64,000 nt of DNA from Stieleria neptunia (GTDB lineage Bacteria > Planctomycetota > Planctomycetia > Pirellulales > Pirellulaceae), in contig NZ_CP037423.1 of assembly GCF_007754155.1 (NCBI RefSeq), positions 9,978,938 through 10,042,937 on the forward strand, read 5' to 3'. The notes under the pieces were generated by a model. That model was not told where the DNA came from, did not search any database, and worked only from the letters and a program-made list of their open reading frames with translations. The stretch's first letter is position 1. Every line of letters begins with the position of its first letter. This document shows positions 1 through 64,000 of this stretch, one piece after another. The translations under genes and the position numbers were made by a program.

Positions 1-1647
1 ATCAACCTGAACGGCAACTGGGACTATGCGATCACGCCGGTCGAACAAACCCAGCAGCCGGACCAGTGGGACGGCGAGATTCTGGTGCCCTACTGTTTGG
101 AATCAAAACTCGGCGGCGTGCAACGGCTGCTCGATGCGACCGAAGCACTTTGGTATCGCCGCACGTTTTCTGCAACGCCCTCCGCAGCCAAGCGGACGTT
201 GCTGAACTTCGAAGCCGTGGATTATCGCTGCCAGGTTTACGTCAACGGCCGCTCGGTCGGCAAACACCAAGGTGGCAACACGGCGTTTACATTTGACGTG
301 ACCGACGCCTTGAAAGATGGTGGCAATGAGCTGGTCGTGCGCGTCGAAGATGAAACCGAGAACTTTCAACTGCGCGGCAAACAAACACTCAACGCCCGCG
401 GCATCTGGTACACGCAGGTTTCGGGAATCTGGCAAACGGTTTGGTTGGAGGAAGTCTCATCGAGCCACATCGGGGATCTGAAGATCGCCACCGACGCCGA
501 AGCCGGCACGATCACCGTCACCCCGACGGTCACCGGCAACGGCAAGGTCCAGGTTGTCGTGAAGGACGGCGACAACGTTGTGGCGGAGGGTTCGGGAAAT
601 GACGCCATCGTGCTGACGATTGCCGATGCCAAACTCTGGTCGCCCTCTTCACCGCACCTGTACGACATCGAAGCAACTCTGGTCGGCAGCGACACAGCGA
701 CGCTCGACCGCGTCGCATCTTATGCAGGCATTCGCAGCGTCGGCAAAGTCAAAGACGCCGACGGACACTGGCGATTCACACTCAACGGCGACACCCTGTT
801 TCACTGGGGACCGCTGGACCAGGGATGGTGGCCCGACGGCTTGCTGACGCCCCCGTCGGATGAAGCGATGTTGTTCGACATCCGATGGCTCAAAGACGCC
901 GGATTCAACATGATTCGCAAGCACATCAAGGTCGAACCGCGACGTTACTATTACCACTGCGACCGACTGGGCATGATGGTCTGGCAGGACCAGGTCAGCG
1001 CTGGCAACAACCCCAAGTGGACGCGTCTGCAACGCGACCCGGAGGACGCCGAGTGGCCCGACCGGCACCACCGACAGTTCATGGTCGAACTGGAACGCAT
1101 GATCGCGCTGCTGGAAAACCATCCATCGATCGTGGTCTGGGTGCCCTTCAACGAAGCCTGGGGACAACATCGCACGCTCGAAGTCGGCAAGTGGACCGTC
1201 GATCGTGACCGGTCACGATTGATCAACATCGCCAGCGGCGGAAATTTTTGGCCGGTCGGAGATGTCGTTGACGCACACGCGTACCCCCACCCCGAGTTCC
1301 CGTTTCACCAAGGCGACGGCGGACGCTTCGATGACTACATCAAAGTCATGGGAGAATTCGGAGGTCACGGCTATCCCGTCAAAGGCCATCTTTGGGACGC
1401 CAATCGTCGCAACTGGGGCTATGGCGGATTGCCGCAAAACGAAGCCGAATACAAAGCCCGCTACGTCACGTCATTGAAGATGCTGAACGAACTGCGTGGC
1501 CAAGGCATCGCCGCCGGTGTTTACACCCAGACGACCGACGTCGAAGGCGAGATCAACGGTTTGATGACCTACGATCGCAAGGTCATCAAGATTCCGGCGA
1601 AGGAATTGGCGCAGTTGCATCAGTTGTTGTTTCAATCGAGCAAGTAA
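1..1647 (+). CDS. Glycoside hydrolase family 2 protein, 5' truncated
   Basis: The reading frame is open from the first base, so the start lies outside the window; 548 codons remain. The order is that of GH2 beta-galactosidase/glucuronidase-like enzymes: an N-terminal sugar-binding jelly roll (codons ~1-145, with VDYRCQVYVNGRSVG), an immunoglobulin-like sandwich (~150-240) and a TIM barrel. The putative acid/base is the Glu of VPFNEAWG (codon ~385) and the putative nucleophile the Glu of MGEFGGHG (codon ~452). Such enzymes hydrolyse beta-linked sugars, usually in the periplasm of planctomycetes. Two sulfatases lie just downstream on the opposite strand, which suggests work on a sulfated glycan. 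The substrate cannot be told from sequence. A dispersed repeat follows the stop codon. Confidence 0.9.
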   Translation: MNLNGNWDYAITPVEQTQQPDQWDGEILVPYCLESKLGGVQRLLDATEALWYRRTFSATPSAAKRTLLNFEAVDYRCQVYVNGRSVGKHQGGNTAFTFDVTDALKDGGNELVVRVEDETENFQLRGKQTLNARGIWYTQVSGIWQTVWLEEVSSSHIGDLKIATDAEAGTITVTPTVTGNGKVQVVVKDGDNVVAEGSGNDAIVLTIADAKLWSPSSPHLYDIEATLVGSDTATLDRVASYAGIRSVGKVKDADGHWRFTLNGDTLFHWGPLDQGWWPDGLLTPPSDEAMLFDIRWLKDAGFNMIRKHIKVEPRRYYYHCDRLGMMVWQDQVSAGNNPKWTRLQRDPEDAEWPDRHHRQFMVELERMIALLENHPSIVVWVPFNEAWGQHRTLEVGKWTVDRDRSRLINIASGGNFWPVGDVVDAHAYPHPEFPFHQGDGGRFDDYIKVMGEFGGHGYPVKGHLWDANRRNWGYGGLPQNEAEYKARYVTSLKMLNELRGQGIAAGVYTQTTDVEGEINGLMTYDRKVIKIPAKELAQLHQLLFQSSK

Positions 1648-1666
1648 GACGCCCCCGCCTTGCCGA

Positions 1667-1733
1667 TGTACGACGTCCTTTCCAGGTCGTCGTCGGGAGT
1701 CCAGCGGACGACGGCCCGGAAGGGCCATCGTAC
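1667..1733. repeat. Dispersed palindromic repeat, family A
   Basis: This ~66-bp element begins with GTACGACGTCCTTTC and ends with GGAAGGGCCATCGTAC, so its ends are inverted. A near-identical copy sits at 62857-62922 and a doubled variant at 18158-18230. Flanking words such as CCTAAAGGCTAGACACCAAC recur beside the copies. It lies in the convergent gap between the GH2 gene and a sulfatase gene and could act as a bidirectional hairpin. Confidence 0.75.
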
Positions 1734-1765
1734 TGGAGAAACCGGTCGCTCCTAAGCCAGACGGC

Positions 1766-3253
1766 CTAAAGGCTAGACACCAACGTGTTGATCTGCTGCT
1801 TCAGTTTCGGATTCAAGAACCCGGCGTCCTGCGCTTGTGCGTAGTCGTGCAAACGACCGGCCAGTTGACGAACGACGTCCCGATTCTGTTCCAGGTCGAT
1901 GGAATTTTTTAGTTCGTCGGGATCGGTTTGCAAATCGAACAGCCAAGGGCGTTCGGACACCGAGAGCACGAGTTTGTAGCGGTCGGTGATCACCGCAAAC
2001 CAAGATGGCTTCAGTCCCGACGATTGAATGATCGCGACGTCGTCCCATTTCGCCTGGTTTTGACCGGTCAGCAACGGTGACGCATCGCGACCGGCCGTTC
2101 CCGTCGTCGCTTGTTTTCCAAGCAACGACAACAGGGTCGGGGCGAAGTCGACCGTGCCGAGCGCCTGGTCGACGCGCGTTCCCGCCGGGATCACCCCCGG
2201 AGCGGCGATGATCATCGGGATCTTCGCACTCGCCTCATACGGGTTGCCCTTGTTCAGCCGTCCGTGTTCGAAACACAGGTCACCATGATCCGAGGTGAAC
2301 ACGATGATGGTGTTGTCGGTCAACTTCAGTTCCGCCAACGTTTCCAGGATCTGACCGACGTTGTCATCGATACAGCGGACCATGCCGAAGTACATCGCCA
2401 TCAACGCCGGGTTGAATTTTGCCGCCGAGTTTTTGCCTCCGACCGCTGCCCAAGCCGGATTCTCTTTGGCCATCGAAAACGACAGGGGCGCACGAATCAC
2501 CCTGTCGGCAAACATCGTGTCGTAGGGCGGGCGAACCGTGTTCGGTCCATGCGGATCGGGCAGGCTGAGGTGATAACAAAACGGCTCGTCGGCGTGCTCG
2601 CGGATGAAGTCCATCGCACGATCGGCCAACCAGTCGGTTGCAAAGGTCTGGTCATCGGCGTCGCCGACGTTGTAGCTGGGCGCGTCGTTTTTGTCTCGCG
2701 CACCGACTCGTGGGCCGGCGTCGGTCAACTGGAAATTCTTCCAATGTCCACGGTTGAACATGAACCGATTGTCGCTGAAACCAAATTGACGTCGCGGCGC
2801 CCACTGCGGTTTGCCGGGTCCGTCGAGGTGCCATTTGCCGGCGTAACCGGTGGCATAGCCGTCGCGCCGAAGCACTTCGGCAAAGGTCACGATGTCACTG
2901 TCCATCGGCTCATTGTTGGTATGGCTGCCGGTCTGGTGCGGATACAGCCCGGTGAAGAACGCGGCGCGGGAGGGCGTGCAAACCGGGCTGGTCGCATAAA
3001 ACGACGTACAGATGGCGCCGCGTCGGGCAATCGAATCGATCGCCGGAGTCTCGACGAAGGCCTCTTTGCCCCACACCAATGCTTGCTCCTCGGGCAGCGT
3101 CTGGCGATAACAACCCAGCGTGCGGAAATTGTGCTCGTCGGTCTGAATGATCAAAACGTTACGAGGCTCGTCGGCTCGTGACGCTGGACCAGCCAGCAGA
3201 CCGGCCAACATCACCAGGAAAGCGGCCGAGAAAAGGTAGCTTCGATTCAACAT
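1766..3253 (-). CDS. Sulfatase (formylglycine-dependent, type I), exported
   Basis: The protein has 495 aa and a signal peptide (MLNRSYLFSAAFLVMLAGLL). The sulfatase signature CTPSR, with the Cys (~residue 92) that becomes formylglycine, lies in VCTPSRAAFFTGLYPHQTG. The N-terminal metal-site region is IIQTDEHNFRTLG, and FTSDHGD (~residue 310) matches the second metal-binding motif. It should hydrolyse sulfate esters on a polysaccharide in the periplasm or outside the cell. Asp-Glu replaces the common Asp-Asp in the first metal motif, as in some other planctomycete sulfatases. It is convergent with the GH2 gene and co-directional with the next sulfatase, 272 bp upstream. Substrate specificity is unknown. 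Confidence 0.95.
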   Translation of the reverse strand: MLNRSYLFSAAFLVMLAGLLAGPASRADEPRNVLIIQTDEHNFRTLGCYRQTLPEEQALVWGKEAFVETPAIDSIARRGAICTSFYATSPVCTPSRAAFFTGLYPHQTGSHTNNEPMDSDIVTFAEVLRRDGYATGYAGKWHLDGPGKPQWAPRRQFGFSDNRFMFNRGHWKNFQLTDAGPRVGARDKNDAPSYNVGDADDQTFATDWLADRAMDFIREHADEPFCYHLSLPDPHGPNTVRPPYDTMFADRVIRAPLSFSMAKENPAWAAVGGKNSAAKFNPALMAMYFGMVRCIDDNVGQILETLAELKLTDNTIIVFTSDHGDLCFEHGRLNKGNPYEASAKIPMIIAAPGVIPAGTRVDQALGTVDFAPTLLSLLGKQATTGTAGRDASPLLTGQNQAKWDDVAIIQSSGLKPSWFAVITDRYKLVLSVSERPWLFDLQTDPDELKNSIDLEQNRDVVRQLAGRLHDYAQAQDAGFLNPKLKQQINTLVSSL

Positions 3254-3525
3254 GAGGTCTCTCGGTAGTGGGTGGTGGGTGATAGGAAAGGGTTTTCGTC
3301 ACGCTCCGTCGGGACGTCAATTGTATAAATGTCGGATTTGATCGTAGCGCAAGGCGCCAAGACGATTGCACGCCGGCCCTCTCTGGCGTTTGCTTGCTGC
3401 GCAAACGCCGTCTCTCCCAGAGGGAGAGAATCGAATTGGTTGCCAAATCGCGCAGTAAAAGAACCGATGCCCCCTGGGAGGGTCGAGCGAAGCGAGGGGA
3501 GAGTGACGTTCCACAGCGGTTGCAT
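3254..3525. other. Intergenic gap with inverted repeats
   Basis: This gap separates the two sulfatase genes. It contains an inverted repeat (GGCGTTTGC ... GCAAACGCC, ~3383-3412) and the words CTCTCCCAGAGGGAGAG and GAGGGTCGAGCGAAGCGAGGG, typical of mobile intergenic hairpins in planctomycetes. Short ORFs across it show no family and no credible ribosome-binding site. Confidence 0.5.
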
Positions 3526-5037
3526 TCAGTACTTTCCGTTGGTTCCAAACATCTCCACTTTCGATGGCCTTGGACGCACGCGGACGCTGTGATCCGGTTC
3601 ACCCGTCACGCGATCGAATTCATCCGGCGTTCGTCGCGTCGGCAAATAGTCGCCGGTCTCGTTGCTCCAGTCCTGCAAGGCGGCTGTCAAACGATCACGG
3701 GCACTTTGGTAGGCGGGGTCGTTGATACGATTATGCAACTCGCCGGGATCACGCTGCAGGTCATACAGTTCCCACTTGTCGCGTGGTGCCCGAAAGCACG
3801 TTTGCTGATGCGGCACCAGTTTGCCAGCCTGTTGCAGTCGCAGCATGTTTTGCCAACTCAGTCCCCGCCCGGCATCGGCCGAGGGCGTCGGCGGCAGATC
3901 GACATAGTCGTTGCGAATCAACTTGTACTGCGGTGTCATCACGCTGCGGGCGTGATCTTCGTAATCGTGCCAGTGGTCTTCGGCGAAGGCGAACGCGCGA
4001 TGCGGCTGCGTCGGATCGTGAAGCACACGGACAAAGCTTTGCCCTTCGGTCGCAAGTGATGACGGGGAACCGGCAAGCTCCAAGAACGTCGGCGCGATGT
4101 CCACGGCGCTGACCAGCGCGTCGGTCGTCACGCCGGGCTTGACGGCTTGCGGCCAGCGAACGATCCAAGGCGTGCGAATGCCGCCGTCGTACAGCGTCGT
4201 CTTGTCGCGTGGAAACGGGCGTCCGTTGTCGCTGATGAACAAGATCAAGGTGTTGTCCGCGACGCCCTGTTGTTTCAGCTTTGCGACCACTTTGCCGACG
4301 TAGGTGTCCAGCCGACCGATTTCGTCATAGTACAGTCGCAAGTCTTCGCGGACGTCCGCGGTGTCGGGCAGATGGGCCGGCACGATCACGTCGTCGGCGC
4401 GATGCGGCGGGTCGAGGGCTCCGTCGGTGTATTCACGATGTGGATCGAGAGCGGCCAGCCAAAGGAAGAACGGTCGATCGAGAGGCCGATCCTCGATCGC
4501 TTGTTCCCAGTCCTCGCATCCGCTGGGTTGCTTGGCGATCATTTTTGGCGGTTGGCCGTCCTGCCCCGATGGCAACACAAAACCCGCCGTCGACGCTTCG
4601 TAAATCCGGTCGAAATGGTCTCGCACCGCATCGCCGAGGTGCCACTTTCCGGCCGCGGCGGTGTAGTAGCCGAGCTTTCGCAGTTCGGCAGAAAAGGTCC
4701 GACTGCCCTCGGGCAAGGGCCAGTGCAACTGTTCGGCCCCCGTGTTGTGCGGATACTTGCCGGTCAAAATGCTCGACCGCGAAGGGCTGCATGAGTTGGT
4801 GGTCAGATAAGCGTGCTTGAACCGCAGCCCTTCGGTTGCCAGACGGTCGATGTTCGGCGTGCGAATCGCCGGGTGACCGTAGGCGCCGCAGTCATCCCAG
4901 TTCATGTCATCGGCGATGATCAAGACAAGATTGGGAGGGGCCGCGATCAGATGGCCGGCCCCGAGCCCGACGCAAGCTTGCAGAACAAAGGCAAAAAAGC
5001 CCCCGGAGGTAATGGATCGTTGGATCGGTCGTGTCAT
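3526..5037 (-). CDS. Sulfatase, heparan-sulfatase-like, exported
   Basis: The protein has 503 aa and an N-terminal hydrophobic segment (SGGFFAFVLQACVGLGAGHL) that fits a signal peptide. NSCSPSRSSILTGKYPHNTG contains the CxPSR formylglycine site (Cys ~83). IIADDMNWDD is the first Ca2+-binding motif and LFISDNGRP the second. The short length and the SDNGRPFPRDK context resemble the N-sulfoglucosamine sulfohydrolase-like branch, but this is inference. It probably acts with the neighbouring sulfatase and GH2 enzyme on the same sulfated glycan. The start is followed at once by MTRPIQRS and has no strong competitor. Confidence 0.93.
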   Translation of the reverse strand: MTRPIQRSITSGGFFAFVLQACVGLGAGHLIAAPPNLVLIIADDMNWDDCGAYGHPAIRTPNIDRLATEGLRFKHAYLTTNSCSPSRSSILTGKYPHNTGAEQLHWPLPEGSRTFSAELRKLGYYTAAAGKWHLGDAVRDHFDRIYEASTAGFVLPSGQDGQPPKMIAKQPSGCEDWEQAIEDRPLDRPFFLWLAALDPHREYTDGALDPPHRADDVIVPAHLPDTADVREDLRLYYDEIGRLDTYVGKVVAKLKQQGVADNTLILFISDNGRPFPRDKTTLYDGGIRTPWIVRWPQAVKPGVTTDALVSAVDIAPTFLELAGSPSSLATEGQSFVRVLHDPTQPHRAFAFAEDHWHDYEDHARSVMTPQYKLIRNDYVDLPPTPSADAGRGLSWQNMLRLQQAGKLVPHQQTCFRAPRDKWELYDLQRDPGELHNRINDPAYQSARDRLTAALQDWSNETGDYLPTRRTPDEFDRVTGEPDHSVRVRPRPSKVEMFGTNGKY

Positions 5038-5189
5038 GGTTCCAGGTGCAAGACTCAGATGGAGAAATCGAAGGTGAGTCCACCATTAGACACCAAACAG
5101 CCCGCCGATGCCCCCGTCGAGTGCCCCGTTGAAAATCAATTCGCGTGGCCCTCCCCGAATCGTCAAACACGCCACAGGAGGCCCTGAAA

Positions 5190-5895
5190 AACATCAGCCG
5201 TCAGCGCGCGTCCGAGAGAGAGGTAGGAAAATTAAGGGTAGGAAGAATCCCAACCACAACCGTTGCCCCGTTTATCACAATTCTTTCCAGCATCCGTTTT
5301 CCTACCCAAAATTTTCCTACCTTCAACACTCCCCACCGCTCGTCCACACGCCTTCAAGCACGCCGCCGGAGCATCCGCGGAGCAGCAGGCCTCAGCGCAC
5401 GTCCAAGAGAGAGGTAGGAAAATTGAGGGTAGGAAGAATCCCAACCACAACCGTTGCCCCGTTTATCACAAGTCTTTCCAGCATCCGTTTTCCTACCCAA
5501 AATTTTCCTACCTTCAACACTCCCCACCGCTCGTCCACACGCCTTCAAGCACGCCGCCGGAGCATCCGCGGAGCAGCAGGCCTCAGCGCACGCCCGAGTT
5601 GAGAGGTAGGAAAATTAAGGGTAGGAAGAATCCCAGCCACAACCGTTGCCCCGTTTATCACAAGTCTTTCCAGCATCCGTTTTCCTACCCAAAATTTTCC
5701 TACCTTCAACACTCCCCACCGCTCGTCCACACGCCTTCAAGCGCGCCGCCGGAGCATCTGCGGAGCAGCAGGCCTCAGCGCACGTCCGAGAGAGAGGTAG
5801 GAAAATTGAGGGTAGGAAGAATCCTAGCCACAACCGTTGCCCCGTTTATCACAGATCTTTCCAGCATCCGTTTTCCTACCCAAAATTTTCCTACG
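5190..5895. repeat. Tandem ~191-nt hairpin repeats, left block (4 units)
   Basis: Four near-identical units start with GGTAGGAAAATT at 5222, 5413, 5605 and 5796, a period of 191-192 nt. Each has a left arm (GGTAGGAAAATTNNGGGTAGGAAGA) and, after a ~50-nt loop, a right arm whose reverse complement is GGTAGGAAAATTTT followed by GGGTAGGAAAA. Right arms start at 5297, 5488, 5680 and 5871. The 25-nt arms pair at about 23 positions counting one G-U pair. Identity between units is very high, which suggests recent amplification or homogenisation. The last unit is cut one base before the end of its right arm, where the GxxExxY cassette begins. ORFs running through the repeats are treated as artefacts. 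Confidence 0.95.
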
Positions 5896-5913
5896 TATCA
5901 AAATCTCGACGGC

Positions 5914-6702
5914 TCATCTTTGGATTGTTGTCATTGTCACTTCGTGGTAATCAATGTTGATCCAGTGAAGGGCATCCAATGGGCTTGCTCGAAGCAGTCG
6001 TGAAAGTTGAGAGGAGTAACCTCTGGGAAATTTACTGAATGCGGTTAGACGAAACGCTGAGTCAGCCGTAACAAGATGGAACCGCTGATTCCCCAGCTCC
6101 CTACCCCGGCGATTCATCGGAAGCTTGACACTCTCTTGCTCTCTCCCTCCCAGCAAGTGGACGATCGCTTGTTGATAGAGCGGTAACTCAAGCCCTGTCC
6201 CCCAATCACTGAGCAATGCTTCAATTAAATCAACCAAGCTTTGCGGTCCGTGATACCGCTCTTTCGTAGTTGAAAAGCATCGGCGACTTGAACCGGACAA
6301 TGGTGAATTGACGAACTTGCTATCCACCGAATTTGGACGAAAATTAACCAGTTTTCCGCGTTCAATGTCCAGGAGCAACAGATAGTTCAACAGTTGCCCC
6401 AAATGTTCTTTCGTCAATTCAGCAACCGTCTTCAGTTCGTAGACCGCCATGTCGTTGACGACCAGATCCAGCTTGTATGTTTTGCTGAAAGATTCGAACC
6501 GCACCAACACTGGTACTTCCCGAGCAACGTTGAATCCTGAGCCATCCAGCCTTTCGAAAAAGTCTGATTGGTAAATAATTTCGTCTGCAAGGCTCCCAAG
6601 GTCCCGTTGAGAGGAGAAGGCGTGCGCCATGACCGTGTAGTCCAGTGTGGCGAACTCCTCTGTACTCAGTGGGTGAAAGTCGATTGGACAGGTGATCGGC
6701 AT
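5914..6702 (-). CDS. GxxExxY-family protein (PD-(D/E)XK nuclease-like) inside a repeat array
   Basis: The start at 6702 (MPITCPIDF) has the ribosome-binding site GGAGG 6 nt upstream; a longer frame would extend into repeat DNA and is rejected. The protein has 262 aa. LADEIIY carries the ExxY part of the family motif (Glu41, Tyr44). KLDLVV (Asp79), YELK (Glu89, Lys91) and GQLLNY (Gln103) match the D...ExK...Q layout of PD-(D/E)XK nucleases, to which GxxExxY proteins are assigned. The first ~130 residues are the family domain; the C-terminal ~125 residues are unassigned. Function is unknown for the family. The gene replaces part of one repeat unit and its codon use looks less GC-rich than its neighbours, so it is probably transferred DNA. 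Confidence 0.8.
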   Translation of the reverse strand: MPITCPIDFHPLSTEEFATLDYTVMAHAFSSQRDLGSLADEIIYQSDFFERLDGSGFNVAREVPVLVRFESFSKTYKLDLVVNDMAVYELKTVAELTKEHLGQLLNYLLLLDIERGKLVNFRPNSVDSKFVNSPLSGSSRRCFSTTKERYHGPQSLVDLIEALLSDWGTGLELPLYQQAIVHLLGGREQESVKLPMNRRGRELGNQRFHLVTADSAFRLTAFSKFPRGYSSQLSRLLRASPLDALHWINIDYHEVTMTTIQR

Positions 6703-6775
6703 GACCGTCCTCCGGAGGCAGTGGAAGATCTGGGAGCGGAAAATGCAATTAAAATAGCCGATGAGTTTGCCACGC

Positions 6776-7530
6776 ATCTTTCCAGCATCCGTTTTCCTAC
6801 CCAAAATTTTCCTACCTTCAACACTCCCCACCGCTCGTCCACATGTCTTCAAGCGCGCCGCCGGAGCATCCGCGGAGCAGCAGGCCTCAGCGCAGGTCCG
6901 AGAGAGAGGTAGGAAAATTGAGGGTAGGAAGAATCCTAGCCACAACCGTTGCCCCGTTTATCACAGATCTTTCCAGCATCCGTTTTCCTACCCAAAATTT
7001 TCCTACCTTCAATACTCCCCACCGCTCGTCCACACGCCTTCAAGCACGCCGCCGGAGCATCCGCGGAGCAGCAGGCCTCAGCGCAGGTCCGAGAGAGAGG
7101 TAGGAAAATTGAGGCTAGGAAGAATCCCAGCCACAACCGTTGCCCCATTTATCACAAATCTTTCCAGCATCCGTTTTCCTATCCAAAATTTTCCTACCTT
7201 CAATACTCCCCACCGCTCGTCCACACGCCTTCAAGCGCGCCAACGGAGCATCCGCGGAGCAGCAAGCCTCAGCGCACGTCCAAGAGAGAGGTAGGAAAAT
7301 TGAGGGTAGGAAGAATCCTAGCCACAACCGTTGCCCCGTTTATCACAAATCTTTCCAGCATCCGTTTTCCTACCCAAAATCTTCCTACCTTCAAAAACTC
7401 CCCACCGCTCGTCCACACGCCTTCAAGCACGCCGCCGGAGCATCCGCGGAGCAGCAGGCCTCAGCGCACGCCCGAGTTGAGAGGTAGGAAAATTGAGGGC
7501 AGGAAGAATCCCAACCACGACGGCTGACCG
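6776..7530. repeat. Tandem ~191-nt hairpin repeats, right block
   Basis: This continues the left block beyond the GxxExxY gene. It opens inside a unit at ATCTTTCCAGCATCC, so that unit has a right arm (6792) but no left arm. Left arms follow at 6909, 7099, 7290 and 7483, with right arms at 6983, 7174 and 7365. The final unit decays after its left arm. Substitutions are few (for example CCTATCC for CCTACCC at 7180). About 40 bp ending in TTTTCCTAC are duplicated on both sides of the gene cassette (5852-5894 and 6776-6814). Confidence 0.95.
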
Positions 7531-7581
7531 TTTGTCGCGTGTCGTCTCAGCTTTCGTTTTCTTCCCCTCGTTATTTCTCGA

Positions 7582-9207
7582 TCAATCATCTGCTTCGATG
7601 CAGACGATCTCTTTCATCGTGTGTGCGTACAGACGCTCCTTGGCGTAGGTCAACGATGCCAGTGTCCAGGTCGCTCCGCCGGGGCCGAGATCGTTGACGG
7701 CGACGAGGGCGTCCGGCGTGAGTTGTTCGACTTGCGTGTCGATCACGTAGACCGTTCCGGTCACCACGGGCAGAAACAGATAGCGTCCGACCAACGTCGG
7801 ACTGGCCGCTGAAATGTGCCCCCAGCCCGTTCCACGGTGTCCCTTGTCTCCGACGGCAAAACCCGACGCATTGGTGGGCCGATTGTCGGGGTTCCCTTTT
7901 CCCCACAACCACACATCCTCTTCACGCGACTCTGAACTGGGCATCAATTGTGCCGGCAGTTCCAGGTACTCCACGGCGCCGGTTTCGACGTTGACTCGTC
8001 CCAGGTAGTGAACGTTGTGGGAGAGAAACCAATGCCACTTGCCGGCGGCAAGATTCGCCTGATTGGTGTTGGGATGCCCTTTGCCAGCTTTGACGGCCAC
8101 ATCGGTTTGTTTCGACCAGTCCCCGGCGTTCGGTTCGAACTTCCAAAGCGTCGCACTGTCGTACAAGGGTTGCGTGCGGAGCAGTTTGCCGGAGGAGGCA
8201 TCCATCACCAGATGGTTGCCCTTTTGAAAGCCAAAGACATAGCGACCGTTCCAGTGGCAAGCGAACGACGGATCATAGCCCTCGAGCTCGGTGCTCCAAA
8301 GTGTCTTGCCCGCTTCTCCGGGCTCCAGACTGGTGAGACTTTGTCCGAAGGGTTTTTCCAACGGACCGTGTGGTCCACCGCGGGCATGGGCAACGGCCCA
8401 TTTTCCGTCGGCGGTCCATCCAACCGTCGGCGTGTTGTGCACCGAAGTCCCGACGGGTTCGCGCCAAAGCACTTCGCCGGTTCGTTTGTCGATGCCGTGC
8501 AGGTAAGTCCAGACGTCTTTCTCGTCGACGCCTTCGGGCACAGCGATTCCTTTGGATTTTTTGCCCGGTGCGGCCCACTTTTGGATTTTCGCTCCGGCCT
8601 CCTTGTCCGCCACCTCGACGTACAAGATCGCGTCTCCCGCCAGAAACGGTTCTGCCTGGCGATTGTTGTGCTTGAAACGCGGCGTCCACTCCCGCATCCA
8701 GATCTCGTTGCCCTCGAAATCGTAGCACGCCATCGATCCGCAGCGATTGAAAAACCAGACGTGGCGGCCATCGGTGATCGGGGCGAACACGGTTCCGTCG
8801 GTGAATCCACCGGCCAGCGAGATGAAGACGCTGCCCGGCAACGTCACCTGCCACAGCTTCTCGCCCGTGTTTGCGTCCAGGCAGAAACCGATGATGTCGG
8901 TGACCGCGTTCTTCTGATCCAGCGTTTGAATCGGCACATGGGTCGTCACAAACACACGGTCTGCCCAAACCGTGACGTTGCTCATCCCGGCTTCGGGCAT
9001 CGCAGTCCGCCAGCGAATGTTCTCCTCCCGCGTCACGCTCCAACGCAGCGGCGCGTCCCCGTCGGTCTGCCAGTTGCCGTTCGGCCCGGCCGCCTGATGC
9101 CAATGTTTCGCGGCCCTGAGATCCTCGGACTCGAGATCCTCGGCCCTTAACAGGTTGAATCCTGCGAGGAAAATTCCGGCGAGCAGCAATCCGGTTCTGA
9201 CGGTCAT
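7582..9207 (-). CDS. PQQ-like beta-propeller repeat protein, exported
   Basis: The start was set at 9207 because [20 protein letters not shown] is a good signal peptide and GAGG lies 7 nt upstream; a longer frame reaches 9273. The product has 541 aa. Blade-like repeats contain the usual Ala/Gly-Trp and Asp-x-x-Thr-Gly-Glu patterns: [52 protein letters not shown] and [20 protein letters not shown]. Planctomycetes carry many such outer-membrane-biogenesis-like or quinoprotein-like propellers, most of unknown role. No haem motif or clear PQQ ligand set was seen, so enzymatic activity is not claimed. Confidence 0.88.
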
Positions 9208-9454
9208 CGAAGGTCCTCGGCGGGTGAAACGTGGTTGCCGCGGGGGCATGAAAAACGGGAGGAATCGAGGCATTTTACAGGCCCGTGAGTCGTGCGCCGC
9301 TGTTTGCCGGCCCCTTGTTTCGACGATCGCCGGCTTTTCGTAGTGGATTCCGGACTTGCCGGGCGCCTACAATGGCTTTTGGATTCTCCCCCGCCATCGG
9401 CTGCGGAAACCTAGCAGCCTCGCCCCGCCCCCAACACGACCCGGGAATTGAGCC

Positions 9455-9919
9455 ATGAGATCGATTTTATTGATCGCTGCACTCGCAATCCTCAGCCAGG
9501 ACGCCTGGGCCGTGGGAGATCCAGAAAAGTTTGCTGAATATCGAGCTCGGCTGCAGCAACGTCGCGATGCCGCGTTGGAAATGCGGCGGCAACAGCGACT
9601 GTCTGAGCAGTCGGCCCCGCAGGCCACGCGATCGGCCCAGACCAATCGGTTTCGCCCCGCACTCGATGGCTACGTGCCCCAGCCGGCACTGCGCGGCTAC
9701 GTGCCGCAACCGGCGCTGCGCGGCTACACGCCGCGACCGGCGCTCCAAGGCTACGTACCGCGACCGGCACTGTACGGCTGGGCCCCGCGACCTGCACTTT
9801 ATGGCTACGCCCCCGGACCCGCACTGCGTGGCTACACACCGCAACCCGCACTTCGCGGTTACACGCCCCGGCCGGCCCTTCGCGGCTACACGCCCAAACC
9901 GGCACTCTCGGCGAAGTGA
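9455..9919 (+). CDS. Secreted protein with nine GYxPxPALR repeats
   Basis: The 154-aa product has a signal peptide (MRSILLIAALAILSQDAWA) and a charged linker (~20-68). The C-terminal half is nine tandem 9-residue repeats of the form GYxPxPALR, ending with PALSAK; one repeat has GWAP in place of GYxP. The repeats are 27-nt DNA units at ~9667-9910. No family was recognised. Pro/Tyr-rich repeats with regularly placed Arg suggest a surface or wall structural protein. The methyltransferase gene begins 15 bp after the stop, so the two may be co-transcribed. Confidence 0.8.
   Translation: MRSILLIAALAILSQDAWAVGDPEKFAEYRARLQQRRDAALEMRRQQRLSEQSAPQATRSAQTNRFRPALDGYVPQPALRGYVPQPALRGYTPRPALQGYVPRPALYGWAPRPALYGYAPGPALRGYTPQPALRGYTPRPALRGYTPKPALSAK
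9667..9910 (+). repeat. 27-bp coding tandem repeat
   Basis: Nine units of 27 bp (consensus GGCTACRCGCCGCRACCGGC plus seven bases) encode the GYxPxPALR repeats. Differences are mostly at third positions and at the two variable codons. Confidence 0.9.
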
Positions 9920-9934
9920 CATCGAAGGGATGCA

Positions 9935-10624
9935 ATGGATTGGAAAATCGATCGACAGGCCGCACGGGGCCGCTGTGCAGACCGGTACGACAGCCAGGCT
10001 GCCGAGGAATATGATCACTACATCGGGTTGGGAACGTTGTCCGTGGAGATGCAGTCCGATTTATTGACGGATTTGCAAAGCGTTTACACGTTTCCCGAAA
10101 ACGCCGATGTCTTGGACGTGGGTGCCGGCACGGGCGCGCTCAGCAGTGCGCTGGTGAACTTGCCCGTGGGATCGATCACCGCGCTGGAACCGTCGCACGC
10201 GATGTTGGACCGACTGAAAGCCAAACCGGAACTCAAACGTGTCAGCCCCATCGTTGGCTGCTGCGACCATGCCAACGACCGAGCCGTGTTCGCCGCCTCC
10301 AGTTTTGATGTCATCGCGTCCAGAAAAGTGGTCAGCAGCTTGTTTGATCCGCTGGCCGCATTTCGCAACTGGCACCATTGGTTACGCGTGGGCGGTCACG
10401 TGGTGATCATCGACGGCCTGTTCGGACGCGACTCTTACATCGGCGACTGGGCCAAAGAAGTCGACGTGTTGCCGTTGTCGGCCAGCCAGTCGCTGGCGAC
10501 GGTCCCGTATTTACTGGAAACGGTTGGATTTGCGATTGAATCCGTCGACCTGACTGAGCGGTGGAACCAGACCGCTCGGACGCCGCACTACATGGTCGTT
10601 GCGTCGAAAACGGCAACGCGGTAG
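9935..10624 (+). CDS. Class I SAM-dependent methyltransferase
   Basis: The 229-aa protein has the class I SAM-binding motif VLDVGAGTGALSSAL (~residues 59-73), an acidic end of strand beta2 (ITALEPSHAML) and a post-motif region FDVIASRKVVSSL. Its layout is that of a Methyltransf_11/25 domain. The methyl acceptor is unknown. The start is 15 bp after the repeat-protein gene, with GAAGGGATG just upstream, so translation coupling is plausible and the repeat protein is one candidate substrate. That link is conjecture. Confidence 0.85.
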   Translation: MDWKIDRQAARGRCADRYDSQAAEEYDHYIGLGTLSVEMQSDLLTDLQSVYTFPENADVLDVGAGTGALSSALVNLPVGSITALEPSHAMLDRLKAKPELKRVSPIVGCCDHANDRAVFAASSFDVIASRKVVSSLFDPLAAFRNWHHWLRVGGHVVIIDGLFGRDSYIGDWAKEVDVLPLSASQSLATVPYLLETVGFAIESVDLTERWNQTARTPHYMVVASKTATR

Positions 10625-10635
10625 CGGCGGCATGG

Positions 10636-10692
10636 CACTCGCAAGCTGGAAGCTTACGCCACGGATCGCACGCTGGAAGCTTACGCCACTGG
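10636..10692. repeat. Dispersed repeat, family B (two copies)
   Basis: Two copies of GCTGGAAGCTTACGCCAC lie between the methyltransferase and threonine synthase genes. The same word recurs at 28027-28152 and, with changes, at 61846-61876. Confidence 0.7.
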
Positions 10693-10693
10693 G

Positions 10694-12055
<1,362 letters not shown>

Positions 12056-12146
12056 GGTGAAATCCCGGTAAGTGCAGAATAAGATCGCATTATGTCCAAA
12101 CCGACCAGATCTGGCAAAGGGCAAGTGCATTGAAAAGGCCGCGGGG

Positions 12147-12866
12147 TCAGCCGTTTTGCACGACCCACAGCGTGGCTTGGCGGTTCAGATCGGCACTGGA
12201 GTTCAAGTCCAACTTGCCTTTGAGTCGTTCGCGATGCGTTCCGACCGTGTTCGGGCTGATGTGCAGCTTTTTGGCGATCTCGTGGGTGGTGTATCCATGC
12301 CCGATCAGCGTAAAAACCTGCAATTCACGATTGGACAGGGCGCCCACGATCGAGCGGCCGGGGTCGCCCGGATCGGAGCGGGGATCGGCCCCGGACACCG
12401 CACTGTGCATCAGCCGGCTGGTCATTTCCTCGCTAAAGAACAGCCCGCCGCGGAGGACTCGATCGATGGCCTCCAGAATCGTGGTGGCGGGCAAATGCTT
12501 GTTCACATACCCCGACGCACCGGCCTTCATCGCCCGCTCGCCGTAGTCCCGCTCGTCGTGCATCGTGGACACGATCACTCGGGTCTGGGGCCGCTGGTCG
12601 ACAATCCACTTGATCAGATCCAGTCCGCTGCTTTCTCGCAGTGTCAGATCGACGATGACCAGATCGGGTTGCAGTTCGCGAAATCGGATGCGGGCTTGGT
12701 GTTCGCTGTCGGCTTCGCCACAAACCTTCCAATACGGCTGACGACTGATCAATTGCCGCAGCCCGTCGCGCAGCAGTTCGTGATCGTCAACAATCATGAC
12801 GCCGACGGCGCGTTGAGTCGTCGATGCGGTGGCAGGCTTGGCCTCTGTGATTCGCCGTTTCGTCAT
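12147..12866 (-). CDS. NarL/FixJ-family response regulator
   Basis: The start at 12866 ([10 protein letters not shown]) lies 2 bp past the stop of the kinase gene, so the pair is translationally coupled. The 239-aa product has a receiver domain ([13 protein letters not shown]; phospho-acceptor Asp in LVIVDLTL; Lys of YVNKHLP) and a LuxR-type DNA-binding domain ([16 protein letters not shown] ... [13 protein letters not shown]). It should be phosphorylated by the HisKA_3-type module of the adjacent kinase and regulate unknown promoters. Confidence 0.93.
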
Positions 12867-12868
12867 GC

Positions 12869-15800
12869 TTATCCCATCTTCCCGGCCAACGTGCAACGGA
12901 CGAGGGTACCGCCCTGCGAGGGCGATTCGAATCGCAGTGCGGCTTCGATCAGGCTGGCGCGGTGTCGCATGATTCGAATGCCCATGCCGGAGGAATGTTC
13001 GCTGTCGGAGGCAAGGCCGACCCCGTTGTCGGCAATACTGAGCTGGATGCCGGCGCGATTGGTCAATCGAATCACGATCTGGTCGGCTTGAGCATGTTTC
13101 GCCGCGTTGTGCGCCGCCTCGCTGGCGATCAAGAACAGCTGGGTCGCTGCGAAACTGTCGATCGAGGTGACGTCATGCTCGCCGACGAAACGGCAAACCG
13201 GTCCGTGGGGCTTGGACGTTTCGACGGCCAGACGCTCTAAAGCCGCCGGCAATCCGCCCCCCTCGACGTTGACCACTTCAAGCCCGACCATCAGCGAACG
13301 AATCTGCCGTTGCGATGTTTCGATATGCGTTTTCAGTTTCTCGAGCAATTCTTGTTTGGCCGACGAATCGTCCGCCATGTCGTGTCTGAGCGACTCGACC
13401 AACATGCCCAAGGCGGAGATTTGTTGGCCGAGCGAGTCGTGCAATTCTCGCCCCAATCGCTCCCGTTCCTCCAACGTGACTTTGGCCATTTGGCGATCGG
13501 ATGCTCGTCGCGCCACGACATAGCCGAGCTGAACGCCGATGTTCTTGATCGCGTCAACGAATCTCTCGTCGCGTGGAGCGGACTGTTGTGAATAAAACTC
13601 CAGCACGGCGACAACCTCGTTCCCCACCAGCACCGGGAACGCGATGATCGCCTGGACCCCCAGATCACGCAGATCGTGTCGTGGATATTCGGTCGATGTC
13701 TGAATGTCCGCGACCCACCGCAATGCTGCGCCGGCAACGACATCGTCGATCAGATTGTCGCTCGAATGAGCGTAGCTCGGGCGACAGGTCACGCGTCGGA
13801 TTTGCGAAACGTCCATTCCTTCGGCCTGGTGCCAGATCTCCGTCGGCAGGATCGCGCCGCTGCCATCGCCGGCCATCCGAAACGCCTGGCCGGCTTGCCA
13901 ACCGTCGTACTGACAGATCCGATCGATGGCATACGACAACGCCTCATCGACGGTTTGCGTTTGATTGGCGAACGCCGTGATGTCATGGACAAGCTGCAAT
14001 AACTTCGTTCGTTCGATCACCTGCTGTTCCAGGGACGCGTTCAACAACTGCAGCGATTCCCGCGCCTGATTCCGCTCGGTGATATCGATAAACGTGATCA
14101 CAACGCCATCAATGCGGTCCTCTTCGGTGCGGTAGGGGACGATCCGTCGGACGTACCAGTGGCCCCGCTCGTCGCGGATCTCTTTGTCCATCGGCGCCAG
14201 GTGCTTCAGCACGTTCGCCGCGTCATCGAGCAGATCCTCATCCGAAAAGTTTTTCGCAAAGTCGGAAAACGGCCGGCCGATATCGGTTTCGATCACCCGC
14301 AACAAGTTGGCGGTCGCCGGCGTGAAACGCTTCACGCGGAACTGTCGATCAAGAAACAGTGTCGCGTGATCGATGCTGGACAGCAAATTGTTCAAGTCGT
14401 TGTTGACCGATTCCAATTCGCCGACCTTGGATTCCAACTGGTTGTTGACCGTCTGCATCTCCTCGTTGAGTGACTGCAGTTCCTCTTGCGAAGTCTCCAA
14501 TTCTTCGTTGGTCGACTGCAGTTCTTCATTGATCGACGTGACTTCTTCGTTGGCCGCCTTGAACTCCTCGTTGCTGGTTTCGAACTCCTCGATCGAGGTT
14601 TGCAAATCCTCTCGCGTTTCCGTCAGATCGCGTTCGAGTTGACGGATCACGGCCTGGTACTCGGCGACCGTGTCGGGCTCGTCGGGGGGGATCGCTTCGC
14701 TCGGTTCGACGTAGACCAGCCGCACGCGCTGTTCCGCGTCCGCTTCTTCGAACGCCAACAACAGCAGATCCGACAGTTCGTCCGGTTGACGCAGCGGCTC
14801 GATACTGACTCGGACGGGACAGAATTGTTGCCCCCGCCGGACCTGCACGTTCTCAAGCGCCACCGGTTTGTTGGTCTGGATCGCCTGCTGAACGGCCACG
14901 CGCAACTTGGTTCGCAATCCCTGGCGTGACATGGCGATCAAGTCATACGTCTGCTCTCCGCTGGGAAGCTGCAAGTAGTCGTCGACGGGGCCGTGCAGGT
15001 AAACCACTTTGAGCGAGCGATCGACCAGCGCACAGGCGGGCGCAAATCGTTGCAACACCAACTGCTGGGCCGCCGCAGGCAACCGGGGGGCGCGTCGTTG
15101 AACGCCCCGGGCAGGCAGGGCGATTTCCGGAGGCGGCGATCTGGAGGCACGGGCGGGCACGCTGTATTCGCGCTCGACCGAATTGCTCCGCTGGTAAATC
15201 CGCCATTCCCGCGACACCGGTACGAACAAGTCGGATTGCTGTGTGATCGTCTCGGCATTGCCGAGAAACAGATACCCGCCGTCACGCAGGGCAAAGTGGA
15301 ACATCGACAAGATTTTTTTCTGGATGTCCGGTTCCAGGTAGATCAATAAATTGCGGCAACTGATCAAGTCCAATTTCGAGAACGGCGGATCGCTGATCAC
15401 ATTCTGCTCGGCAAAGACAACCGTTTCGCGGATCTCCTTGTTGATCCGATAGGTGTGCTCGCCCTTGGTGAAGAACCGCTGCAATCGCTCGGGCGTGACA
15501 TCGGCCGCAATCGTTTCCGGATAGACCCCGGCTCGCGCGAAAGCCACCGCGTCATGGTCGATGTCCGAAGCAAACAGATTCAATTCACCATCCTTCGACG
15601 CGGCTTGCATCCTCTCGGTCAGCAGCATGGCCAGCGAAAACGGCTCTTCGCCACTGGCACAGCCCGGCGTCCAGACGCGAATGGTGTTGCGGTGTGTCTC
15701 GTCGTGCCGATGAGGGTCCGGCGCCAAGCCCGCCACCAACGGTCCGATCACGTGTTTTTCCAAAGCCAGCCAGGCCGGCGGATCGCGAAAGAAGTTGGTC

Positions 15801-16720
15801 ACACTGATCAACAGGTCTTTGTAAAGCGCCGTGACTTCGGCATCGTCCTGTCGCAACCGTTCGATGTACTCATCCATTGCCTCGACGTGCCGGAGCCCCA
15901 TGCGACGTTGGATTCGGCGGGTCAGCGTTCCTTTCTTGTAGTAACTGAAGTCGTACTTGACGCGTGCCCGCAACAGACCAACGATCGTCGTCAAATCGCT
16001 CGATGCCTTGGTCACCGACCGCTCCAAACGCGTTTGCGTCGTCTGGTCGTTGACATACGAATGCCCCACATAGCGCAGCAGCATGTCCGGCATTTCGTCC
16101 ACCGGTAACACGCAATCGACGACGCCGGCCAGCATCGCGCTGCGCGGCATGCCGTCGTATTGTGCCGTGTCCGGCGATTGAACCATGACGATGCCGCCGG
16201 CCGCCTTGATCTCCCCCGCGCCGAGCGTCCCGTCGCTGCCGGTCCCGCTCAAGATGATGCCGATCGCTCGACTTTGCTGGTCGTCGGCCAGTGAGCGGAA
16301 GAAAAAGTCAATCGGCACCCGGACACCGCGACGCTGGACCGGTTCGGACAAATGCAGCGTCTTGCCGCTGATCGTCAGATACTTGTTGGGTGGGATCACG
16401 TAGACGTGATTCGGCTCGATCACCATCTCCTCGACGACTTGCACCACGCTCATTTCGGTGTGCTTGCCCAACAGTTCTGCGGTCAGGCTTTCATGCGTGG
16501 GGTCGAGATGCTGGATCAGCACAAACGCCACGCCCAGATCCCCCGGAGCGGCAGAAAAAAACCGCCGGAACGCATCGAGCCCCCCGGCTGATGCGCCGAT
16601 CCCCACGACGGCCACGCCGCGGTTGCCGGCGGGGCCGGTTCGAATCGGCTGCTCTTTTCTGCCGCCCGATCTCGTCTCCCCCTCCATGTCTGCGGGCGTC
16701 GCGTTCGTTTGCTTGGCCAT
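12869..16720 (-). CDS. CheB-CheR-PAS-GAF-histidine kinase fusion
   Basis: The 1283-aa protein joins several signalling modules. A CheB methylesterase domain (~35-220, VVGIGASAGGLDAF with the catalytic Ser) is followed by a CheR methyltransferase (~240-500; LLISVTNFFRDP, VWTPGCASGEEPFSLAM). A long coiled coil (~680-770, repeats of ELQSTNEELETSQEELQSLN) leads to a PAS/PAC domain (~790-900) and a GAF domain (~930-1060). At the end is a NarX-type HisKA_3 (RERLGRELHDSLGQQ, His at ~1085) with a HATPase (NAAKHA, IADNGVGL). No CheB receiver domain and no membrane segment were seen, so it is a cytoplasmic sensor. The partner regulator is the next gene. Confidence 0.93.
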   Translation of the reverse strand: MAKQTNATPADMEGETRSGGRKEQPIRTGPAGNRGVAVVGIGASAGGLDAFRRFFSAAPGDLGVAFVLIQHLDPTHESLTAELLGKHTEMSVVQVVEEMVIEPNHVYVIPPNKYLTISGKTLHLSEPVQRRGVRVPIDFFFRSLADDQQSRAIGIILSGTGSDGTLGAGEIKAAGGIVMVQSPDTAQYDGMPRSAMLAGVVDCVLPVDEMPDMLLRYVGHSYVNDQTTQTRLERSVTKASSDLTTIVGLLRARVKYDFSYYKKGTLTRRIQRRMGLRHVEAMDEYIERLRQDDAEVTALYKDLLISVTNFFRDPPAWLALEKHVIGPLVAGLAPDPHRHDETHRNTIRVWTPGCASGEEPFSLAMLLTERMQAASKDGELNLFASDIDHDAVAFARAGVYPETIAADVTPERLQRFFTKGEHTYRINKEIRETVVFAEQNVISDPPFSKLDLISCRNLLIYLEPDIQKKILSMFHFALRDGGYLFLGNAETITQQSDLFVPVSREWRIYQRSNSVEREYSVPARASRSPPPEIALPARGVQRRAPRLPAAAQQLVLQRFAPACALVDRSLKVVYLHGPVDDYLQLPSGEQTYDLIAMSRQGLRTKLRVAVQQAIQTNKPVALENVQVRRGQQFCPVRVSIEPLRQPDELSDLLLLAFEEADAEQRVRLVYVEPSEAIPPDEPDTVAEYQAVIRQLERDLTETREDLQTSIEEFETSNEEFKAANEEVTSINEELQSTNEELETSQEELQSLNEEMQTVNNQLESKVGELESVNNDLNNLLSSIDHATLFLDRQFRVKRFTPATANLLRVIETDIGRPFSDFAKNFSDEDLLDDAANVLKHLAPMDKEIRDERGHWYVRRIVPYRTEEDRIDGVVITFIDITERNQARESLQLLNASLEQQVIERTKLLQLVHDITAFANQTQTVDEALSYAIDRICQYDGWQAGQAFRMAGDGSGAILPTEIWHQAEGMDVSQIRRVTCRPSYAHSSDNLIDDVVAGAALRWVADIQTSTEYPRHDLRDLGVQAIIAFPVLVGNEVVAVLEFYSQQSAPRDERFVDAIKNIGVQLGYVVARRASDRQMAKVTLEERERLGRELHDSLGQQISALGMLVESLRHDMADDSSAKQELLEKLKTHIETSQRQIRSLMVGLEVVNVEGGGLPAALERLAVETSKPHGPVCRFVGEHDVTSIDSFAATQLFLIASEAAHNAAKHAQADQIVIRLTNRAGIQLSIADNGVGLASDSEHSSGMGIRIMRHRASLIEAALRFESPSQGGTLVRCTLAGKMG

Positions 16721-16936
16721 GGTCTTCCGTTCGCACTAAACCGTTTCCCCACCCTCGGGTATTCGCGCAGTGGACGTCTGTGGTCCACCACACACCATGC
16801 CGGGTGGGCGCGAGCACTCGCTCGAATGGAGGCCATGATACCGCAGAACCAGCGCCGCTTCAGCGTGGCCACCCGACCAATCGCCTCGGCCAGATGCGGG
16901 CCTGTCGCAGACGCGTTCTCGTCGCCGTGGCGACTT

Positions 16937-17170
16937 TCAGTCAACCGTTTTGGATAATTCGAGTAACTTCTCGCATGGCATCACGATCTTCCCTTGGAAC
17001 GCCCCGCTGATGATCAGCAAGTCGATCGGGATCCCGTCTTCCGCGTCCGTGGTCCCGATCCACGATTCACCGTCGTCGTCGGTCCGGATGAATTCGCACC
17101 CCATTTTTCGCAATCGCCTGAGCTGCGCAATCGTCTTGTTCCGCGGCAGCGCTAGTTTCTCCTGTCTCAT
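16937..17170 (-). CDS. Small hypothetical protein
   Basis: The 77-aa frame starts at the ATG at 17170 (MRQEKLALPRNKT); a TTG three bases earlier is possible. It has a basic N-terminus (TIAQLRRLRKMGC) and an acidic/hydrophobic second half (IPIDLLIISGAF). No family was recognised. AGAGAG upstream of the ATG is a plausible ribosome-binding site. It lies alone, convergent with nothing, between the kinase gene and a plus-strand gene. Confidence 0.5.
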   Translation of the reverse strand: MRQEKLALPRNKTIAQLRRLRKMGCEFIRTDDDGESWIGTTDAEDGIPIDLLIISGAFQGKIVMPCEKLLELSKTVD

Positions 17171-17496
17171 CAAGTCTCTCTTGTGACGGCGAAGCGGCGA
17201 GGTAGAGCAAACGAGTTACAGCTGAACCTACCGTCACCTGAAGCAGCCGGAAGTCACAAAAAAGGTGATTCCCATGTAGTCATTTTCACCACACCCGTTG
17301 AATCACAGGCAGCTCAAGTCGCCCCATCGGTCGCCCGCGTCGTCAACGCGATCTCGGCGTCGACGCTCGACAACCCGAACCGGCCCCGTGTGCGGTCGTG
17401 GATCCCGCAGCCCAATTTATCTGTTCGGCAAGTTGACGCGGCCACAGGATTCCCACAGGATTCCCACACAATGACGGCCCGATTGCTGGCCTGATT
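17171..17496. other. Intergenic region, nothing identified
   Basis: This 326-bp stretch separates two divergent genes and probably holds both promoters. A frame at 17183-17494 has no recognisable domain or convincing ribosome-binding site. No repeat family was seen. Confidence 0.4.
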
Positions 17497-18108
17497 GTGC
17501 CATCTGACCCGCCGAGTTCACCCTTGCGAAAGATCGACAAGACCTACACCGACCCGCTGGGGCTGATCTGGATTCACGCCGCCGGCCGCATGGGCATGCA
17601 GATCCAGCGGAGTGCAGAGGTGAATGCGTCGTGGGACGGGCACGGCGTCCTGACGATTGGGACGCCCGAAACCTTAGACCCGGACGACTCCCTGGCGCAG
17701 ATGATTCTGCACGAGGTCTGCCACTCCCTTTGTGAAGGTCCTGAAAGCGTGCATCGACCGGACTGGGGGCTGGAAAGTTTTGATCCGTCCAAAAAGTTCC
17801 ACGAACACGCCTGCCTCCGGCTCCAAGCGGCACTGGCCGACCGATACGGCCTGCGCTCGTTCTTTGCCGCAACGACCCAGTTTCGTTCCTATTACGACCG
17901 GCTTCCGGCCGATCCGCTCAGCGGCGGCGACGACGTTCAAGCGCTCGCCTTGGCCAGGGACGCTTGGCAGCGAGCCAACCTCGGCCCCTGGGCCGAACCA
18001 CTGCACGACGCCCTGCGCCGCACCGCCATCCTCGCGCAAGCCCTCGCGGGGCTGACGACGGAGGATTCGCTGTGGCATGGGCAAGGGAAAATGGTTGATC
18101 GATCGTAG
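17497..18108 (+). CDS. Hypothetical protein with an HExxH-type metalloprotease motif
   Basis: The 203-aa protein contains LHEVCHSL, a match to the HExxH zinc motif, at ~residues 71-78. WGLESFD (~91) could supply a third ligand, and a His/Glu pair (FHEHAC) follows at ~100. No signal peptide or membrane segment is visible, so it should be cytoplasmic. The start has poor upstream signals and may be later (MGMQIQRS at ~34 is too late, as it would drop conserved-looking sequence). Function unknown; an immunity-type or regulatory metalloprotease is possible. Confidence 0.65.
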   Translation: MPSDPPSSPLRKIDKTYTDPLGLIWIHAAGRMGMQIQRSAEVNASWDGHGVLTIGTPETLDPDDSLAQMILHEVCHSLCEGPESVHRPDWGLESFDPSKKFHEHACLRLQAALADRYGLRSFFAATTQFRSYYDRLPADPLSGGDDVQALALARDAWQRANLGPWAEPLHDALRRTAILAQALAGLTTEDSLWHGQGKMVDRS

Positions 18109-18275
18109 CACACGTTGGTGTTTAGCCTTTAGGCGATCTCCCGGTCGCTGCAATGCAGCGACACGCGACCGCCCGGAAGGGCCGTCGTACCAAGCGGCGA
18201 CACGCGACCGCCCGGAAGGGCCGTCGTACCCCAAGCTGCGTCCCCGGGCGGCTAAAGCCTGGACACCAGCGCCTC
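18108..18275. repeat. Compound family A repeat with doubled core
   Basis: Two 34-bp copies of a unit beginning GCGACACGCGACCGCCCGGA and ending GGGCCGTCGTACC lie at 18158-18191 and 18197-18230. They are bracketed by inverted words (CACGTTGGTGTTTAGCCTTTAGGC's first half and GGCTAAAGCCTGGACACCAG). The element sits in a convergent gap. Confidence 0.7.
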
Positions 18276-18278
18276 CTC

Positions 18279-18611
18279 TTAAACCAGCGTCTGCTTCGCT
18301 CCACCGAGCAGATGAAAGTGCAAGTGCGGCACCTCCTGGCCTCCCGCCTGGCCGCAGTTGACGACCATGTTGTAGCCATCGGCCAAGCCTTCTTGGGCGG
18401 CGATCTTGGCGACCGCCAACACGCAGTGACCGACAATCGATTCGTCTTCGTCGGACAAGTGCGCCAACGATTCGATTTCTTTTTTGGGGATCACCAACAC
18501 GTGAACCGGCGCCTTGGGATTGATATCCCGAAACGCCAGGCACACGTCGTCTTCAAAGACGATGTCGGCGGGGATTTCGCGGTCGATGATTTTGCTAAAG
18601 ATCGATGGCAT
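18279..18611 (-). CDS. hinT: HIT family (histidine triad) nucleotide-binding protein
   Basis: The 110-aa protein is a typical bacterial HinT. It starts MPSIFSKIIDREIPAD, contains DINPKAPVHVLVIPK and ends with the active-site triad HLHFHLLGG. HinT enzymes hydrolyse nucleoside phosphoramidates and aminoacyl adenylates in the cytoplasm. It lies 54 bp downstream of the FtsK-like gene on the same strand and may be read through from it; this is probably incidental. Confidence 0.95.
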   Translation of the reverse strand: MPSIFSKIIDREIPADIVFEDDVCLAFRDINPKAPVHVLVIPKKEIESLAHLSDEDESIVGHCVLAVAKIAAQEGLADGYNMVVNCGQAGGQEVPHLHFHLLGGAKQTLV

Positions 18612-18665
18612 GGTCGGTGGCGTGGTCGACGGTGGGGAACCCGATGGTGGGACTTGAACGAGGTG

Positions 18666-21600
18666 CTACGATTGCAACCAAGCGTTGACGTCCATCGCAT
18701 CGGCTTGATCGGGCTGGCGAAACTTGCTGATTCGGCCGGCCGGTTCATCGTACAACAGCATCGTCGCGGCGGACAGTTCGCTCGCGATCGGCGAATCGAT
18801 CAACAACGACGAATCGGACGCGTTCAATTGCCCCAGCACACGCAATTCGACGTCATGTTGTGATTGCCGTGGCAACCAACGCGTCATGATTTCCACGCCG
18901 CCACAGACCAGAATGCAATAGACGTTCGCCGGCGGTCCATCCTTGAGCACCTCGCGCATCGCCTGGCCGCCGGACATGCTGCCTTGCGTCGCGTCGAGCG
19001 AAAAATTAAAGGCGTCTTCGTGTCGAAAGTCCCGAAACCGATCCAACGGGTCGATCACGATCACGATCGGATGGACGCCCTCGGCCTCGTCCCCCCGCTC
19101 CTTGACCAACTCGGCCAACTTGCCCATCTCCGGCGCACTCTCACGCGGCTTCACTTCCCGGACGTTGAATCCCGCCCGCTGCAACCATGGATACAAGGAC
19201 TGGGTTTCATTGGGTCGGTTGCCGTTGAAATAGATCACTTCCAAATCCGAGTTCGATTGGGCGAATCCGGAAAGCACAGCGGAGAGCAATCCGGGCCGGG
19301 CTTCCGACGGCGGAATCATCACCACGTTGCGACCGGCGTTGCGTGACAATTCGATTGCGACCGGTGGACCGATTTCAACGGACTCTCCCAACAACCCGCG
19401 CAACTCGTCACCCGACCGGGCCCGATCGCCGATCGCGGCTGCGGCCAACGCCGCTGACCATTTGCAGGGTCGATTGCCCTCGAACACGACCGGCGGAGGA
19501 AGTTTGTCGAGAAACACTTTGTCCCGCTGTGCGATTTTGGACAGCAACTTTCGATGCTCGTCGTTGCTCAGCCAGGCGACCTGGAACGGCTGATTGCCTT
19601 CGATCAATCCGCCCGCGTCGTTGTAGATCGCTTCGCCCGGGCGCGTGATCAATCGTGCGGCGGTGTTGTCATCGGACAAGATCAACGCCGCGTCGGATTC
19701 GCTGCATTGCATCGCGATTCGAACGGCCATCTGCCCCAGCGTCGCCCGCGGCAACGAATAGGCCCCCGCCAGCGACTGGCTGCTCAGGATCACGTGGATC
19801 CCGAACGACCGGCCCTGGCGAACCAGACGGTCCAGCAACATCGAACACTCCGCGGCGACCTTGTCATCGCGAATGAACAATTCTTGGAATTCGTCGATCA
19901 CCAGCATGATTCGCGGCATCGGCTGACCGCTCGCCGACCGATAGTCCGACAACTCTTGCGTCGATTGTGCCCGGAACAGTTCACCGCGCTGTTGCAGTTC
20001 CTGGTCCAGCCGCTGCAGAACGCTGCGACCGAATTCCCGTTCGCTTTCGATGCCGATCACCCGTGCGTGCGGCAATCCGCTGTCGGCATAGGTTTTGAAT
20101 TCGACGCCTTTCTTGAAATCCAGCAGATAAAAGTGCAATTGGTCGGGCGTGTAGTGATGGGCCCCCGAGGTGATGATGGAGTGCAGCAGGGTGCTTTTGC
20201 CCGAGCCGGTTTTCCCGGCGATCAACACGTGCTGGCGGACGCCTTCGCCCAAGTCCAAGGCCAGCGAACGCTGTCCGCCTTGGCTGCCGATCGTGATCTC
20301 GATCCCGTCGTCGGTCCGTCCCTTGCCGCCCTGCGCCGGCAGGATGGACTCCAGCGGGATTTCCACCCGTGCGGCCATGGTGGCGGCCGTCCCGATCTGG
20401 TCGGCCAGTTCCCCGCGCAGATCGGCGGCAACATTCGCCGCCGGTACAAATTCCAATCGCTCCAGGCCCGCGTGCCGCACGGTCCAATGGCCGTCTTTGT
20501 CCACCGACAATTCCAACACACGGCTGTCGTGGGGTAACGGCAGATCGCTCGGCCAAACCTGATTCTCGTTGCAGACCATGAACACAAAAACGCCGCAGCG
20601 AACGCCACTCTCGATCAGTGCCTTCAGGTGCTTGTACCCGCCCCGAGTCAGGCCTTCGGGAAACCCGACCGCGGCAACGGCTTGATAGGGTTCGGCCATC
20701 GAGCCGGCGATCTGGTTGTAATCCTCCACGCGCTCGAACTGGTCACGCAGACTGGACTGCAACACATCCTCGGCGTGTTGCGCGATTTCGCCCAAACGCG
20801 TTTCGATTTGGTTCTCGGTCGTCCAGACACGATGGCTGACGAGCGTAGGATCGTGATCGGCCAATGACATGAACGAAGTAAAATTCTGGCCGCGGCCGAT
20901 CGGATCGATCAGCGTCAACTTGGTCCGCCCGCCGGAGGTCCCCGACAGCATCCGCCACAACACCTGATGAACCAGCTCGACCGCTTTGGTCATCTGGTCC
21001 GGGGCGGCGTGAATGATCAAACCGCTGTGCAGCCGTCGATGGAGCGCCACCGGCATTTCGTCGGGAAGATCACCACTGCGAAACAGCGGTTTGACCTGGC
21101 CGGAGTGGTTGCCGGCCCCGTCGGGTGCATCCGCGATGCGTTCGGAGGTCAGCGTCCGCGCCAGAAACTGGGTGATTTCCAGATGCCCCAACGGCACGAA
21201 ATCCAATTCGTCGCATTCGGTGTGCGGCTGGTCGGCGACCTTGTCCCACTGGGGAAACCGGGTGGCGCAGGCTTTCCCGGCCGACTTGATGCGTTCCAAA
21301 CCGCCCCGCACGCCGTCGCGCATGCGATCGGTCACCCGCTGCAATTCTTCGTGCCGTCGACGCGCATTGGCCTCCCGTTGCCGGTGCAAGGCTTGGTCGG
21401 TATCGGCAAGCTGTGCCGTGATGGTTGCCGCGACCTGCTCGGCGCGATGGTGCATCTCTGAATTCACTTTGCCGTAGCCCGACTGAAAATCGTCGCCGAG
21501 TTGCTCCAACTGCTCGATCAATTCTGCCCGGGCCGCCGCCTGCTCGGCCGCCAACTTCTGCGTCAGATGCTCCAACTGGTCTTCACGCCATTGGTCGGCC

Positions 21601-22583
21601 GCTTCCAGGTGTCGATCGCGTCGGTCTTCTAATTCGGCCAACGCGTCGCGGGCAGCGTCTTTAGAGATCTTCCGCCCCGCCGCGGCAGCTTCTTCGGCGG
21701 CTTGGCCCGTTCGAATGATCATCGGGTACATCCGCCGGGTTTGCCGCCGCAGGGGAATCAGCAACGTCGCGTAGATGCAAAACCCGATCACGGCCGCCGC
21801 CACGACGCCGGAGACCATGTACAACCAATACTCGGCCGGCTGGGCGACCTGCACGCCGATGCACCACAACACGACCGCGACCGCGACGCCGCCGGGCAAA
21901 TAAAACGAATCATCGAATTTGGCCGCCGCACTGGTTTGCAGCTCGGTGACAAAGCCGCGACACTTTCGCGAAAGCTGATACACCGAGTCGATCGATTCCG
22001 CAATCGACTCCGGTGGCGGTTCGCTCATGTCCTCTTCCGGCGTCTGGGCCGGTGGAACATTGGGCAACCGGTCCAGTCGACGAATCGTCAGATCGCGCGC
22101 CCAAGCCACGTCTTCGCCGATCGGAACCAGCGAGGCATTGATTTGCTCGATCTCTTTTTTGCTCTGCTCGCCGGGCTGGTGGCGCCGGCCTTCGAATTGA
22201 TGCAGGACGGCTTCGCGCCGCGCTTCGACTTTTCGCTCGATCGCGACCTTTCCCTCGGCAGTCTTTTTGCGATACAGCGACGCGAGACGATTGATCTCCG
22301 ATCGCAACCGCACGGTTTCCTCTTCATAGCCGGCGAACACCTTTTCCTCGGCCGCGTCCCATTGGCCGAGCGTGATCCGCCGCTGTCGTCGACACTCGGC
22401 CGTCACACCGCTGCGATCGGACAGCAACTGGTGCTCCTCTTCGTCGCGTTGGGCGGCATGCTGGTTGATCAGTTCCTGGCGCTGGGCTTGGCAGGTTTCA
22501 AACCGCGCGACCAGGGCATCGATCAGGCGGCGTTGTCGCTCGGGCGAGAACAGCCCGGCGGGAGCGACCGAGAAGTCTTTCAT
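18666..22583 (-). CDS. FtsK/SpoIIIE-type ATPase, EccC-like architecture
   Basis: The start at 22583 (MKDFSVAPAGLFSPERQRR) was preferred to one 117 bp earlier, whose extension looks non-coding. The 1305-aa product begins with a coiled coil (~20-150), has two membrane segments (~226-280) and a second coiled coil (~290-450). A degenerate nucleotide-binding domain follows (~500-700, no P-loop). The active FtsK/HerA domain has Walker A LIAGKTGSGKSTLLHS (~795) and Walker B MLVIDEFQELF (~895). A third, degenerate domain ends the protein (VIVIDPLDRF). Membrane helices plus three tandem FtsK-like domains resemble EccC/YukBA of type VII secretion, not FtsK of chromosome segregation (no gamma domain seen). 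The WXG-like gene lies upstream. Confidence 0.85.
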   Translation of the reverse strand: MKDFSVAPAGLFSPERQRRLIDALVARFETCQAQRQELINQHAAQRDEEEHQLLSDRSGVTAECRRQRRITLGQWDAAEEKVFAGYEEETVRLRSEINRLASLYRKKTAEGKVAIERKVEARREAVLHQFEGRRHQPGEQSKKEIEQINASLVPIGEDVAWARDLTIRRLDRLPNVPPAQTPEEDMSEPPPESIAESIDSVYQLSRKCRGFVTELQTSAAAKFDDSFYLPGGVAVAVVLWCIGVQVAQPAEYWLYMVSGVVAAAVIGFCIYATLLIPLRRQTRRMYPMIIRTGQAAEEAAAAGRKISKDAARDALAELEDRRDRHLEAADQWREDQLEHLTQKLAAEQAAARAELIEQLEQLGDDFQSGYGKVNSEMHHRAEQVAATITAQLADTDQALHRQREANARRRHEELQRVTDRMRDGVRGGLERIKSAGKACATRFPQWDKVADQPHTECDELDFVPLGHLEITQFLARTLTSERIADAPDGAGNHSGQVKPLFRSGDLPDEMPVALHRRLHSGLIIHAAPDQMTKAVELVHQVLWRMLSGTSGGRTKLTLIDPIGRGQNFTSFMSLADHDPTLVSHRVWTTENQIETRLGEIAQHAEDVLQSSLRDQFERVEDYNQIAGSMAEPYQAVAAVGFPEGLTRGGYKHLKALIESGVRCGVFVFMVCNENQVWPSDLPLPHDSRVLELSVDKDGHWTVRHAGLERLEFVPAANVAADLRGELADQIGTAATMAARVEIPLESILPAQGGKGRTDDGIEITIGSQGGQRSLALDLGEGVRQHVLIAGKTGSGKSTLLHSIITSGAHHYTPDQLHFYLLDFKKGVEFKTYADSGLPHARVIGIESEREFGRSVLQRLDQELQQRGELFRAQSTQELSDYRSASGQPMPRIMLVIDEFQELFIRDDKVAAECSMLLDRLVRQGRSFGIHVILSSQSLAGAYSLPRATLGQMAVRIAMQCSESDAALILSDDNTAARLITRPGEAIYNDAGGLIEGNQPFQVAWLSNDEHRKLLSKIAQRDKVFLDKLPPPVVFEGNRPCKWSAALAAAAIGDRARSGDELRGLLGESVEIGPPVAIELSRNAGRNVVMIPPSEARPGLLSAVLSGFAQSNSDLEVIYFNGNRPNETQSLYPWLQRAGFNVREVKPRESAPEMGKLAELVKERGDEAEGVHPIVIVIDPLDRFRDFRHEDAFNFSLDATQGSMSGGQAMREVLKDGPPANVYCILVCGGVEIMTRWLPRQSQHDVELRVLGQLNASDSSLLIDSPIASELSAATMLLYDEPAGRISKFRQPDQADAMDVNAWLQS

Positions 22584-22769
22584 GGTGCGGATCAGAATCG
22601 AGGAGAAAAGACGAGGAAAAAATCCCCAACCGGGCAGACCCGTCGCCTCCATCGCGTGGGGTCCTCTCGTCTCGGACTCCGCCGACAGTCGGTCTGCCAA
22701 ACAAGGAAGAGCGTCCGAAACTCGTCGCCGGTGCCGCTACCCCAAAACAACAATTTTGGGATACCGACG

Positions 22770-23036
22770 TTAGTATAGCTCGCCGGAGCGTTGGTCGGTG
22801 TCGTTGATCGCGGCTTGTGATTTCCGCAAGGTCTCGGTGAATTCGGCCAGCGTCGAGGCGAACCGGGACAGGCTCGGCCCCAGAGGGGCGAGAAACTCCC
22901 GCTCGAACTGGACCGCGCGGTCGTCGCGCCAGTCCTGTTTGGTTTCCTGCCACAACCGGGCGAAATCGTTGAATTCACGCCGGAATCGATTCTGGGCATC
23001 GGTCAGGGGGGCGAGGTTCAGTGGATCAAGTGGCAT
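22770..23036 (-). CDS. Small helical protein, WXG100-like
   Basis: The start at 23036 (MPLDPLNLAP) lies 4 bp after the stop of the 405-aa gene. The 88-aa product is predicted as two helices with a turn: Phe/Leu heptads (FRREFNDFARLWQETKQDW), then RDDRAVQFEREFLAPL and a second helix. Trp29 and Trp36 precede an aromatic-rich turn where WXG100 proteins have W-x-G; here it is W-R-D. Size, two-helix form and position next to an EccC-like ATPase suggest an ESX/WXG100-type partner. The exact motif is missing, so the assignment is tentative. Confidence 0.6.
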   Translation of the reverse strand: MPLDPLNLAPLTDAQNRFRREFNDFARLWQETKQDWRDDRAVQFEREFLAPLGPSLSRFASTLAEFTETLRKSQAAINDTDQRSGELY

Positions 23037-23040
23037 GGCT

Positions 23041-24258
23041 TTAGCGTTTGATCTGATCGCGTGCGTGGCGGGCCAGTGTTTCCTGGTACTTCTTTTTGCC
23101 CGCTTCGACACTTTTGCGAATCGCCCGTGTGCTCTCTTCGCTCTCCTTGCGCAACTCGGTGATCATCTCCAACGACTCGATCTGAAAATCGCTGATCGCA
23201 TCGACCAGTTTCTGCACCGATTCCGGATTGATCGTGCTGCCGTACCCGGCTTTCAACGCGGCGCGTTCCAGTTCACGCCCCAAGTTGGCGACGTCTTCCA
23301 ACCCCTTGTTGACGCCGTCCTTCATCGCCTCGGTCGCCTGGGTGACTTCGTGTAGCCCGTGCTGGCTTTGATAGACCGTCCCCAGGATGGTGAAGACGTG
23401 TTCGTTGGTGGTGAAAAACGTGACCGCACGGCGGTACACCCGTTCTTTGACATCGTGCGTCTGTTTCAGCTTGCTGATCAACGTTTCACCGACGTCGTAA
23501 CCGATCTCCAGGTTCTCGGCGATGTCCTTGAGCAATTGGTAGGTCTCGTCCTCGTCTTCGTACTTCTGACGCGACTCGTCACGCGCCAGTTCCAACTGGC
23601 TCTTGCCCCCTTCGTCGCTGCCGCTGTAGTTGTCCAGCGCGTCTTGGGCATCGGCCAGTGCCTTTTGAGCCGCTTCCATGCGTGGGGAATGGGCATCGAG
23701 CAACTCCCGCGCCAGCACTTCGGCCTCCTTGAGCGCGAATCGAAAATCGATGTACGCGTCCATGATTTGGTCTTCGCTCTTGAGCGCCTGCTTGGTGTCC
23801 TTGGCGACGTCGGAATAGATTTCGACGATTTTTTCGAAGCGGTCGTTGGGCGTCCCCCGGCGGATCTTCATCCACCAGTTGGACAGTTTTTCGGTGCCGC
23901 TGATGCGACCGTCATCCAACTGGGCGATCAACCGCTTGCTGTCCTCGCGGACGGAGTCGAATTCCTGAGAAATCTGCAAGTACCGGTTGCCGACCTCGAT
24001 GCTTTCGACATTCTCACGCACCAACGCGTTGAACGCCCCCATGTGCTGAATCACGTCCGCGATCGCCAACACTTTGCCCTCATCGAGATGTTTGACGCCT
24101 TCGAGCAGGGAAATCAATTCCTGCGGGGCACCGCTTTTGCTGTCGACGCCGAAATCCTTCAACACCTGAACCGCATCGTTGAGGTATTTCCGCATCTTGC
24201 TCGTATCGCGTGGCTGAGACTGGGCTTGCGATGCAGACGCTTGAGCTTGCTGGGACAT
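23041..24258 (-). CDS. Helical protein of the FtsK cluster, distantly TelA-like
   Basis: The 405-aa protein is soluble and almost wholly helical, with a Gln/Ser/Ala-rich N-terminus (MSQQAQASASQAQ). Heptad-like segments run throughout. The C-terminal part (YGSTINPESVQKLVDAISDF, then SLEMITELRKESEE) recalls the end of TelA/KlaA toxic-anion-resistance proteins; this is a weak resemblance only. It is the first gene of the leftward operon (405-aa protein, WXG-like protein, ATPase, HIT) and faces the DUF6384-like gene across a 160-bp gap. Function unknown. Confidence 0.8.
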   Translation of the reverse strand: MSQQAQASASQAQSQPRDTSKMRKYLNDAVQVLKDFGVDSKSGAPQELISLLEGVKHLDEGKVLAIADVIQHMGAFNALVRENVESIEVGNRYLQISQEFDSVREDSKRLIAQLDDGRISGTEKLSNWWMKIRRGTPNDRFEKIVEIYSDVAKDTKQALKSEDQIMDAYIDFRFALKEAEVLARELLDAHSPRMEAAQKALADAQDALDNYSGSDEGGKSQLELARDESRQKYEDEDETYQLLKDIAENLEIGYDVGETLISKLKQTHDVKERVYRRAVTFFTTNEHVFTILGTVYQSQHGLHEVTQATEAMKDGVNKGLEDVANLGRELERAALKAGYGSTINPESVQKLVDAISDFQIESLEMITELRKESEESTRAIRKSVEAGKKKYQETLARHARDQIKR

Positions 24259-24418
24259 GTTTTTGGGTCTTTGACGGATGTATGTTTGCGAAAGAAACCG
24301 ACGACGGGCGTCAACACGCCTACCAAGTTAGCGCACCGATGCCCCAGACGCAATCGAGACGGTATCTTGTATCCTCGGGCATCGCTCCCACGCCTTCGTT
24401 TTCCGATCATCAACCGCG
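24259..24418. promoter_or_regulatory. Divergent promoter region of the FtsK-like cluster
   Basis: This 160-bp gap separates the leftward 405-aa gene from the rightward tail-anchored gene and is the only room for both promoters. No operator or clear -35/-10 pair was identified. The layout suggests joint control of both arms. Confidence 0.45.
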
Positions 24419-24796
24419 ATGAGCCAAGCACAAGCCAAACAGACGCAAATCGAACTCCCCGGCCAACACCTGACGCTGCAGGAAACGCTGCGGGTGATGG
24501 ACGTCGCCCGGGAAATGCGGGACCAACGCGAGAAAGCCGAGGAGATGTTTCGCCGGGACGACATCCGCGTCGCCCTGCGTGAAAAACTGATGCGGACCGC
24601 GCGATTGTCCGGTGACAACGTCACCGAGGCGGAAATCGATGCGGCGATCGGCCAGTACATGGAAACCCTGCACACCTACCAGGATCCCGCGCCGGGATTG
24701 AAACGGTTTTTGGCCCACTGTTGGGTCTGGCGGGGCAGAATTCTCTGGTCGTTGGCCGCGGGAATCGCCGGCGGCCTTTGGTACTTCTTCGGTTAG
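24419..24796 (+). CDS. Tail-anchored protein, DUF6384-like
   Basis: The 125-aa protein has a soluble N-terminal part (~1-95) rich in charged helix (VMDVAREMRDQREKAEEMFR). A single membrane segment closes the C-terminus (RILWSLAAGIAGGLWYFFG), so it is a tail-anchored inner-membrane protein. From memory of the family, the N-terminal part resembles DUF6384 proteins, which occur next to FtsK/SpoIIIE genes; this was not checked by search. The next gene starts 18 bp downstream. Confidence 0.75.
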   Translation: MSQAQAKQTQIELPGQHLTLQETLRVMDVAREMRDQREKAEEMFRRDDIRVALREKLMRTARLSGDNVTEAEIDAAIGQYMETLHTYQDPAPGLKRFLAHCWVWRGRILWSLAAGIAGGLWYFFG

Positions 24797-24814
24797 CCCA
24801 GGATTGCGTGCAAC

Positions 24815-26236
24815 ATGACGATTTCCGGTCCGGCAATGCACCGTCTGCTGATGGACGGTTACAGAGACATTCAACAGCGCATCGAGGGGATGCAGTCGGG
24901 GCTCTCCTCGATCGACGCCCAACGCGACCAGTTGGGTGACGACCGCAGCGACGCGCTCGTCAATCTGGCGGAATACTACCTGCCCGAACTGACCCGCGAC
25001 GCGATCGAGTCGTCTTGGGGTGAAGTCCGTGATCGCGTGCAGCGGGTCTTGATGCGAAAAGAAGACCACCGCCGCCGCGTGTCCGCCGCCCTGGCCGATG
25101 CCAACGATCGGCGCACGCTGCAAGAGGACCGCTTGCTGGAAATCAATGCCGACTATGACGCAGCGAAAGCCGAACAAGACGAACTGGCCTCGCAAGTCGA
25201 ATCCGAATTGGCCGCCGACGAAACCTTTGCCTCCCTTTCCAATCAAGCCGCCATGGCCGAAGCCGCCTTGGAGCGGGCCGAAGCCAACTTGAATGAGATC
25301 GAACAGGACGCCGCGCGGAAATTGCCGGGTTACGAAAACAGCACCCTGTTCACCTACCTGAGAGACCAAAAATACGGCACCGACCAATACGGCAAACGCG
25401 GCTTCACACGACGGATGGATCGCTGGCTGGCCCAATACATCGATTACCACAAAGCCAGCCAGAGCTACCAATTCCTGGCCGAAACGCCCGAACAGATGCG
25501 CAAGCTGATCGCCGAGGACCGCGCGGCGCTCGATACCGTGATGGAGGAACTGGAAAAGCGACGCGATCTGGTCGTCAAACGACTCGGGCTGACAGCCGCC
25601 GTGACCAAAGCCGAACACTTGAGCGAACGCCGCGAACGGCAACTCCTCGAGCTGGACAAACTCCGCGACGAGACCGAATCGCTGCAACACGAATGGATGG
25701 ACCTGGAAGACACCCGCGGAGAGTACTACCGCGAGGCCGTGTCGGCGATCCGCGAACGGCTTGCCGAGATCGACGCCCGCGACCTGGCCTCCACCGCCCG
25801 CCGAACCCCTTCGCTGACCGATGATCAGATCGTCGCACGAATCCAAGGAGTCGACGAAAAACTCGATGACCTGGACGGCGACACCCGTCGACATCACGAC
25901 GAGATCCGCGACATGCAACGTTGTATCGAAGCGCTCGGCCGGCTGATCCAGCGTTTCCGCGCGGCCAAGTTCGACGCCGCGCGGTCACAGTTCGAACCCT
26001 CGCTGGACATCCAGGACCTGTTGCAACGGGCCAAGAACGAACGCGACATCGACGACGCCTGGGCTCGACTCCGCCGCGCCCAACGCTGGGGGCCGACGCT
26101 CAGCCGGCAACTCGGCAATGTCGCCTCGCACCCGATGTCCCAAGTCTTGATCGGCGCGATGGCACTCGCCGCCGGAGCGGCAAAGAAAGATCACACCGAC
26201 CGAGCCGCCCGCCGCCGCGGCCAGAACCGCCGTTAG
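24815..26236 (+). CDS. Coiled-coil protein of the FtsK-like cluster
   Basis: The 473-aa protein is mostly coiled coil (~15-150, 215-310, 345-385). A short non-helical region rich in Gly/Tyr lies at ~170-200 (KYGTDQYGKRGFTRRMD). A weakly hydrophobic segment near the end (VLIGAMALAAGAA) is followed by a basic tail. No family was recognised. It is co-transcribed with the tail-anchored gene and likely forms part of a membrane complex with the ATPase across the divergent promoter. Confidence 0.78.
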   Translation: MTISGPAMHRLLMDGYRDIQQRIEGMQSGLSSIDAQRDQLGDDRSDALVNLAEYYLPELTRDAIESSWGEVRDRVQRVLMRKEDHRRRVSAALADANDRRTLQEDRLLEINADYDAAKAEQDELASQVESELAADETFASLSNQAAMAEAALERAEANLNEIEQDAARKLPGYENSTLFTYLRDQKYGTDQYGKRGFTRRMDRWLAQYIDYHKASQSYQFLAETPEQMRKLIAEDRAALDTVMEELEKRRDLVVKRLGLTAAVTKAEHLSERRERQLLELDKLRDETESLQHEWMDLEDTRGEYYREAVSAIRERLAEIDARDLASTARRTPSLTDDQIVARIQGVDEKLDDLDGDTRRHHDEIRDMQRCIEALGRLIQRFRAAKFDAARSQFEPSLDIQDLLQRAKNERDIDDAWARLRRAQRWGPTLSRQLGNVASHPMSQVLIGAMALAAGAAKKDHTDRAARRRGQNRR

Positions 26237-26243
26237 GTCTGCA

Positions 26244-27272
26244 CTAGCCGGCGGCGCGGTCGATGCGGTCCATGATGGCTCGGCCGATGCCCGAGCGGTC
26301 GCAGCGGTCGATCACGATCAACTCGCACGCCGTTGCGTCGGCTTGGCGGATCGCCGTGAACAGGTGCTGGGCGACTTCGTTCAAATCACCGGTCGAACTG
26401 AGCGACCGATACCAACCGAAACGGCCGGCCTGGGCATCGGGCAGTGGGGCGAAGGTGATCCGCGCGACCCGCGACGGTTCAAGTTTCTCGGGTTGCCAAG
26501 CGTCCACGATCCTGAGCGGCTTGGTCGGCGAATAATGCTTGGCCAACATCCCGGGTGCGGGCATCGCGGCCACCGGGTCGGTTCGCCCGGAACCGTCACC
26601 GGCTGCGTTCGCGTCGTCCTCGTGCGGCAGTTGGACGAACCCGAATGCGTCTTGAAGCTGCTCCACCGAGATGCTTCCCGGGCGCAGCAATTCGACGCCT
26701 TCACTCCGCAGCCGAATGATCGTGGACTCCAAACCGCATTGGCATTCACCGCCATCGAGGATCATCGCGACCTTGTCACCGAGCCCTTGCCGAACATGCT
26801 CGGCGCAGGTCGGGCTGACGTAGTTGGACGGATTGGCACTGGGCGCGGCGATCGGAAACTCGCACGCGGCCAACAGCGATCGCATCACCGGATGGCTGGG
26901 GACGCGAATGGCAACGGTCGGCGCCCCCGCGGTGACTTCATCGACCACCTCGGCCGAACGGGGAACCACGACGGTCAACGGCCCGGGCCAAAACGCGGCG
27001 GCGCGTTGCCATTGGTCGGCCAGCCATGGGGGATGATCGACGTGAACCCAGCGCCGCGCCGATTCGGCCGAGTCGACGTGGATGATCAGCGGGTTATTGG
27101 ACGGCCGCCCCTTGGCTTCAAAGATTTTCCGAACCGCGACCGGATTGGTGGCGTCGGCGGCCAATCCATAAACGGTTTCGGTCGGCACACCGACCAATCG
27201 ACCCTCGGCAAGGTGCAGGGCCGCTTCGGAGATCGAAGCGTTCGATGCGGCTTTGATCTTGGCACTGGACAC
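26244..27272 (-). CDS. tsaC: L-threonylcarbamoyladenylate synthase (Sua5/YwlC type)
   Basis: This enzyme makes threonylcarbamoyl-AMP for the t6A37 modification of tRNA in the cytoplasm. The 342-aa protein has the YrdC fold (VPTETVYGLAADAT, KGRPSNNPLIIHVDS, APSANPSNYVSPT) and a C-terminal Sua5 domain from ~220, so it is the long Sua5/YwlC form. The gene is 7 bp downstream of the RNase PH gene on the same strand. It converges with the coiled-coil gene. Confidence 0.94.
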   Translation of the reverse strand: MSSAKIKAASNASISEAALHLAEGRLVGVPTETVYGLAADATNPVAVRKIFEAKGRPSNNPLIIHVDSAESARRWVHVDHPPWLADQWQRAAAFWPGPLTVVVPRSAEVVDEVTAGAPTVAIRVPSHPVMRSLLAACEFPIAAPSANPSNYVSPTCAEHVRQGLGDKVAMILDGGECQCGLESTIIRLRSEGVELLRPGSISVEQLQDAFGFVQLPHEDDANAAGDGSGRTDPVAAMPAPGMLAKHYSPTKPLRIVDAWQPEKLEPSRVARITFAPLPDAQAGRFGWYRSLSSTGDLNEVAQHLFTAIRQADATACELIVIDRCDRSGIGRAIMDRIDRAAG

Positions 27273-27279
27273 GCGACGG

Positions 27280-27975
27280 TCAACCGATCACATCGCGTTG
27301 CAACGTCGTCAGCTCGGCGATTCCTTTGCGGGCCATCGCCAGCATCGCGGCCAATTGGTCGTCGTCAAACGTCGCTTCTTCACCGGTGCCTTGGATTTCC
27401 ACAAACTTGCCGCTGCCGGTCATGACGACGTTCATGTCGACGTCGGCGGCGAAGTCGAGTTCGTAGTCGAGATCCAATTTGACGGTGTCCTTGATCACGC
27501 CCACGCTGATCGCGGCGATGCTGTCACACAGCGGCCCTTCGCCGATCTTCGCATCGGGTAATTCGTTCCTGACGGCTTGGGCCAGCGCGATGAAGCCGCC
27601 GGTGATCGATGCGGTACGCGTGCCGCCGTCGGCTTGCAAGACGTCGCAGTCGACGACGATGGAGCGTTCGCCGAGCGCTTTCAGGTCCACCACGGCACGC
27701 AACGAGCGACCGATCAACCGCTGGATCTCTGTCGTCCGCCCGTCCACCTTGCTCCGCTCACGTCGTTTTCTCGGCACGGTGCTGCCGGGCAACATGTTGT
27801 ATTCGGCGGTCACCCAGCCTTTCCCCTTGCCTTCCATCCACGGCGGAACACTGGGTTCCACCGATGCGGTGCACAGGACGATCGTGTTGCCGGACTTGTA
27901 CAGCACGTTGGCGGGATGATGGGCCAAGTAACCGAGTTGAATCTCGACCGGGCGTAGTTGATCGTCGGGGCGCAT
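27280..27975 (-). CDS. rph: Ribonuclease PH
   Basis: RNase PH trims tRNA 3' ends by phosphorolysis. The 231-aa protein carries family stretches such as [61 protein letters not shown] and [20 protein letters not shown]. Length is as usual for the family. A family B repeat block lies upstream. Confidence 0.96.
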
Positions 27976-28009
27976 GGGGAATCGGAGTGGAGGGGGAGGA
28001 AGTGTTGCG

Positions 28010-28158
28010 GAAAGAAGGGTCGGTGAAGTGGCGTAAGCTTCCAGCTTGCGGGTCGGTGGGGGAGGGTTGGACGCTGGCGCGTCTCAGGGGACGCAAGCTG
28101 GAAGCTTACGCCACTTGGAAGCTTACGCCACTTGGAAGCCTGCGCCACTTGGGGGCTT
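28010..28158. repeat. Family B repeat cluster
   Basis: Inverted copies of the word (GTGGCGTAAGCTTCCAGCTTG at 28028-28048 reversed as GCAAGCTGGAAGCTTACGCC at 28092-28111) form a long hairpin. Two further tandem copies, ACTTGGAAGCTTACGCC and ACTTGGAAGCCTGCGCC, follow. It fills the gap between rph and argF. Confidence 0.8.
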
Positions 28159-29094
28159 TTAGACGACGTTTTTGGCGATCCAATCGCGACCGAGCAGCCA
28201 GACGAGCAAGCCTTTCTGGGCATGCATCCGGTTTCCGGCCTGACGGACGATGACGCTTTGATCCCCGTCGATCACTTCGTCGGTGATTTCTTCGCCACGA
28301 ACCGCCGGCAAACAATGCAGCACGCGGGCCGAGGAGGGGGCCGCGGCGAGCAGCGTCTTGTTGAGCTGGAAATCGGCAAAGGCCTGGCGACGGGCCACCA
28401 TCTCGGCCTCTTGCCCCATGCTGGTCCAGACATCGGTGTAGATGGCATCGGCCGTCTTCACCGCCGCGGCCGGGTCCCGCACGGATTCGATTTCCGCGTT
28501 CGGATAGGCCGCCCGCAGCTTTGCCATCCAATCCGAATCCATCTCGTAGCCATCGGGACAGGCCAACGTGAAACGCATCTTCAGCATGGCGCAGATCAAC
28601 GCCAGCGACTGCGCCACGTTGTTGCCATCGCCGACGAACACAAGATGTTTGCCGACGTAGGAGCCGAACACTTCCTCGATCGTCAGAATATCCGCCAGCG
28701 CCTGGCAGGGATGACAGAGATCGGTCAATCCGTTGATCACCGGCATCGCGTCGAAACTGGCCAGCAATTCCACTTTGGCGTGCTGTTTGGCGCGACAGAC
28801 GACGGCGTCGACGAATTGGCCGAGCACGTTGGTGAAGTCGGACGGTGCTTCACGTTTCCCCCAGCCGACATCGGAACCGAGAAACAGACTCTCGCCCCCC
28901 AGCTGCGCCATCCCGGCCTCGAAACTGACCCGCGTCCGCAAGCTGGGCTTTTCAAACAATAGCGCGATGACCTGGTTCTTCAAAATATTGGGCCGGTCAC
29001 CGGCAGCCAACTTTTTCTTGACGACACCGGCCGTCCGCAGAATCAGCTGCAAGTCGTCGGGACTGATATCGAACAGGGATAAAAAGTGTTGCAT
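28159..29094 (-). CDS. argF: Ornithine carbamoyltransferase
   Basis: This enzyme makes citrulline from ornithine and carbamoyl phosphate. The 311-aa protein has the carbamoyl phosphate loop [13 protein letters not shown] (Leu where E. coli has Thr in STRTR), HPCQALAD and the ornithine-binding [11 protein letters not shown]. It lies 59 bp downstream of argB on the same strand, so the two form an arginine-biosynthesis pair. No other arg gene is in the window. Confidence 0.95.
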
Positions 29095-29153
29095 GAGAAG
29101 AACGACTCACTTGCCAGCGTGATGAGAAATGTGCCTGAACACGACAAGGTTAG

Positions 29154-30017
29154 TTACTTGTAGATTTCGGTGCCGACGCCTTCGGAGGTGTAGATTTCCA
29201 ACAGCAACGAATGTCGCAGTCGACCGTCGACGATGTGCACCTTGCCGACGCCCCGTCCGAGTGTTTCCAAACAGGCTTCGACTTTGGGAATCATACCCGA
29301 GGCGATGTGACCGGAGTCAATCAGCGCGCGGGCTTCGGTCTCGCTCAGCGAGTGAATGATCGTGTCGGGATCATCCTTGTCCATGCGAACGCCGTTGACG
29401 TCGGACAGGAAGACCAGCTTTTCGGCACCGAGCGCCTGGGCGACCGCCATCGCCGCGGTGTCCGCGTTGACGTTGTAACAACGCCCATCTTTGCCTTCAC
29501 AAAAACTGGGGATCACGGGGACCTGGTCGGTGTACAACAGCCCTTCGATGACGCTGCGATCGACTTCGGTCACCTGGCCGACGTGCCCCAAGTCTTCTCC
29601 GCTGTCCAAATGCAACTGCTCTCCGAACAGCACGTTGGTGCTGTGCACGGACAGATTCATCGCCCGGCCGCCGAGCCGTTCGATCTCGTCGGTTAAAAAC
29701 TGATTGACCTCACCTGCCAACACCCGCCGCACGACCTCCAACGTCGCATCGTCGGTGTAGCGCCGGCCGTGGATGAATTTTGGCTCCACGTTCGATTCGG
29801 CCAACGCCCGGTTGATCGCTTTCCCACCGCCGTGAACCACCACGGGTTTCATCCCCACCGTTTCCATAAAGATCACATCCAACAGGATGTGCATCAACGC
29901 GTTCTCGTCGTCCAGCACGCTGCCGCCGAGCTTGATGACGGTGGTCTTGCCGCGGAACCTGCGGATCCATCCCATCGCTTCGATGAGGGTGTCAGCTTTG
30001 GCGATCGCTTCTTGCAC
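29154..30017 (-). CDS. argB: Acetylglutamate kinase
   Basis: This enzyme phosphorylates N-acetylglutamate. [17 protein letters not shown] carries the N-terminal glycine loop, [14 protein letters not shown] the second loop and [16 protein letters not shown] the substrate site. The GTG at 30017 (starting [17 protein letters not shown]) is preferred because GGAG lies 8 nt upstream and the length then fits the family (287 aa); a GTG at 30056 is the alternative. The N-terminal helix seen here is typical of arginine-sensitive forms, but feedback control is not proven. Confidence 0.93.
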
Positions 30018-30209
30018 GCGGGAGACTCCAAACCGTGAGAAGGTTAAACTGTGCACGTCGAAATGGGCAAAACGAAAAACGGACCATGCTAGGTGCCCGC
30101 CCGATGGGGGTCAATTGCGGGCCGGCCCGCTGGGCCCAGGTATCCGAAAAGATCCGCGGCTGTAACTGAATCCCGCCCCCCCAGGGGCAATCACCGAAAA
30201 GAAATCGAG

Positions 30210-31016
30210 ATGAAGAAAGCGACTGTTGTAGTGATCGGCGGCGGACAAATGGGCCGCGCCTTGGTCGGCGGGATGCTGGCATCGGGCTTCGCCGCCGCCG
30301 AACAGATCACCATCGTGGACCCCAGCCCCGACAGCCGCCAGTGGTGGGCCAGCCAACACCCGACCGTCGGGTTCCGTGACAGGCTCGGTGGTGATGACGC
30401 CCAGGCCGACATTTTCTTGCTGGCGGTCAAGCCGCACCTGGTCCCGCAGGTGGCCGCCGAAATCGCCGGATTGGTGGACCAGACTAAACTGGTCATCTCG
30501 ATCGCCGCCGGGGTTTCCCTGCAAACCTTGTGCGAGCATGTCGGTCACGAGCGCGTCATCCGCGTGATGCCGAACACCCCCAGCCTGGTCGGCGCCGGGG
30601 CGAGTGCGTTTTGTGTGGGCCCGGGGGCGACGGAGGAAGATTGCCGGTGGATCGAACAGGCCTTGGCCGGTATCGGAACGGTCGCCCGCGTCGCCGAATC
30701 GCAAATGGACGCGGTCACCGGACTGAGTGGCTCCGGCCCGGCCTACATCTGCTTGGTGATCGAGGCCCTCGCCGACGGCGGCGTGCTGGCCGGGCTACCG
30801 AGACAGTTGGCGATGACCCTGGCCGCCCAAACCGTGATGGGCACCGCCAAGATGGTGATGGAATCCGGTCGCCACCCCGGAGAACTGAAAGACGCCGTCG
30901 CCAGCCCCGGCGGCACGACGATCGCCGCGCTGAAGGTGCTGGAAGAACGGGGACTGCGTGCGGCACTGATCAACGCCGTCGAAACAAGCGCGCGACGCAG
31001 CGGGGAGTTGGGTTAG
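30210..31016 (+). CDS. proC: Pyrroline-5-carboxylate reductase
   Basis: This enzyme makes proline from pyrroline-5-carboxylate with NAD(P)H. The start at 30210 (MKKATVVVIGGGQMG) gives 268 aa and puts the Rossmann Gly motif at the N-terminus as expected. MPNTPSLVGAGASAF and VTGLSGSGPAYICLV are conserved family stretches, and SPGGTTIAALKVLEERGLR is the C-terminal signature. It is divergent from argB. Confidence 0.95.
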   Translation: MKKATVVVIGGGQMGRALVGGMLASGFAAAEQITIVDPSPDSRQWWASQHPTVGFRDRLGGDDAQADIFLLAVKPHLVPQVAAEIAGLVDQTKLVISIAAGVSLQTLCEHVGHERVIRVMPNTPSLVGAGASAFCVGPGATEEDCRWIEQALAGIGTVARVAESQMDAVTGLSGSGPAYICLVIEALADGGVLAGLPRQLAMTLAAQTVMGTAKMVMESGRHPGELKDAVASPGGTTIAALKVLEERGLRAALINAVETSARRSGELG

Positions 31017-31167
31017 TTTCAGGTTTCAGGTTTCAGGTTTCATTGTTGCCCGATATTTTCTTGTCTGGCCATTCTTCGTCCGTCCACCAGTTTTCTGCCC
31101 TCCATTTTTCCGTCACTTGCCGGTCGCCAACTGACTTGGAACTTGAAACTCGAAACCTGAAACTTTT

Positions 31168-32463
31168 CTAAAGCTCCAAGAACAATCTCGCCGGATCTTC
31201 GATCACTTCTTTGATCGTTCTTAGGAACCCGACGGCTTCGCGGCCGTCGACGATGCGGTGATCGTAGGTCAGCGCGACGTACATCATCGGCCGGATTTCG
31301 ACTTTGCCATCGATCGCGACGGGCCGGTCTTGGATCGAATGCAGACCCAGGATCCCGCTTTGCGGCGGATTGACGATCGGGGTGCTGAGCAGCGAACCGT
31401 AGACGCCGCCGTTGCTGATGGTGAACGTGCCACCGATCAGGTCTTCGGCTTGCAGCCGGTTTTCGGTCGCCTGTTTGGCGAAATCGGCGATCGTCCACTC
31501 GATTTCGGCAAATGACAATCGTTCGGTGTTGCGGATGATCGGCACGACCAATCCTTTTCCGCCGCCGATGGCAACGCCGATGTCTTGGTAATTGCGGTAG
31601 ATCGCGCTGTCTTCACGGATCTCGGCGTTGACGGCCGGAAAACGCCGCAGTGCTTCGACGGCGGCTTTCGCAAAGAACGACATAAAACCCAGTTTGACGC
31701 CGTGCTTTTCCAAGAACGCGTCTTTGTATTTCTTGCGGAGACTCATCACCGGCTGCATGTCGATCTCGTTGAACGTCGTCAGCAGTGCGGCGGTTTGCTG
31801 GGCGTTGACCAGCCGCGAGGCGATGGTTCGGCGCAGCATGCTGAGCGGTTTGACCTCTTCGCTGCGGTCGGGCGCCCCGGTCATCAACGTGCTGGTCGGC
31901 TTGGACGGTGCGGTGACGCCTGTCGAGGCGGCGGGTTTGCCGGCCGGTGCTGCGGCGGGCGATTCCTTAGCCGGTTGGGACGCCGGCTTCGCCCCGCCCG
32001 ATTCGAGATACTTCTGCACGTCTTCTTTCAACAGCCGGCCGCCGGGTCCGCTGGCGGGGACGTCCGAGGCCGACAAACCGTTCTCGTCGAGCAGGCGTTG
32101 GGCGGCAGGCATCACGAAGCTGGCGGCCGATCCGCCCGCCCCGGTTCCAGCAGTGGAATCGGCTGACGCGGTGGCCGAGCCCGAGCCTGGGGACGCCGAT
32201 GCGTCTGAGTCGGGTTTTGGGGCGACACGGATTTTTGCGATCAGCTCGCCGATCTCGGCAAAATCCCCCTCCTGCTTGCTGATCCCTTCCAGAAATCCCG
32301 CCGCCGGGGCGGGCAGCTGGACCGATGCCTTCTCCGTCTCAATCTCCACCAAGTCTTCGCCCGAATCGACCCATTCGCCTTCGGACTTGATCCAAGCCCC
32401 CAATTGAACTTCGGTGATGGATTCGCCAACGGTCGGCACTTCAACGTCTACGATTTCGCTCAC
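31168..32463 (-). CDS. sucB: Dihydrolipoyllysine-residue succinyltransferase (2-oxoglutarate dehydrogenase E2)
   Basis: This is the E2 core of the 2-oxoglutarate dehydrogenase complex. A lipoyl domain ([14 protein letters not shown]; lipoyl-Lys in [10 protein letters not shown]) is joined by Ala/Pro linkers to an E3-binding domain ([20 protein letters not shown]) and a catalytic domain ending in [16 protein letters not shown] (His/Asp). The GTG at 32463 (VSEIVDVEV) was chosen; a TTG at 32481 is the alternative. No sucA or lpd gene is in the window. Confidence 0.92.
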
Positions 32464-32575
32464 GGCTTCCGGATGTCCCAATCAAAGATGAAGATCGAAT
32501 TTTTCCCGTCAAACGCGGGCATCGTCACAGGATAGCGGGCGAATGCCAAGGTGTCATCGACGGAAACCGGCCCAA

Positions 32576-35500
32576 TTACGTTCTCAGCATCCGGATCAGA
32601 TCGTCGTTGGACAGTTTGGCGGCGGCCTCGGTCCCGGCCATCACGCCGGCGACGAGATCGCGTTTGGATTCGTGCAGCGCCAAGATTTCCTCTTCGATCG
32701 TCCCCCGGGCGACGATCCGGTAGACCATCACCGGTTTGTCTTGCCCCATCCGGTGGGCCCGGTCGGTCGCCTGGTCTTCCACCGCCGGATTCCACCAGGG
32801 ATCCATGTGGATGACGTAGTCGGCGGCGGTCAGATTCAAACCGGTTCCGCCGGCTTTGAGCGAAATCAGGAAGACGTCGGCGGTGCCGGTTTGGAACTCG
32901 TCGACGGCCACCTGCCGCGCCTTGGCGGGCGTCGACCCGTCCAGGTACTGGTATGTGAACCCACGCTCATCGAGGGCCTTGCGGATCAGAGCCAGATGCT
33001 CGGTGAACTGGCTGAACACGAGCGCCCGGTGCCCTTCTTCGCGGAGACTGTCCAAGGTTTCACAGAGCTGATCGAGCTTGGCCGACGAATCGGTCCACTG
33101 CTTGTTGACCAAACCGGCGTGGCAGGCGATTTGCCGCAGCCGTGTCATCAGCGCCAAAATCTTGAACCGTTGGTCTTTGATGTCCGGCAGGGCTTCCAGG
33201 GTTTCAATTTCGCCGATCGCCGCCAAACGCACCTTCTCGTACTCGGCGCGCTCGGCCGGACTCAGATCGACATACAGGTTCATTTCGGTGCGGGGCGGCA
33301 ATTCGGTCAACACCTCGGACTTGGTGCGGCGGAGCACGAAGGGCTGCAACCGCTCGGCGAGCGCGTGGCGCGCCGACTCGCTGCCTTCCTTTTCGATCGG
33401 CCCGGCGAACCGCTTGCGAAACTGTTCCCAACCGCCGAAGACGCCGGGCGAAACGACGTGGAACAGACTCCACAATTCACCGAGGTGGTTTTCCACCGGC
33501 GTTCCGGTCAGCGCGACCGTCCAGTCGGCATCGATCCCGGCGATCGCCTTGCTGGTCTTGCTGCGGCTGTTCTTGATCGCCTGGGCCTCGTCCAACACCA
33601 GCGTCGACCACGACACGCCGGCGAGCGCCTCGGCATCGCGCAAGGCCAGACCGTAGCTGCAGACCACCAGCGACCGGGGCCCGACCGTCGGCAAAAATTC
33701 GCCGCGCTCGGTTTCGCGATACAGGTGGACGTCCAGGTCGGGGGCAAACCGTTCGGCCTCACGCTGCCAATTGAACCCGACACTGGTCGGCGCGATCACC
33801 AGCGCCGGTCCGTCGGCGGATCGATCCAGCAAGACGGCAAGCGTTTGCAGCGTTTTGCCCAGCCCCATGTCGTCGGCCAAGATGCCGCCGACACCCCACT
33901 CGGCCAACTTCCGCAACCACTTGAAACCGTCGACCTGGTAATCGCGTAAATCGGCATCCAGATTTTTCGGCACGCGCGGATCCAGCTTCTCCGCCTTGGC
34001 CAATCGTTTGATGCACTTTTCCCAAGCCCGGCTGGCTTTGACGGCGACGTCGGAATCGACCAATTCACGAATCGCGGGAGCCGCCGTCGCATCCAGCTTC
34101 AGCGTGTTGCGATCCTTGTGCGTCGCGTCCTGCAATCGTTTCAGTCGCTTCCGCAACCCTTCGGAAATCCGGGCCCATTGCCCATCGGCCAATTTGATGT
34201 AATCGCCGACGCCGCCTTGATCGTCCGCCGGCAGCCCGTTGATCAGATCCGCCAACGGCATCGAGTGCTCGCCGAACGTGCATTCCCCGGAGACGCCGAA
34301 CCAATTGCGTTTGTTGGTGATGTCGACCTTGACGTTGCTGCTGGACAAATTTCCGAGCACCGAGACCGGTTTTTCGCCGGTGCGATCCCACAACACCTCA
34401 ACGCCACTTTCGGGTGACTGCAGGTCTTCGATCAGACGCAGCGCGTCGCCGAAGTCATCGATCGTTCCGAACCAATTCTCGCGGTCCACCGACAGACGCC
34501 AGCGTTTGAGCAACCGATCGATTTGCCCGGACTCTCGAGTGACCGAGCGGGCCAATTGCCGCTTCTTGCCCTCGCGCTCGGTCGCCACCACCATCGGCCC
34601 GGCCAGCGGTCGACGCAACACGCCGGCGGCGTCGCGGACGCGGAGCCCGAAATCGAGCCTGCCGTCGGCTCGACTGCGAAGCAAAATCGCCGCACGGGCG
34701 TCCACAAAGCTGACCGGGCCTGCCACCGAAGGCGGTAACAGAATGGAGATCTGTTTTTGAAGTTTGGCCAACGGCTCCAGCAGGTCCTCGAGACGGTCCA
34801 ACGCGACCGGGGGCAATTGGCAAAGCGAACGAATCAACTCGGCTTCCTGCGACGTCGCCTTGCCGACCAAGATCTCGTCGGCGTCCAGGTCGATTCGCAA
34901 AAACGATTCGCGCGACGCGATCACTTTGGAATAGATCTTTGATCCGTCTTCATTGGAAAACAGGACGCGGTGGCTGTCCTTGGACGTCCCGACGGCAAGG
35001 TAATTGGGATACTCTCGGATCGCGATCGGATCCGAATCCCAGGCCACATTGTCCTGCCCCACCAGTTGCTCGATCGCTTCGATCGCGTCCAACTGGTAGC
35101 TGGAGTCGCCGTAGTAATACCGCTCGGCACGCTCGATCTTGGCGACCACCGCCAGATCCGCGTCCGTCAACGGAAGGGAACGATCCGTCAACAGCTTATC
35201 GAGACGGATCTTCTTGCCCTTGGTGAACCCACCGCCACGTTTCTTTTTTTGCTGCAACAGCGGTCGGACCGACAGATAGCCACCGCTGCTCTCGGTGAAA
35301 TCCCAGAGGATGCGGCGCGGCACGTTCTCCGCCAACGGCGGAAGCAGATCGTCATCTTCGTCGGCGACATCGGAGAACAGATCGCTTTGCTCGGCCGCAA
35401 TTCGATTCAGCTCGGCGATCGCGAGGGTGGACGGGTCGAGCGAATAGGCGTCGCGCGGCGGCGTCCCCGACTCCAGCACGCCTTGCGCGATCCGCGACCG

Positions 35501-35953
35501 CAAGGGTTGGTTGTGCTGCAATTGTGCGAGCGCGTGCGTCACAAATTGATAGCAGTGCAAGCAGGGTTCGAATCCGCCCGATGCGGGGCAATCACAACCC
35601 GCCGGCGCCGACTCCGCGTCCACGGTCAAGTAGACGTTGTGACGGACTCCATCGAGTGACCACGTTCCCTGCATTTCCCCGCAACGATAAATCCTTTCGA
35701 TGTGGATTTTGGCCGGCAGCGTCCCGTTGGTCCGCTGGCGAGCTTGCTCGGACCTCATCTGGTGGGGAAAGCTTTCCAACAGCTCTCGGATCGCGACAAA
35801 CCAAGCGTTGACGTCCTGGCAGTCAAACTCGGGTTCATCGAACCAGTCCTCCTCGTCATCGATCAAGGACTGCAACCCGAGCAAGCTGTTTTGGTTCTTT
35901 GCTTGCGAGAGGACTTTGCGAAGCTTGTCGATTTGGATTTTCGATCGCGACAC
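32576..35953 (-). CDS. SWIM-domain SNF2-family helicase
   Basis: The 1125-aa protein starts with a SWIM zinc finger (CDCPASGGFEPCLHC, ~120-134). The central region (~250-640) is like bacterial SNF2-associated domains. The helicase core has Walker A LADDMGLGKTLQTLAVL (~675), the DExx box LDEAQAIKN, and helicase_C motifs YLDGSTPAKARQ and ISLKAGGTGLNLTAADYV plus DRAHRMGQ. It is a RapA/Snf2-like ATP-dependent DNA or RNA polymerase remodeller, cytoplasmic. Not linked to its neighbours by function; 45 bp downstream of the ABC permease gene. Confidence 0.94.
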   Translation of the reverse strand: MSRSKIQIDKLRKVLSQAKNQNSLLGLQSLIDDEEDWFDEPEFDCQDVNAWFVAIRELLESFPHQMRSEQARQRTNGTLPAKIHIERIYRCGEMQGTWSLDGVRHNVYLTVDAESAPAGCDCPASGGFEPCLHCYQFVTHALAQLQHNQPLRSRIAQGVLESGTPPRDAYSLDPSTLAIAELNRIAAEQSDLFSDVADEDDDLLPPLAENVPRRILWDFTESSGGYLSVRPLLQQKKKRGGGFTKGKKIRLDKLLTDRSLPLTDADLAVVAKIERAERYYYGDSSYQLDAIEAIEQLVGQDNVAWDSDPIAIREYPNYLAVGTSKDSHRVLFSNEDGSKIYSKVIASRESFLRIDLDADEILVGKATSQEAELIRSLCQLPPVALDRLEDLLEPLAKLQKQISILLPPSVAGPVSFVDARAAILLRSRADGRLDFGLRVRDAAGVLRRPLAGPMVVATEREGKKRQLARSVTRESGQIDRLLKRWRLSVDRENWFGTIDDFGDALRLIEDLQSPESGVEVLWDRTGEKPVSVLGNLSSSNVKVDITNKRNWFGVSGECTFGEHSMPLADLINGLPADDQGGVGDYIKLADGQWARISEGLRKRLKRLQDATHKDRNTLKLDATAAPAIRELVDSDVAVKASRAWEKCIKRLAKAEKLDPRVPKNLDADLRDYQVDGFKWLRKLAEWGVGGILADDMGLGKTLQTLAVLLDRSADGPALVIAPTSVGFNWQREAERFAPDLDVHLYRETERGEFLPTVGPRSLVVCSYGLALRDAEALAGVSWSTLVLDEAQAIKNSRSKTSKAIAGIDADWTVALTGTPVENHLGELWSLFHVVSPGVFGGWEQFRKRFAGPIEKEGSESARHALAERLQPFVLRRTKSEVLTELPPRTEMNLYVDLSPAERAEYEKVRLAAIGEIETLEALPDIKDQRFKILALMTRLRQIACHAGLVNKQWTDSSAKLDQLCETLDSLREEGHRALVFSQFTEHLALIRKALDERGFTYQYLDGSTPAKARQVAVDEFQTGTADVFLISLKAGGTGLNLTAADYVIHMDPWWNPAVEDQATDRAHRMGQDKPVMVYRIVARGTIEEEILALHESKRDLVAGVMAGTEAAAKLSNDDLIRMLRT

Positions 35954-35998
35954 CGGGAACTCCGTTTCGAATGGTTTTGTGGTCGACGCCGAATCAAT

Positions 35999-37708
35999 CT
36001 AACGTCCGCCACCGCTTTGGACGAGTTGGTTTTCCGACTCGTCCGCCAAATCCTGCTTGACACGCAACGGGACTGCGATTTTCCGCAGCCGGAACTCGCG
36101 AAACAGCGGAATCAAATTGATCGCCAAAACTCCCGCACCGACCGCCAGGATCAACATCGCGACTTCCGCCGGCAGCCCCCGTGAGCTAAAGGCTTCGTTC
36201 CAAGTCCACATCCAATTGCTCGCGTGCAAGGCGGAGTAGTTGAACGAGACACGGCCTTGGATCGCCACATCGATAATCGCCGGCACGATCACGCCTAAAA
36301 AGTAAGCGACCAAGGCGGCAATCAATGGGGCGGCGAAGGAGGGCCCGAATCGCTTCAAAAAAGGCATCGAAAGCAAACGAATGATGCCCAGATAACCGAG
36401 CAGATAGCCCATCATCATCGCGGCAAAAATCGGCGGCGGCGTGTCGACACTCGTCCCCCCGGCGATGCCCGTCCGGACACCAAACACACCCACCGCGGCC
36501 AACACCACCAGACCCGCCACGCCCGTGGCGACGACAAACATGAATCCGGTCCCCGGCCCGGGCATCCACCACGTGAACAGCATCCGAGTCCCGTAGGTGG
36601 CCGGCAATCCACGCCGCACGCGGGGGCTCAGATCCGACGCTTCGCCGCACATGAACATCCCGACCACCAGCCAAAAAATCCCCAGGTACAGCAGCCCGTC
36701 ATTGATCCATTCAAAATCGCCGCTCGCCCAGGCGGTGTAGGCCATTGTCACCACCCAGATCGCCTGTTGGAAAAACAAGATCGCGCGCAACCGGGTCGAG
36801 CGATTCTCCGTGACCGGCGCGATCCGGGCCGCCGCCGCGCCCACAAACAGCACGACGAACGACGCCGCGACGGTGAACCACGCCAGAAACCCGAACCAAG
36901 TCCCACTCCATTGCTCGGGTAACACCAGTGAGAAAACAAAACCGCAACACGTGAACTCCACCACCACGATGAACGCGACCAAGCCGACCAGCAGAAACGT
37001 TTGTAGCGTCCGACCCTTGGCCAGCGTCGACAGCACCAGGGCGAGCGCGGTCAGCACCATCGCCGTGATAAAGATGATCGCGACGACCAAGATGATGGTC
37101 AGCAACCCGATCCCACGGAGCAGGTAGCAAAACGCCAAACAGGGCACGATCGCGGAAAAGTAAATCAGCATCTGCAGCACGGCGCTGTTCATTTTCCCCG
37201 ACACGATCCGCCAGGCCGTCAAGCGTGTGATCGCCAACATCTCGTACGTCCCTTCATCCAGCTCCGCGGCCAAGGACCGAAACGCCACCAAGGGCACGAA
37301 GGCGAACATCGAAACCGACAAGATCATGAAGTAGCCGATCATCATCGATTCACCGGTCGGGATGTAATACACATCCGGCGCGTTGAACACGATCCCCATG
37401 ATCGTCCAGACGCATGACGCGGCCAGCAAACAAAAAAACGTGATCAGGAACTGCTTGCTCTTGAGCGACTGCCGGGCCTCCTTGACCAAGATCGGGTTCA
37501 ACAGACTCGTCAACCGATCGGTCGCCCGATCCACCCCGCCCCAAAAACCGCTCGCGTCGGGATCCAGCGCCAGTGCCGGATAGGGAATCGCTTGGCCACC
37601 GCCGCCGAGTGAAAGCTCGGCAACCGCTGGCGCCGCTTGGTCGGCCGCCGGTCTGGGATCGCCGTCGGCGCCGTCCCCAGCAGGTCTCGATGCACCTGGA
37701 TCGCTCAT
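35999..37708 (-). CDS. ABC-2 type transporter permease
   Basis: The 569-aa protein has about a dozen hydrophobic segments (FLITFFCLLAASCVWTIMGI, ILVVAIIFITAMVLTALAL and others), an N-terminal Pro/Ala-rich cytoplasmic stretch and no signal peptide. Its start overlaps the stop of the ATPase gene by 4 nt (ATGA), so they are coupled. It is the membrane partner of the ABC ATPase and resembles GldF-like exporters. The substrate is unknown. Confidence 0.88.
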   Translation of the reverse strand: MSDPGASRPAGDGADGDPRPAADQAAPAVAELSLGGGGQAIPYPALALDPDASGFWGGVDRATDRLTSLLNPILVKEARQSLKSKQFLITFFCLLAASCVWTIMGIVFNAPDVYYIPTGESMMIGYFMILSVSMFAFVPLVAFRSLAAELDEGTYEMLAITRLTAWRIVSGKMNSAVLQMLIYFSAIVPCLAFCYLLRGIGLLTIILVVAIIFITAMVLTALALVLSTLAKGRTLQTFLLVGLVAFIVVVEFTCCGFVFSLVLPEQWSGTWFGFLAWFTVAASFVVLFVGAAAARIAPVTENRSTRLRAILFFQQAIWVVTMAYTAWASGDFEWINDGLLYLGIFWLVVGMFMCGEASDLSPRVRRGLPATYGTRMLFTWWMPGPGTGFMFVVATGVAGLVVLAAVGVFGVRTGIAGGTSVDTPPPIFAAMMMGYLLGYLGIIRLLSMPFLKRFGPSFAAPLIAALVAYFLGVIVPAIIDVAIQGRVSFNYSALHASNWMWTWNEAFSSRGLPAEVAMLILAVGAGVLAINLIPLFREFRLRKIAVPLRVKQDLADESENQLVQSGGGR

Positions 37709-38631
37709 TGCACGTTCCCCGCGGTGACCTTTAGGAACAGATCCTCCAACGATTCATCCACCACTCGGTATTCCAAAACGTTCACGCGGGCGTCGCAGAG
37801 ACGATGCAAGATCTCGATCTGGTGCTGTCGATTGCCGGCGACGCGAAACTGCAGCGTGCGATTGAGTTCCACGACATCGGACACTTGCTCACACTGCGCG
37901 AGGATCGTTTTGGCGGTCTCGGTTTCACCGTCGATGACGACGATCAAATCCAAATGCGTTTGCGAATTGCCTTTTAGACCCGCGACGGTGTCGTTGGCCA
38001 GCAACCGCCCCTGCTCGATGATGCCGACTCGATCGCACATCTCGGCCAACTCGCTCAAGATATGGCTGCTGATCAAAATCGTCTTGCCATCGGCGGCCAG
38101 CGATCGAATGATCTGCCGCAATTCGATCCGAGCCCGCGGGTCCAGCCCGGCGGCGGGTTCATCCAGGATCAGCACCGAGGGGTCATGGATCAGGGCGCGA
38201 CCGAGACAGAGACGCTGGCGCATTCCTTTGCTGAGGCCGGTGATCGGTTTTTCGGCCATCGAACGCAGGCCCGTGAAGTCCATCACCCAGCGGATCCGCC
38301 GCGTCCGCTCGCGTCCGACCAGCCCGTTGGAACGCGCAAAGAAATCCAGGTACTCGGCACAATTCGTGTCGCTGTACGAACCGAACGCGTCGGGCATGAA
38401 CCCCAGTCGCCGGCGGACACGGTCGGGATCGTTGACCGAGGACAGGCCTTCGATGAAGGCGTCGCCGGCGGTCGGCAATTCCAGCGTCGCCAGGATCCGC
38501 ATGCTGGTCGTTTTCCCCGCCCCGTTGGGACCGATATAGCCGAACACGCTGCCCCGCGGCACCATGAACGAAACGTGATCGACCGCGCGGGTGCTGCCGA
38601 ACAATCGCGTCACGTCTTGCAATTCGATCAT
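37705..38631 (-). CDS. ABC transporter ATP-binding protein, GldA-like
   Basis: The start at 38631 (MIELQDVTRLFG) gives 308 aa with AGGGA just upstream; a frame to 38724 would overlap the preceding gene by 34 nt. Walker A is GPNGAGKTTSMR, the signature is LSKGMRQRLCLGRAL and Walker B is LILDEPAAGLDP. The C-terminal ~80 residues are the extra domain usual in drug/Gld-type exporters. It works with the permease whose gene overlaps its end. Confidence 0.94.
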   Translation of the reverse strand: MIELQDVTRLFGSTRAVDHVSFMVPRGSVFGYIGPNGAGKTTSMRILATLELPTAGDAFIEGLSSVNDPDRVRRRLGFMPDAFGSYSDTNCAEYLDFFARSNGLVGRERTRRIRWVMDFTGLRSMAEKPITGLSKGMRQRLCLGRALIHDPSVLILDEPAAGLDPRARIELRQIIRSLAADGKTILISSHILSELAEMCDRVGIIEQGRLLANDTVAGLKGNSQTHLDLIVVIDGETETAKTILAQCEQVSDVVELNRTLQFRVAGNRQHQIEILHRLCDARVNVLEYRVVDESLEDLFLKVTAGNVQ

Positions 38632-38690
38632 CGGTCCCTGCCAGGGTGTCGGCGGGACAGATGTTGGCGGGACAGCGGTCTTCAACCCCG

Positions 38691-41054
38691 TCACGGCAGC
38701 AGCCCTCCGATCATCCGGACGCATTCATCTTGCACACATTCGCGGAGCGCAAACTGGTCCGCCGGCACTTCGGTCAGCGCCAGAAAGGAACGCCGCTGCG
38801 GATTTCGCGAGAAATCCAACACCCGCTCTTCGATCCCGGTTCGGTCGTTCATCGAGACACGGTTTTGATACGGCGTCGGCATCTGGGACGAATCCGGATC
38901 GACGACCCCGAGTGCGATCATGGAAAGTGTGTTGGAGTTTGCCTGTTCCAGCGCCACCGTCGCTTCGGACGCCACGTTCCGGGTGATCCAGTACTTGCCT
39001 TGGTCGTCGCGCACGCCCACGATCGACAGCGGCGTCGGCAAATGGTTGGTCAGCGAAACGCCCTGGTTGTCGAAACGGATCTCGACCGGAGACACTCCGA
39101 CGTGCGGACGCGTGACCAGATAATGAACCTGAGTCCGTGTGGGCAGGAAGTCACCCGAGTACAGCCGGCCGTCGCCGACTTGATCGATCAAATAATCACC
39201 CGGCCGCGAGTCGTCGGCGGAATAGTAGTTGTAGTTGTTCATCATTTCCGAATGATGGACCGGCAACACAAACGCGTCGCCGGGGAACCGCAATCCCCGT
39301 TGATTGTCGACCACGGTGTAATACGTCTGACGCGACTGGTCGATCACCGGGACGCGTCGCGGCTGGCCGTCGCCTGGGGGCGAAACGGGATGCCGACCGT
39401 CGATCCAGGTCAATTGCCGGATCCGAGCCCGGTTGTCAAAACCGTCGGAAAGAAAGGCGTAGAAAAACAATCCCATCGTGGCGAAGAACGCCAGCGCGGG
39501 CGCCAGAAAGTACAGCAAGTACAGCCGCCCGCGACGCCGCAACCCGAAGTACAGCAGCGGTCCCATGATCAACACGAACAGACCGTTGAGGATCACAAAC
39601 ATGGTCACCGGCGGCTGGCCCACCGTCGACATCAACCAGGCCCAGTAGCTGTCGTTACCGGTGGCGTAGTCCACGCCGTTCCGCTCGCCCCATTTCTGCT
39701 TGTCCATCTCCAACGACTTCCAAAGCTGGAACGACCCCGGAAACGGATCCTCTTGCTCGATCAGGACAACACGCCCCCAACCGTACGGCATCACCCCCAG
39801 CCCGGCGAGGAGTTTCTTTTTGGTCACCGTCTGAACCATCGGATGCTTGACCGCCACCAGATCTTCGTACACCGATTTCCGCGTCTTCTCACTGGAACCG
39901 TAGGCGTACGAATTGGAGTAATAGGTCCCATAGTTCCAAGGCTGGTACTGGATCGCCGAGGTGTCGTTGGGCTGGCTGAGCGTCATCGTGGAGGATGGCT
40001 TGGCCCAATACCGGAACGACTTGTTGACATCCCCTCGCGCGCCCCCGAGCCAACTCGGCCGATCAGCCCCGGCCGGCGAGCGGTCAAGCGGCGTGACGCC
40101 GAGCGGGGGATTCTTGTTAGCGGCAGGGCGCGAGCCCTCCGGTCGTTCCCCGTCAACCTGGACCGCTCGCCCCGTTCCGCGAACAGCTTCAGAGTCGACG
40201 GAAATGTCATTGGGTGCCGCCTGCGAGGGTGCCGCTTGCAACGGTGCCGCGTAGGCCCAGATCTGCCCGCCCGCGGAAACCCAGCGTTTGAGTTCCGCCA
40301 ATCGGTCGGGTTGCTCTTGTTCAATTCGCTGCAGCAACGGATACGGTGCCAGGATCAGGTCCAACTGGCTGTATCCGATCCACGAGGCCTGCAGGGCGTC
40401 TTCGTCGATCACGCGGAACCGTGCCCAGCCGTAGACGAGGTCGTCGAGGAACTTTCGCGACTGCTTCTCGGACAGTCGCGGCACGTCGGCCTTTTCACTG
40501 ATCGCGGCTTCGCCCAGGATCGTTGCGATCGAACGCAGGTCGGGAAAGCGGGTCCACGTGTCGGTCGAGGTCGCGGCGTCTCGGGGGACCATCACCCCGA
40601 TCGACATGTATTGCCCCCAGTCTTGCACCGACGCCGGGATCGCCAACCTGGACGTGACCTTTCCCAACCGCCGGCCGTCTTCGATCACCTGGACCGAACA
40701 GGATTCCCAGCGATAGAAGTGCGGCACCTGGACCGGCACGCCGTAATTCTTGACGCCTTGGGGCACCGTCACCTGGCAGGAAAACTGAAAATCGATCTCG
40801 GTCGCGTATTGGGTCCGTGGCCGAAACACGATGCGCAGCTGTCGCTGGCGGGTAAACGACTTGCCGATCGCCCGAAACCGCAGCATGATCGGCTGAAACC
40901 CCTCGTTACCCAACCGCTCGGTGCTCACGAACATCGTGAACCCGGCTTGGGCCGGATTGGAGGGTGCCGTCCCCAGTTGAATCTCTTCGGCGCCGGCCGA
41001 GACCACGATCAGCGCCCCCAGGGACACGACGACCAGACGAAGCAAACGTCTCAT
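38691..41054 (-). CDS. Exported membrane protein of the ABC cluster, GldG-like
   Basis: The start at 41054 (MRRLLRLVVVSL) gives a signal peptide and overlaps the stop of the upstream gene by 4 nt (ATGA). The 787-aa product has a large periplasmic part and two membrane segments near the middle (VTMFVILNGLFVLIMGPLLY and YFLAPALAFFATMGLFFYAF). Position before an ABC ATPase and permease recalls GldG of gliding-motility-type exporters. A family C dispersed repeat is embedded in the reading frame at ~40100-40160 (protein GERPEGSRPAANKNPP), which is most unusual. Confidence 0.82.
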   Translation of the reverse strand: MRRLLRLVVVSLGALIVVSAGAEEIQLGTAPSNPAQAGFTMFVSTERLGNEGFQPIMLRFRAIGKSFTRQRQLRIVFRPRTQYATEIDFQFSCQVTVPQGVKNYGVPVQVPHFYRWESCSVQVIEDGRRLGKVTSRLAIPASVQDWGQYMSIGVMVPRDAATSTDTWTRFPDLRSIATILGEAAISEKADVPRLSEKQSRKFLDDLVYGWARFRVIDEDALQASWIGYSQLDLILAPYPLLQRIEQEQPDRLAELKRWVSAGGQIWAYAAPLQAAPSQAAPNDISVDSEAVRGTGRAVQVDGERPEGSRPAANKNPPLGVTPLDRSPAGADRPSWLGGARGDVNKSFRYWAKPSSTMTLSQPNDTSAIQYQPWNYGTYYSNSYAYGSSEKTRKSVYEDLVAVKHPMVQTVTKKKLLAGLGVMPYGWGRVVLIEQEDPFPGSFQLWKSLEMDKQKWGERNGVDYATGNDSYWAWLMSTVGQPPVTMFVILNGLFVLIMGPLLYFGLRRRGRLYLLYFLAPALAFFATMGLFFYAFLSDGFDNRARIRQLTWIDGRHPVSPPGDGQPRRVPVIDQSRQTYYTVVDNQRGLRFPGDAFVLPVHHSEMMNNYNYYSADDSRPGDYLIDQVGDGRLYSGDFLPTRTQVHYLVTRPHVGVSPVEIRFDNQGVSLTNHLPTPLSIVGVRDDQGKYWITRNVASEATVALEQANSNTLSMIALGVVDPDSSQMPTPYQNRVSMNDRTGIEERVLDFSRNPQRRSFLALTEVPADQFALRECVQDECVRMIGGLLP
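40090..40160. repeat. Family C repeat inside a coding sequence
   Basis: The stretch GTTAGCGGCAGGGCGCGAGC plus CCTCCGGTC matches the intergenic family C copy at 59520-59556 almost exactly, and the preceding GACGCCGAGCGGGG matches its flank. Here it lies within the GldG-like gene without breaking the frame. Confidence 0.8.
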
Positions 41055-41380
41055 GAGGTTGCGCCATCGCGGCGATTTCGATCCGCCATCGCGACGGGCA
41101 TTTCCGTTGTGGGCACATGCACCCGCAGCGGTTGTTCCGGACCGACGGCCGCCGAGCCGATCGTCGAAAACAAACTCGCCAACGAAAACGATCCGACGTA
41201 CATCAAAAACGGCAGGGTCAGCGCCGCGATCAAGACCGTCGTCAACACCGCCCACTGTTGCCCCGTCGTGATCGCTTGCTCAATCACCCCCATCGCAACG
41301 GCGCACACCGTGACCAATCCGATCAACCAACGAAGCGAGATTTTGGGGAGAAACGGTTCGGTTGCAGTCGGATCGGTCAT
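41051..41380 (-). CDS. Small membrane protein of the ABC cluster
   Basis: The start at 41380 (MTDPTATEPFLPKI) gives 109 aa; a longer frame begins at 41425. Two membrane segments are clear: WLIGLVTVCAVAMGVIEQAI and AVLTTVLIAALTLPFLMYVG. Its end overlaps the start of the GldG-like gene by 4 nt. It is the first gene of a four-gene leftward operon (small membrane protein, GldG-like, ATPase, permease). No family was recognised. Confidence 0.75.
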   Translation of the reverse strand: MTDPTATEPFLPKISLRWLIGLVTVCAVAMGVIEQAITTGQQWAVLTTVLIAALTLPFLMYVGSFSLASLFSTIGSAAVGPEQPLRVHVPTTEMPVAMADRNRRDGATS

Positions 41381-41483
41381 GAAGCACTCTTTCCCTGTGG
41401 CGATGTAGGCCCCCCAGCATAGCAAACCCCAGCGATCGCCGCGGTGGGGTTCTCAGGACTCAGGACCCAGGACTCACAACCAC

Positions 41484-41517
41484 AAAAAAAAGCCCCGACA
41501 AGTTTCCTTGTCGGGGC
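41484..41517 (-). terminator. Rho-independent terminator after the YTV gene
   Basis: On the minus strand a perfect 11-bp stem (GCCCCGACAAG with CTTGTCGGGGC, loop GAAA) is followed by eight T. It lies 72 bp past the stop of the YTV gene. Confidence 0.93.
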
Positions 41518-41588
41518 CGTCTCGCGGGTGATCGTGCCAACGCTGAGCTGCGTTTGAAGCGGGGCTCAGCGTCTGGGTCGTGGCAGGA

Positions 41589-43709
41589 TCAGTTGCAGTT
41601 GGTGCAACCGGCGCCGGTTGCGATCGGGGCGGTGCCGCCACAGTTGACGCAGCCGGCTCCAGGAGCGGCGGACGAGCCGTAGCTGTAGACGGGCACTTGG
41701 ACCGTGGTCGGAACGGGTTTGCAGACTTGCACCTGCACTTCTTTCATCGTCGTCTTGGGCACGCAAACATTGTACGTTTCCGGAACTTCTTCGGTCACGT
41801 TTTCATAAACGGTGACGTTGTAGGTTCGGACACGTTCCTGTTTGACACAAACGGTGTAGTTGACCTCACGCTCGCGGGTTTGGTTTTCCATCCGAGTCTT
41901 GGTGACCGTCCGCGTGCCTTCTTCCGTCTTGTAGGTCGTCTGAGGGACCATGCGGGTGCGGGTTTCGTTCACCATTTTGGTGACCGGAACCATCTGCGTC
42001 TTGGTCTCGTTGCGATACTTGGTCACTTCGCGCGTCCGCTCCTCTTGGCGGGTCGAGCACTTCGTCACCATGCGTTTGCGAGTCTCAGGGACCATTTCGC
42101 AATACGGGACTTCGCGGGTGCGAGTTTCGATCCGCGTCTTGGGAACGTTGACCGTTCGCGTTCGAGTCTCCGTCATCATTTCGCAGTAGGGAACTTGTCG
42201 CTCATGCGTTTCCATCCGCGTGCGTCGGACCGGAACTTCGCGGGTATGCGTTTCGGTCTTGTACTTGGTCACGTTGACGGTTCGCTCCTCGGTACGCATT
42301 TTTCGAACCTGGACGGTTCGCATGCGTTGCTCGGTGCGATAGCGGGTGACATTCACCAGACGCTTCTTCGTTTCCGGCCGACACTTGGTCACCGGGACCG
42401 TGCGGGTCTTGGTTTCGGTGACGTAGCGGGTCGTCGTGTAGGTGTACGGCTCCTCGGTGGTCTGACGCTGGTACGTCGTGACCGGGACCTCTTTGGTGAC
42501 CAAGTTGGGCACCCAGACTTGTCGATAGCTGACCGCCGGTGCACAACCGCTGCCGCCGACGACGCCGGCCGATCCGCCACATCCGCCGCAAGGATTGCAA
42601 GCGGTGGCGCACCCGCCGCAAGGGTTGCAAGCGGCGACACATCCGCCGCAAGGATTGCAAGCCGCGGTTCCGCCACAGGCTCCACAACCACTGCCTGCAC
42701 CAGCACCAGCACCCGCTTCAACCGCTTGACTCTGGTAACTGCCGTGGTCCTCGGTGACGGTCTTGACGGTCGTCACCGGCACGCACTTGGTGACCGTACG
42801 GGTCGCGGTCTTGGTTTCCGTGACGGGAACTTGAACCGAGTAGGTCTCCTCGACGTCGACGGTGTAGGGCACCATCACCGTGTACGGCTGCTCGACCTGA
42901 TCGGTGTAGGGAACGCTCACCGAATACGGTTGCTGAACCGTTTCGCAATACGGAACCTGGACGGTGTAGGTGTGCGGTTCGGTGTAGGGCACGCGGACCG
43001 CATACGTTTGCGTCACCGTATCGGTGTAGGGGACGCAGACCTGGTATTTTTCGGTCCGCATCTTTTTCACCGGCACTTGCACGGTGTATTCCTGCTCGAC
43101 CGGCTCGGTGTAGCGGACACAAACGTCATACGTTTCGGTCTTCGTCTTTTGAACCGGAACGTGAACGGTGTATTCCTGCTCCACCTGCTCGGTCACCGGG
43201 ACGGTCGCCATGTACGTCTCGGTTTCTTTGTAGGGGACACAAACGGTGTAGGTCCGTTCGACCTCGGTCGTCTTGGGCACGCACACCGTGTAGGTCTGTT
43301 CGACCTCGGTCGTCACCGGGACCTGCACCTTGTAAGGCACTTCCTCGGTGTACGTGACGGGCACGCAAACCGTGTAGGACTCGGTTTTGGTACGAATTTC
43401 GGGCACATTGACCGTGTAGGTCTGCTCGCGGGTTTGCACTTTGGCAATTTGCCGCGTCACCGTACGCATTCGGGTGCGCTGTTCGGTTTCGTAGGTCGTC
43501 GTCGGAACGAGGCGGGTTTCCGACACCAGTTGCGGTCGCATGACCGTCCGGGTTTCGTACGTGACGGCAGGGCCGGCGGCCCCTCCGGCGGTGACGCAGC
43601 CAGAACCGCTTGCGCAGCCCCCGCAATCGCCGCATTGGGCAAAGACATTGGCCGCAAACAACAGTGCGGTGCAAAGTCCTGCCAGTCCTCGATTGATACT
43701 TTTCTTCAT
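41589..43709 (-). CDS. YTV-repeat cell-wall protein
   Basis: The 706-aa protein has a signal peptide (MKKSINRGLAGLCTALLFAA) and a Cys-rich start (QCGDCGGCASGSGC). About 15 repeats of the form YTVxVPYTE follow (~residues 90-310), the hallmark of the planctomycete YTV domain. A Cys/Gly block (CNPCGGC three times, ~350-400) separates them from a second repeat block rich in RTVxVxKxRTET (~430-640). YTV proteins are linked to the proteinaceous wall of Rhodopirellula-type cells; the repeats and paired Cys suggest a cross-linked structural protein. It has its own terminator and so is monocistronic. Confidence 0.93.
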   Translation of the reverse strand: MKKSINRGLAGLCTALLFAANVFAQCGDCGGCASGSGCVTAGGAAGPAVTYETRTVMRPQLVSETRLVPTTTYETEQRTRMRTVTRQIAKVQTREQTYTVNVPEIRTKTESYTVCVPVTYTEEVPYKVQVPVTTEVEQTYTVCVPKTTEVERTYTVCVPYKETETYMATVPVTEQVEQEYTVHVPVQKTKTETYDVCVRYTEPVEQEYTVQVPVKKMRTEKYQVCVPYTDTVTQTYAVRVPYTEPHTYTVQVPYCETVQQPYSVSVPYTDQVEQPYTVMVPYTVDVEETYSVQVPVTETKTATRTVTKCVPVTTVKTVTEDHGSYQSQAVEAGAGAGAGSGCGACGGTAACNPCGGCVAACNPCGGCATACNPCGGCGGSAGVVGGSGCAPAVSYRQVWVPNLVTKEVPVTTYQRQTTEEPYTYTTTRYVTETKTRTVPVTKCRPETKKRLVNVTRYRTEQRMRTVQVRKMRTEERTVNVTKYKTETHTREVPVRRTRMETHERQVPYCEMMTETRTRTVNVPKTRIETRTREVPYCEMVPETRKRMVTKCSTRQEERTREVTKYRNETKTQMVPVTKMVNETRTRMVPQTTYKTEEGTRTVTKTRMENQTREREVNYTVCVKQERVRTYNVTVYENVTEEVPETYNVCVPKTTMKEVQVQVCKPVPTTVQVPVYSYGSSAAPGAGCVNCGGTAPIATGAGCTNCN

Positions 43710-44938
43710 TCAGTGAGTCCTCCTAAAAAGTCTCACAGCCAGTGATCTCACAGCCAGTGAGCCGATGATGGGAATACGAGTGGTTTTTAACGGCTGCGTA
43801 GTATGGGCTACTGCCCAGCCCCATGAATGTAAACCTGCTCAAACCCCTGTCAACAAACACGCGACGCAGAGACGACGCAAATCGCGAGTTTTACCCAGGT
43901 GTTCAAAACGGAACCATGGAAGCCGAAGCAGGCCGCCAGCGCATCTCGATCCGACAGGGATCGATTGCCCTATCCCGCTGAAGCGAAAACACCCGGAATT
44001 CCCCGCAGGAAAATCAATTTTTTCTCAAGCGACACGCCCCCAATGGACGACATCGACCCCGGTTTTTTCGCGGTGTCAAACTGAGTTGCACGAAATGTCG
44101 CAGCAGCCCCGCAGGTGACTTGCTGATGTGCATCAACGCCCGCAATCGACCGCGCGCCGCGATCGCATTGACTACACTGCAGCAAATCGATCTGACGGCG
44201 GCCCCAGCAAGCTCACGGGCGGGATCTTGGCGGTAACGAAAATCAGGCGTTGACCACGCACTAACATGCCCGTCCCGGCGTAGGAACACCGGCGGCGGAT
44301 GAAGACCGCCCGCGGTGACAGCCCTGCGAGGCATCGCTGCGAAGCTTTTCCCCAGATGTCTCTTGAGGATTTAGCGGCAGGGTGCGAGCGGGCTGTCGCT
44401 TTGGTGAGCCGCGACGCGTAAGCGGCCGGACACTGCGACACTGCGACGCTGCCCGAGGCCTTACGGCCAGCGGCTCACCATTGATTCAGCAGATCCCGAC
44501 TCAATCGGCAGTCCGCTTGGGACGCGAAAACGGTTTCCCATCACCCAGGTGGGATGAACAAGAGTCAAACGGCCGTGTTAAAGCTGGATAAACGCCGTGC
44601 GATTGGACGAGAGAGAATCAGCGATCGGCGTTCCGCGGCGCGCATCGACTGACATTCCACGGATTCGGGAGTCGGCAGCCATGTCAACGGCCTCCGGCTA
44701 GGGCGGATGATCCGACCACAAGGCGGGTTGACAGGCAGCTGAAGCGGTTTGCGTGGTCAATGGGCGTATTCGGCTGGGTTCAACGGTGGCTGTTCACGCG
44801 TTTTCTCGTATGATTCTTTGGTGAGGTTGTGCCGATGAACCGACGTATGTATGGATGTGCGTTCATCGGTGAGTTTCTAAAGGCGGCCCAAGGCGAGTCG
44901 CCTTCGACCGATTTTTACTGCGTGGTCTGAGGCGTGTT
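43710..44938. other. Gene-poor region with dispersed repeats
   Basis: No convincing gene was found in these 1229 bp. Short frames on both strands have no domain or ribosome-binding site. A family C repeat occupies ~44365-44515. The rest holds unmatched sequence, possibly decayed. The upstream promoters of the YTV gene and of the PAS-GAF-receiver gene must lie at its two ends. Confidence 0.5.
44365..44515. repeat. Dispersed repeat, family C
   Basis: TTAGCGGCAGGGTGCGAGCG is followed by GTGAGCCGCGACGCGTAAGC and GGCCTTACGGCCAGCGGCTC, then ACCATTGATTCAGCAGATCC. The ends are inverted, giving a long hairpin. Copies: 50826-50960, 59519-59712 (opposite orientation) and a short form at 61738-61814. 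Confidence 0.85.
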
Positions 44939-46756
44939 ATGACTCGATCCACTTCCCCGTTCGGCACTGAAGACAGGACCGGCCAGACCGGTGAGTCGAC
45001 AGAGGCGATTCGGCTGATTTGCGTAGGCGACAAGCAAACGCTCCCGCGCGGGTTCTCGGACGAGGAAGTGTTGGCGCTCGATTCCTCGGCGACGGTTCTC
45101 GATCAACTTGCCAGCCCTTCGATTGAGGGTGTATGGATCGCCCGAGAGCTGCTTCCCGAACTCGGCGAGCTGCGGGGGCTCTGCCAAAGCGGCTTGATGC
45201 TTCGCGATCTCCCCGAGGGTGCCGCGCTGCTGGACCACAAGATTCGCGTGCTGTGGGCCAACCGCCGCCTCAAAGCCTGGGCCGGCAAGCTGGAAGAAGA
45301 CCCGACGGGCGAAACGATTTACGACCTGCTGGGCAATCCGGACATCATGGGATCGGACCTCTGCCCGTTCCACACCGCCTTTTCCACCGGCGAAGAAAGC
45401 AGCGGAACCTTCCAAACCTCGGACAACCGCTTCTTTCAAGTCCGTGCCGCGCCGGTCGGCGACAACGCCGCCGAGCCCCATCTGGTGGTGACCGTCGGTG
45501 ACATCACCGACGAGATTTTGCAGCAGCAGAAACTCGCCGCCATCCACCGCGCCGGACGCGAACTGGCCGATTTGCGGCCGACCGAAATCTACCAGATGGG
45601 CGTCGACGAGCGGATCGATTTGCTCAAAGACAACATCCGCCACTACCTGACCGACCTGCTGAACTTCGAATGGATCGAAATCCGGCTGCTCGAACAAGCC
45701 AGCGGCAACCTGGTCCCCTTGTTGAGTGTCGGGATCGACCAGGAAGCGGCGGACCGAAAACTGTTCGCCCATCCGCAAGGCAACGGGATCACCGGGTATG
45801 CTGCATCCAGCGGGACGAGTTACTTGTGCTACGACGTGATCAACGACCCGTTGTTCATTCCCGGCGTCGCCAACGCGCGAAGCTCCTTGACGGTTCCGCT
45901 GATCTTGAACGACCAGGTGCTCGGAACGATCAACGTCGAAAGCCCCGAAGTCGCCGCGTTCAGCGAGAGCGATCTGCAGTTCCTAGAGATCTTTGCCCGC
46001 GACATCAGCTTCGCACTCAATACGCTGGAACTGCTCGTTGCCCAGAAGGCCGACACCGCCCAGCAGAGCTGCAATGCGATCCACAGCGCCGTCGCGCTGC
46101 CCGTCGACGAGATCCTCAACGATGCGGTCAACGTGATGGAGGACTACATCGGCCACTCGCCGGAAATGGTCGATCGCATCCGCCGGATCCTGAAGAACGC
46201 CCGCGACATCAAGCAAACCATCCAGCAAATCGGGCAGCGGCTGACGCCCTTGGAAGCCGTTCCGCCGGGCATCTCCTCGGACGAACACGCGCTGCTACGC
46301 GGCAAACGCATCCTGGTCGTCGACGAAGACAGCACCGTCCGCGAGGACGCCCACACCCTGCTGGAACGCTACGGTTGCATCGTTGAAACCGCTCGCGGAG
46401 CAGACCAGGCCGTCTTGATGGTTCGCGATGCCGGCGAAGACGACAAATACGACGTCATCATCAGCGACATCAAACTGCCCGAACACAGCGGTTTTCAATT
46501 GATGATGCGTCTGAAAGAGATCGTCGACCCGGTGCCGATGATCCTGATGACCGGATTCGGCTACGACCCAGGCCACTCGATCGTCCACGCGCTGCAAAAC
46601 GGACTTCACCCCAAGGCGCGGTTGTTCAAACCGTTCCGACTGGACCAGCTGATCGACGTCGTCCAAACCGTCCTGTTGGCCGGCGGGGTCGCCCCGAATG
46701 CCGGAGCCGATCCCGCGGCCAGCCAGCCGACCGTCGGGCAGATTCACACCCGTTGA
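44939..46756 (+). CDS. PAS-GAF-receiver signalling protein
   Basis: The 605-aa protein lacks membrane segments. A PAS-like domain (~75-185, LLDHKIRVLWANRRLKAWAG) is followed by a GAF domain (~215-365, NGITGYAASSGTSYLCYDVI, SSLTVPLILNDQVLGTINVE). A linker leads to a C-terminal receiver (~457-580): RILVVDEDSTVRED, phospho-acceptor Asp in VIISDIKLPEHSG and Lys in LFKPFRL. There is no kinase or output domain, so it should take phosphate from another kinase and act by protein contact. No partner is adjacent. Confidence 0.9.
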   Translation: MTRSTSPFGTEDRTGQTGESTEAIRLICVGDKQTLPRGFSDEEVLALDSSATVLDQLASPSIEGVWIARELLPELGELRGLCQSGLMLRDLPEGAALLDHKIRVLWANRRLKAWAGKLEEDPTGETIYDLLGNPDIMGSDLCPFHTAFSTGEESSGTFQTSDNRFFQVRAAPVGDNAAEPHLVVTVGDITDEILQQQKLAAIHRAGRELADLRPTEIYQMGVDERIDLLKDNIRHYLTDLLNFEWIEIRLLEQASGNLVPLLSVGIDQEAADRKLFAHPQGNGITGYAASSGTSYLCYDVINDPLFIPGVANARSSLTVPLILNDQVLGTINVESPEVAAFSESDLQFLEIFARDISFALNTLELLVAQKADTAQQSCNAIHSAVALPVDEILNDAVNVMEDYIGHSPEMVDRIRRILKNARDIKQTIQQIGQRLTPLEAVPPGISSDEHALLRGKRILVVDEDSTVREDAHTLLERYGCIVETARGADQAVLMVRDAGEDDKYDVIISDIKLPEHSGFQLMMRLKEIVDPVPMILMTGFGYDPGHSIVHALQNGLHPKARLFKPFRLDQLIDVVQTVLLAGGVAPNAGADPAASQPTVGQIHTR

Positions 46757-46775
46757 ACCGCCGTCCCGCGTGGCA

Positions 46776-47630
46776 TTACAACGACCGCGGCGCCGCGTAG
46801 GGATTCAACCGCACCGCCGCTTTCTGCCCAGCCGGGGCCTCAACACCGACGTGGGCCGGATCGCGATGCAGCTGGCGGTCACCGGCTGGGCGATCAAGGT
46901 CCGGGTCGCGATAGCTGAAATCGCCGCCGGTGGCGATGCGGCGAATCTCCCCGCACAGCTCCTCGGTCTGTCGCTGGCGATGGCGTGAACGCAAGCCGCC
47001 CAATCGATGGTCTCGATAGGCCAGCGAAAACTCCAGCGGCCCCTCTTCGGTACGCGCCGTCAACACCACGAAGTGCAAACGATGAAAGCAACCGGTCGGC
47101 CGCACCGACTCCACGTGCACGTCAATGATGGACGCCGCCGGGAACCGGTAACGCGAAAAATCTCCTTCCATTTCCACCCCCCGGCCATCGACGTGAATCA
47201 GCATCACGTCCTCGGCCGTGTCCAGCTTCGTCGCGTTCCAATTCTCTCGCGGAACCCACTCGACCAGCCGAGCCGTCTCGATCCAATGCAACCGACGCTC
47301 GTCCGTCCCGCGCGAGCGTGAACGGCAGGAGCGACGCAAGCGACGCACCAACCACTGGTTCATCGGCCATTCCGGATACGTGCCCGCCCAGGAGACCTGG
47401 GCCACGACGACCAACGGAAGCACGACAGCCGAGGCCAACAGGGCGCGACCGGACCCGATCCACAGCGACAGGGCAAACAGCGGACAGACCAGGCCGACCA
47501 TCAACACGGGCACCAGCAGCAACGATGCATTGAGCAGCAGTTTCCAACCGAGCGTGAGCACCCGCCCGGCTTCCCGCTCGGGAACCGGGGTGATGCTGGC
47601 CAAGCAGGATTCGGTGGGGGGCTGGTGCAT
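46776..47630 (-). CDS. Hypothetical membrane protein
   Basis: The 284-aa protein has two adjacent membrane segments at ~30-80 (LLLNASLLLVPVLMVGLVCP and ALLASAVVLPLVVVAQVSW) and a soluble C-terminal part of ~200 residues. That part contains RYRFPAASIIDVHVESV and FHRLHFVVLTARTEEG, likely beta strands. No family was recognised. It converges with the PAS-GAF-receiver gene and is divergent from the PncC gene. Confidence 0.7.
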   Translation of the reverse strand: MHQPPTESCLASITPVPEREAGRVLTLGWKLLLNASLLLVPVLMVGLVCPLFALSLWIGSGRALLASAVVLPLVVVAQVSWAGTYPEWPMNQWLVRRLRRSCRSRSRGTDERRLHWIETARLVEWVPRENWNATKLDTAEDVMLIHVDGRGVEMEGDFSRYRFPAASIIDVHVESVRPTGCFHRLHFVVLTARTEEGPLEFSLAYRDHRLGGLRSRHRQRQTEELCGEIRRIATGGDFSYRDPDLDRPAGDRQLHRDPAHVGVEAPAGQKAAVRLNPYAAPRSL

Positions 47631-47804
47631 GGGTCGGGGAATCGAGCATTGGGGGCGCGTCGGGGATCGGAGTCCAGGTTAACGATCCGCCGCCGGTTTC
47701 CCAACCAATTTTTGGTCCGGGCTGGTAAGTTGGCCGTGCAGCGGTTCGGATTAGGCCGCGCCCGAAACCGACCCTTCCCCCAACGCATCATTCATCGGAC
47801 TGCC

Positions 47805-48290
47805 ATGGATCTCGACTCCCAATCCCAACAACTCGTCGAGCTGCTCGGGGAGAAACAACAAACGCTGGTCTTGGCGGAAAGCTGCACGGGCGGATTGATT
47901 TCGGCAACGCTTGCCACGGTGCCCGGTGTGTCCGCCTGGCTGGCCGGTTCCTTTGTCGTCTACCAAGAAGCCAGCAAGATGCGTTGGCTGGGCGTGGCCG
48001 AAGACACGCTGCTTCAGCACACCGCCGTCAGCGCCCCGGTCGCCCATCAAATGGTGGCCGGTGCGTTGCAGATGACGCCGCATGCGGACCTGGCGGCATC
48101 GGTGACGGGGCATCTGGGGCCGAACGCCCCGGCCGAATTCGACGGCCGTATTTTTGTCGGCGTGGGGCGACGCGGCCAACCGCCGAGGACCTGGGGCATC
48201 GAGCTAAACGCGAAGAAACGGGTCGGCCGACAACGGGAATCCGCCCTGGTCGTGATCGACACACTGATCCGGGTGCTGGGAACGTTGTAG
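47805..48290 (+). CDS. pncC: Nicotinamide-nucleotide amidohydrolase (CinA C-terminal family)
   Basis: The start at 47805 (MDLDSQSQQLVELLG) gives 161 aa, the usual length of the stand-alone CinA C-terminal domain. LAESCTGGLISATLATVPG is the family signature, with the catalytic Ser, and VTGHLGPNAPAEFDGRIFVG the second. PncC deamidates nicotinamide mononucleotide in NAD recycling. The N-terminal MoeA-like domain of long CinA is absent. Confidence 0.92.
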   Translation: MDLDSQSQQLVELLGEKQQTLVLAESCTGGLISATLATVPGVSAWLAGSFVVYQEASKMRWLGVAEDTLLQHTAVSAPVAHQMVAGALQMTPHADLAASVTGHLGPNAPAEFDGRIFVGVGRRGQPPRTWGIELNAKKRVGRQRESALVVIDTLIRVLGTL

Positions 48291-48936
48291 CCGAACGCTG
48301 TGTCGTGCAATTCTTCAGTCACCCTCGTGGCAGGAGGGTCTTCGCGGATTTTAGTGGCTGCTCTCGGATACTCGGGGAAGGTTTGTTGAGGGATGACTGC
48401 GATGTCCGATGGTTCTGTTCGGTAGGATGGCGAAGCCAGCTGTAGCGGAGACGGGCTCTGCGGAGGAGCAACCCGCCTAGGAATCACCTGCTCTGCGATG
48501 CGGCGAAGGTGCTTCGTGCCCTCCACCGGCCCGCGTCAACGGAGGGGCGTTTGAACCGAGCGGTTGTCGTCCAACACCCATTCGGACATCGCAGCAATGC
48601 CTCGAAAAACCTGGGTCCTGGGTGATTCGCCATTAAAATCCACGAAGAATCCCCAGAGGGAGAGTGACGAAACCTCTTTGAAATCAACGACTCAAAGACT
48701 CCCCTCCCCCCCGCGGAGAGACGTCCAAACGGACGACCATCATCCCGGCGGCGAAAAAACTTCTGGGCAAGTTGCACAATTGGCGTTGACGCTTTCACCG
48801 ACTTTCTCAATATTCTCGTCTCGTCAGAAGCCGATAGGTTTTCTGTGAAGTGGGAGAATTTGCCGCCGGGGTGCGTTTTCGCCTCGGGCCTGGTGATTTT
48901 GCTAACACCACCCGACCTCCATTGAGTCGTGACCAT
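48291..48936. other. Intergenic region upstream of rplA
   Basis: No gene was found in these 646 bp. Frames on both strands have no domains. CCTCGTGGCAGGAGGG near 48323 resembles words also present at 60602-60625 (CACCCTCCTGCCAGGAGGGT). CCCAGAGGGAGAGTGACG at ~48654 recurs in the gap between the sulfatase genes. The promoter of the ribosomal-protein operon must lie here, and a leader for autoregulation by L1 or L10 is possible but was not seen. Confidence 0.45.
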
Positions 48937-49614
48937 ATGGGTAAGAAATCAAAGCGGTATCGCGCCGCGCTCGAAAAGCAACCAGCCAACACGCTTCCTC
49001 TCGATGAAGCGGTCACTGCGCTGAAGTCGTACGATTCGACCAAGTTTGATCAAACGGTCGAAATCCACATGCGTCTCGGCGTCGATCCGAACCAGGCGGA
49101 CCAGATCATCCGCGGTTCACTGGTGCTTCCGCATGGGATCGGAAAACAGCAACGCGTCGTCGTGTTTGCCAAGGGCGATGCCGCCACGGCAGCACAAGAA
49201 GCGGGTGCCGATGAAGTCGGTCAAGAAGACCTGGCCAAGAAGATCAAGGACGGTTGGACAGACTTTGACGTCTGCATCGCCGCACCCGACATGATGGGAT
49301 TGGTCGGACCGCTCGGACGCGTCTTGGGTCCACGCGGTTTGATGCCCAGCCCTCGTGCCGGAACCGTCACTCCCGATGTCGGCAAAGTCGTCGGCGAGTA
49401 CAAGGCCGGTAAGGTCGAATTCCGCAACGACAAGGGCGGCAACGTCCACGCGATGGTCGGCAAGATGAGCTTCGAAGCGGACAAGCTTGTCGACAACATC
49501 AACGCCTTCATCCAATTCGTGGACGGCCTGAAACCGCAAACCATCAAGGGCACGTACGTCAAAGGTGTGGCGATCTGTGCAACGATGAGCCCGAGTGTGC
49601 GAGTCACTTGCTAG
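48937..49614 (+). CDS. rplA: 50S ribosomal protein L1
   Basis: The start at 48937 ([15 protein letters not shown]) gives 225 aa; a longer frame is not supported by the family. [35 protein letters not shown] and [16 protein letters not shown] are L1 signatures. It binds 23S rRNA at the L1 stalk and often represses its own operon. No rplK gene precedes it, which is uncommon. Confidence 0.97.
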
Positions 49615-49653
49615 TCGGCGCCCCCATCATCCCTACTTCAGTGAACCAATCTG

Positions 49654-50178
49654 ATGAGTAAGTACGTCAAACAACTCGTGACCCGCGACATCCAGCGGCA
49701 ACTTGACGGTGTCCAAGACGCCGTCCTGGTCAGCACCGTCGGAATGGACGCGAACACGACCAATGAACTACGTGGCGAATTGGCCGAGAGGAACATCACG
49801 ATGTTTGTCGTGAAGAACTCTCTCGCCCGACGCGCCACTGAGGGAACCTCGTTGGCCCCGGCCTTCGAAGGTGCCAGTGGCCCTGTGGCAGTGTGCTACG
49901 GCGGCGAAGACTTTGTGTCGCTGGTCAAGGAAGTTGTCCGTTTGGACAAGGACGGCGAGAAATACGAGCAGTTCACCACCACCGGCGGTGTCATGGACGG
50001 TGAACGTCTTGACGCCGATGGTGTCAAGGCGGTCAGCAAATGGCCTAGCCGCGAAGAACAAATCTCGATGCTCGTCGGCCAAATTCTGGGACCCGGATCC
50101 ACGCTATCGGCCGCGATGCTGGGCCCCGGAAAGACGCTGAACAGCCAGCTGAAAAAGATCAGCGAAGGCGACGAGTAG
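49654..50178 (+). CDS. rplJ: 50S ribosomal protein L10
   Basis: The 174-aa protein is the stalk base that binds L7/L12 dimers. It starts MSKYVKQLVTRDIQRQL and has FVVKNSLARRATEGTSLAPA and a C-terminal helix (TLNSQLKKISEGDE). It lies 39 bp after rplA and 75 bp before rplL. Confidence 0.97.
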   Translation: MSKYVKQLVTRDIQRQLDGVQDAVLVSTVGMDANTTNELRGELAERNITMFVVKNSLARRATEGTSLAPAFEGASGPVAVCYGGEDFVSLVKEVVRLDKDGEKYEQFTTTGGVMDGERLDADGVKAVSKWPSREEQISMLVGQILGPGSTLSAAMLGPGKTLNSQLKKISEGDE

Positions 50179-50253
50179 TCGACCGCCACAGCTATCACCC
50201 CCCCATTCCGTTTTTCAAACAACCGACCATTCGTTTTTTAAGGGAAACCTGTC

Positions 50254-50667
50254 ATGTCTGATGAAGCCACTGCGGTTGCTGAGTTCAGCGCCGAAGCTAA
50301 AGAAATGGGCGACAAGATCGCCGAAATGACCCTCAAGCAAGCCAAAGAGCTGAGCGACTACCTGAAGGAAGTCCACGGCATCGAGCCCGCCGCAGGCGGC
50401 GGAGTCGTGATGGCGGCCGCCGGTGGTGACGGTGGCGGCGAAGCTGCCGTCGAGCAAACCGAGTTCGACGTCGTCCTGACCGGCTTCGGCGACAAAAAGC
50501 TGAACGTCGTCAAGGTCGTCAAGAACCTGACCGGCGCCTCGCTGATGGAAGCCAAGAAGATGGTCGAAGGCGTCCCCGCGACCCTCAAAGAAGCCGTCTC
50601 CAAGGAAGAAGCCGAAAAGGTCAAAGCCGAAATCGAAGAAGCCGGCGGTTCAGTCGAACTCAAGTAG
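50254..50667 (+). CDS. rplL: 50S ribosomal protein L7/L12
   Basis: The 137-aa protein has the N-terminal dimerisation helix (LTLKQAKELSDYLKE-like), an Ala/Gly-rich hinge and the C-terminal domain (EFDVVLTGFGDKKLNVVKVV and LMEAKKMVEGVP). GGGAAACCTGTC just upstream holds the ribosome-binding site. rpoB does not follow; a terminator does. Confidence 0.97.
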   Translation: MSDEATAVAEFSAEAKEMGDKIAEMTLKQAKELSDYLKEVHGIEPAAGGGVVMAAAGGDGGGEAAVEQTEFDVVLTGFGDKKLNVVKVVKNLTGASLMEAKKMVEGVPATLKEAVSKEEAEKVKAEIEEAGGSVELK

Positions 50668-50699
50668 TTCACTCCCGCCCGACTGCTTCATTGCATTCC

Positions 50700-50745
50700 A
50701 AAAAACTCTGCGTTCGGAACCACACCCCGGACCGCAGAGTTTTTT
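50700..50745 (+). terminator. Terminator of the rplAJL operon
   Basis: AAAAACTCTGCG pairs with CGCAGAGTTTTTT around a ~20-nt loop with an inner GGTCCGG-like stem, followed by six T. It lies 33 bp after rplL. Confidence 0.9.
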
Positions 50746-50825
50746 GATGCGCCGAGACTTCACCGCCTGGACGATACCCTTGGGCGACGCTGCGAAGCAT
50801 TGATTGCCTGCGTTTTACAAGATGG

Positions 50826-50960
50826 CAGCGGCAGGGCTCGCGGGCTGTCGTTTTTGTGAGCCGCGGGCGCGTAAGCGGCCGGGCACTGCGACGCTGCCCG
50901 AGGCCTGACGGCCAGCGGCTCACCATTGACTCAGCGGATCCCGACTAAACCGACAGCCCG
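50826..50960. repeat. Dispersed repeat, family C
   Basis: It holds GGCAGGGCTCGCGGGCTGTC, GTGAGCCGCGGGCGCGTAAG and CCTGACGGCCAGCGGCTCAC, then ATTGACTCAGCGGATCCCGA. It is the copy most like 44365-44515 and fills the gap after the rplL terminator. Confidence 0.85.
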
Positions 50961-50986
50961 TTGACGACTTCCGCTACAACCTCAGC

Positions 50987-51781
50987 TCACCACTCCAGCA
51001 CACGCTCGACGCGCGGGGCACCATATTCGGCGGCTGCGGTATGCACCACCAAGTTGGGCGCCATCTCGGCGCTGCCGGCGTGATGGGTATGGCCGCACAA
51101 CACCGTGATCTCGATCGCCGGATGCTCAACGGCAAATTGCTTCAAGACCGCGCCGACCTGGCCGCAGACAAAAAACGGCGCCCACAGGTCATCCGTCGTC
51201 CGGCCTTCGTACCAACACGATTCGCGAAACGGCGGCACGTGAGTCGCGACGGTGACGCCCCGCGCCGACTCGGGCAGCGCCAGCAATTTTTGCCGCAACC
51301 GATCCGCCGACTGGGCGCCTTGCTCACGCAACAGGCGAGGCCAACTGGCCGGGTCGACCTGGCGAAAGTCCTCGATGGCGACAAAATCGTTCAGACGCAC
51401 CGGTGAGTTTTCGTAGTCGCCTTCGGTCCCATCGCCCCAGCCGTCTTCCCCGACCAGGAACTGCCCCGGCGTCAGTTCGATCAAGCTCGCGTCGGTCAGG
51501 TAACACAGCGACGGCAGCTCGCGTGCGACCGAGGCCACGTCGCGTCGCGTCGACCCGATCGACGATCCGTAGAAATCGTGATTGCCGAGCACGAAGTAAA
51601 TCGGAAGGGAAATCGATTCGGCCAGACGGCGCAACTGAAACACCACGTCTTCGGCTTCCGAGATGTCGCCGGTGATCACCAAGGCGTCGGCACCGCAGCG
51701 AGAGACCTGGGCGATCCAAGTGTCCCAGGCTCTCAAATTCACGTGGTTGAGATGAAGATCGGAGGTCCAAACCAAACGCAT
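50987..51781 (-). CDS. Calcineurin-like metallophosphoesterase
   Basis: The 264-aa protein has the metal-binding motifs of the family: LVWTSDLHLNH (D-x-H), VITGDISEAED (GD), FVLGNHDFYG (GNHD), TVATHVPPF (xxH) and VLCGHTHHAG (GHTH). It starts without a signal peptide, so it should be cytoplasmic. The substrate is unknown. It lies between dispersed repeats and is not tied to its neighbours. Confidence 0.92.
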   Translation of the reverse strand: MRLVWTSDLHLNHVNLRAWDTWIAQVSRCGADALVITGDISEAEDVVFQLRRLAESISLPIYFVLGNHDFYGSSIGSTRRDVASVARELPSLCYLTDASLIELTPGQFLVGEDGWGDGTEGDYENSPVRLNDFVAIEDFRQVDPASWPRLLREQGAQSADRLRQKLLALPESARGVTVATHVPPFRESCWYEGRTTDDLWAPFFVCGQVGAVLKQFAVEHPAIEITVLCGHTHHAGSAEMAPNLVVHTAAAEYGAPRVERVLEW

Positions 51782-51918
51782 TGCTGGACTCCAGGAGGGG
51801 GGCTCGTCTGGCGGACAAACATTCCAAGCCTTGCTCCCCGGGCTCTGCCCGGGAACAAGCTGTCTTGGAGGCTCCGCCTCCGGCAGTCGCGAAGCATGCA
51901 GTGCATGCCATTCTCACG

Positions 51919-51997
51919 CGTAGGGCATGCTGTGCATGCCTACCACGTAGGGCATGCTGTGCATGCCTACCACGTAGGGCATGCTGTGCATGCCTGC
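51919..51997. repeat. Three 27-nt palindromic tandem repeats
   Basis: Units start at 51919, 51946 and 51973. Each contains GTAGGGCATGCTGTGCATGC then CTAC, which folds back on itself (GCATGCTGTGCATGC core). An imperfect inverted copy (GCACAGCGTGACCTACGC) follows at ~52002. It lies between the phosphoesterase and metK. Confidence 0.9.
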
Positions 51998-52054
51998 GTC
52001 ACGCACAGCGTGACCTACGCGGTCGCCATCGGTCACGCCCAACGGACACGAGAG

Positions 52055-53239
52055 TTAGTTGGCCGCAGCGGCCAGCTTCGAGGCGGCCGCCAGGGCGTCG
52101 GCCTTGTCGGTGTTTTCCCACGTGAACGTGTCGCCTTCGCGTCCAAAGTGACCGCCGGCGGTGGTGACTTTGAATACGGGGCGGCGCAATTTCAGGTGCT
52201 CGATGATCCCGGAGGGGGTCAGCGGGAAATGCTCGCGAACCAGTTCGCACAGTCGCTCGTCGGGAACGGTTCCGGTTCCCTCGCTGTCGACGTGCACGCT
52301 GACGGGCTCGGTGACGCCGATCGCATAGGCCAGCTGGACTTCGCAACGCTCGGCCAACCCGGCTGCCACGATGTTCTTGGCGACATAGCGCGCCATGTAG
52401 GCGGCACTGCGGTCGACTTTTGTCGGATCCTTGCCGCTGAACGCCCCACCGCCGTGACGTCCCCAGCCGCCGTACGTATCGACGATGATCTTGCGCCCGG
52501 TCAGGCCACAGTCACCGTGGGGGCCGCCGACGACAAACTTGCCGGTCGGGTTGATGTGATACTTGATGTCGCCCTTGTCCAAGCCTTCGGGCAGCGACGG
52601 CTGAATCACGTTTTCGATGATGAACTTTTTGATCTCGTCGTTCGTGACGTCGGGGTCGTGCTGGGCGCTGACGACCACGGTGTCGACTCGGACCGGGGTG
52701 TTTCCTTCGTACTCGACCGTCACCTGGGCCTTGTTGTCCGGCCGCAACCAGCTGACTTCCTTGTTGAAACGCGCTTCGGTGATGCGATTGATGATGCGGT
52801 GCGAGAGTGCGATCGGCAGCGGCATCAATTCCGGAGTGTCCTTGCAGGCATAGCCGAACATCAGCCCCTGGTCTCCGGCGCCGACGTCTTTTCCGCTGGC
52901 GTCGTCCGAATCAACGCCCTGGGCGATATCGGGGCTTTGGGTGTCCACCGAAACCATCACGGCACAGGTGTCACCACAGATGCCCATTTGATCGTCGGTG
53001 TACCCGACCTCATTGATCGTTTGACGAACCACGTCGGCATAGTTGACTTTGGCCTTGGTGGAGATTTCGCCGGCGATGATTGCAACGCCGGTGGTCACCA
53101 TGGTTTCGCAAGCAACGCGACTGTTAGGGTCTTCGGTGAACAGGGCGTCCAGAATGGCATCGGAAATCCGATCGGCCAACTTGTCTGGGTGGCCCATACT
53201 GACCGATTCGCTGGTAAACAAAAAACGAGCTTGGCTCAC
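52055..53239 (-). CDS. metK: S-adenosylmethionine synthase
   Basis: The 394-aa enzyme makes SAM from methionine and [35 protein letters not shown] (GAGDQG signature) and [19 protein letters not shown] are family motifs. The start is GTG with GGAG 7 nt upstream. No SAM riboswitch was recognised in the 126-bp gap to the divergent vWA gene. The methyltransferase at 9.9 kb is one of many possible consumers. Confidence 0.97.
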
Positions 53240-53364
53240 AGATTTACTCCAATAGGGGCGCTCAAGCCGTCGGTCCGGAAACTCGGAGACGTCGGCGCCG
53301 GCGTGAAATCGTTACAATCTTGATCTAATAACGTAATTTGGAGAGGCTCTGCTGAGAACCGCCG

Positions 53365-54486
53365 ATGGCGAGTCTGACAGCGGAATTGTCTCGGATCACA
53401 GGATACAGTACCAGCTTGAACGCAACGCCGCCCCGAAACGATTCACCGCCTACCAAGCTGGGGCCGGAAATCCAGCCCCATCCTACACCGCCGCTGCTGC
53501 TTTCCTTCGTGCTGCACCTGGTTTTGTTGTTCCTGATCGCCTGGGTGGCTTCCTCCGCCCCTAAGGGATCCCAGGGGGAAATTGACCGCCAGATCGGGAT
53601 CGCGGTGGTCCATCGGCTGCCCGATCGCGACCAATACGAAGAAGTCACCGCGGACCCCAAGGAAACGGTCCAGGATACCGCCGCAGACTCCTCCAGCGCG
53701 GCAGCTGCCGCGGCTCCACCGGCCGATCTATCACCGCCGATCGATCTGCAAGGCATCCTGTCGGCGATGCAATCGACCCCCGCCCCGGTCAGCGGCAGCG
53801 GCATTGCCGGCGACGTCAAACTGGCCGGCGACGCATTCGGCGACGGCGCGGGCACGGCGGCCCCGTCCTCCGGCCAACAAGCAACGGCAAAGCTGTTCGG
53901 CGTCTCCGGCAGCGGAACGCGATTCGTCTACGTCTTCGACCGCAGCGACAGCATGAACGGCTTCGGCGGATTGCCGCTCCGAAGTGCCAAACGAGAATTG
54001 ATCCGCAGCCTGCAGTCGCTGTCCCCCCAGCAGCAGTTCCAGATCATTTTCTACAACGAAAACGTCAAACCCTTTCAGATGTCGGGGATGCCGATGACCA
54101 TGGTCGCCGGTGAACCGAACAACCTGAAACGGGCGCAACGTTACGTCGAAGCGATCCAAGCGTTCGGCGGCACCAAACACAAAGGCGCCTTGCTGATGGC
54201 CCTGCGGCTTTCCCCGGATGTCATTTTCTTTTTGACCGACGCGCACATCCCACGCCTTTCCCAATTGGAATTGAAGCTGGTGCAAGACCGCGCCGAACAG
54301 AGCGGGACGACGATTCACGCCATCGAATTCGGCAGCCGCGGCGGTCCCGCAGCGGATAGTTTTTTGAAAGATCTGGCCGCGATGAACAACGGGCAATACC
54401 AATACGTCGACGTCCGGCAGCTGCGGTCTGAACCGGTGCAGCCGAACGCCGCGGAACCCGGCGCGGACGAGGCACCCGCGCCGTGA
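53365..54486 (+). CDS. von Willebrand A-domain membrane protein
   Basis: The 373-aa protein has one membrane segment at ~49-67 (LLLSFVLHLVLLFLIAWVA). A Pro/Ser/Ala-rich linker follows, then a vWA domain from ~185 with the metal site DRSDSMNGFGG (D-x-S-x-S). The C-terminal part ends in a Pro/Ala-rich tail. vWA domains bind ligands by metal coordination; the partner is unknown. The next gene begins within its stop codon (GTGA). Confidence 0.83.
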   Translation: MASLTAELSRITGYSTSLNATPPRNDSPPTKLGPEIQPHPTPPLLLSFVLHLVLLFLIAWVASSAPKGSQGEIDRQIGIAVVHRLPDRDQYEEVTADPKETVQDTAADSSSAAAAAAPPADLSPPIDLQGILSAMQSTPAPVSGSGIAGDVKLAGDAFGDGAGTAAPSSGQQATAKLFGVSGSGTRFVYVFDRSDSMNGFGGLPLRSAKRELIRSLQSLSPQQQFQIIFYNENVKPFQMSGMPMTMVAGEPNNLKRAQRYVEAIQAFGGTKHKGALLMALRLSPDVIFFLTDAHIPRLSQLELKLVQDRAEQSGTTIHAIEFGSRGGPAADSFLKDLAAMNNGQYQYVDVRQLRSEPVQPNAAEPGADEAPAP

Positions 54487-55493
54487 TCGGATCTCAATTC
54501 CCCATCGCCACGTGGCCGCACCTCGTCGCGGCCGTCTTGGTCAGCCTGTCGGCCGCCGGATCCGCCCCGGCTCAGGCTCAAACACCGCCGACGACCGAAC
54601 CGCCGCATCGCGTCCGTTTGGCGCCGCCGGTGGAGACGAAATCCCAGTCCTCGGGGCGTTCGTCACCGGAGCATTGGTACCCGCGGCCGTTGACCACGCT
54701 TCGTGGGACGATCGAAACCTACGACGCCGAACAACTGGCCATCGTGCTCGATGGCCAGAGCGTCCCCACGCGCGTGTCTTCCCGGCGTGTGATCGCGGTC
54801 GAGCTGACCGAAGTGCCACCCGATCAAGCCGCCGCGTTGGAGTCGTTCCATCAAGGCGACTTTAGCGCCGCGCTCCCCGCCTTGGTCCGCAGCATCAGCG
54901 ATCACGATGCCTCCAGCCGGCCTGCCGTCTGGCGGCAACAATGGCTCTCGATGGTGGCCGCTCAAGCCGCGATGCGCGGCGGACAGGGTGACATCGCGCT
55001 GGAACTGGTCAGCCAACTCGACGCCCGCCCGCTGCCGATGATGACGCTGGCGATCCTGCCGATCGATTGGACGGGAGCCATCGGCGGTGATGAATCCATG
55101 GTCCAGATGGCCGCCGGGCGCGCCGCGTCGGATTCGCTGGCGGTCAAGCTGGTCGTGGCCAGTTGGTTGCTGCGATCCCCAAAGTATCACAGTGCGGCGG
55201 AGGCCGCGTTGAAGCGTTTGGCCGAGCAACGCGACCGCAAAACGATCGCCTTACTGGCCAAACAGCTGACGTTTCGCACCCAACCGCCGCCCGCCATCGA
55301 AGCCAACCTGCGACGCATGGAAAACGAGATCGAAGCGCTGCCGATGGCGCTGCAGACCGCCCCAATAATTTCCCTCTTGAACTTAGTCCGCCAAGCGGGG
55401 CTGACCGATCAAGCGAAGCAATGGAAGCTGACGTTGGAGTTGGCCGCACCGAACTGGCATCCGGATCTGGCGGCCGGCGTCGCCGGGCCGTAG
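54483..55493 (+). CDS. Exported hypothetical protein
   Basis: The GTG start overlaps the vWA stop codon by four bases, so the two are coupled. The 336-aa product has a signal peptide (HLVAAVLVSLSAAGSAPAQA). The rest is helical with Ala/Leu-rich repeats (LVSQLDARPLPMMTLAILPI), possibly TPR-like, after a beta-rich N-terminal part (LRGTIETYDAEQLAIVLDGQ). No family was recognised. It is followed by the Ser/Thr kinase gene 160 bp later. Confidence 0.75.
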   Translation: MIGSQFPIATWPHLVAAVLVSLSAAGSAPAQAQTPPTTEPPHRVRLAPPVETKSQSSGRSSPEHWYPRPLTTLRGTIETYDAEQLAIVLDGQSVPTRVSSRRVIAVELTEVPPDQAAALESFHQGDFSAALPALVRSISDHDASSRPAVWRQQWLSMVAAQAAMRGGQGDIALELVSQLDARPLPMMTLAILPIDWTGAIGGDESMVQMAAGRAASDSLAVKLVVASWLLRSPKYHSAAEAALKRLAEQRDRKTIALLAKQLTFRTQPPPAIEANLRRMENEIEALPMALQTAPIISLLNLVRQAGLTDQAKQWKLTLELAAPNWHPDLAAGVAGP

Positions 55494-55652
55494 GGGGCGA
55501 TTGACCTACCTCTCCACCCAGACACCGTGCCCAGCCAAGCCGGTGGGAATCAGGGGAGGGATGGCAGAATCATTCGGGGCAGAATGATGGATCGAGCATA
55601 GGCCGGCGCGAAACGGCTGATCCCGAGACGAATCCAAGGAATTGAAACCGGC

Positions 55653-58600
55653 ATGCCCGACCGCAACACCATCGAGACGATTTTTCTGGAGGCCGTCGAA
55701 CTGCCGGCGGACCAGCTTGCATCGTTTCTCGATCGCCGCTGCGGTGGTGATAGGGAACTGCGGGACGCGGTGATGGAGTTGATCGAAGCCGACCGGCAAG
55801 CGGGCGACGGGGCGTTTCTACGGTCTCAACTGTTCACAAAAGACAACCTCGACGAAGCCGCGACTCCGATTCCCGACAGGCCGACCAACGACGACGCGGA
55901 TCGTTTCCGGATCCTCCGTGCCTATCGCCAGGGAGGACTCGGCGAAGTGCTGCTGGCCCATGACCGACAACTCGATCGCGACGTCGCGATCAAACAAATC
56001 AAACCCCGCTGGGCCGACAGCGAGGAAGCGAGGCAGCGGTTCATTCAAGAAGCCAAGGTGACCGGTCGGCTGGAGCACCCGGGGATCGTGCCCGTCTATG
56101 CGATGGGCACCTGGCCCGATGGTCAGCACTATTACGCGATGCGTTTTATCGAAGGCGACACGATGAAAGACAGCATCGATCGCTACCATCGACCGCTGCA
56201 ACACTCCGACTCCACCGACGTCAAAGGGCTGCAACTGCGCGAGCTGTTGTCACGATTCGTCGATGTCTGCAACACGATTCAGTACGCCCACAGCAAACGC
56301 GTCCTGCACCGGGACATCAAACCGTCCAACATCATGGTCGGCCCCTATGGTGAAACACTGGTCGTCGACTGGGGGCTGGCCAAGTTGTTGGACGAACCGG
56401 TCGAAGAATCGATGACGGCCGATCTGGCCCGAGCGATTGCCAAGGGAAGCGGATCAACGCCCACACGCATCGGCGGAACCGTGGGCACGCCGCAATACAT
56501 GAGTCCCGAACAAGCCCAGGGAAAACTGGAATCCATCGGCACGCGGACGGACGTTTATTTGCTGGGCGCCACCCTGTATCAAATCCTGACCGGCCGTCCG
56601 CCGCATCAGGATGATTCGATCTCACGGTTGCTGAAAAAAATCGCCGCCGGAACGTTGACCCGGCCACGCCAGATCGCGGCCGACATCGCGCCGCCGCTGG
56701 AGTCGATCTGCTTGAAAGCGATGGCTGCCGATCCCAGCGATCGATACGCCGATCCCAACCAGATCGCCGACGACGTCCATCGCTGGATGGCCGATCAAGC
56801 GGTCTCGGTCCACAAGGATCCCGTTTCAGTTCGCGTCAATCGCTGGATGCGACGACACCGCACCGCCACCAGCACGCTCGCCGTGACGCTGCTCTTGTTG
56901 GCCATCGGCGGCGTCTTCGGTTCCATTCTGTGGAATGTGGCCAACGTGCGAAAACTGCAAGCCGAACAGGAACGGCGCAGCAAGCGACTGGAACTCGATG
57001 CCAAAGACCGACAACGGATCGCGGAGTTGCAAACCACCGCCGACGCCGCCGAAACCCTGGCGGCGATCGAGGTGTCTCGCGATCGATACACCTCGGCGCT
57101 AAACGTCTTGCGGAACACGCTGCCGGGTGTGCGATCGGAACCTCGGCTGATCGAACAAGCCGATCGAATCGAACAGCAAGCCGATCGAATCGAGTCGCTC
57201 GTCGATTTTTATGCGCTCGCCGAAACCGTCGAGCAACAAAACGTGCTGAGCCGAGACACCAAGGCCTTGCTGGCCTGCACCACCGCACTGAAACGACTCG
57301 GCATCTGGGACCGCACCGATTGGTGGACCGGGCTGCCCGATCAAGACCTCTCGGCCGAACAGATCGATCGCCTGCGATGGGATGTTTATCAACAGCTGAT
57401 GTTGATGGATGCGATGCTGGTCAAATCGATCGGAATCCGGCTGACCGGCGAGGGTCGTGTCGGCGGCCCGAGCGCGTTGCTGCGTGCCGCCGGCCGATTG
57501 CTGACGACCAATGCCGGAAAAGCCGAAGCGGAAGCGGCGCTGGTGGTCAGTGACCGCATCGATCGGTTTCGACTATCCGAATCCACACGCCTGTATCGAT
57601 CGATCGCAAACATGCGACTGGGCACGGGCGCCCGATTGCAAGGAAAGGATTTGGGGCAGACACGCAACGGCCCCGATGCGCATTCCCTGGCCGTGCTCAG
57701 CATGATCGCCGCGATCGACCCCAGTTTTAAATTGGTCTTTCGCGGCTACCAGGGTGACGACGCACTGCTCACGGCACGCGATCTGTTCGGACGCTCGGCC
57801 GCACTGAACCCGAATTATTACGGAACCCATTTGGGGCTCGGGCAAGTCCATTATTTGATCGCCCAGCGGATCAGCGATCGGCGTCCCGACGATCTGCAAT
57901 GGGAAGACCTGGCTCCGGCGCTGCATTCCTTCGGTCAGTGCATCACGTTGTTGCCCCAACGCTGCTTTGCCTTCGCCGATCGCTCCAGCATCTATCGTTG
58001 GCAGGCCCGATTGATCGCCGACGACGAACGTTACAGCCCGGCCGAACGTCGCCGCCGTGCGACCGAACGGCTGCAATGGAGTCTCGAGGACGCCCAGCGG
58101 GCGATGCAATCCTATGACGTGCATCCCTGGGTCGGATGGCAGGCCGGCCAGGCGTTCGCCGAACTGGCGCAAGTCGATCGAGCCCTACAGCTTTGGATTC
58201 AAACCGCCATCGATACCTATCCCCTGGGAGAAATCGCCGACATGCGTTTCGTCGCCGTCGACGACCTGCGGGGACGGGCAGCAATCGGCGACTGGTTGCA
58301 ACAACAACTCGCTCGACCCGAATCGCAAATTCGTTTCAACCCGGTCGACGGCTTCACCGCACTGGCCGGCGTTCGACTCAATCAAACCCGCCAGGACGAG
58401 GCGCTCGCGGCGATCGAATCGGCGCTCGACATCGATCCGAACAACCTGCACGCGCGGGCGATCCGTGGCATGATCTTGTTGCGTCAGCGCGGCTTCGAAA
58501 CGGCCGAGTCCGATTTCCAGGCCGTGTGTGATGCCGATCCCGATCATCCCCTGGGAACATTCGGCCTGGCGCAGTGCCGTGAACACGAGGGGCGATTGAG

Positions 58601-59429
58601 CGAAGCAGCGGAGATGTTTTCGATCGCAGAGCATGCCGCACTGACCGGCGAAAATCAGGCCGCGGCCGCGCTGGGACGTTGCCGCACCGCGGCCTTGTCC
58701 GGCGATCTGGCCGCTGCGGAGGCTGCCGTTGGACGCGCGATCGACCTCGAACCCGCTTGCGATCTCCTCGCCTCCGTTCGCTCCATCGCGACCGAACTGA
58801 GTCGCCGAAAACGTTCCCCAGACGTCGACGAAATGCAAATCGCCGCGTTGGAAGCGTTCATCAAATCGCTCGCCAAATTGCCTCGAGCGACCAAGATCGA
58901 CGTGATGCCCGCCGCCGACCCCCGACGATCGTCCGCGGCCTCGATCCTCAATGGCGGCTTCGAACTCGATTCGATCCGCTACTGGAACTCCATTTCCGGA
59001 GCCAAGTGGGAAACCACGCCTGGGTTTGCATCCTCCGCCCAAATCAGCCCGGAGGCCCACTCGGGAAACCGCTCGCTGCGTCTCACCGTGTCCGCTGCCG
59101 ACGGCGACGGTGTCGCCAACGCCTCGGGCCGAACCGGCCAGGAGTTTTCCGTCGTCGCCGGCCAGCGCTACCGACTCTCTTGTTGGGCCAAAGCCGAGCG
59201 ACTGGCCGCCGGTGCGATGCGAATCGTCGGTCCCGCCGGCGAGACACTGATCGAGTTCGATCCCGGCAGCTATGACTGGCGCCGGGTGGCGGCACCGTTG
59301 ATCGTGACGCAAACCGCCGACGGCCGACGCGTTGCTGCCGGTACCATCGTCCCGGTCCGGATCCAAATCGTCGCCCGCGGGGACGGGACGCTGTGGCTGG
59401 ACGATTTCATGTGCCAGAGCACGCCGTAG
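55653..59429 (+). CDS. Ser/Thr protein kinase with helical repeats and a C-terminal jelly-roll domain
   Basis: The 1258-aa protein has a Hanks-type kinase domain (~85-390): GGLGEVLLAHD, Lys114 of VAIKQIK, HRDIKPSNIMV (~219), and DWGLAKL (DWG in place of DFG, common here). A membrane segment (~408-432, LAVTLLLLAIGGVFGSILW) is followed by a coiled coil and TPR-like helical repeats to ~1080. The end (~1090-1255) is a carbohydrate-binding-type jelly roll (GGFELDSIRYWNSISG, SGNRSLRLTVSAADGDG, YDWRRVAAPL). So it joins an inner kinase with a large outer sensor. The vWA and exported proteins upstream may be partners. Confidence 0.92.
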   Translation: MPDRNTIETIFLEAVELPADQLASFLDRRCGGDRELRDAVMELIEADRQAGDGAFLRSQLFTKDNLDEAATPIPDRPTNDDADRFRILRAYRQGGLGEVLLAHDRQLDRDVAIKQIKPRWADSEEARQRFIQEAKVTGRLEHPGIVPVYAMGTWPDGQHYYAMRFIEGDTMKDSIDRYHRPLQHSDSTDVKGLQLRELLSRFVDVCNTIQYAHSKRVLHRDIKPSNIMVGPYGETLVVDWGLAKLLDEPVEESMTADLARAIAKGSGSTPTRIGGTVGTPQYMSPEQAQGKLESIGTRTDVYLLGATLYQILTGRPPHQDDSISRLLKKIAAGTLTRPRQIAADIAPPLESICLKAMAADPSDRYADPNQIADDVHRWMADQAVSVHKDPVSVRVNRWMRRHRTATSTLAVTLLLLAIGGVFGSILWNVANVRKLQAEQERRSKRLELDAKDRQRIAELQTTADAAETLAAIEVSRDRYTSALNVLRNTLPGVRSEPRLIEQADRIEQQADRIESLVDFYALAETVEQQNVLSRDTKALLACTTALKRLGIWDRTDWWTGLPDQDLSAEQIDRLRWDVYQQLMLMDAMLVKSIGIRLTGEGRVGGPSALLRAAGRLLTTNAGKAEAEAALVVSDRIDRFRLSESTRLYRSIANMRLGTGARLQGKDLGQTRNGPDAHSLAVLSMIAAIDPSFKLVFRGYQGDDALLTARDLFGRSAALNPNYYGTHLGLGQVHYLIAQRISDRRPDDLQWEDLAPALHSFGQCITLLPQRCFAFADRSSIYRWQARLIADDERYSPAERRRRATERLQWSLEDAQRAMQSYDVHPWVGWQAGQAFAELAQVDRALQLWIQTAIDTYPLGEIADMRFVAVDDLRGRAAIGDWLQQQLARPESQIRFNPVDGFTALAGVRLNQTRQDEALAAIESALDIDPNNLHARAIRGMILLRQRGFETAESDFQAVCDADPDHPLGTFGLAQCREHEGRLSEAAEMFSIAEHAALTGENQAAAALGRCRTAALSGDLAAAEAAVGRAIDLEPACDLLASVRSIATELSRRKRSPDVDEMQIAALEAFIKSLAKLPRATKIDVMPAADPRRSSAASILNGGFELDSIRYWNSISGAKWETTPGFASSAQISPEAHSGNRSLRLTVSAADGDGVANASGRTGQEFSVVAGQRYRLSCWAKAERLAAGAMRIVGPAGETLIEFDPGSYDWRRVAAPLIVTQTADGRRVAAGTIVPVRIQIVARGDGTLWLDDFMCQSTP

Positions 59430-59867
59430 CCGCGTAGTGCATGCTTTCCGCACCAATGGCGTGGCTTTCGTCAGCGGCAGAGCGCGAACCCAATGCCATG
59501 TCGTTTGACGCCAAGCGGGGTGTCTTTTGTTAGCGGCAGGGCGCGAGCCCTCCGGTCTTCCACGCTGAAACCGGACGGCTCGCGGGCTGTCGATTTAGTC
59601 GGGATCAGCTGAGTTAATGGTGAGCCGCTGGCCGTAAGGCCTCGGGCAACGTCGGAGTGCCCGGCCGCTTACGCGTCGCGGCTCACAAAACCGACAGACG
59701 GCTCGCGCCGTTCCGCTAACCTCTTCCAGGTAACGCGTTCGCGCCAATCGGCTGATCTTCCGACACTTTTTTTTCAGGTTTTGTTTCAGGGGTTTTGCGG
59801 CGACTGCCGCAGGGTCGTGTGTCAGGCAACTCACCCGATTCGAAACACACTCCACCGAGACAAAACC
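59430..59867. other. Intergenic region with a family C repeat
   Basis: The gap holds a long family C copy (59519-59712) in inverted form: GCGGCAGGGCGCGAGCCCTC, then GGTGAGCCGCTGGCCGTAAG and GCTTACGCGTCGCGGCTCAC. No gene was seen. Confidence 0.7.
59519..59712. repeat. Dispersed repeat, family C (long form)
   Basis: It starts TAGCGGCAGGGCGCGAGCCC, ends CGGACGGCTCGCGCCG-like, and contains an inverted version of the 44365-44515 element. Inverted arms predict a strong cruciform. Confidence 0.8.
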
Positions 59868-60479
59868 ATGAAACGTCAAACCCTTTGCACCGTCGCCGCC
59901 GCCACCCTGTTCACCCTCGCCTTGGCGGCTTCGCCCGCTGAAGTTTCCGCCCAATCGGCCGGATCTTGGGTCGACATCGCCCGCGGACGTGTCGGAGCCG
60001 GCGCCAACGCCGACGGCATGATCCAAATCGCCAAGTCTCGCAGCAGTTCGAAAAACGGCGTCGATTTCGGCCACGGATTCGCACTCGGAGCCGGCCCCAA
60101 CGGGCTTGCCATCAGCAACTCGATCGGTGTCGGCGGCGGCCAAGCCGGAGCGGCCCACAACGTGCAACTGAACATCGGACGAGGCGGTGCCCACGTCAGC
60201 CACGGCGGAGTGGTCACGCAGGGCGGCAACCGACGCGTGGTCAGCGGCGGACAGACCGGCACATCGGGAGGTCGAGTGTACGGCGGCAGCCATTCGACCG
60301 GCTACGGACAACACACCAAAGCGTACTCCAAGAGCCAGACGCGACAGTGGGGTGGCCAGGTCTATCAAGGACAGGTCAATCAATACCGGGCCTACCAAGG
60401 CCAACCCAACGCGACCCGTTCCCGGTCGATGCCGGCCCGCGTCATCCGCGGCGGCGGGATCCGAATGTTCGGCCGCTAA
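59868..60479 (+). CDS. Small secreted Gly-rich protein
   Basis: The start at 59868 (MKRQTLCTVAAATLFTLALA) gives a signal peptide and 203 aa in all. The mature protein is rich in Gly, Ser, Gln and Asn (SHGGVVTQGGNRRVVSGGQ) with no Cys after the signal and a basic C-terminus (VIRGGGIRMFGR). No family was recognised. It resembles the product at 62002-62610 in size, signal and composition. Confidence 0.72.
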   Translation: MKRQTLCTVAAATLFTLALAASPAEVSAQSAGSWVDIARGRVGAGANADGMIQIAKSRSSSKNGVDFGHGFALGAGPNGLAISNSIGVGGGQAGAAHNVQLNIGRGGAHVSHGGVVTQGGNRRVVSGGQTGTSGGRVYGGSHSTGYGQHTKAYSKSQTRQWGGQVYQGQVNQYRAYQGQPNATRSRSMPARVIRGGGIRMFGR

Positions 60480-60500
60480 ACGAAACACACCCGCAACCAA

Positions 60501-60529
60501 GCCTCCGACCCACGGTCGGGGGCTTTTTT
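60501..60529 (+). terminator. Terminator after the Gly-rich protein gene
   Basis: GCCTCCGACC pairs with GGTCGGGGGC around CAC, followed by six T. It lies 22 bp after the stop. Confidence 0.9.
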
Positions 60530-60702
60530 GCGTTGGCCAACGGGTGGCTGCCGCGAGCGCCCCGCCAACGACGTCACCCTCCTTGGCAGCCTCGTTCTTT
60601 AGTCACCCTCCTGCCAGGAGGGTGACTTTCAAACTGCACGAATCACCCTGCTTTCCCCCGCTTTCGTTTTCCAATCCCGACTCCATTTTCAGGACCGTTC
60701 CC

Positions 60703-61338
60703 ATGACCCTTCGACTCTTCAGCGGCAGTGCCGCCACCCTGCTCGTCGCGTTTGCCGTCTTGGCCCAGACGCCACCTGCGGCGGCCGAGCCCGAACCGGA
60801 ACTCACCCTCCAACCCGTTCCGGCATTGCTGCGTCTGCATCTGCCCATCCTGGGTGAACAACGCGGCGTGCTGGTCGAGGCCGTCGCCGCGGAGTCGGCT
60901 GCCGCGGGCGCCGGACTCCGTGCCGGCGACGTCATCTTGGAAGCCGGTGGGCGAGCCGTCATCACAGGCGATGCACTGGAGCAGCCGGACCCGGCGTTTC
61001 CGATCGTGGTGCTGCGCCGCGGCCGCACGCAGGTGTTGCAACCGGCGGCCACGGAAAACCGGTTCTTTGATCGGATGTTCGGTCCCCCGATGCCGGGCAA
61101 TCGACGGAGCGGGACCAGCGTCAGTTCTTCGGCGATCAGTTCCGGTTCTGGCAGTCGCGCCGTTTCGGTCAGTCGCGCCGGTGACCAGATCGCGATCGAA
61201 ATGTCGTTGCCGGAACTGGCCGAGGGCCCGATCCGATTTCGAGGCACGGCGGCGGAAATCGAGCAACAACTGCGACAGAGCACGCTCGGCGAAGCGGTCA
61301 AACGCGAGGTCCGAACGGTGCTCCGTCAGTCTCGCTAG
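60703..61338 (+). CDS. Exported PDZ-domain protein
   Basis: The start at 60703 (MTLRLFSGSAATLLVAFAVL) gives a signal peptide and 211 aa. A PDZ domain follows (~45-115): LGEQRGVLVEAVAAESAAAG, AGLRAGDVILEAGGRAVITG. The C-terminal part is Ser/Arg-rich, then helical (IEQQLRQSTLGEAVKREVR). There is no protease domain, so it is a protein-binding periplasmic factor at most. CACCCTCCTGCCAGGAGGGT (60603-60622) just upstream is a hairpin. Confidence 0.82.
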   Translation: MTLRLFSGSAATLLVAFAVLAQTPPAAAEPEPELTLQPVPALLRLHLPILGEQRGVLVEAVAAESAAAGAGLRAGDVILEAGGRAVITGDALEQPDPAFPIVVLRRGRTQVLQPAATENRFFDRMFGPPMPGNRRSGTSVSSSAISSGSGSRAVSVSRAGDQIAIEMSLPELAEGPIRFRGTAAEIEQQLRQSTLGEAVKREVRTVLRQSR

Positions 61339-61463
61339 GGTGGTGACCGGTCGGGCGGTCAATGTCACGCGGCCTGTTGATTGAATCCGATCACACGTGA
61401 GATCCGCTTCCCTCGATCGATCTGATCGAACAGACGATCTCCGGTACCACAGCAATGGATCAC

Positions 61464-61539
61464 ACCCACGGATGGCAGCGCGTACCCACGGATCCCAGGC
61501 TGCTTTCTATCCGTGGGTTCGCTCTGCCATCCGTGGGTT
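61464..61539. repeat. Nested inverted repeats
   Basis: ACCCACGGATGGCAG faces CTGCCATCCGTGGGT, and within them ACCCACGGAT faces ATCCGTGGGT. The four copies of the CCCACGGAT word can form two alternative hairpins. Confidence 0.9.
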
Positions 61540-61737
61540 CATTTAAATCGGGCACTCGGGGCTGTCCTCAGGCTGGTGTTTCCAGCGTCGCGATGCAACC
61601 CGCCGGTTTGACTCCGCGATCCAATCAGACGGATGACCGGCGCATGACGTTTACCGCTAGACGGTCCACTCCGTTCAACTCGGTCCCAGGCTCCGCCCTA
61701 CGCCGTGAACGATTTATTTCCTGTGTTGGACGAGGTT

Positions 61738-61880
61738 TTAGCGGCAGGGCGCAAGCCCTCCGGCTTGCGCATCTTTGCCAACACACCGGAGGGCTCGCGC
61801 CCTGCCGCTGAAAAGTCGTTCACGGCGTAGGGCTCCGCCTTGGAACGCAAGCTGGAAGCGTACGCCACGGGGAGAAAAGT
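61738..61880. repeat. Family C short form with a family B copy
   Basis: AGCGGCAGGGCGCAAGCCCT at 61740 is mirrored by GAGGGCTCGCGCCCTGCCGC at 61792-61811, so the pair forms a ~20-bp stem. GCAAGCTGGAAGCGTACGCC (family B) follows at ~61848. Confidence 0.8.
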
Positions 61881-62001
61881 TTTCGAAAATCGTTCAGGGG
61901 TTTGACGGGTCGCGACGCAGGTGTCTGGTGAAGGCCGACAACACTGGCCGCCACCCACGAAACCCAGTTCTTTACCCCGCTTGTCCATCAGGAACAGACC
62001 C

Positions 62002-62610
62002 ATGAAACGCTTCGCAACCACCTTCGCCGTTGTCGCCCTCCTCGCCACCGCTGCATTCACCGGCAACGCCCACGCCCAAGTCTCTGCATCCAGCTACTCG
62101 ACCGGCGGCACCGCCGTCTCGAGTGCTTACGGCCGCGGCAACACGCGGTTGAATTCCTCGGCTTACGCCAGCGGCGGCGGCTACGCCCGATCGACGATGA
62201 CCGGCCGCGGAGTCAACGGCGGTTTCGCCAGCGGCAACAGTCGAGCCGTCTCCCACGGCGGTGTGGCGATCAGCAACGGCAACTCGTCGGCCAACGGCTG
62301 GGGTGCCCGCTCGCACTCCAATTCCCAGGCTCGCACCGTCGGCGGATTTGCCCGCAGCAACAGCAACGCGGTCGCCAACGGCAACTGGGCCAACGCCCGC
62401 TCCAACGCCGTCACCCGAACCTGGGGCACCTACGGCAGTTCGTCCTCCGAAGCGATCGACAATCGCCGGTCCACCAATCCCGTTTATCCGACCAACACGC
62501 CCAGCTACACCGGCGGCAATTACAGCAGCGGAACGACGGCAACGGTCTACCAAAACTCGACACCACGAGCGACCGTCTTCCGCAGCCGCAGCGTCCGACG
62601 CGGCTGGTGA
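62002..62610 (+). CDS. Small secreted Gly/Ser/Asn-rich protein
   Basis: The start at 62002 (MKRFATTFAVVALLATAAFT) gives a signal peptide and 202 aa. The mature part is low in complexity: many Gly-Ser-Asn runs (NGNSSANGWGARSHSNSQAR), scattered Tyr and Arg, no Cys. A basic end (VFRSRSVRRGW) resembles that of the protein at 59868-60479, so the two may be paralogous surface or matrix proteins. Function unknown. Confidence 0.72.
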   Translation: MKRFATTFAVVALLATAAFTGNAHAQVSASSYSTGGTAVSSAYGRGNTRLNSSAYASGGGYARSTMTGRGVNGGFASGNSRAVSHGGVAISNGNSSANGWGARSHSNSQARTVGGFARSNSNAVANGNWANARSNAVTRTWGTYGSSSSEAIDNRRSTNPVYPTNTPSYTGGNYSSGTTATVYQNSTPRATVFRSRSVRRGW

Positions 62611-62637
62611 GCCAGACGCCGAAACCATTTCTCCCGG

Positions 62638-62668
62638 CCTCGCACCGTTATCGGTGCGGGGTTTCTTT
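62638..62668 (+). terminator. Terminator after the Gly/Ser-rich protein gene
   Basis: CCTCGCACCG pairs with CGGTGCGGGG around TTAT, followed by TTTCTTT. Confidence 0.88.
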
Positions 62669-62856
62669 GTCATCCGAACCATCCAGTGGGATAGGCTTCC
62701 AGCCTGTCAATTCAGTGGGAGAGGCTTCCAGCCTCGAATGGCGCGACCATGGAGGTTGGTATTGGGCTATCGGAACGGTCCAGCATAGAAAAAACGCGAA
62801 ACGCGACTCAAAACAGCGATCTGGTCGATTGAGTGTGATGCGATCAGCCGATCGTT

Positions 62857-62922
62857 GTACGACGTCCTTTCTAGGTCGTCGGGAAGAGTCCTCCGGACGA
62901 CGGCCCGGAAGGGCCATCGTAC
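62857..62922. repeat. Dispersed palindromic repeat, family A
   Basis: GTACGACGTCCTTTCTAGGT ... GGAAGGGCCATCGTAC; see the copy at 1667-1733. The flanking sequence to ~62975 is also similar to that after the 1667-1733 copy, ending ACACCAACG in both. Confidence 0.8.
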
Positions 62923-63057
62923 GTGCGAAAAGCGGTCGTCCTAAGATGGACGGTCCCTCAAGACAAAACACCAACGGATTGCCGAATCCCTTTTTACTTC
63001 TGCCCGCTCGATCCTAAACTAGTAGATACCGATCCCCCCCTTACCCCCGGATCCGCC

Positions 63058-63840
63058 ATGTCTGACCCCCATCCCAACACCGATCCTGCTGTGGACGCGA
63101 TCGTCGAACAAGCCCTTCGCGGTGAAGTCCCCCGTCGCGATTTTCTGCGTCGACTGGTCGTCGCCGGACTGTCTTCGGCGGCTGCGTACCAGGTCCTCGA
63201 TGAAACCACAGCGGCGGCACAATCCGGTGGCTCAGGGCGGATCACCACCTTTGCCATCGGTGAAGAAGGCAGCACGCCCAAGCCGCCGACTCAAAAACCT
63301 TCGCCGAACCCTCCGATGACGACGCTAGCGGTCGGCGAAGAGTCGACGAAGCCGCCGGCAAACCAAGTCACCACCCGCGCCGTCGGCGAGGAGTCGACCA
63401 AGCCGCCGACGCCTCAAGCCACGACCTATGCCGTCGGCGAAGAATCAACCAAACCGCCGACCCCTCGGGCCACGACCTATGCCGTCGGCGAGGAATCATC
63501 CAAACCGCCGACCCCTCGGCCCACGACCCAAGCCGTCGGCGAAGAATCAACCATGCCGCCGACGACACTGTCCTATGGATTGGGCGAAGACGGACGACGT
63601 GCGACGACGATGGCCGTGGGGGAAGAAGGCCGACCGACGCCCAAACCCACCACGACCAACTGGTCCGGCGAAGAGTCTCGGGTGACAACCCATGCGGTGG
63701 GTGAAGAATCCAACAGCGTCCCGAAAGCCACCACGCTGGCCTGGGGCGAAGAAGGCTCGATCAAGAAGCCGCAATTCAAAGTGCCCTCGAGTCCCTTCAA
63801 GAACATCCCCCGGCCGTGGAAAAACTTTCGCCGTTGGTGA
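63058..63840 (+). CDS. Multi-core graspetide (plesiocin-like) precursor
   Basis: The 260-aa protein starts at 63058 (MSDPHPNTDPAVDAIVEQAL). After a leader (~1-60) with a twin-Arg stretch (PRRDFLRRLVVAGLSSAAAY) come eleven motifs. Ten fit TTxxxGEE, at residues 63, 88, 105, 122, 139, 156, 183, 199, 210 and 225; one is degenerate (TTLSYGLGED, 169). Five (88-156) are spaced by exactly 17 residues. TTxxxxEE is the core of group 2 graspetides (plesiocin), where Thr hydroxyls are ester-linked to Glu side chains by an ATP-grasp ligase. The probable ligase gene starts 22 bp downstream. Known precursors are much shorter with fewer cores. The linkers are Pro/Thr/Lys-rich (TKPPTPRA). The end is basic (RPWKNFRRW). 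Without the ligase it would look like a low-complexity Tat-exported protein. Confidence 0.85.
   Translation: MSDPHPNTDPAVDAIVEQALRGEVPRRDFLRRLVVAGLSSAAAYQVLDETTAAAQSGGSGRITTFAIGEEGSTPKPPTQKPSPNPPMTTLAVGEESTKPPANQVTTRAVGEESTKPPTPQATTYAVGEESTKPPTPRATTYAVGEESSKPPTPRPTTQAVGEESTMPPTTLSYGLGEDGRRATTMAVGEEGRPTPKPTTTNWSGEESRVTTHAVGEESNSVPKATTLAWGEEGSIKKPQFKVPSSPFKNIPRPWKNFRRW
63316..63570 (+). repeat. 51-bp coding tandem repeat of graspetide cores
   Basis: Five consecutive 51-bp units encode TTxAVGEES followed by an eight-residue Pro-rich linker. Similarity between units is high at the DNA level (GCCGTCGGCGARGARTC in most), which suggests expansion by duplication. Confidence 0.9.
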
Positions 63841-63862
63841 TCGTCCGAGCGAAACGCAAGAC

Positions 63863-64000
63863 ATGAATGCAAGAAACATCGACTTGGTGATCGTCGGCGG
63901 TGAATCCGACCCCAACACCCGGCGGATCGTCGACCAGGCCCACCTCCGCGGCGTCGATTATTTTTTCTGGGACACCGACCGGCCGGGCGCGCGTCAGATC
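63863..64000 (+). CDS. ATP-grasp ligase, 5' end only
   Basis: The first 46 codons of a gene run off the window, starting MNARNIDLVIVGGESDPNTR and ending PGARQI. A strand-Gly-Gly-Glu-Ser-Asp-Pro start, then a helix (RRIVDQAHLRGVD) and a strand with a Asp-Thr-Asp turn (YFFWDTDRPGA), is the usual N-terminal fold of MvdC/MvdD/PsnB-type ATP-grasp ligases. It begins 22 bp after the core-repeat gene, as ligases do in graspetide clusters. The catalytic part lies beyond the window, so the call rests on fold pattern and context. Confidence 0.7.
   Translation, partial: MNARNIDLVIVGGESDPNTRRIVDQAHLRGVDYFFWDTDRPGARQI

Follow-up and report, generated by a model that had tools for sequence, protein, structure and literature searches.

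Graspetides of group 2 are built on cores of the pattern TTxxxxEE, and in plesiocin the core loop residue at position 3 sets protease specificity. Plesiocin is described as tetravalent, with two esters per unit (PMC12291112), and its potency is reported to grow with the number of rings (PMC13097080). In section 7 of the latter survey, group 2 graspetides are said to be frequently accompanied by an NHLM-type transporter (PMC13097080).

We analysed 64,000 nucleotides of Stieleria neptunia DNA (the window; 9978938-10042937 of a genome that is one contig of 10,975,817 bases), together with an 18-kb stretch across the window end (L002, numbered from window position 62001). We read the end of the window as a graspetide gene pair. 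It appears to be part of a larger gene cluster connected with secretion, which Stieleria shares with related planctomycetes. Its product would be a Tat-exported, many-headed, group-2-like graspetide, a reading to which we give a probability of roughly 0.6.

The precursor ORF (63058..63840, + strand) encodes 260 aa, comprising a Tat-like leader, ten TTxxxGEE motifs and one variant, Pro-rich linkers and a conserved tail. The ten motifs start at residues 63, 88, 105, 122, 139, 156, 183, 199, 210 and 225, and the five from residue 88 to 156 are spaced by exactly 17. On the + strand these are TTFAIGEE (core 1, 63244..63267), TTLAVGEE (core 2, 63319..63342), which opens the run of period 17, TTRAVGEE (core 3, 63370..63393), TTYAVGEE twice (core 4, 63421..63444; core 5, 63472..63495), TTQAVGEE (core 6, 63523..63546), which closes the run, TTMAVGEE (core 7, 63604..63627), TTNWSGEE (core 8, 63652..63675), TTHAVGEE (core 9, 63685..63708) and TTLAWGEE (core 10, 63730..63753). 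A previous sequence-only reading of this DNA had reported ten motifs plus one degenerate copy in 260 aa, with five at a 17-residue period; translation and the motif positions bear out both the count and the period. An origin of the array as a chance repeat is ruled out. Shuffling the precursor residues 20,000 times gave a mean of 0.0035 TTxxxGEE motifs and a maximum of 1. A degenerate DNA pattern for the motif has 17 matches in the whole 10.98-Mb genome, 10 of them within the precursor gene (reversed-pattern control, 4).

For comparison we examined 121 proteins, the query and the best 120 of 148 above threshold, and sorted them by end motifs into 49 family precursors, defined by their C-terminal tail, 23 proteins that start with HPFxG, 26 that end in PFGxF/Y and 23 others. 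The eleventh motif of the query, TTLSYGLGED at residue 169 (63562..63591, + strand), is the copy that had been called degenerate. It is present, but it is kept as TTLSYG(L/M)GE(E/D) in 9/49 family precursors and thus looks like a longer-loop variant rather than a decayed motif. Profile searches of Pfam and NCBIfam with the precursor gave no match. Against PDB sequences neither the precursor nor its relative P0049 had a match, and relative P0104 had weak ones only (E 0.033 or more).

The ligase gene starts at 63863 (+ strand), 22 bp past the end of the precursor stop codon (63840). It is cut by the window end at 64000 and is complete at L002:1863-2723, encoding a graspetide-type ATP-grasp ligase of 286 aa. 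The sequence-only reading had anticipated an ATP-grasp gene at just this distance, and had named a downstream gene lacking the ATP-grasp domain as the finding that would speak against it; the complete gene encodes an ATP-grasp protein whose solved relatives are graspetide synthetases. A search of PDB sequences with the ligase returned PsnB first (3.9e−10). The ligase family profile gave six matches, all graspetide synthetases, with PsnB again the best (2.3e−22). The ligase alignment (A1) held 118 of the best 120 of 136 sequences above threshold, the short P0199 and P0235 being left out. Structural comparison also placed PsnB first, tied with RimK. PsnB is thereby the closest relative of solved structure, and when the two structures are aligned it shares ~20% of its residues with the ligase. 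Of the three comparisons suggested earlier, that with PsnB gave a match, and the MvdC and MvdD profiles stayed below cut-off (31.1 of 425 and 26.6 of 475 bits), as did TIGR04187 (47.4 of 350 bits); these curated NCBIfam models are narrow.

The two genes travel together. The ligase is present in 14/117 related genomes and the precursor in the identical 14, with a TTxxxGEE ORF directly upstream of the ligase in 14/14; in G009 a contig end cuts the precursor, whose front part was found on another contig. G011, the only genome of the genus (of 14) without the ligase, likewise lacks the precursor and the cluster protein SGR1 described below. Loci from named genomes have the upstream precursor in 12/12 cases. 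Nine loci are common to both sets, and a TTxxxGEE precursor thus stands directly upstream at 17/17 distinct family ligase loci. Among 392 genomes at least six more distant planctomycete ligases were found; at most six candidates were scored per genome, so that 7/392 is a lower bound. Five of these six adjoin TTxxxGEE repeats, which share the ligase strand in three cases and lie on the other strand in two; at the sixth locus (L034) there are none within the stretch read. No other observation speaks as strongly for TTxxxGEE being the target of the ligase as its occurrence beside distant ligases. One precursor next to a distant ligase (L032:2471-3448, - strand) has well over 100 core-free residues between two groups of TTxxxGEE.

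With a ligase close to PsnB, genes and motifs that travel together, and cores that fit TTxxxxEE, the graspetide reading first made from the window is supported, and the case for graspetide biosynthesis by the two genes is about as strong as one can make from sequence. The ATP-grasp enzyme would very probably activate the core Glu side chains with ATP and esterify them with the two Thr. The product would be a chain of bicyclic hairpins like those of plesiocin, at most ten of them, joined by Pro-rich linkers and formed with up to 20 water losses, or perhaps 22 with the variant core.

The gene pair belongs to a longer series of genes, all on the same strand. From upstream these are a Ser/Thr protein kinase with TPR repeats (55653..59429; PF00069, 4.6e−32), the small Gly/Ser-rich protein SGR1 (59868..60479; no Pfam match), a PDZ-domain protein (60703..61338, likely start; PDZ_6 at cut-off, 27 bits), the small Gly/Ser/Asn-rich protein SGR2 (62002..62610; no Pfam match), the precursor, the ligase and an ECF sigma factor (L002:2774-3346, + strand, equivalent to window positions 64774-65346; TIGR02999, 5.9e−60). 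Across 13 loci (the 12 named ones and the present one) SGR1 was found at 11, the PDZ protein at 10, SGR2 and the sigma factor at 9 each and the kinase at 8; two of the loci are cut upstream by contig ends, and the 6-kb flanks cover the kinase only in part. All 14 genomes that have the ligase also have SGR1, which is present in one more, G024; in G001 it lies ~166 kb from the ligase. G024 is of another genus, and its SGR1 relative (L052) has 45% identity and one in-frame stop; neither ligase nor precursor was found in that genome. SGR1, SGR2 and the PDZ protein have apparent signal peptides, judging by eye from their N-termini, and are apparently secreted. SGR1 and SGR2 are possibly matrix or surface proteins, and for all three any role is read from gene position. 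The kinase and the sigma factor, by their places at the cluster ends, probably control the cluster. A Pfam scan of the cluster genes and eight further nearby ORFs found no peptidase-transporter; the eight are a response regulator/GAF protein, an L10-like ribosomal protein, a phosphoesterase, SRAP, TrkH and three without a match.

Residues 26-55 of the precursor (RRDFLRRLVVAGLSSAAAYQVLDETTAAAQ; 63133..63222, + strand) form a Tat-like signal, in which AxA followed by Gln is the likely cleavage site. In an alignment of 31 of the 49 family precursors (A2), R26, R27, R31 and G37 are invariant and F29, L30, A43, A54 and Q55 are kept at 90% or more. We scored N-termini with a Tat rule that asks for twin Arg, hydrophobic residues and at least 13 uncharged ones; it is not a published program. 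By this rule 38/49 family precursors pass, the query (P0001) among them, as do 15/23 HPFxG-type proteins, 5/23 others, 0/26 PFGxF/Y-type proteins and 0/119 ligases; shuffled N-termini pass at 0.5-2%. Eight of the 11 failing family precursors have Lys/Arg that shorten the uncharged stretch, and in at least P0019 the RR lies too far in. The sequence [AVSTGN]xA followed by Q or D is found in 33/38 of the passing precursors. The curated Tat profiles are weak in the 31 relatives (TIGR02811 in 8/31, best 0.0088; TIGR01409 and PF10518 in 2/31 each), and P0001 has no match to them at E up to 1. TatC is above cut-off in the genome, so the Tat translocase is present. When just the leader was used as query against proteins, six members of its own family came up among 222 candidates, a result that does not bear on its occurrence on unrelated Tat proteins. 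The sequence features make export of the precursor via the Tat route likely. The precursor would probably leave the cytoplasm through RRDFLRR and be cut by signal peptidase at AxA-Q, and the leader would then be removed without a dedicated peptidase-transporter. HPF stands near the N-terminus of 23/121 proteins (P0059, P0063, P0067, P0104 and others; L031:558-1151, - strand), and in 15 of these 23 the Tat-like signal follows it, i.e., leader motif and export signal are adjacent.

At the other end of the precursor is the conserved tail RPWKNFRRW (63811..63837, + strand). The precursors of 14/14 ligase-bearing related genomes end in FRRW, as do 31 of the 49 family precursors, the other 18 ending in variants such as FGRW and WNRW. 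R259 and W260 are invariant in the 31 relatives; these were selected by their tail, and the last residues are invariant partly by construction. Genome-wide the tail pattern has four matches (control, 1), of which one has no stop and two end frames of 30 and 34 residues. We rejected the tail as a general sorting signal of the genome since the precursor is the sole long ORF that ends in this way. The C-termini of SGR1 and SGR2 also consist of Arg and aromatic residues, though in a different motif, and these two proteins may conceivably share a signal with the precursor. In fuscimiditide, RPFG is the proposed recognition tetrapeptide of the leader, which is reported to work from the C-terminus as well (PMC13003496). 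Among the 121 proteins, 26 (P0055-P0057, P0064, P0072, P0086 and others) end in PFGxF/Y directly after the cores. Given the RPFG of fuscimiditide, this ending is a candidate natural C-terminal recognition site.

The family precursors have between 3 and 11 motifs each, the 121 proteins as a whole between 3 and 16, and the six close orthologs have ten cores in four cases and eight in two. The sequence-only reading had placed the core number far above the four of plesiocin; ten is indeed above four, but it is not exceptional, as one relative has 16. In the Stieleria tagensis precursor (L024:5143-5961) consecutive, near-identical long repeat units with TTLAVGEESAKPPLTQPRDGAEDGVRPQP look as if they had expanded recently, whereas cores elsewhere are diversified. 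Selection was gauged on the six close orthologs, drawn from the 17 distinct loci. Their pN/pS is lowest for the fixed core residues (0.01), followed by residues 26-59 (0.08) and the last 25 residues (0.17), and reaches 0.46 in residues 1-25 and 0.49 in the linkers. Of all classes core position 3 varies most, with differences in 54.6% of codon pairs; its pN/pS is 0.58 and positive selection there is not shown. At position 5 the ratio is 1.33, with very little synonymous change behind it. Across the 49 family precursors (380 cores), position 3 has an entropy of 3.48 bits, position 4 of 1.25 and position 5 of 2.25. When motifs were counted without requiring Gly, position 6 was Gly in 380/382. Both by core entropy and by pN/pS in the six orthologs, the two Thr are as invariant as the Glu pair. 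The ten cores of the query have F, L, R, Y, Y, Q, M, N, H and L at position 3. The median share of distinct position-3 residues per precursor is 0.68 in the family, 0.50 in HPFxG-starting proteins and 0.30 in PFGxF/Y-ending ones; as the sequences within these sets are related, a p-value for the difference carries little meaning of its own.

The variable position 3, together with loop specificity in plesiocin and a potency that rises with the number of rings, leads us to propose a many-headed inhibitor, which is plausible. Outside the cell the product may act, we tentatively suggest, as a serine-protease inhibitor in which position 3 of each core is the specificity residue of one head, and it would possibly protect the repeat proteins of the same cluster. 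A somewhat less likely function is that of a surface or matrix protein, in which the rings would lend stiffness to a long, secreted, Pro-rich chain acting together with the Gly/Ser-rich proteins of the cluster. An array of ten cores with Pro-rich linkers would suit such a protein, as would the conserved cluster and the near-identical phylogenetic profile with SGR1. The focus of variability at core position 3, on the other hand, suits specificity residues better than a structural repeat. It is highly improbable that the ligase has some other role, such as RimK-like addition of residues to Glu, and that the precursor is an ordinary secreted repeat protein: the ligase sequence profile matches graspetide synthetases only, and Thr as strictly fixed as the Glu pair would be needless for RimK-like chemistry.

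How the ligase recognizes the precursor bears on both termini. At one locus (L028) precursor and ligase lie in one frame across a 12-base gap, and we therefore folded both as a single chain, with the stop read as Gln. The leader formed helices at 10-20, 26-35 and 40-56, with pLDDT 88-94 over residues 11-50, from a leader alignment of few rows. The cores were disordered, and the tail had a mean pLDDT of 44 over residues 251-260 with a four-residue helix at 258-261. The pTM was 0.59, against a hand-estimated ~0.52-0.54 for an undocked leader. The alignment behind the model (A3; 3 joined rows, 75 ligases, 24 precursors) is flawed, 22/24 separate precursor rows having been placed on the ligase part, and the leader was effectively folded from five rows. 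In the structural comparison of the joined model most rows cover only residues ~363-374 to 550, mostly the C-terminal two thirds of the ligase, and details are unreliable. Because of the misaligned rows the model is only a hint that the Tat-like residues dock on the ligase too.

We consider it unlikely that the RRDFLRR segment is a ligase-binding leader only, with no export signal and with any export by another route. The weak curated Tat profiles would agree with this, and so, weakly given the misplaced rows, would the ordered leader and the slightly raised pTM of the joined model. Yet twin Arg with F-L, a 15-residue uncharged stretch and AxA-Q together make a complete Tat-like signal, the cleavage motif recurs in 33/38 passing precursors, and precursors with the HPFxG motif carry similar signals separately from it (15/23). 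Tat chaperones hide the signals of cofactor enzymes until these are complete, a form of proofreading. By analogy, the same N-terminal residues may serve both as docking leader and as Tat signal, with the ligase hiding RR until the cores are cross-linked so that only finished inhibitor is exported. This is a bold, weakly supported idea, and we regard it as improbable; if true, it would be a new coupling of RiPP maturation to export, without a leader protease or dedicated transporter. The recognition site may instead be the tail (W-x-x-F/W-x-R-W), as a natural follower, with the N-terminus for export only. The low pN/pS of the last 25 residues (0.17), the invariant R259 and W260, FRRW in 14/14 genomes and an ending unique among the long ORFs of the genome all favor a follower, as do the PFGxF/Y endings of other TTxxxGEE proteins and the engineered graspetide reported to function with a C-terminal leader and the RPFG tetrapeptide (PMC13003496). 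The tail is nevertheless disordered in the joined model despite adjoining the ligase there (mean pLDDT 44, from the flawed alignment), and the Arg and aromatic ends of SGR1 and SGR2 would also fit a role in secretion or anchoring; we doubt the follower about as much as a leader without an export signal. We keep to a Tat-exported precursor as the preferred reading.

If this reading is true, graspetides are not only short peptides that leave via peptidase-transporters; planctomycete ones would be long and Tat-exported, and one enzyme of 286 residues would make all ten heads, each tuned separately. The locus would be a natural case of a graspetide synthetase acting on a precursor of >20 kDa and would provide a ready set of variable loops for inhibitor design. 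It would also connect RiPP maturation with Tat quality control in a way open to testing, in a phylum with little-studied peptide chemistry. In titles and abstract starts of the open-licence literature we found no account of the present system or of a Tat-exported graspetide.

Among known systems, plesiocin (PsnA2 / PsnB, group 2) is alike in its TTxxxxEE cores (all ten are TTxxxGEE here), in having several per precursor and in its single ATP-grasp enzyme. It differs in having four cores, as opposed to ten and a variant, and in the Tat-like leader, the conserved aromatic-Arg tail and the kinase/sigma/secreted-protein cluster found here. Group 2 systems often come with an NHLM-type transporter, whereas no peptidase-transporter is among the neighbors scanned here. 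TTxxxGEE proteins that start with HPFxG or end in PFGxF/Y share the core motif but have other N-/C-termini and neighbors, some with folded domains. TTxxxGEE arrays are also seen on unrelated proteins, namely a tyrosinase-domain protein (P0110), two PF14343 proteins (P0044, P0080) and a PF07862 protein (P0098); we take PF07862 to be the Nif11-type leader family. The multi-core microviridin system AMdnA / AMdnC is similar in that several cores per precursor are processed independently by one ligase, but AMdnA has three microviridin-type cores, and a Tat-like leader is not reported in the excerpted account (PMC5934393). Corallotide (group 15) is described as having an unusually large precursor with repeated motifs, five in number; unlike the present system it uses KxxxD isopeptide chemistry with an oxygenase, has another motif and comes from another taxon (PMC13097080). 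Groups 34 and 35 of the 2026 graspetide survey, compared by description only, resemble the present system in long precursors with repeating cross-link motifs (PMC13097080, section 7). Relative to these systems, and unless the family already falls within groups 34 or 35, what is new is the combination of chemistry like that of group 2 with a long precursor that has an export signal, a tail and a gene neighborhood of its own.
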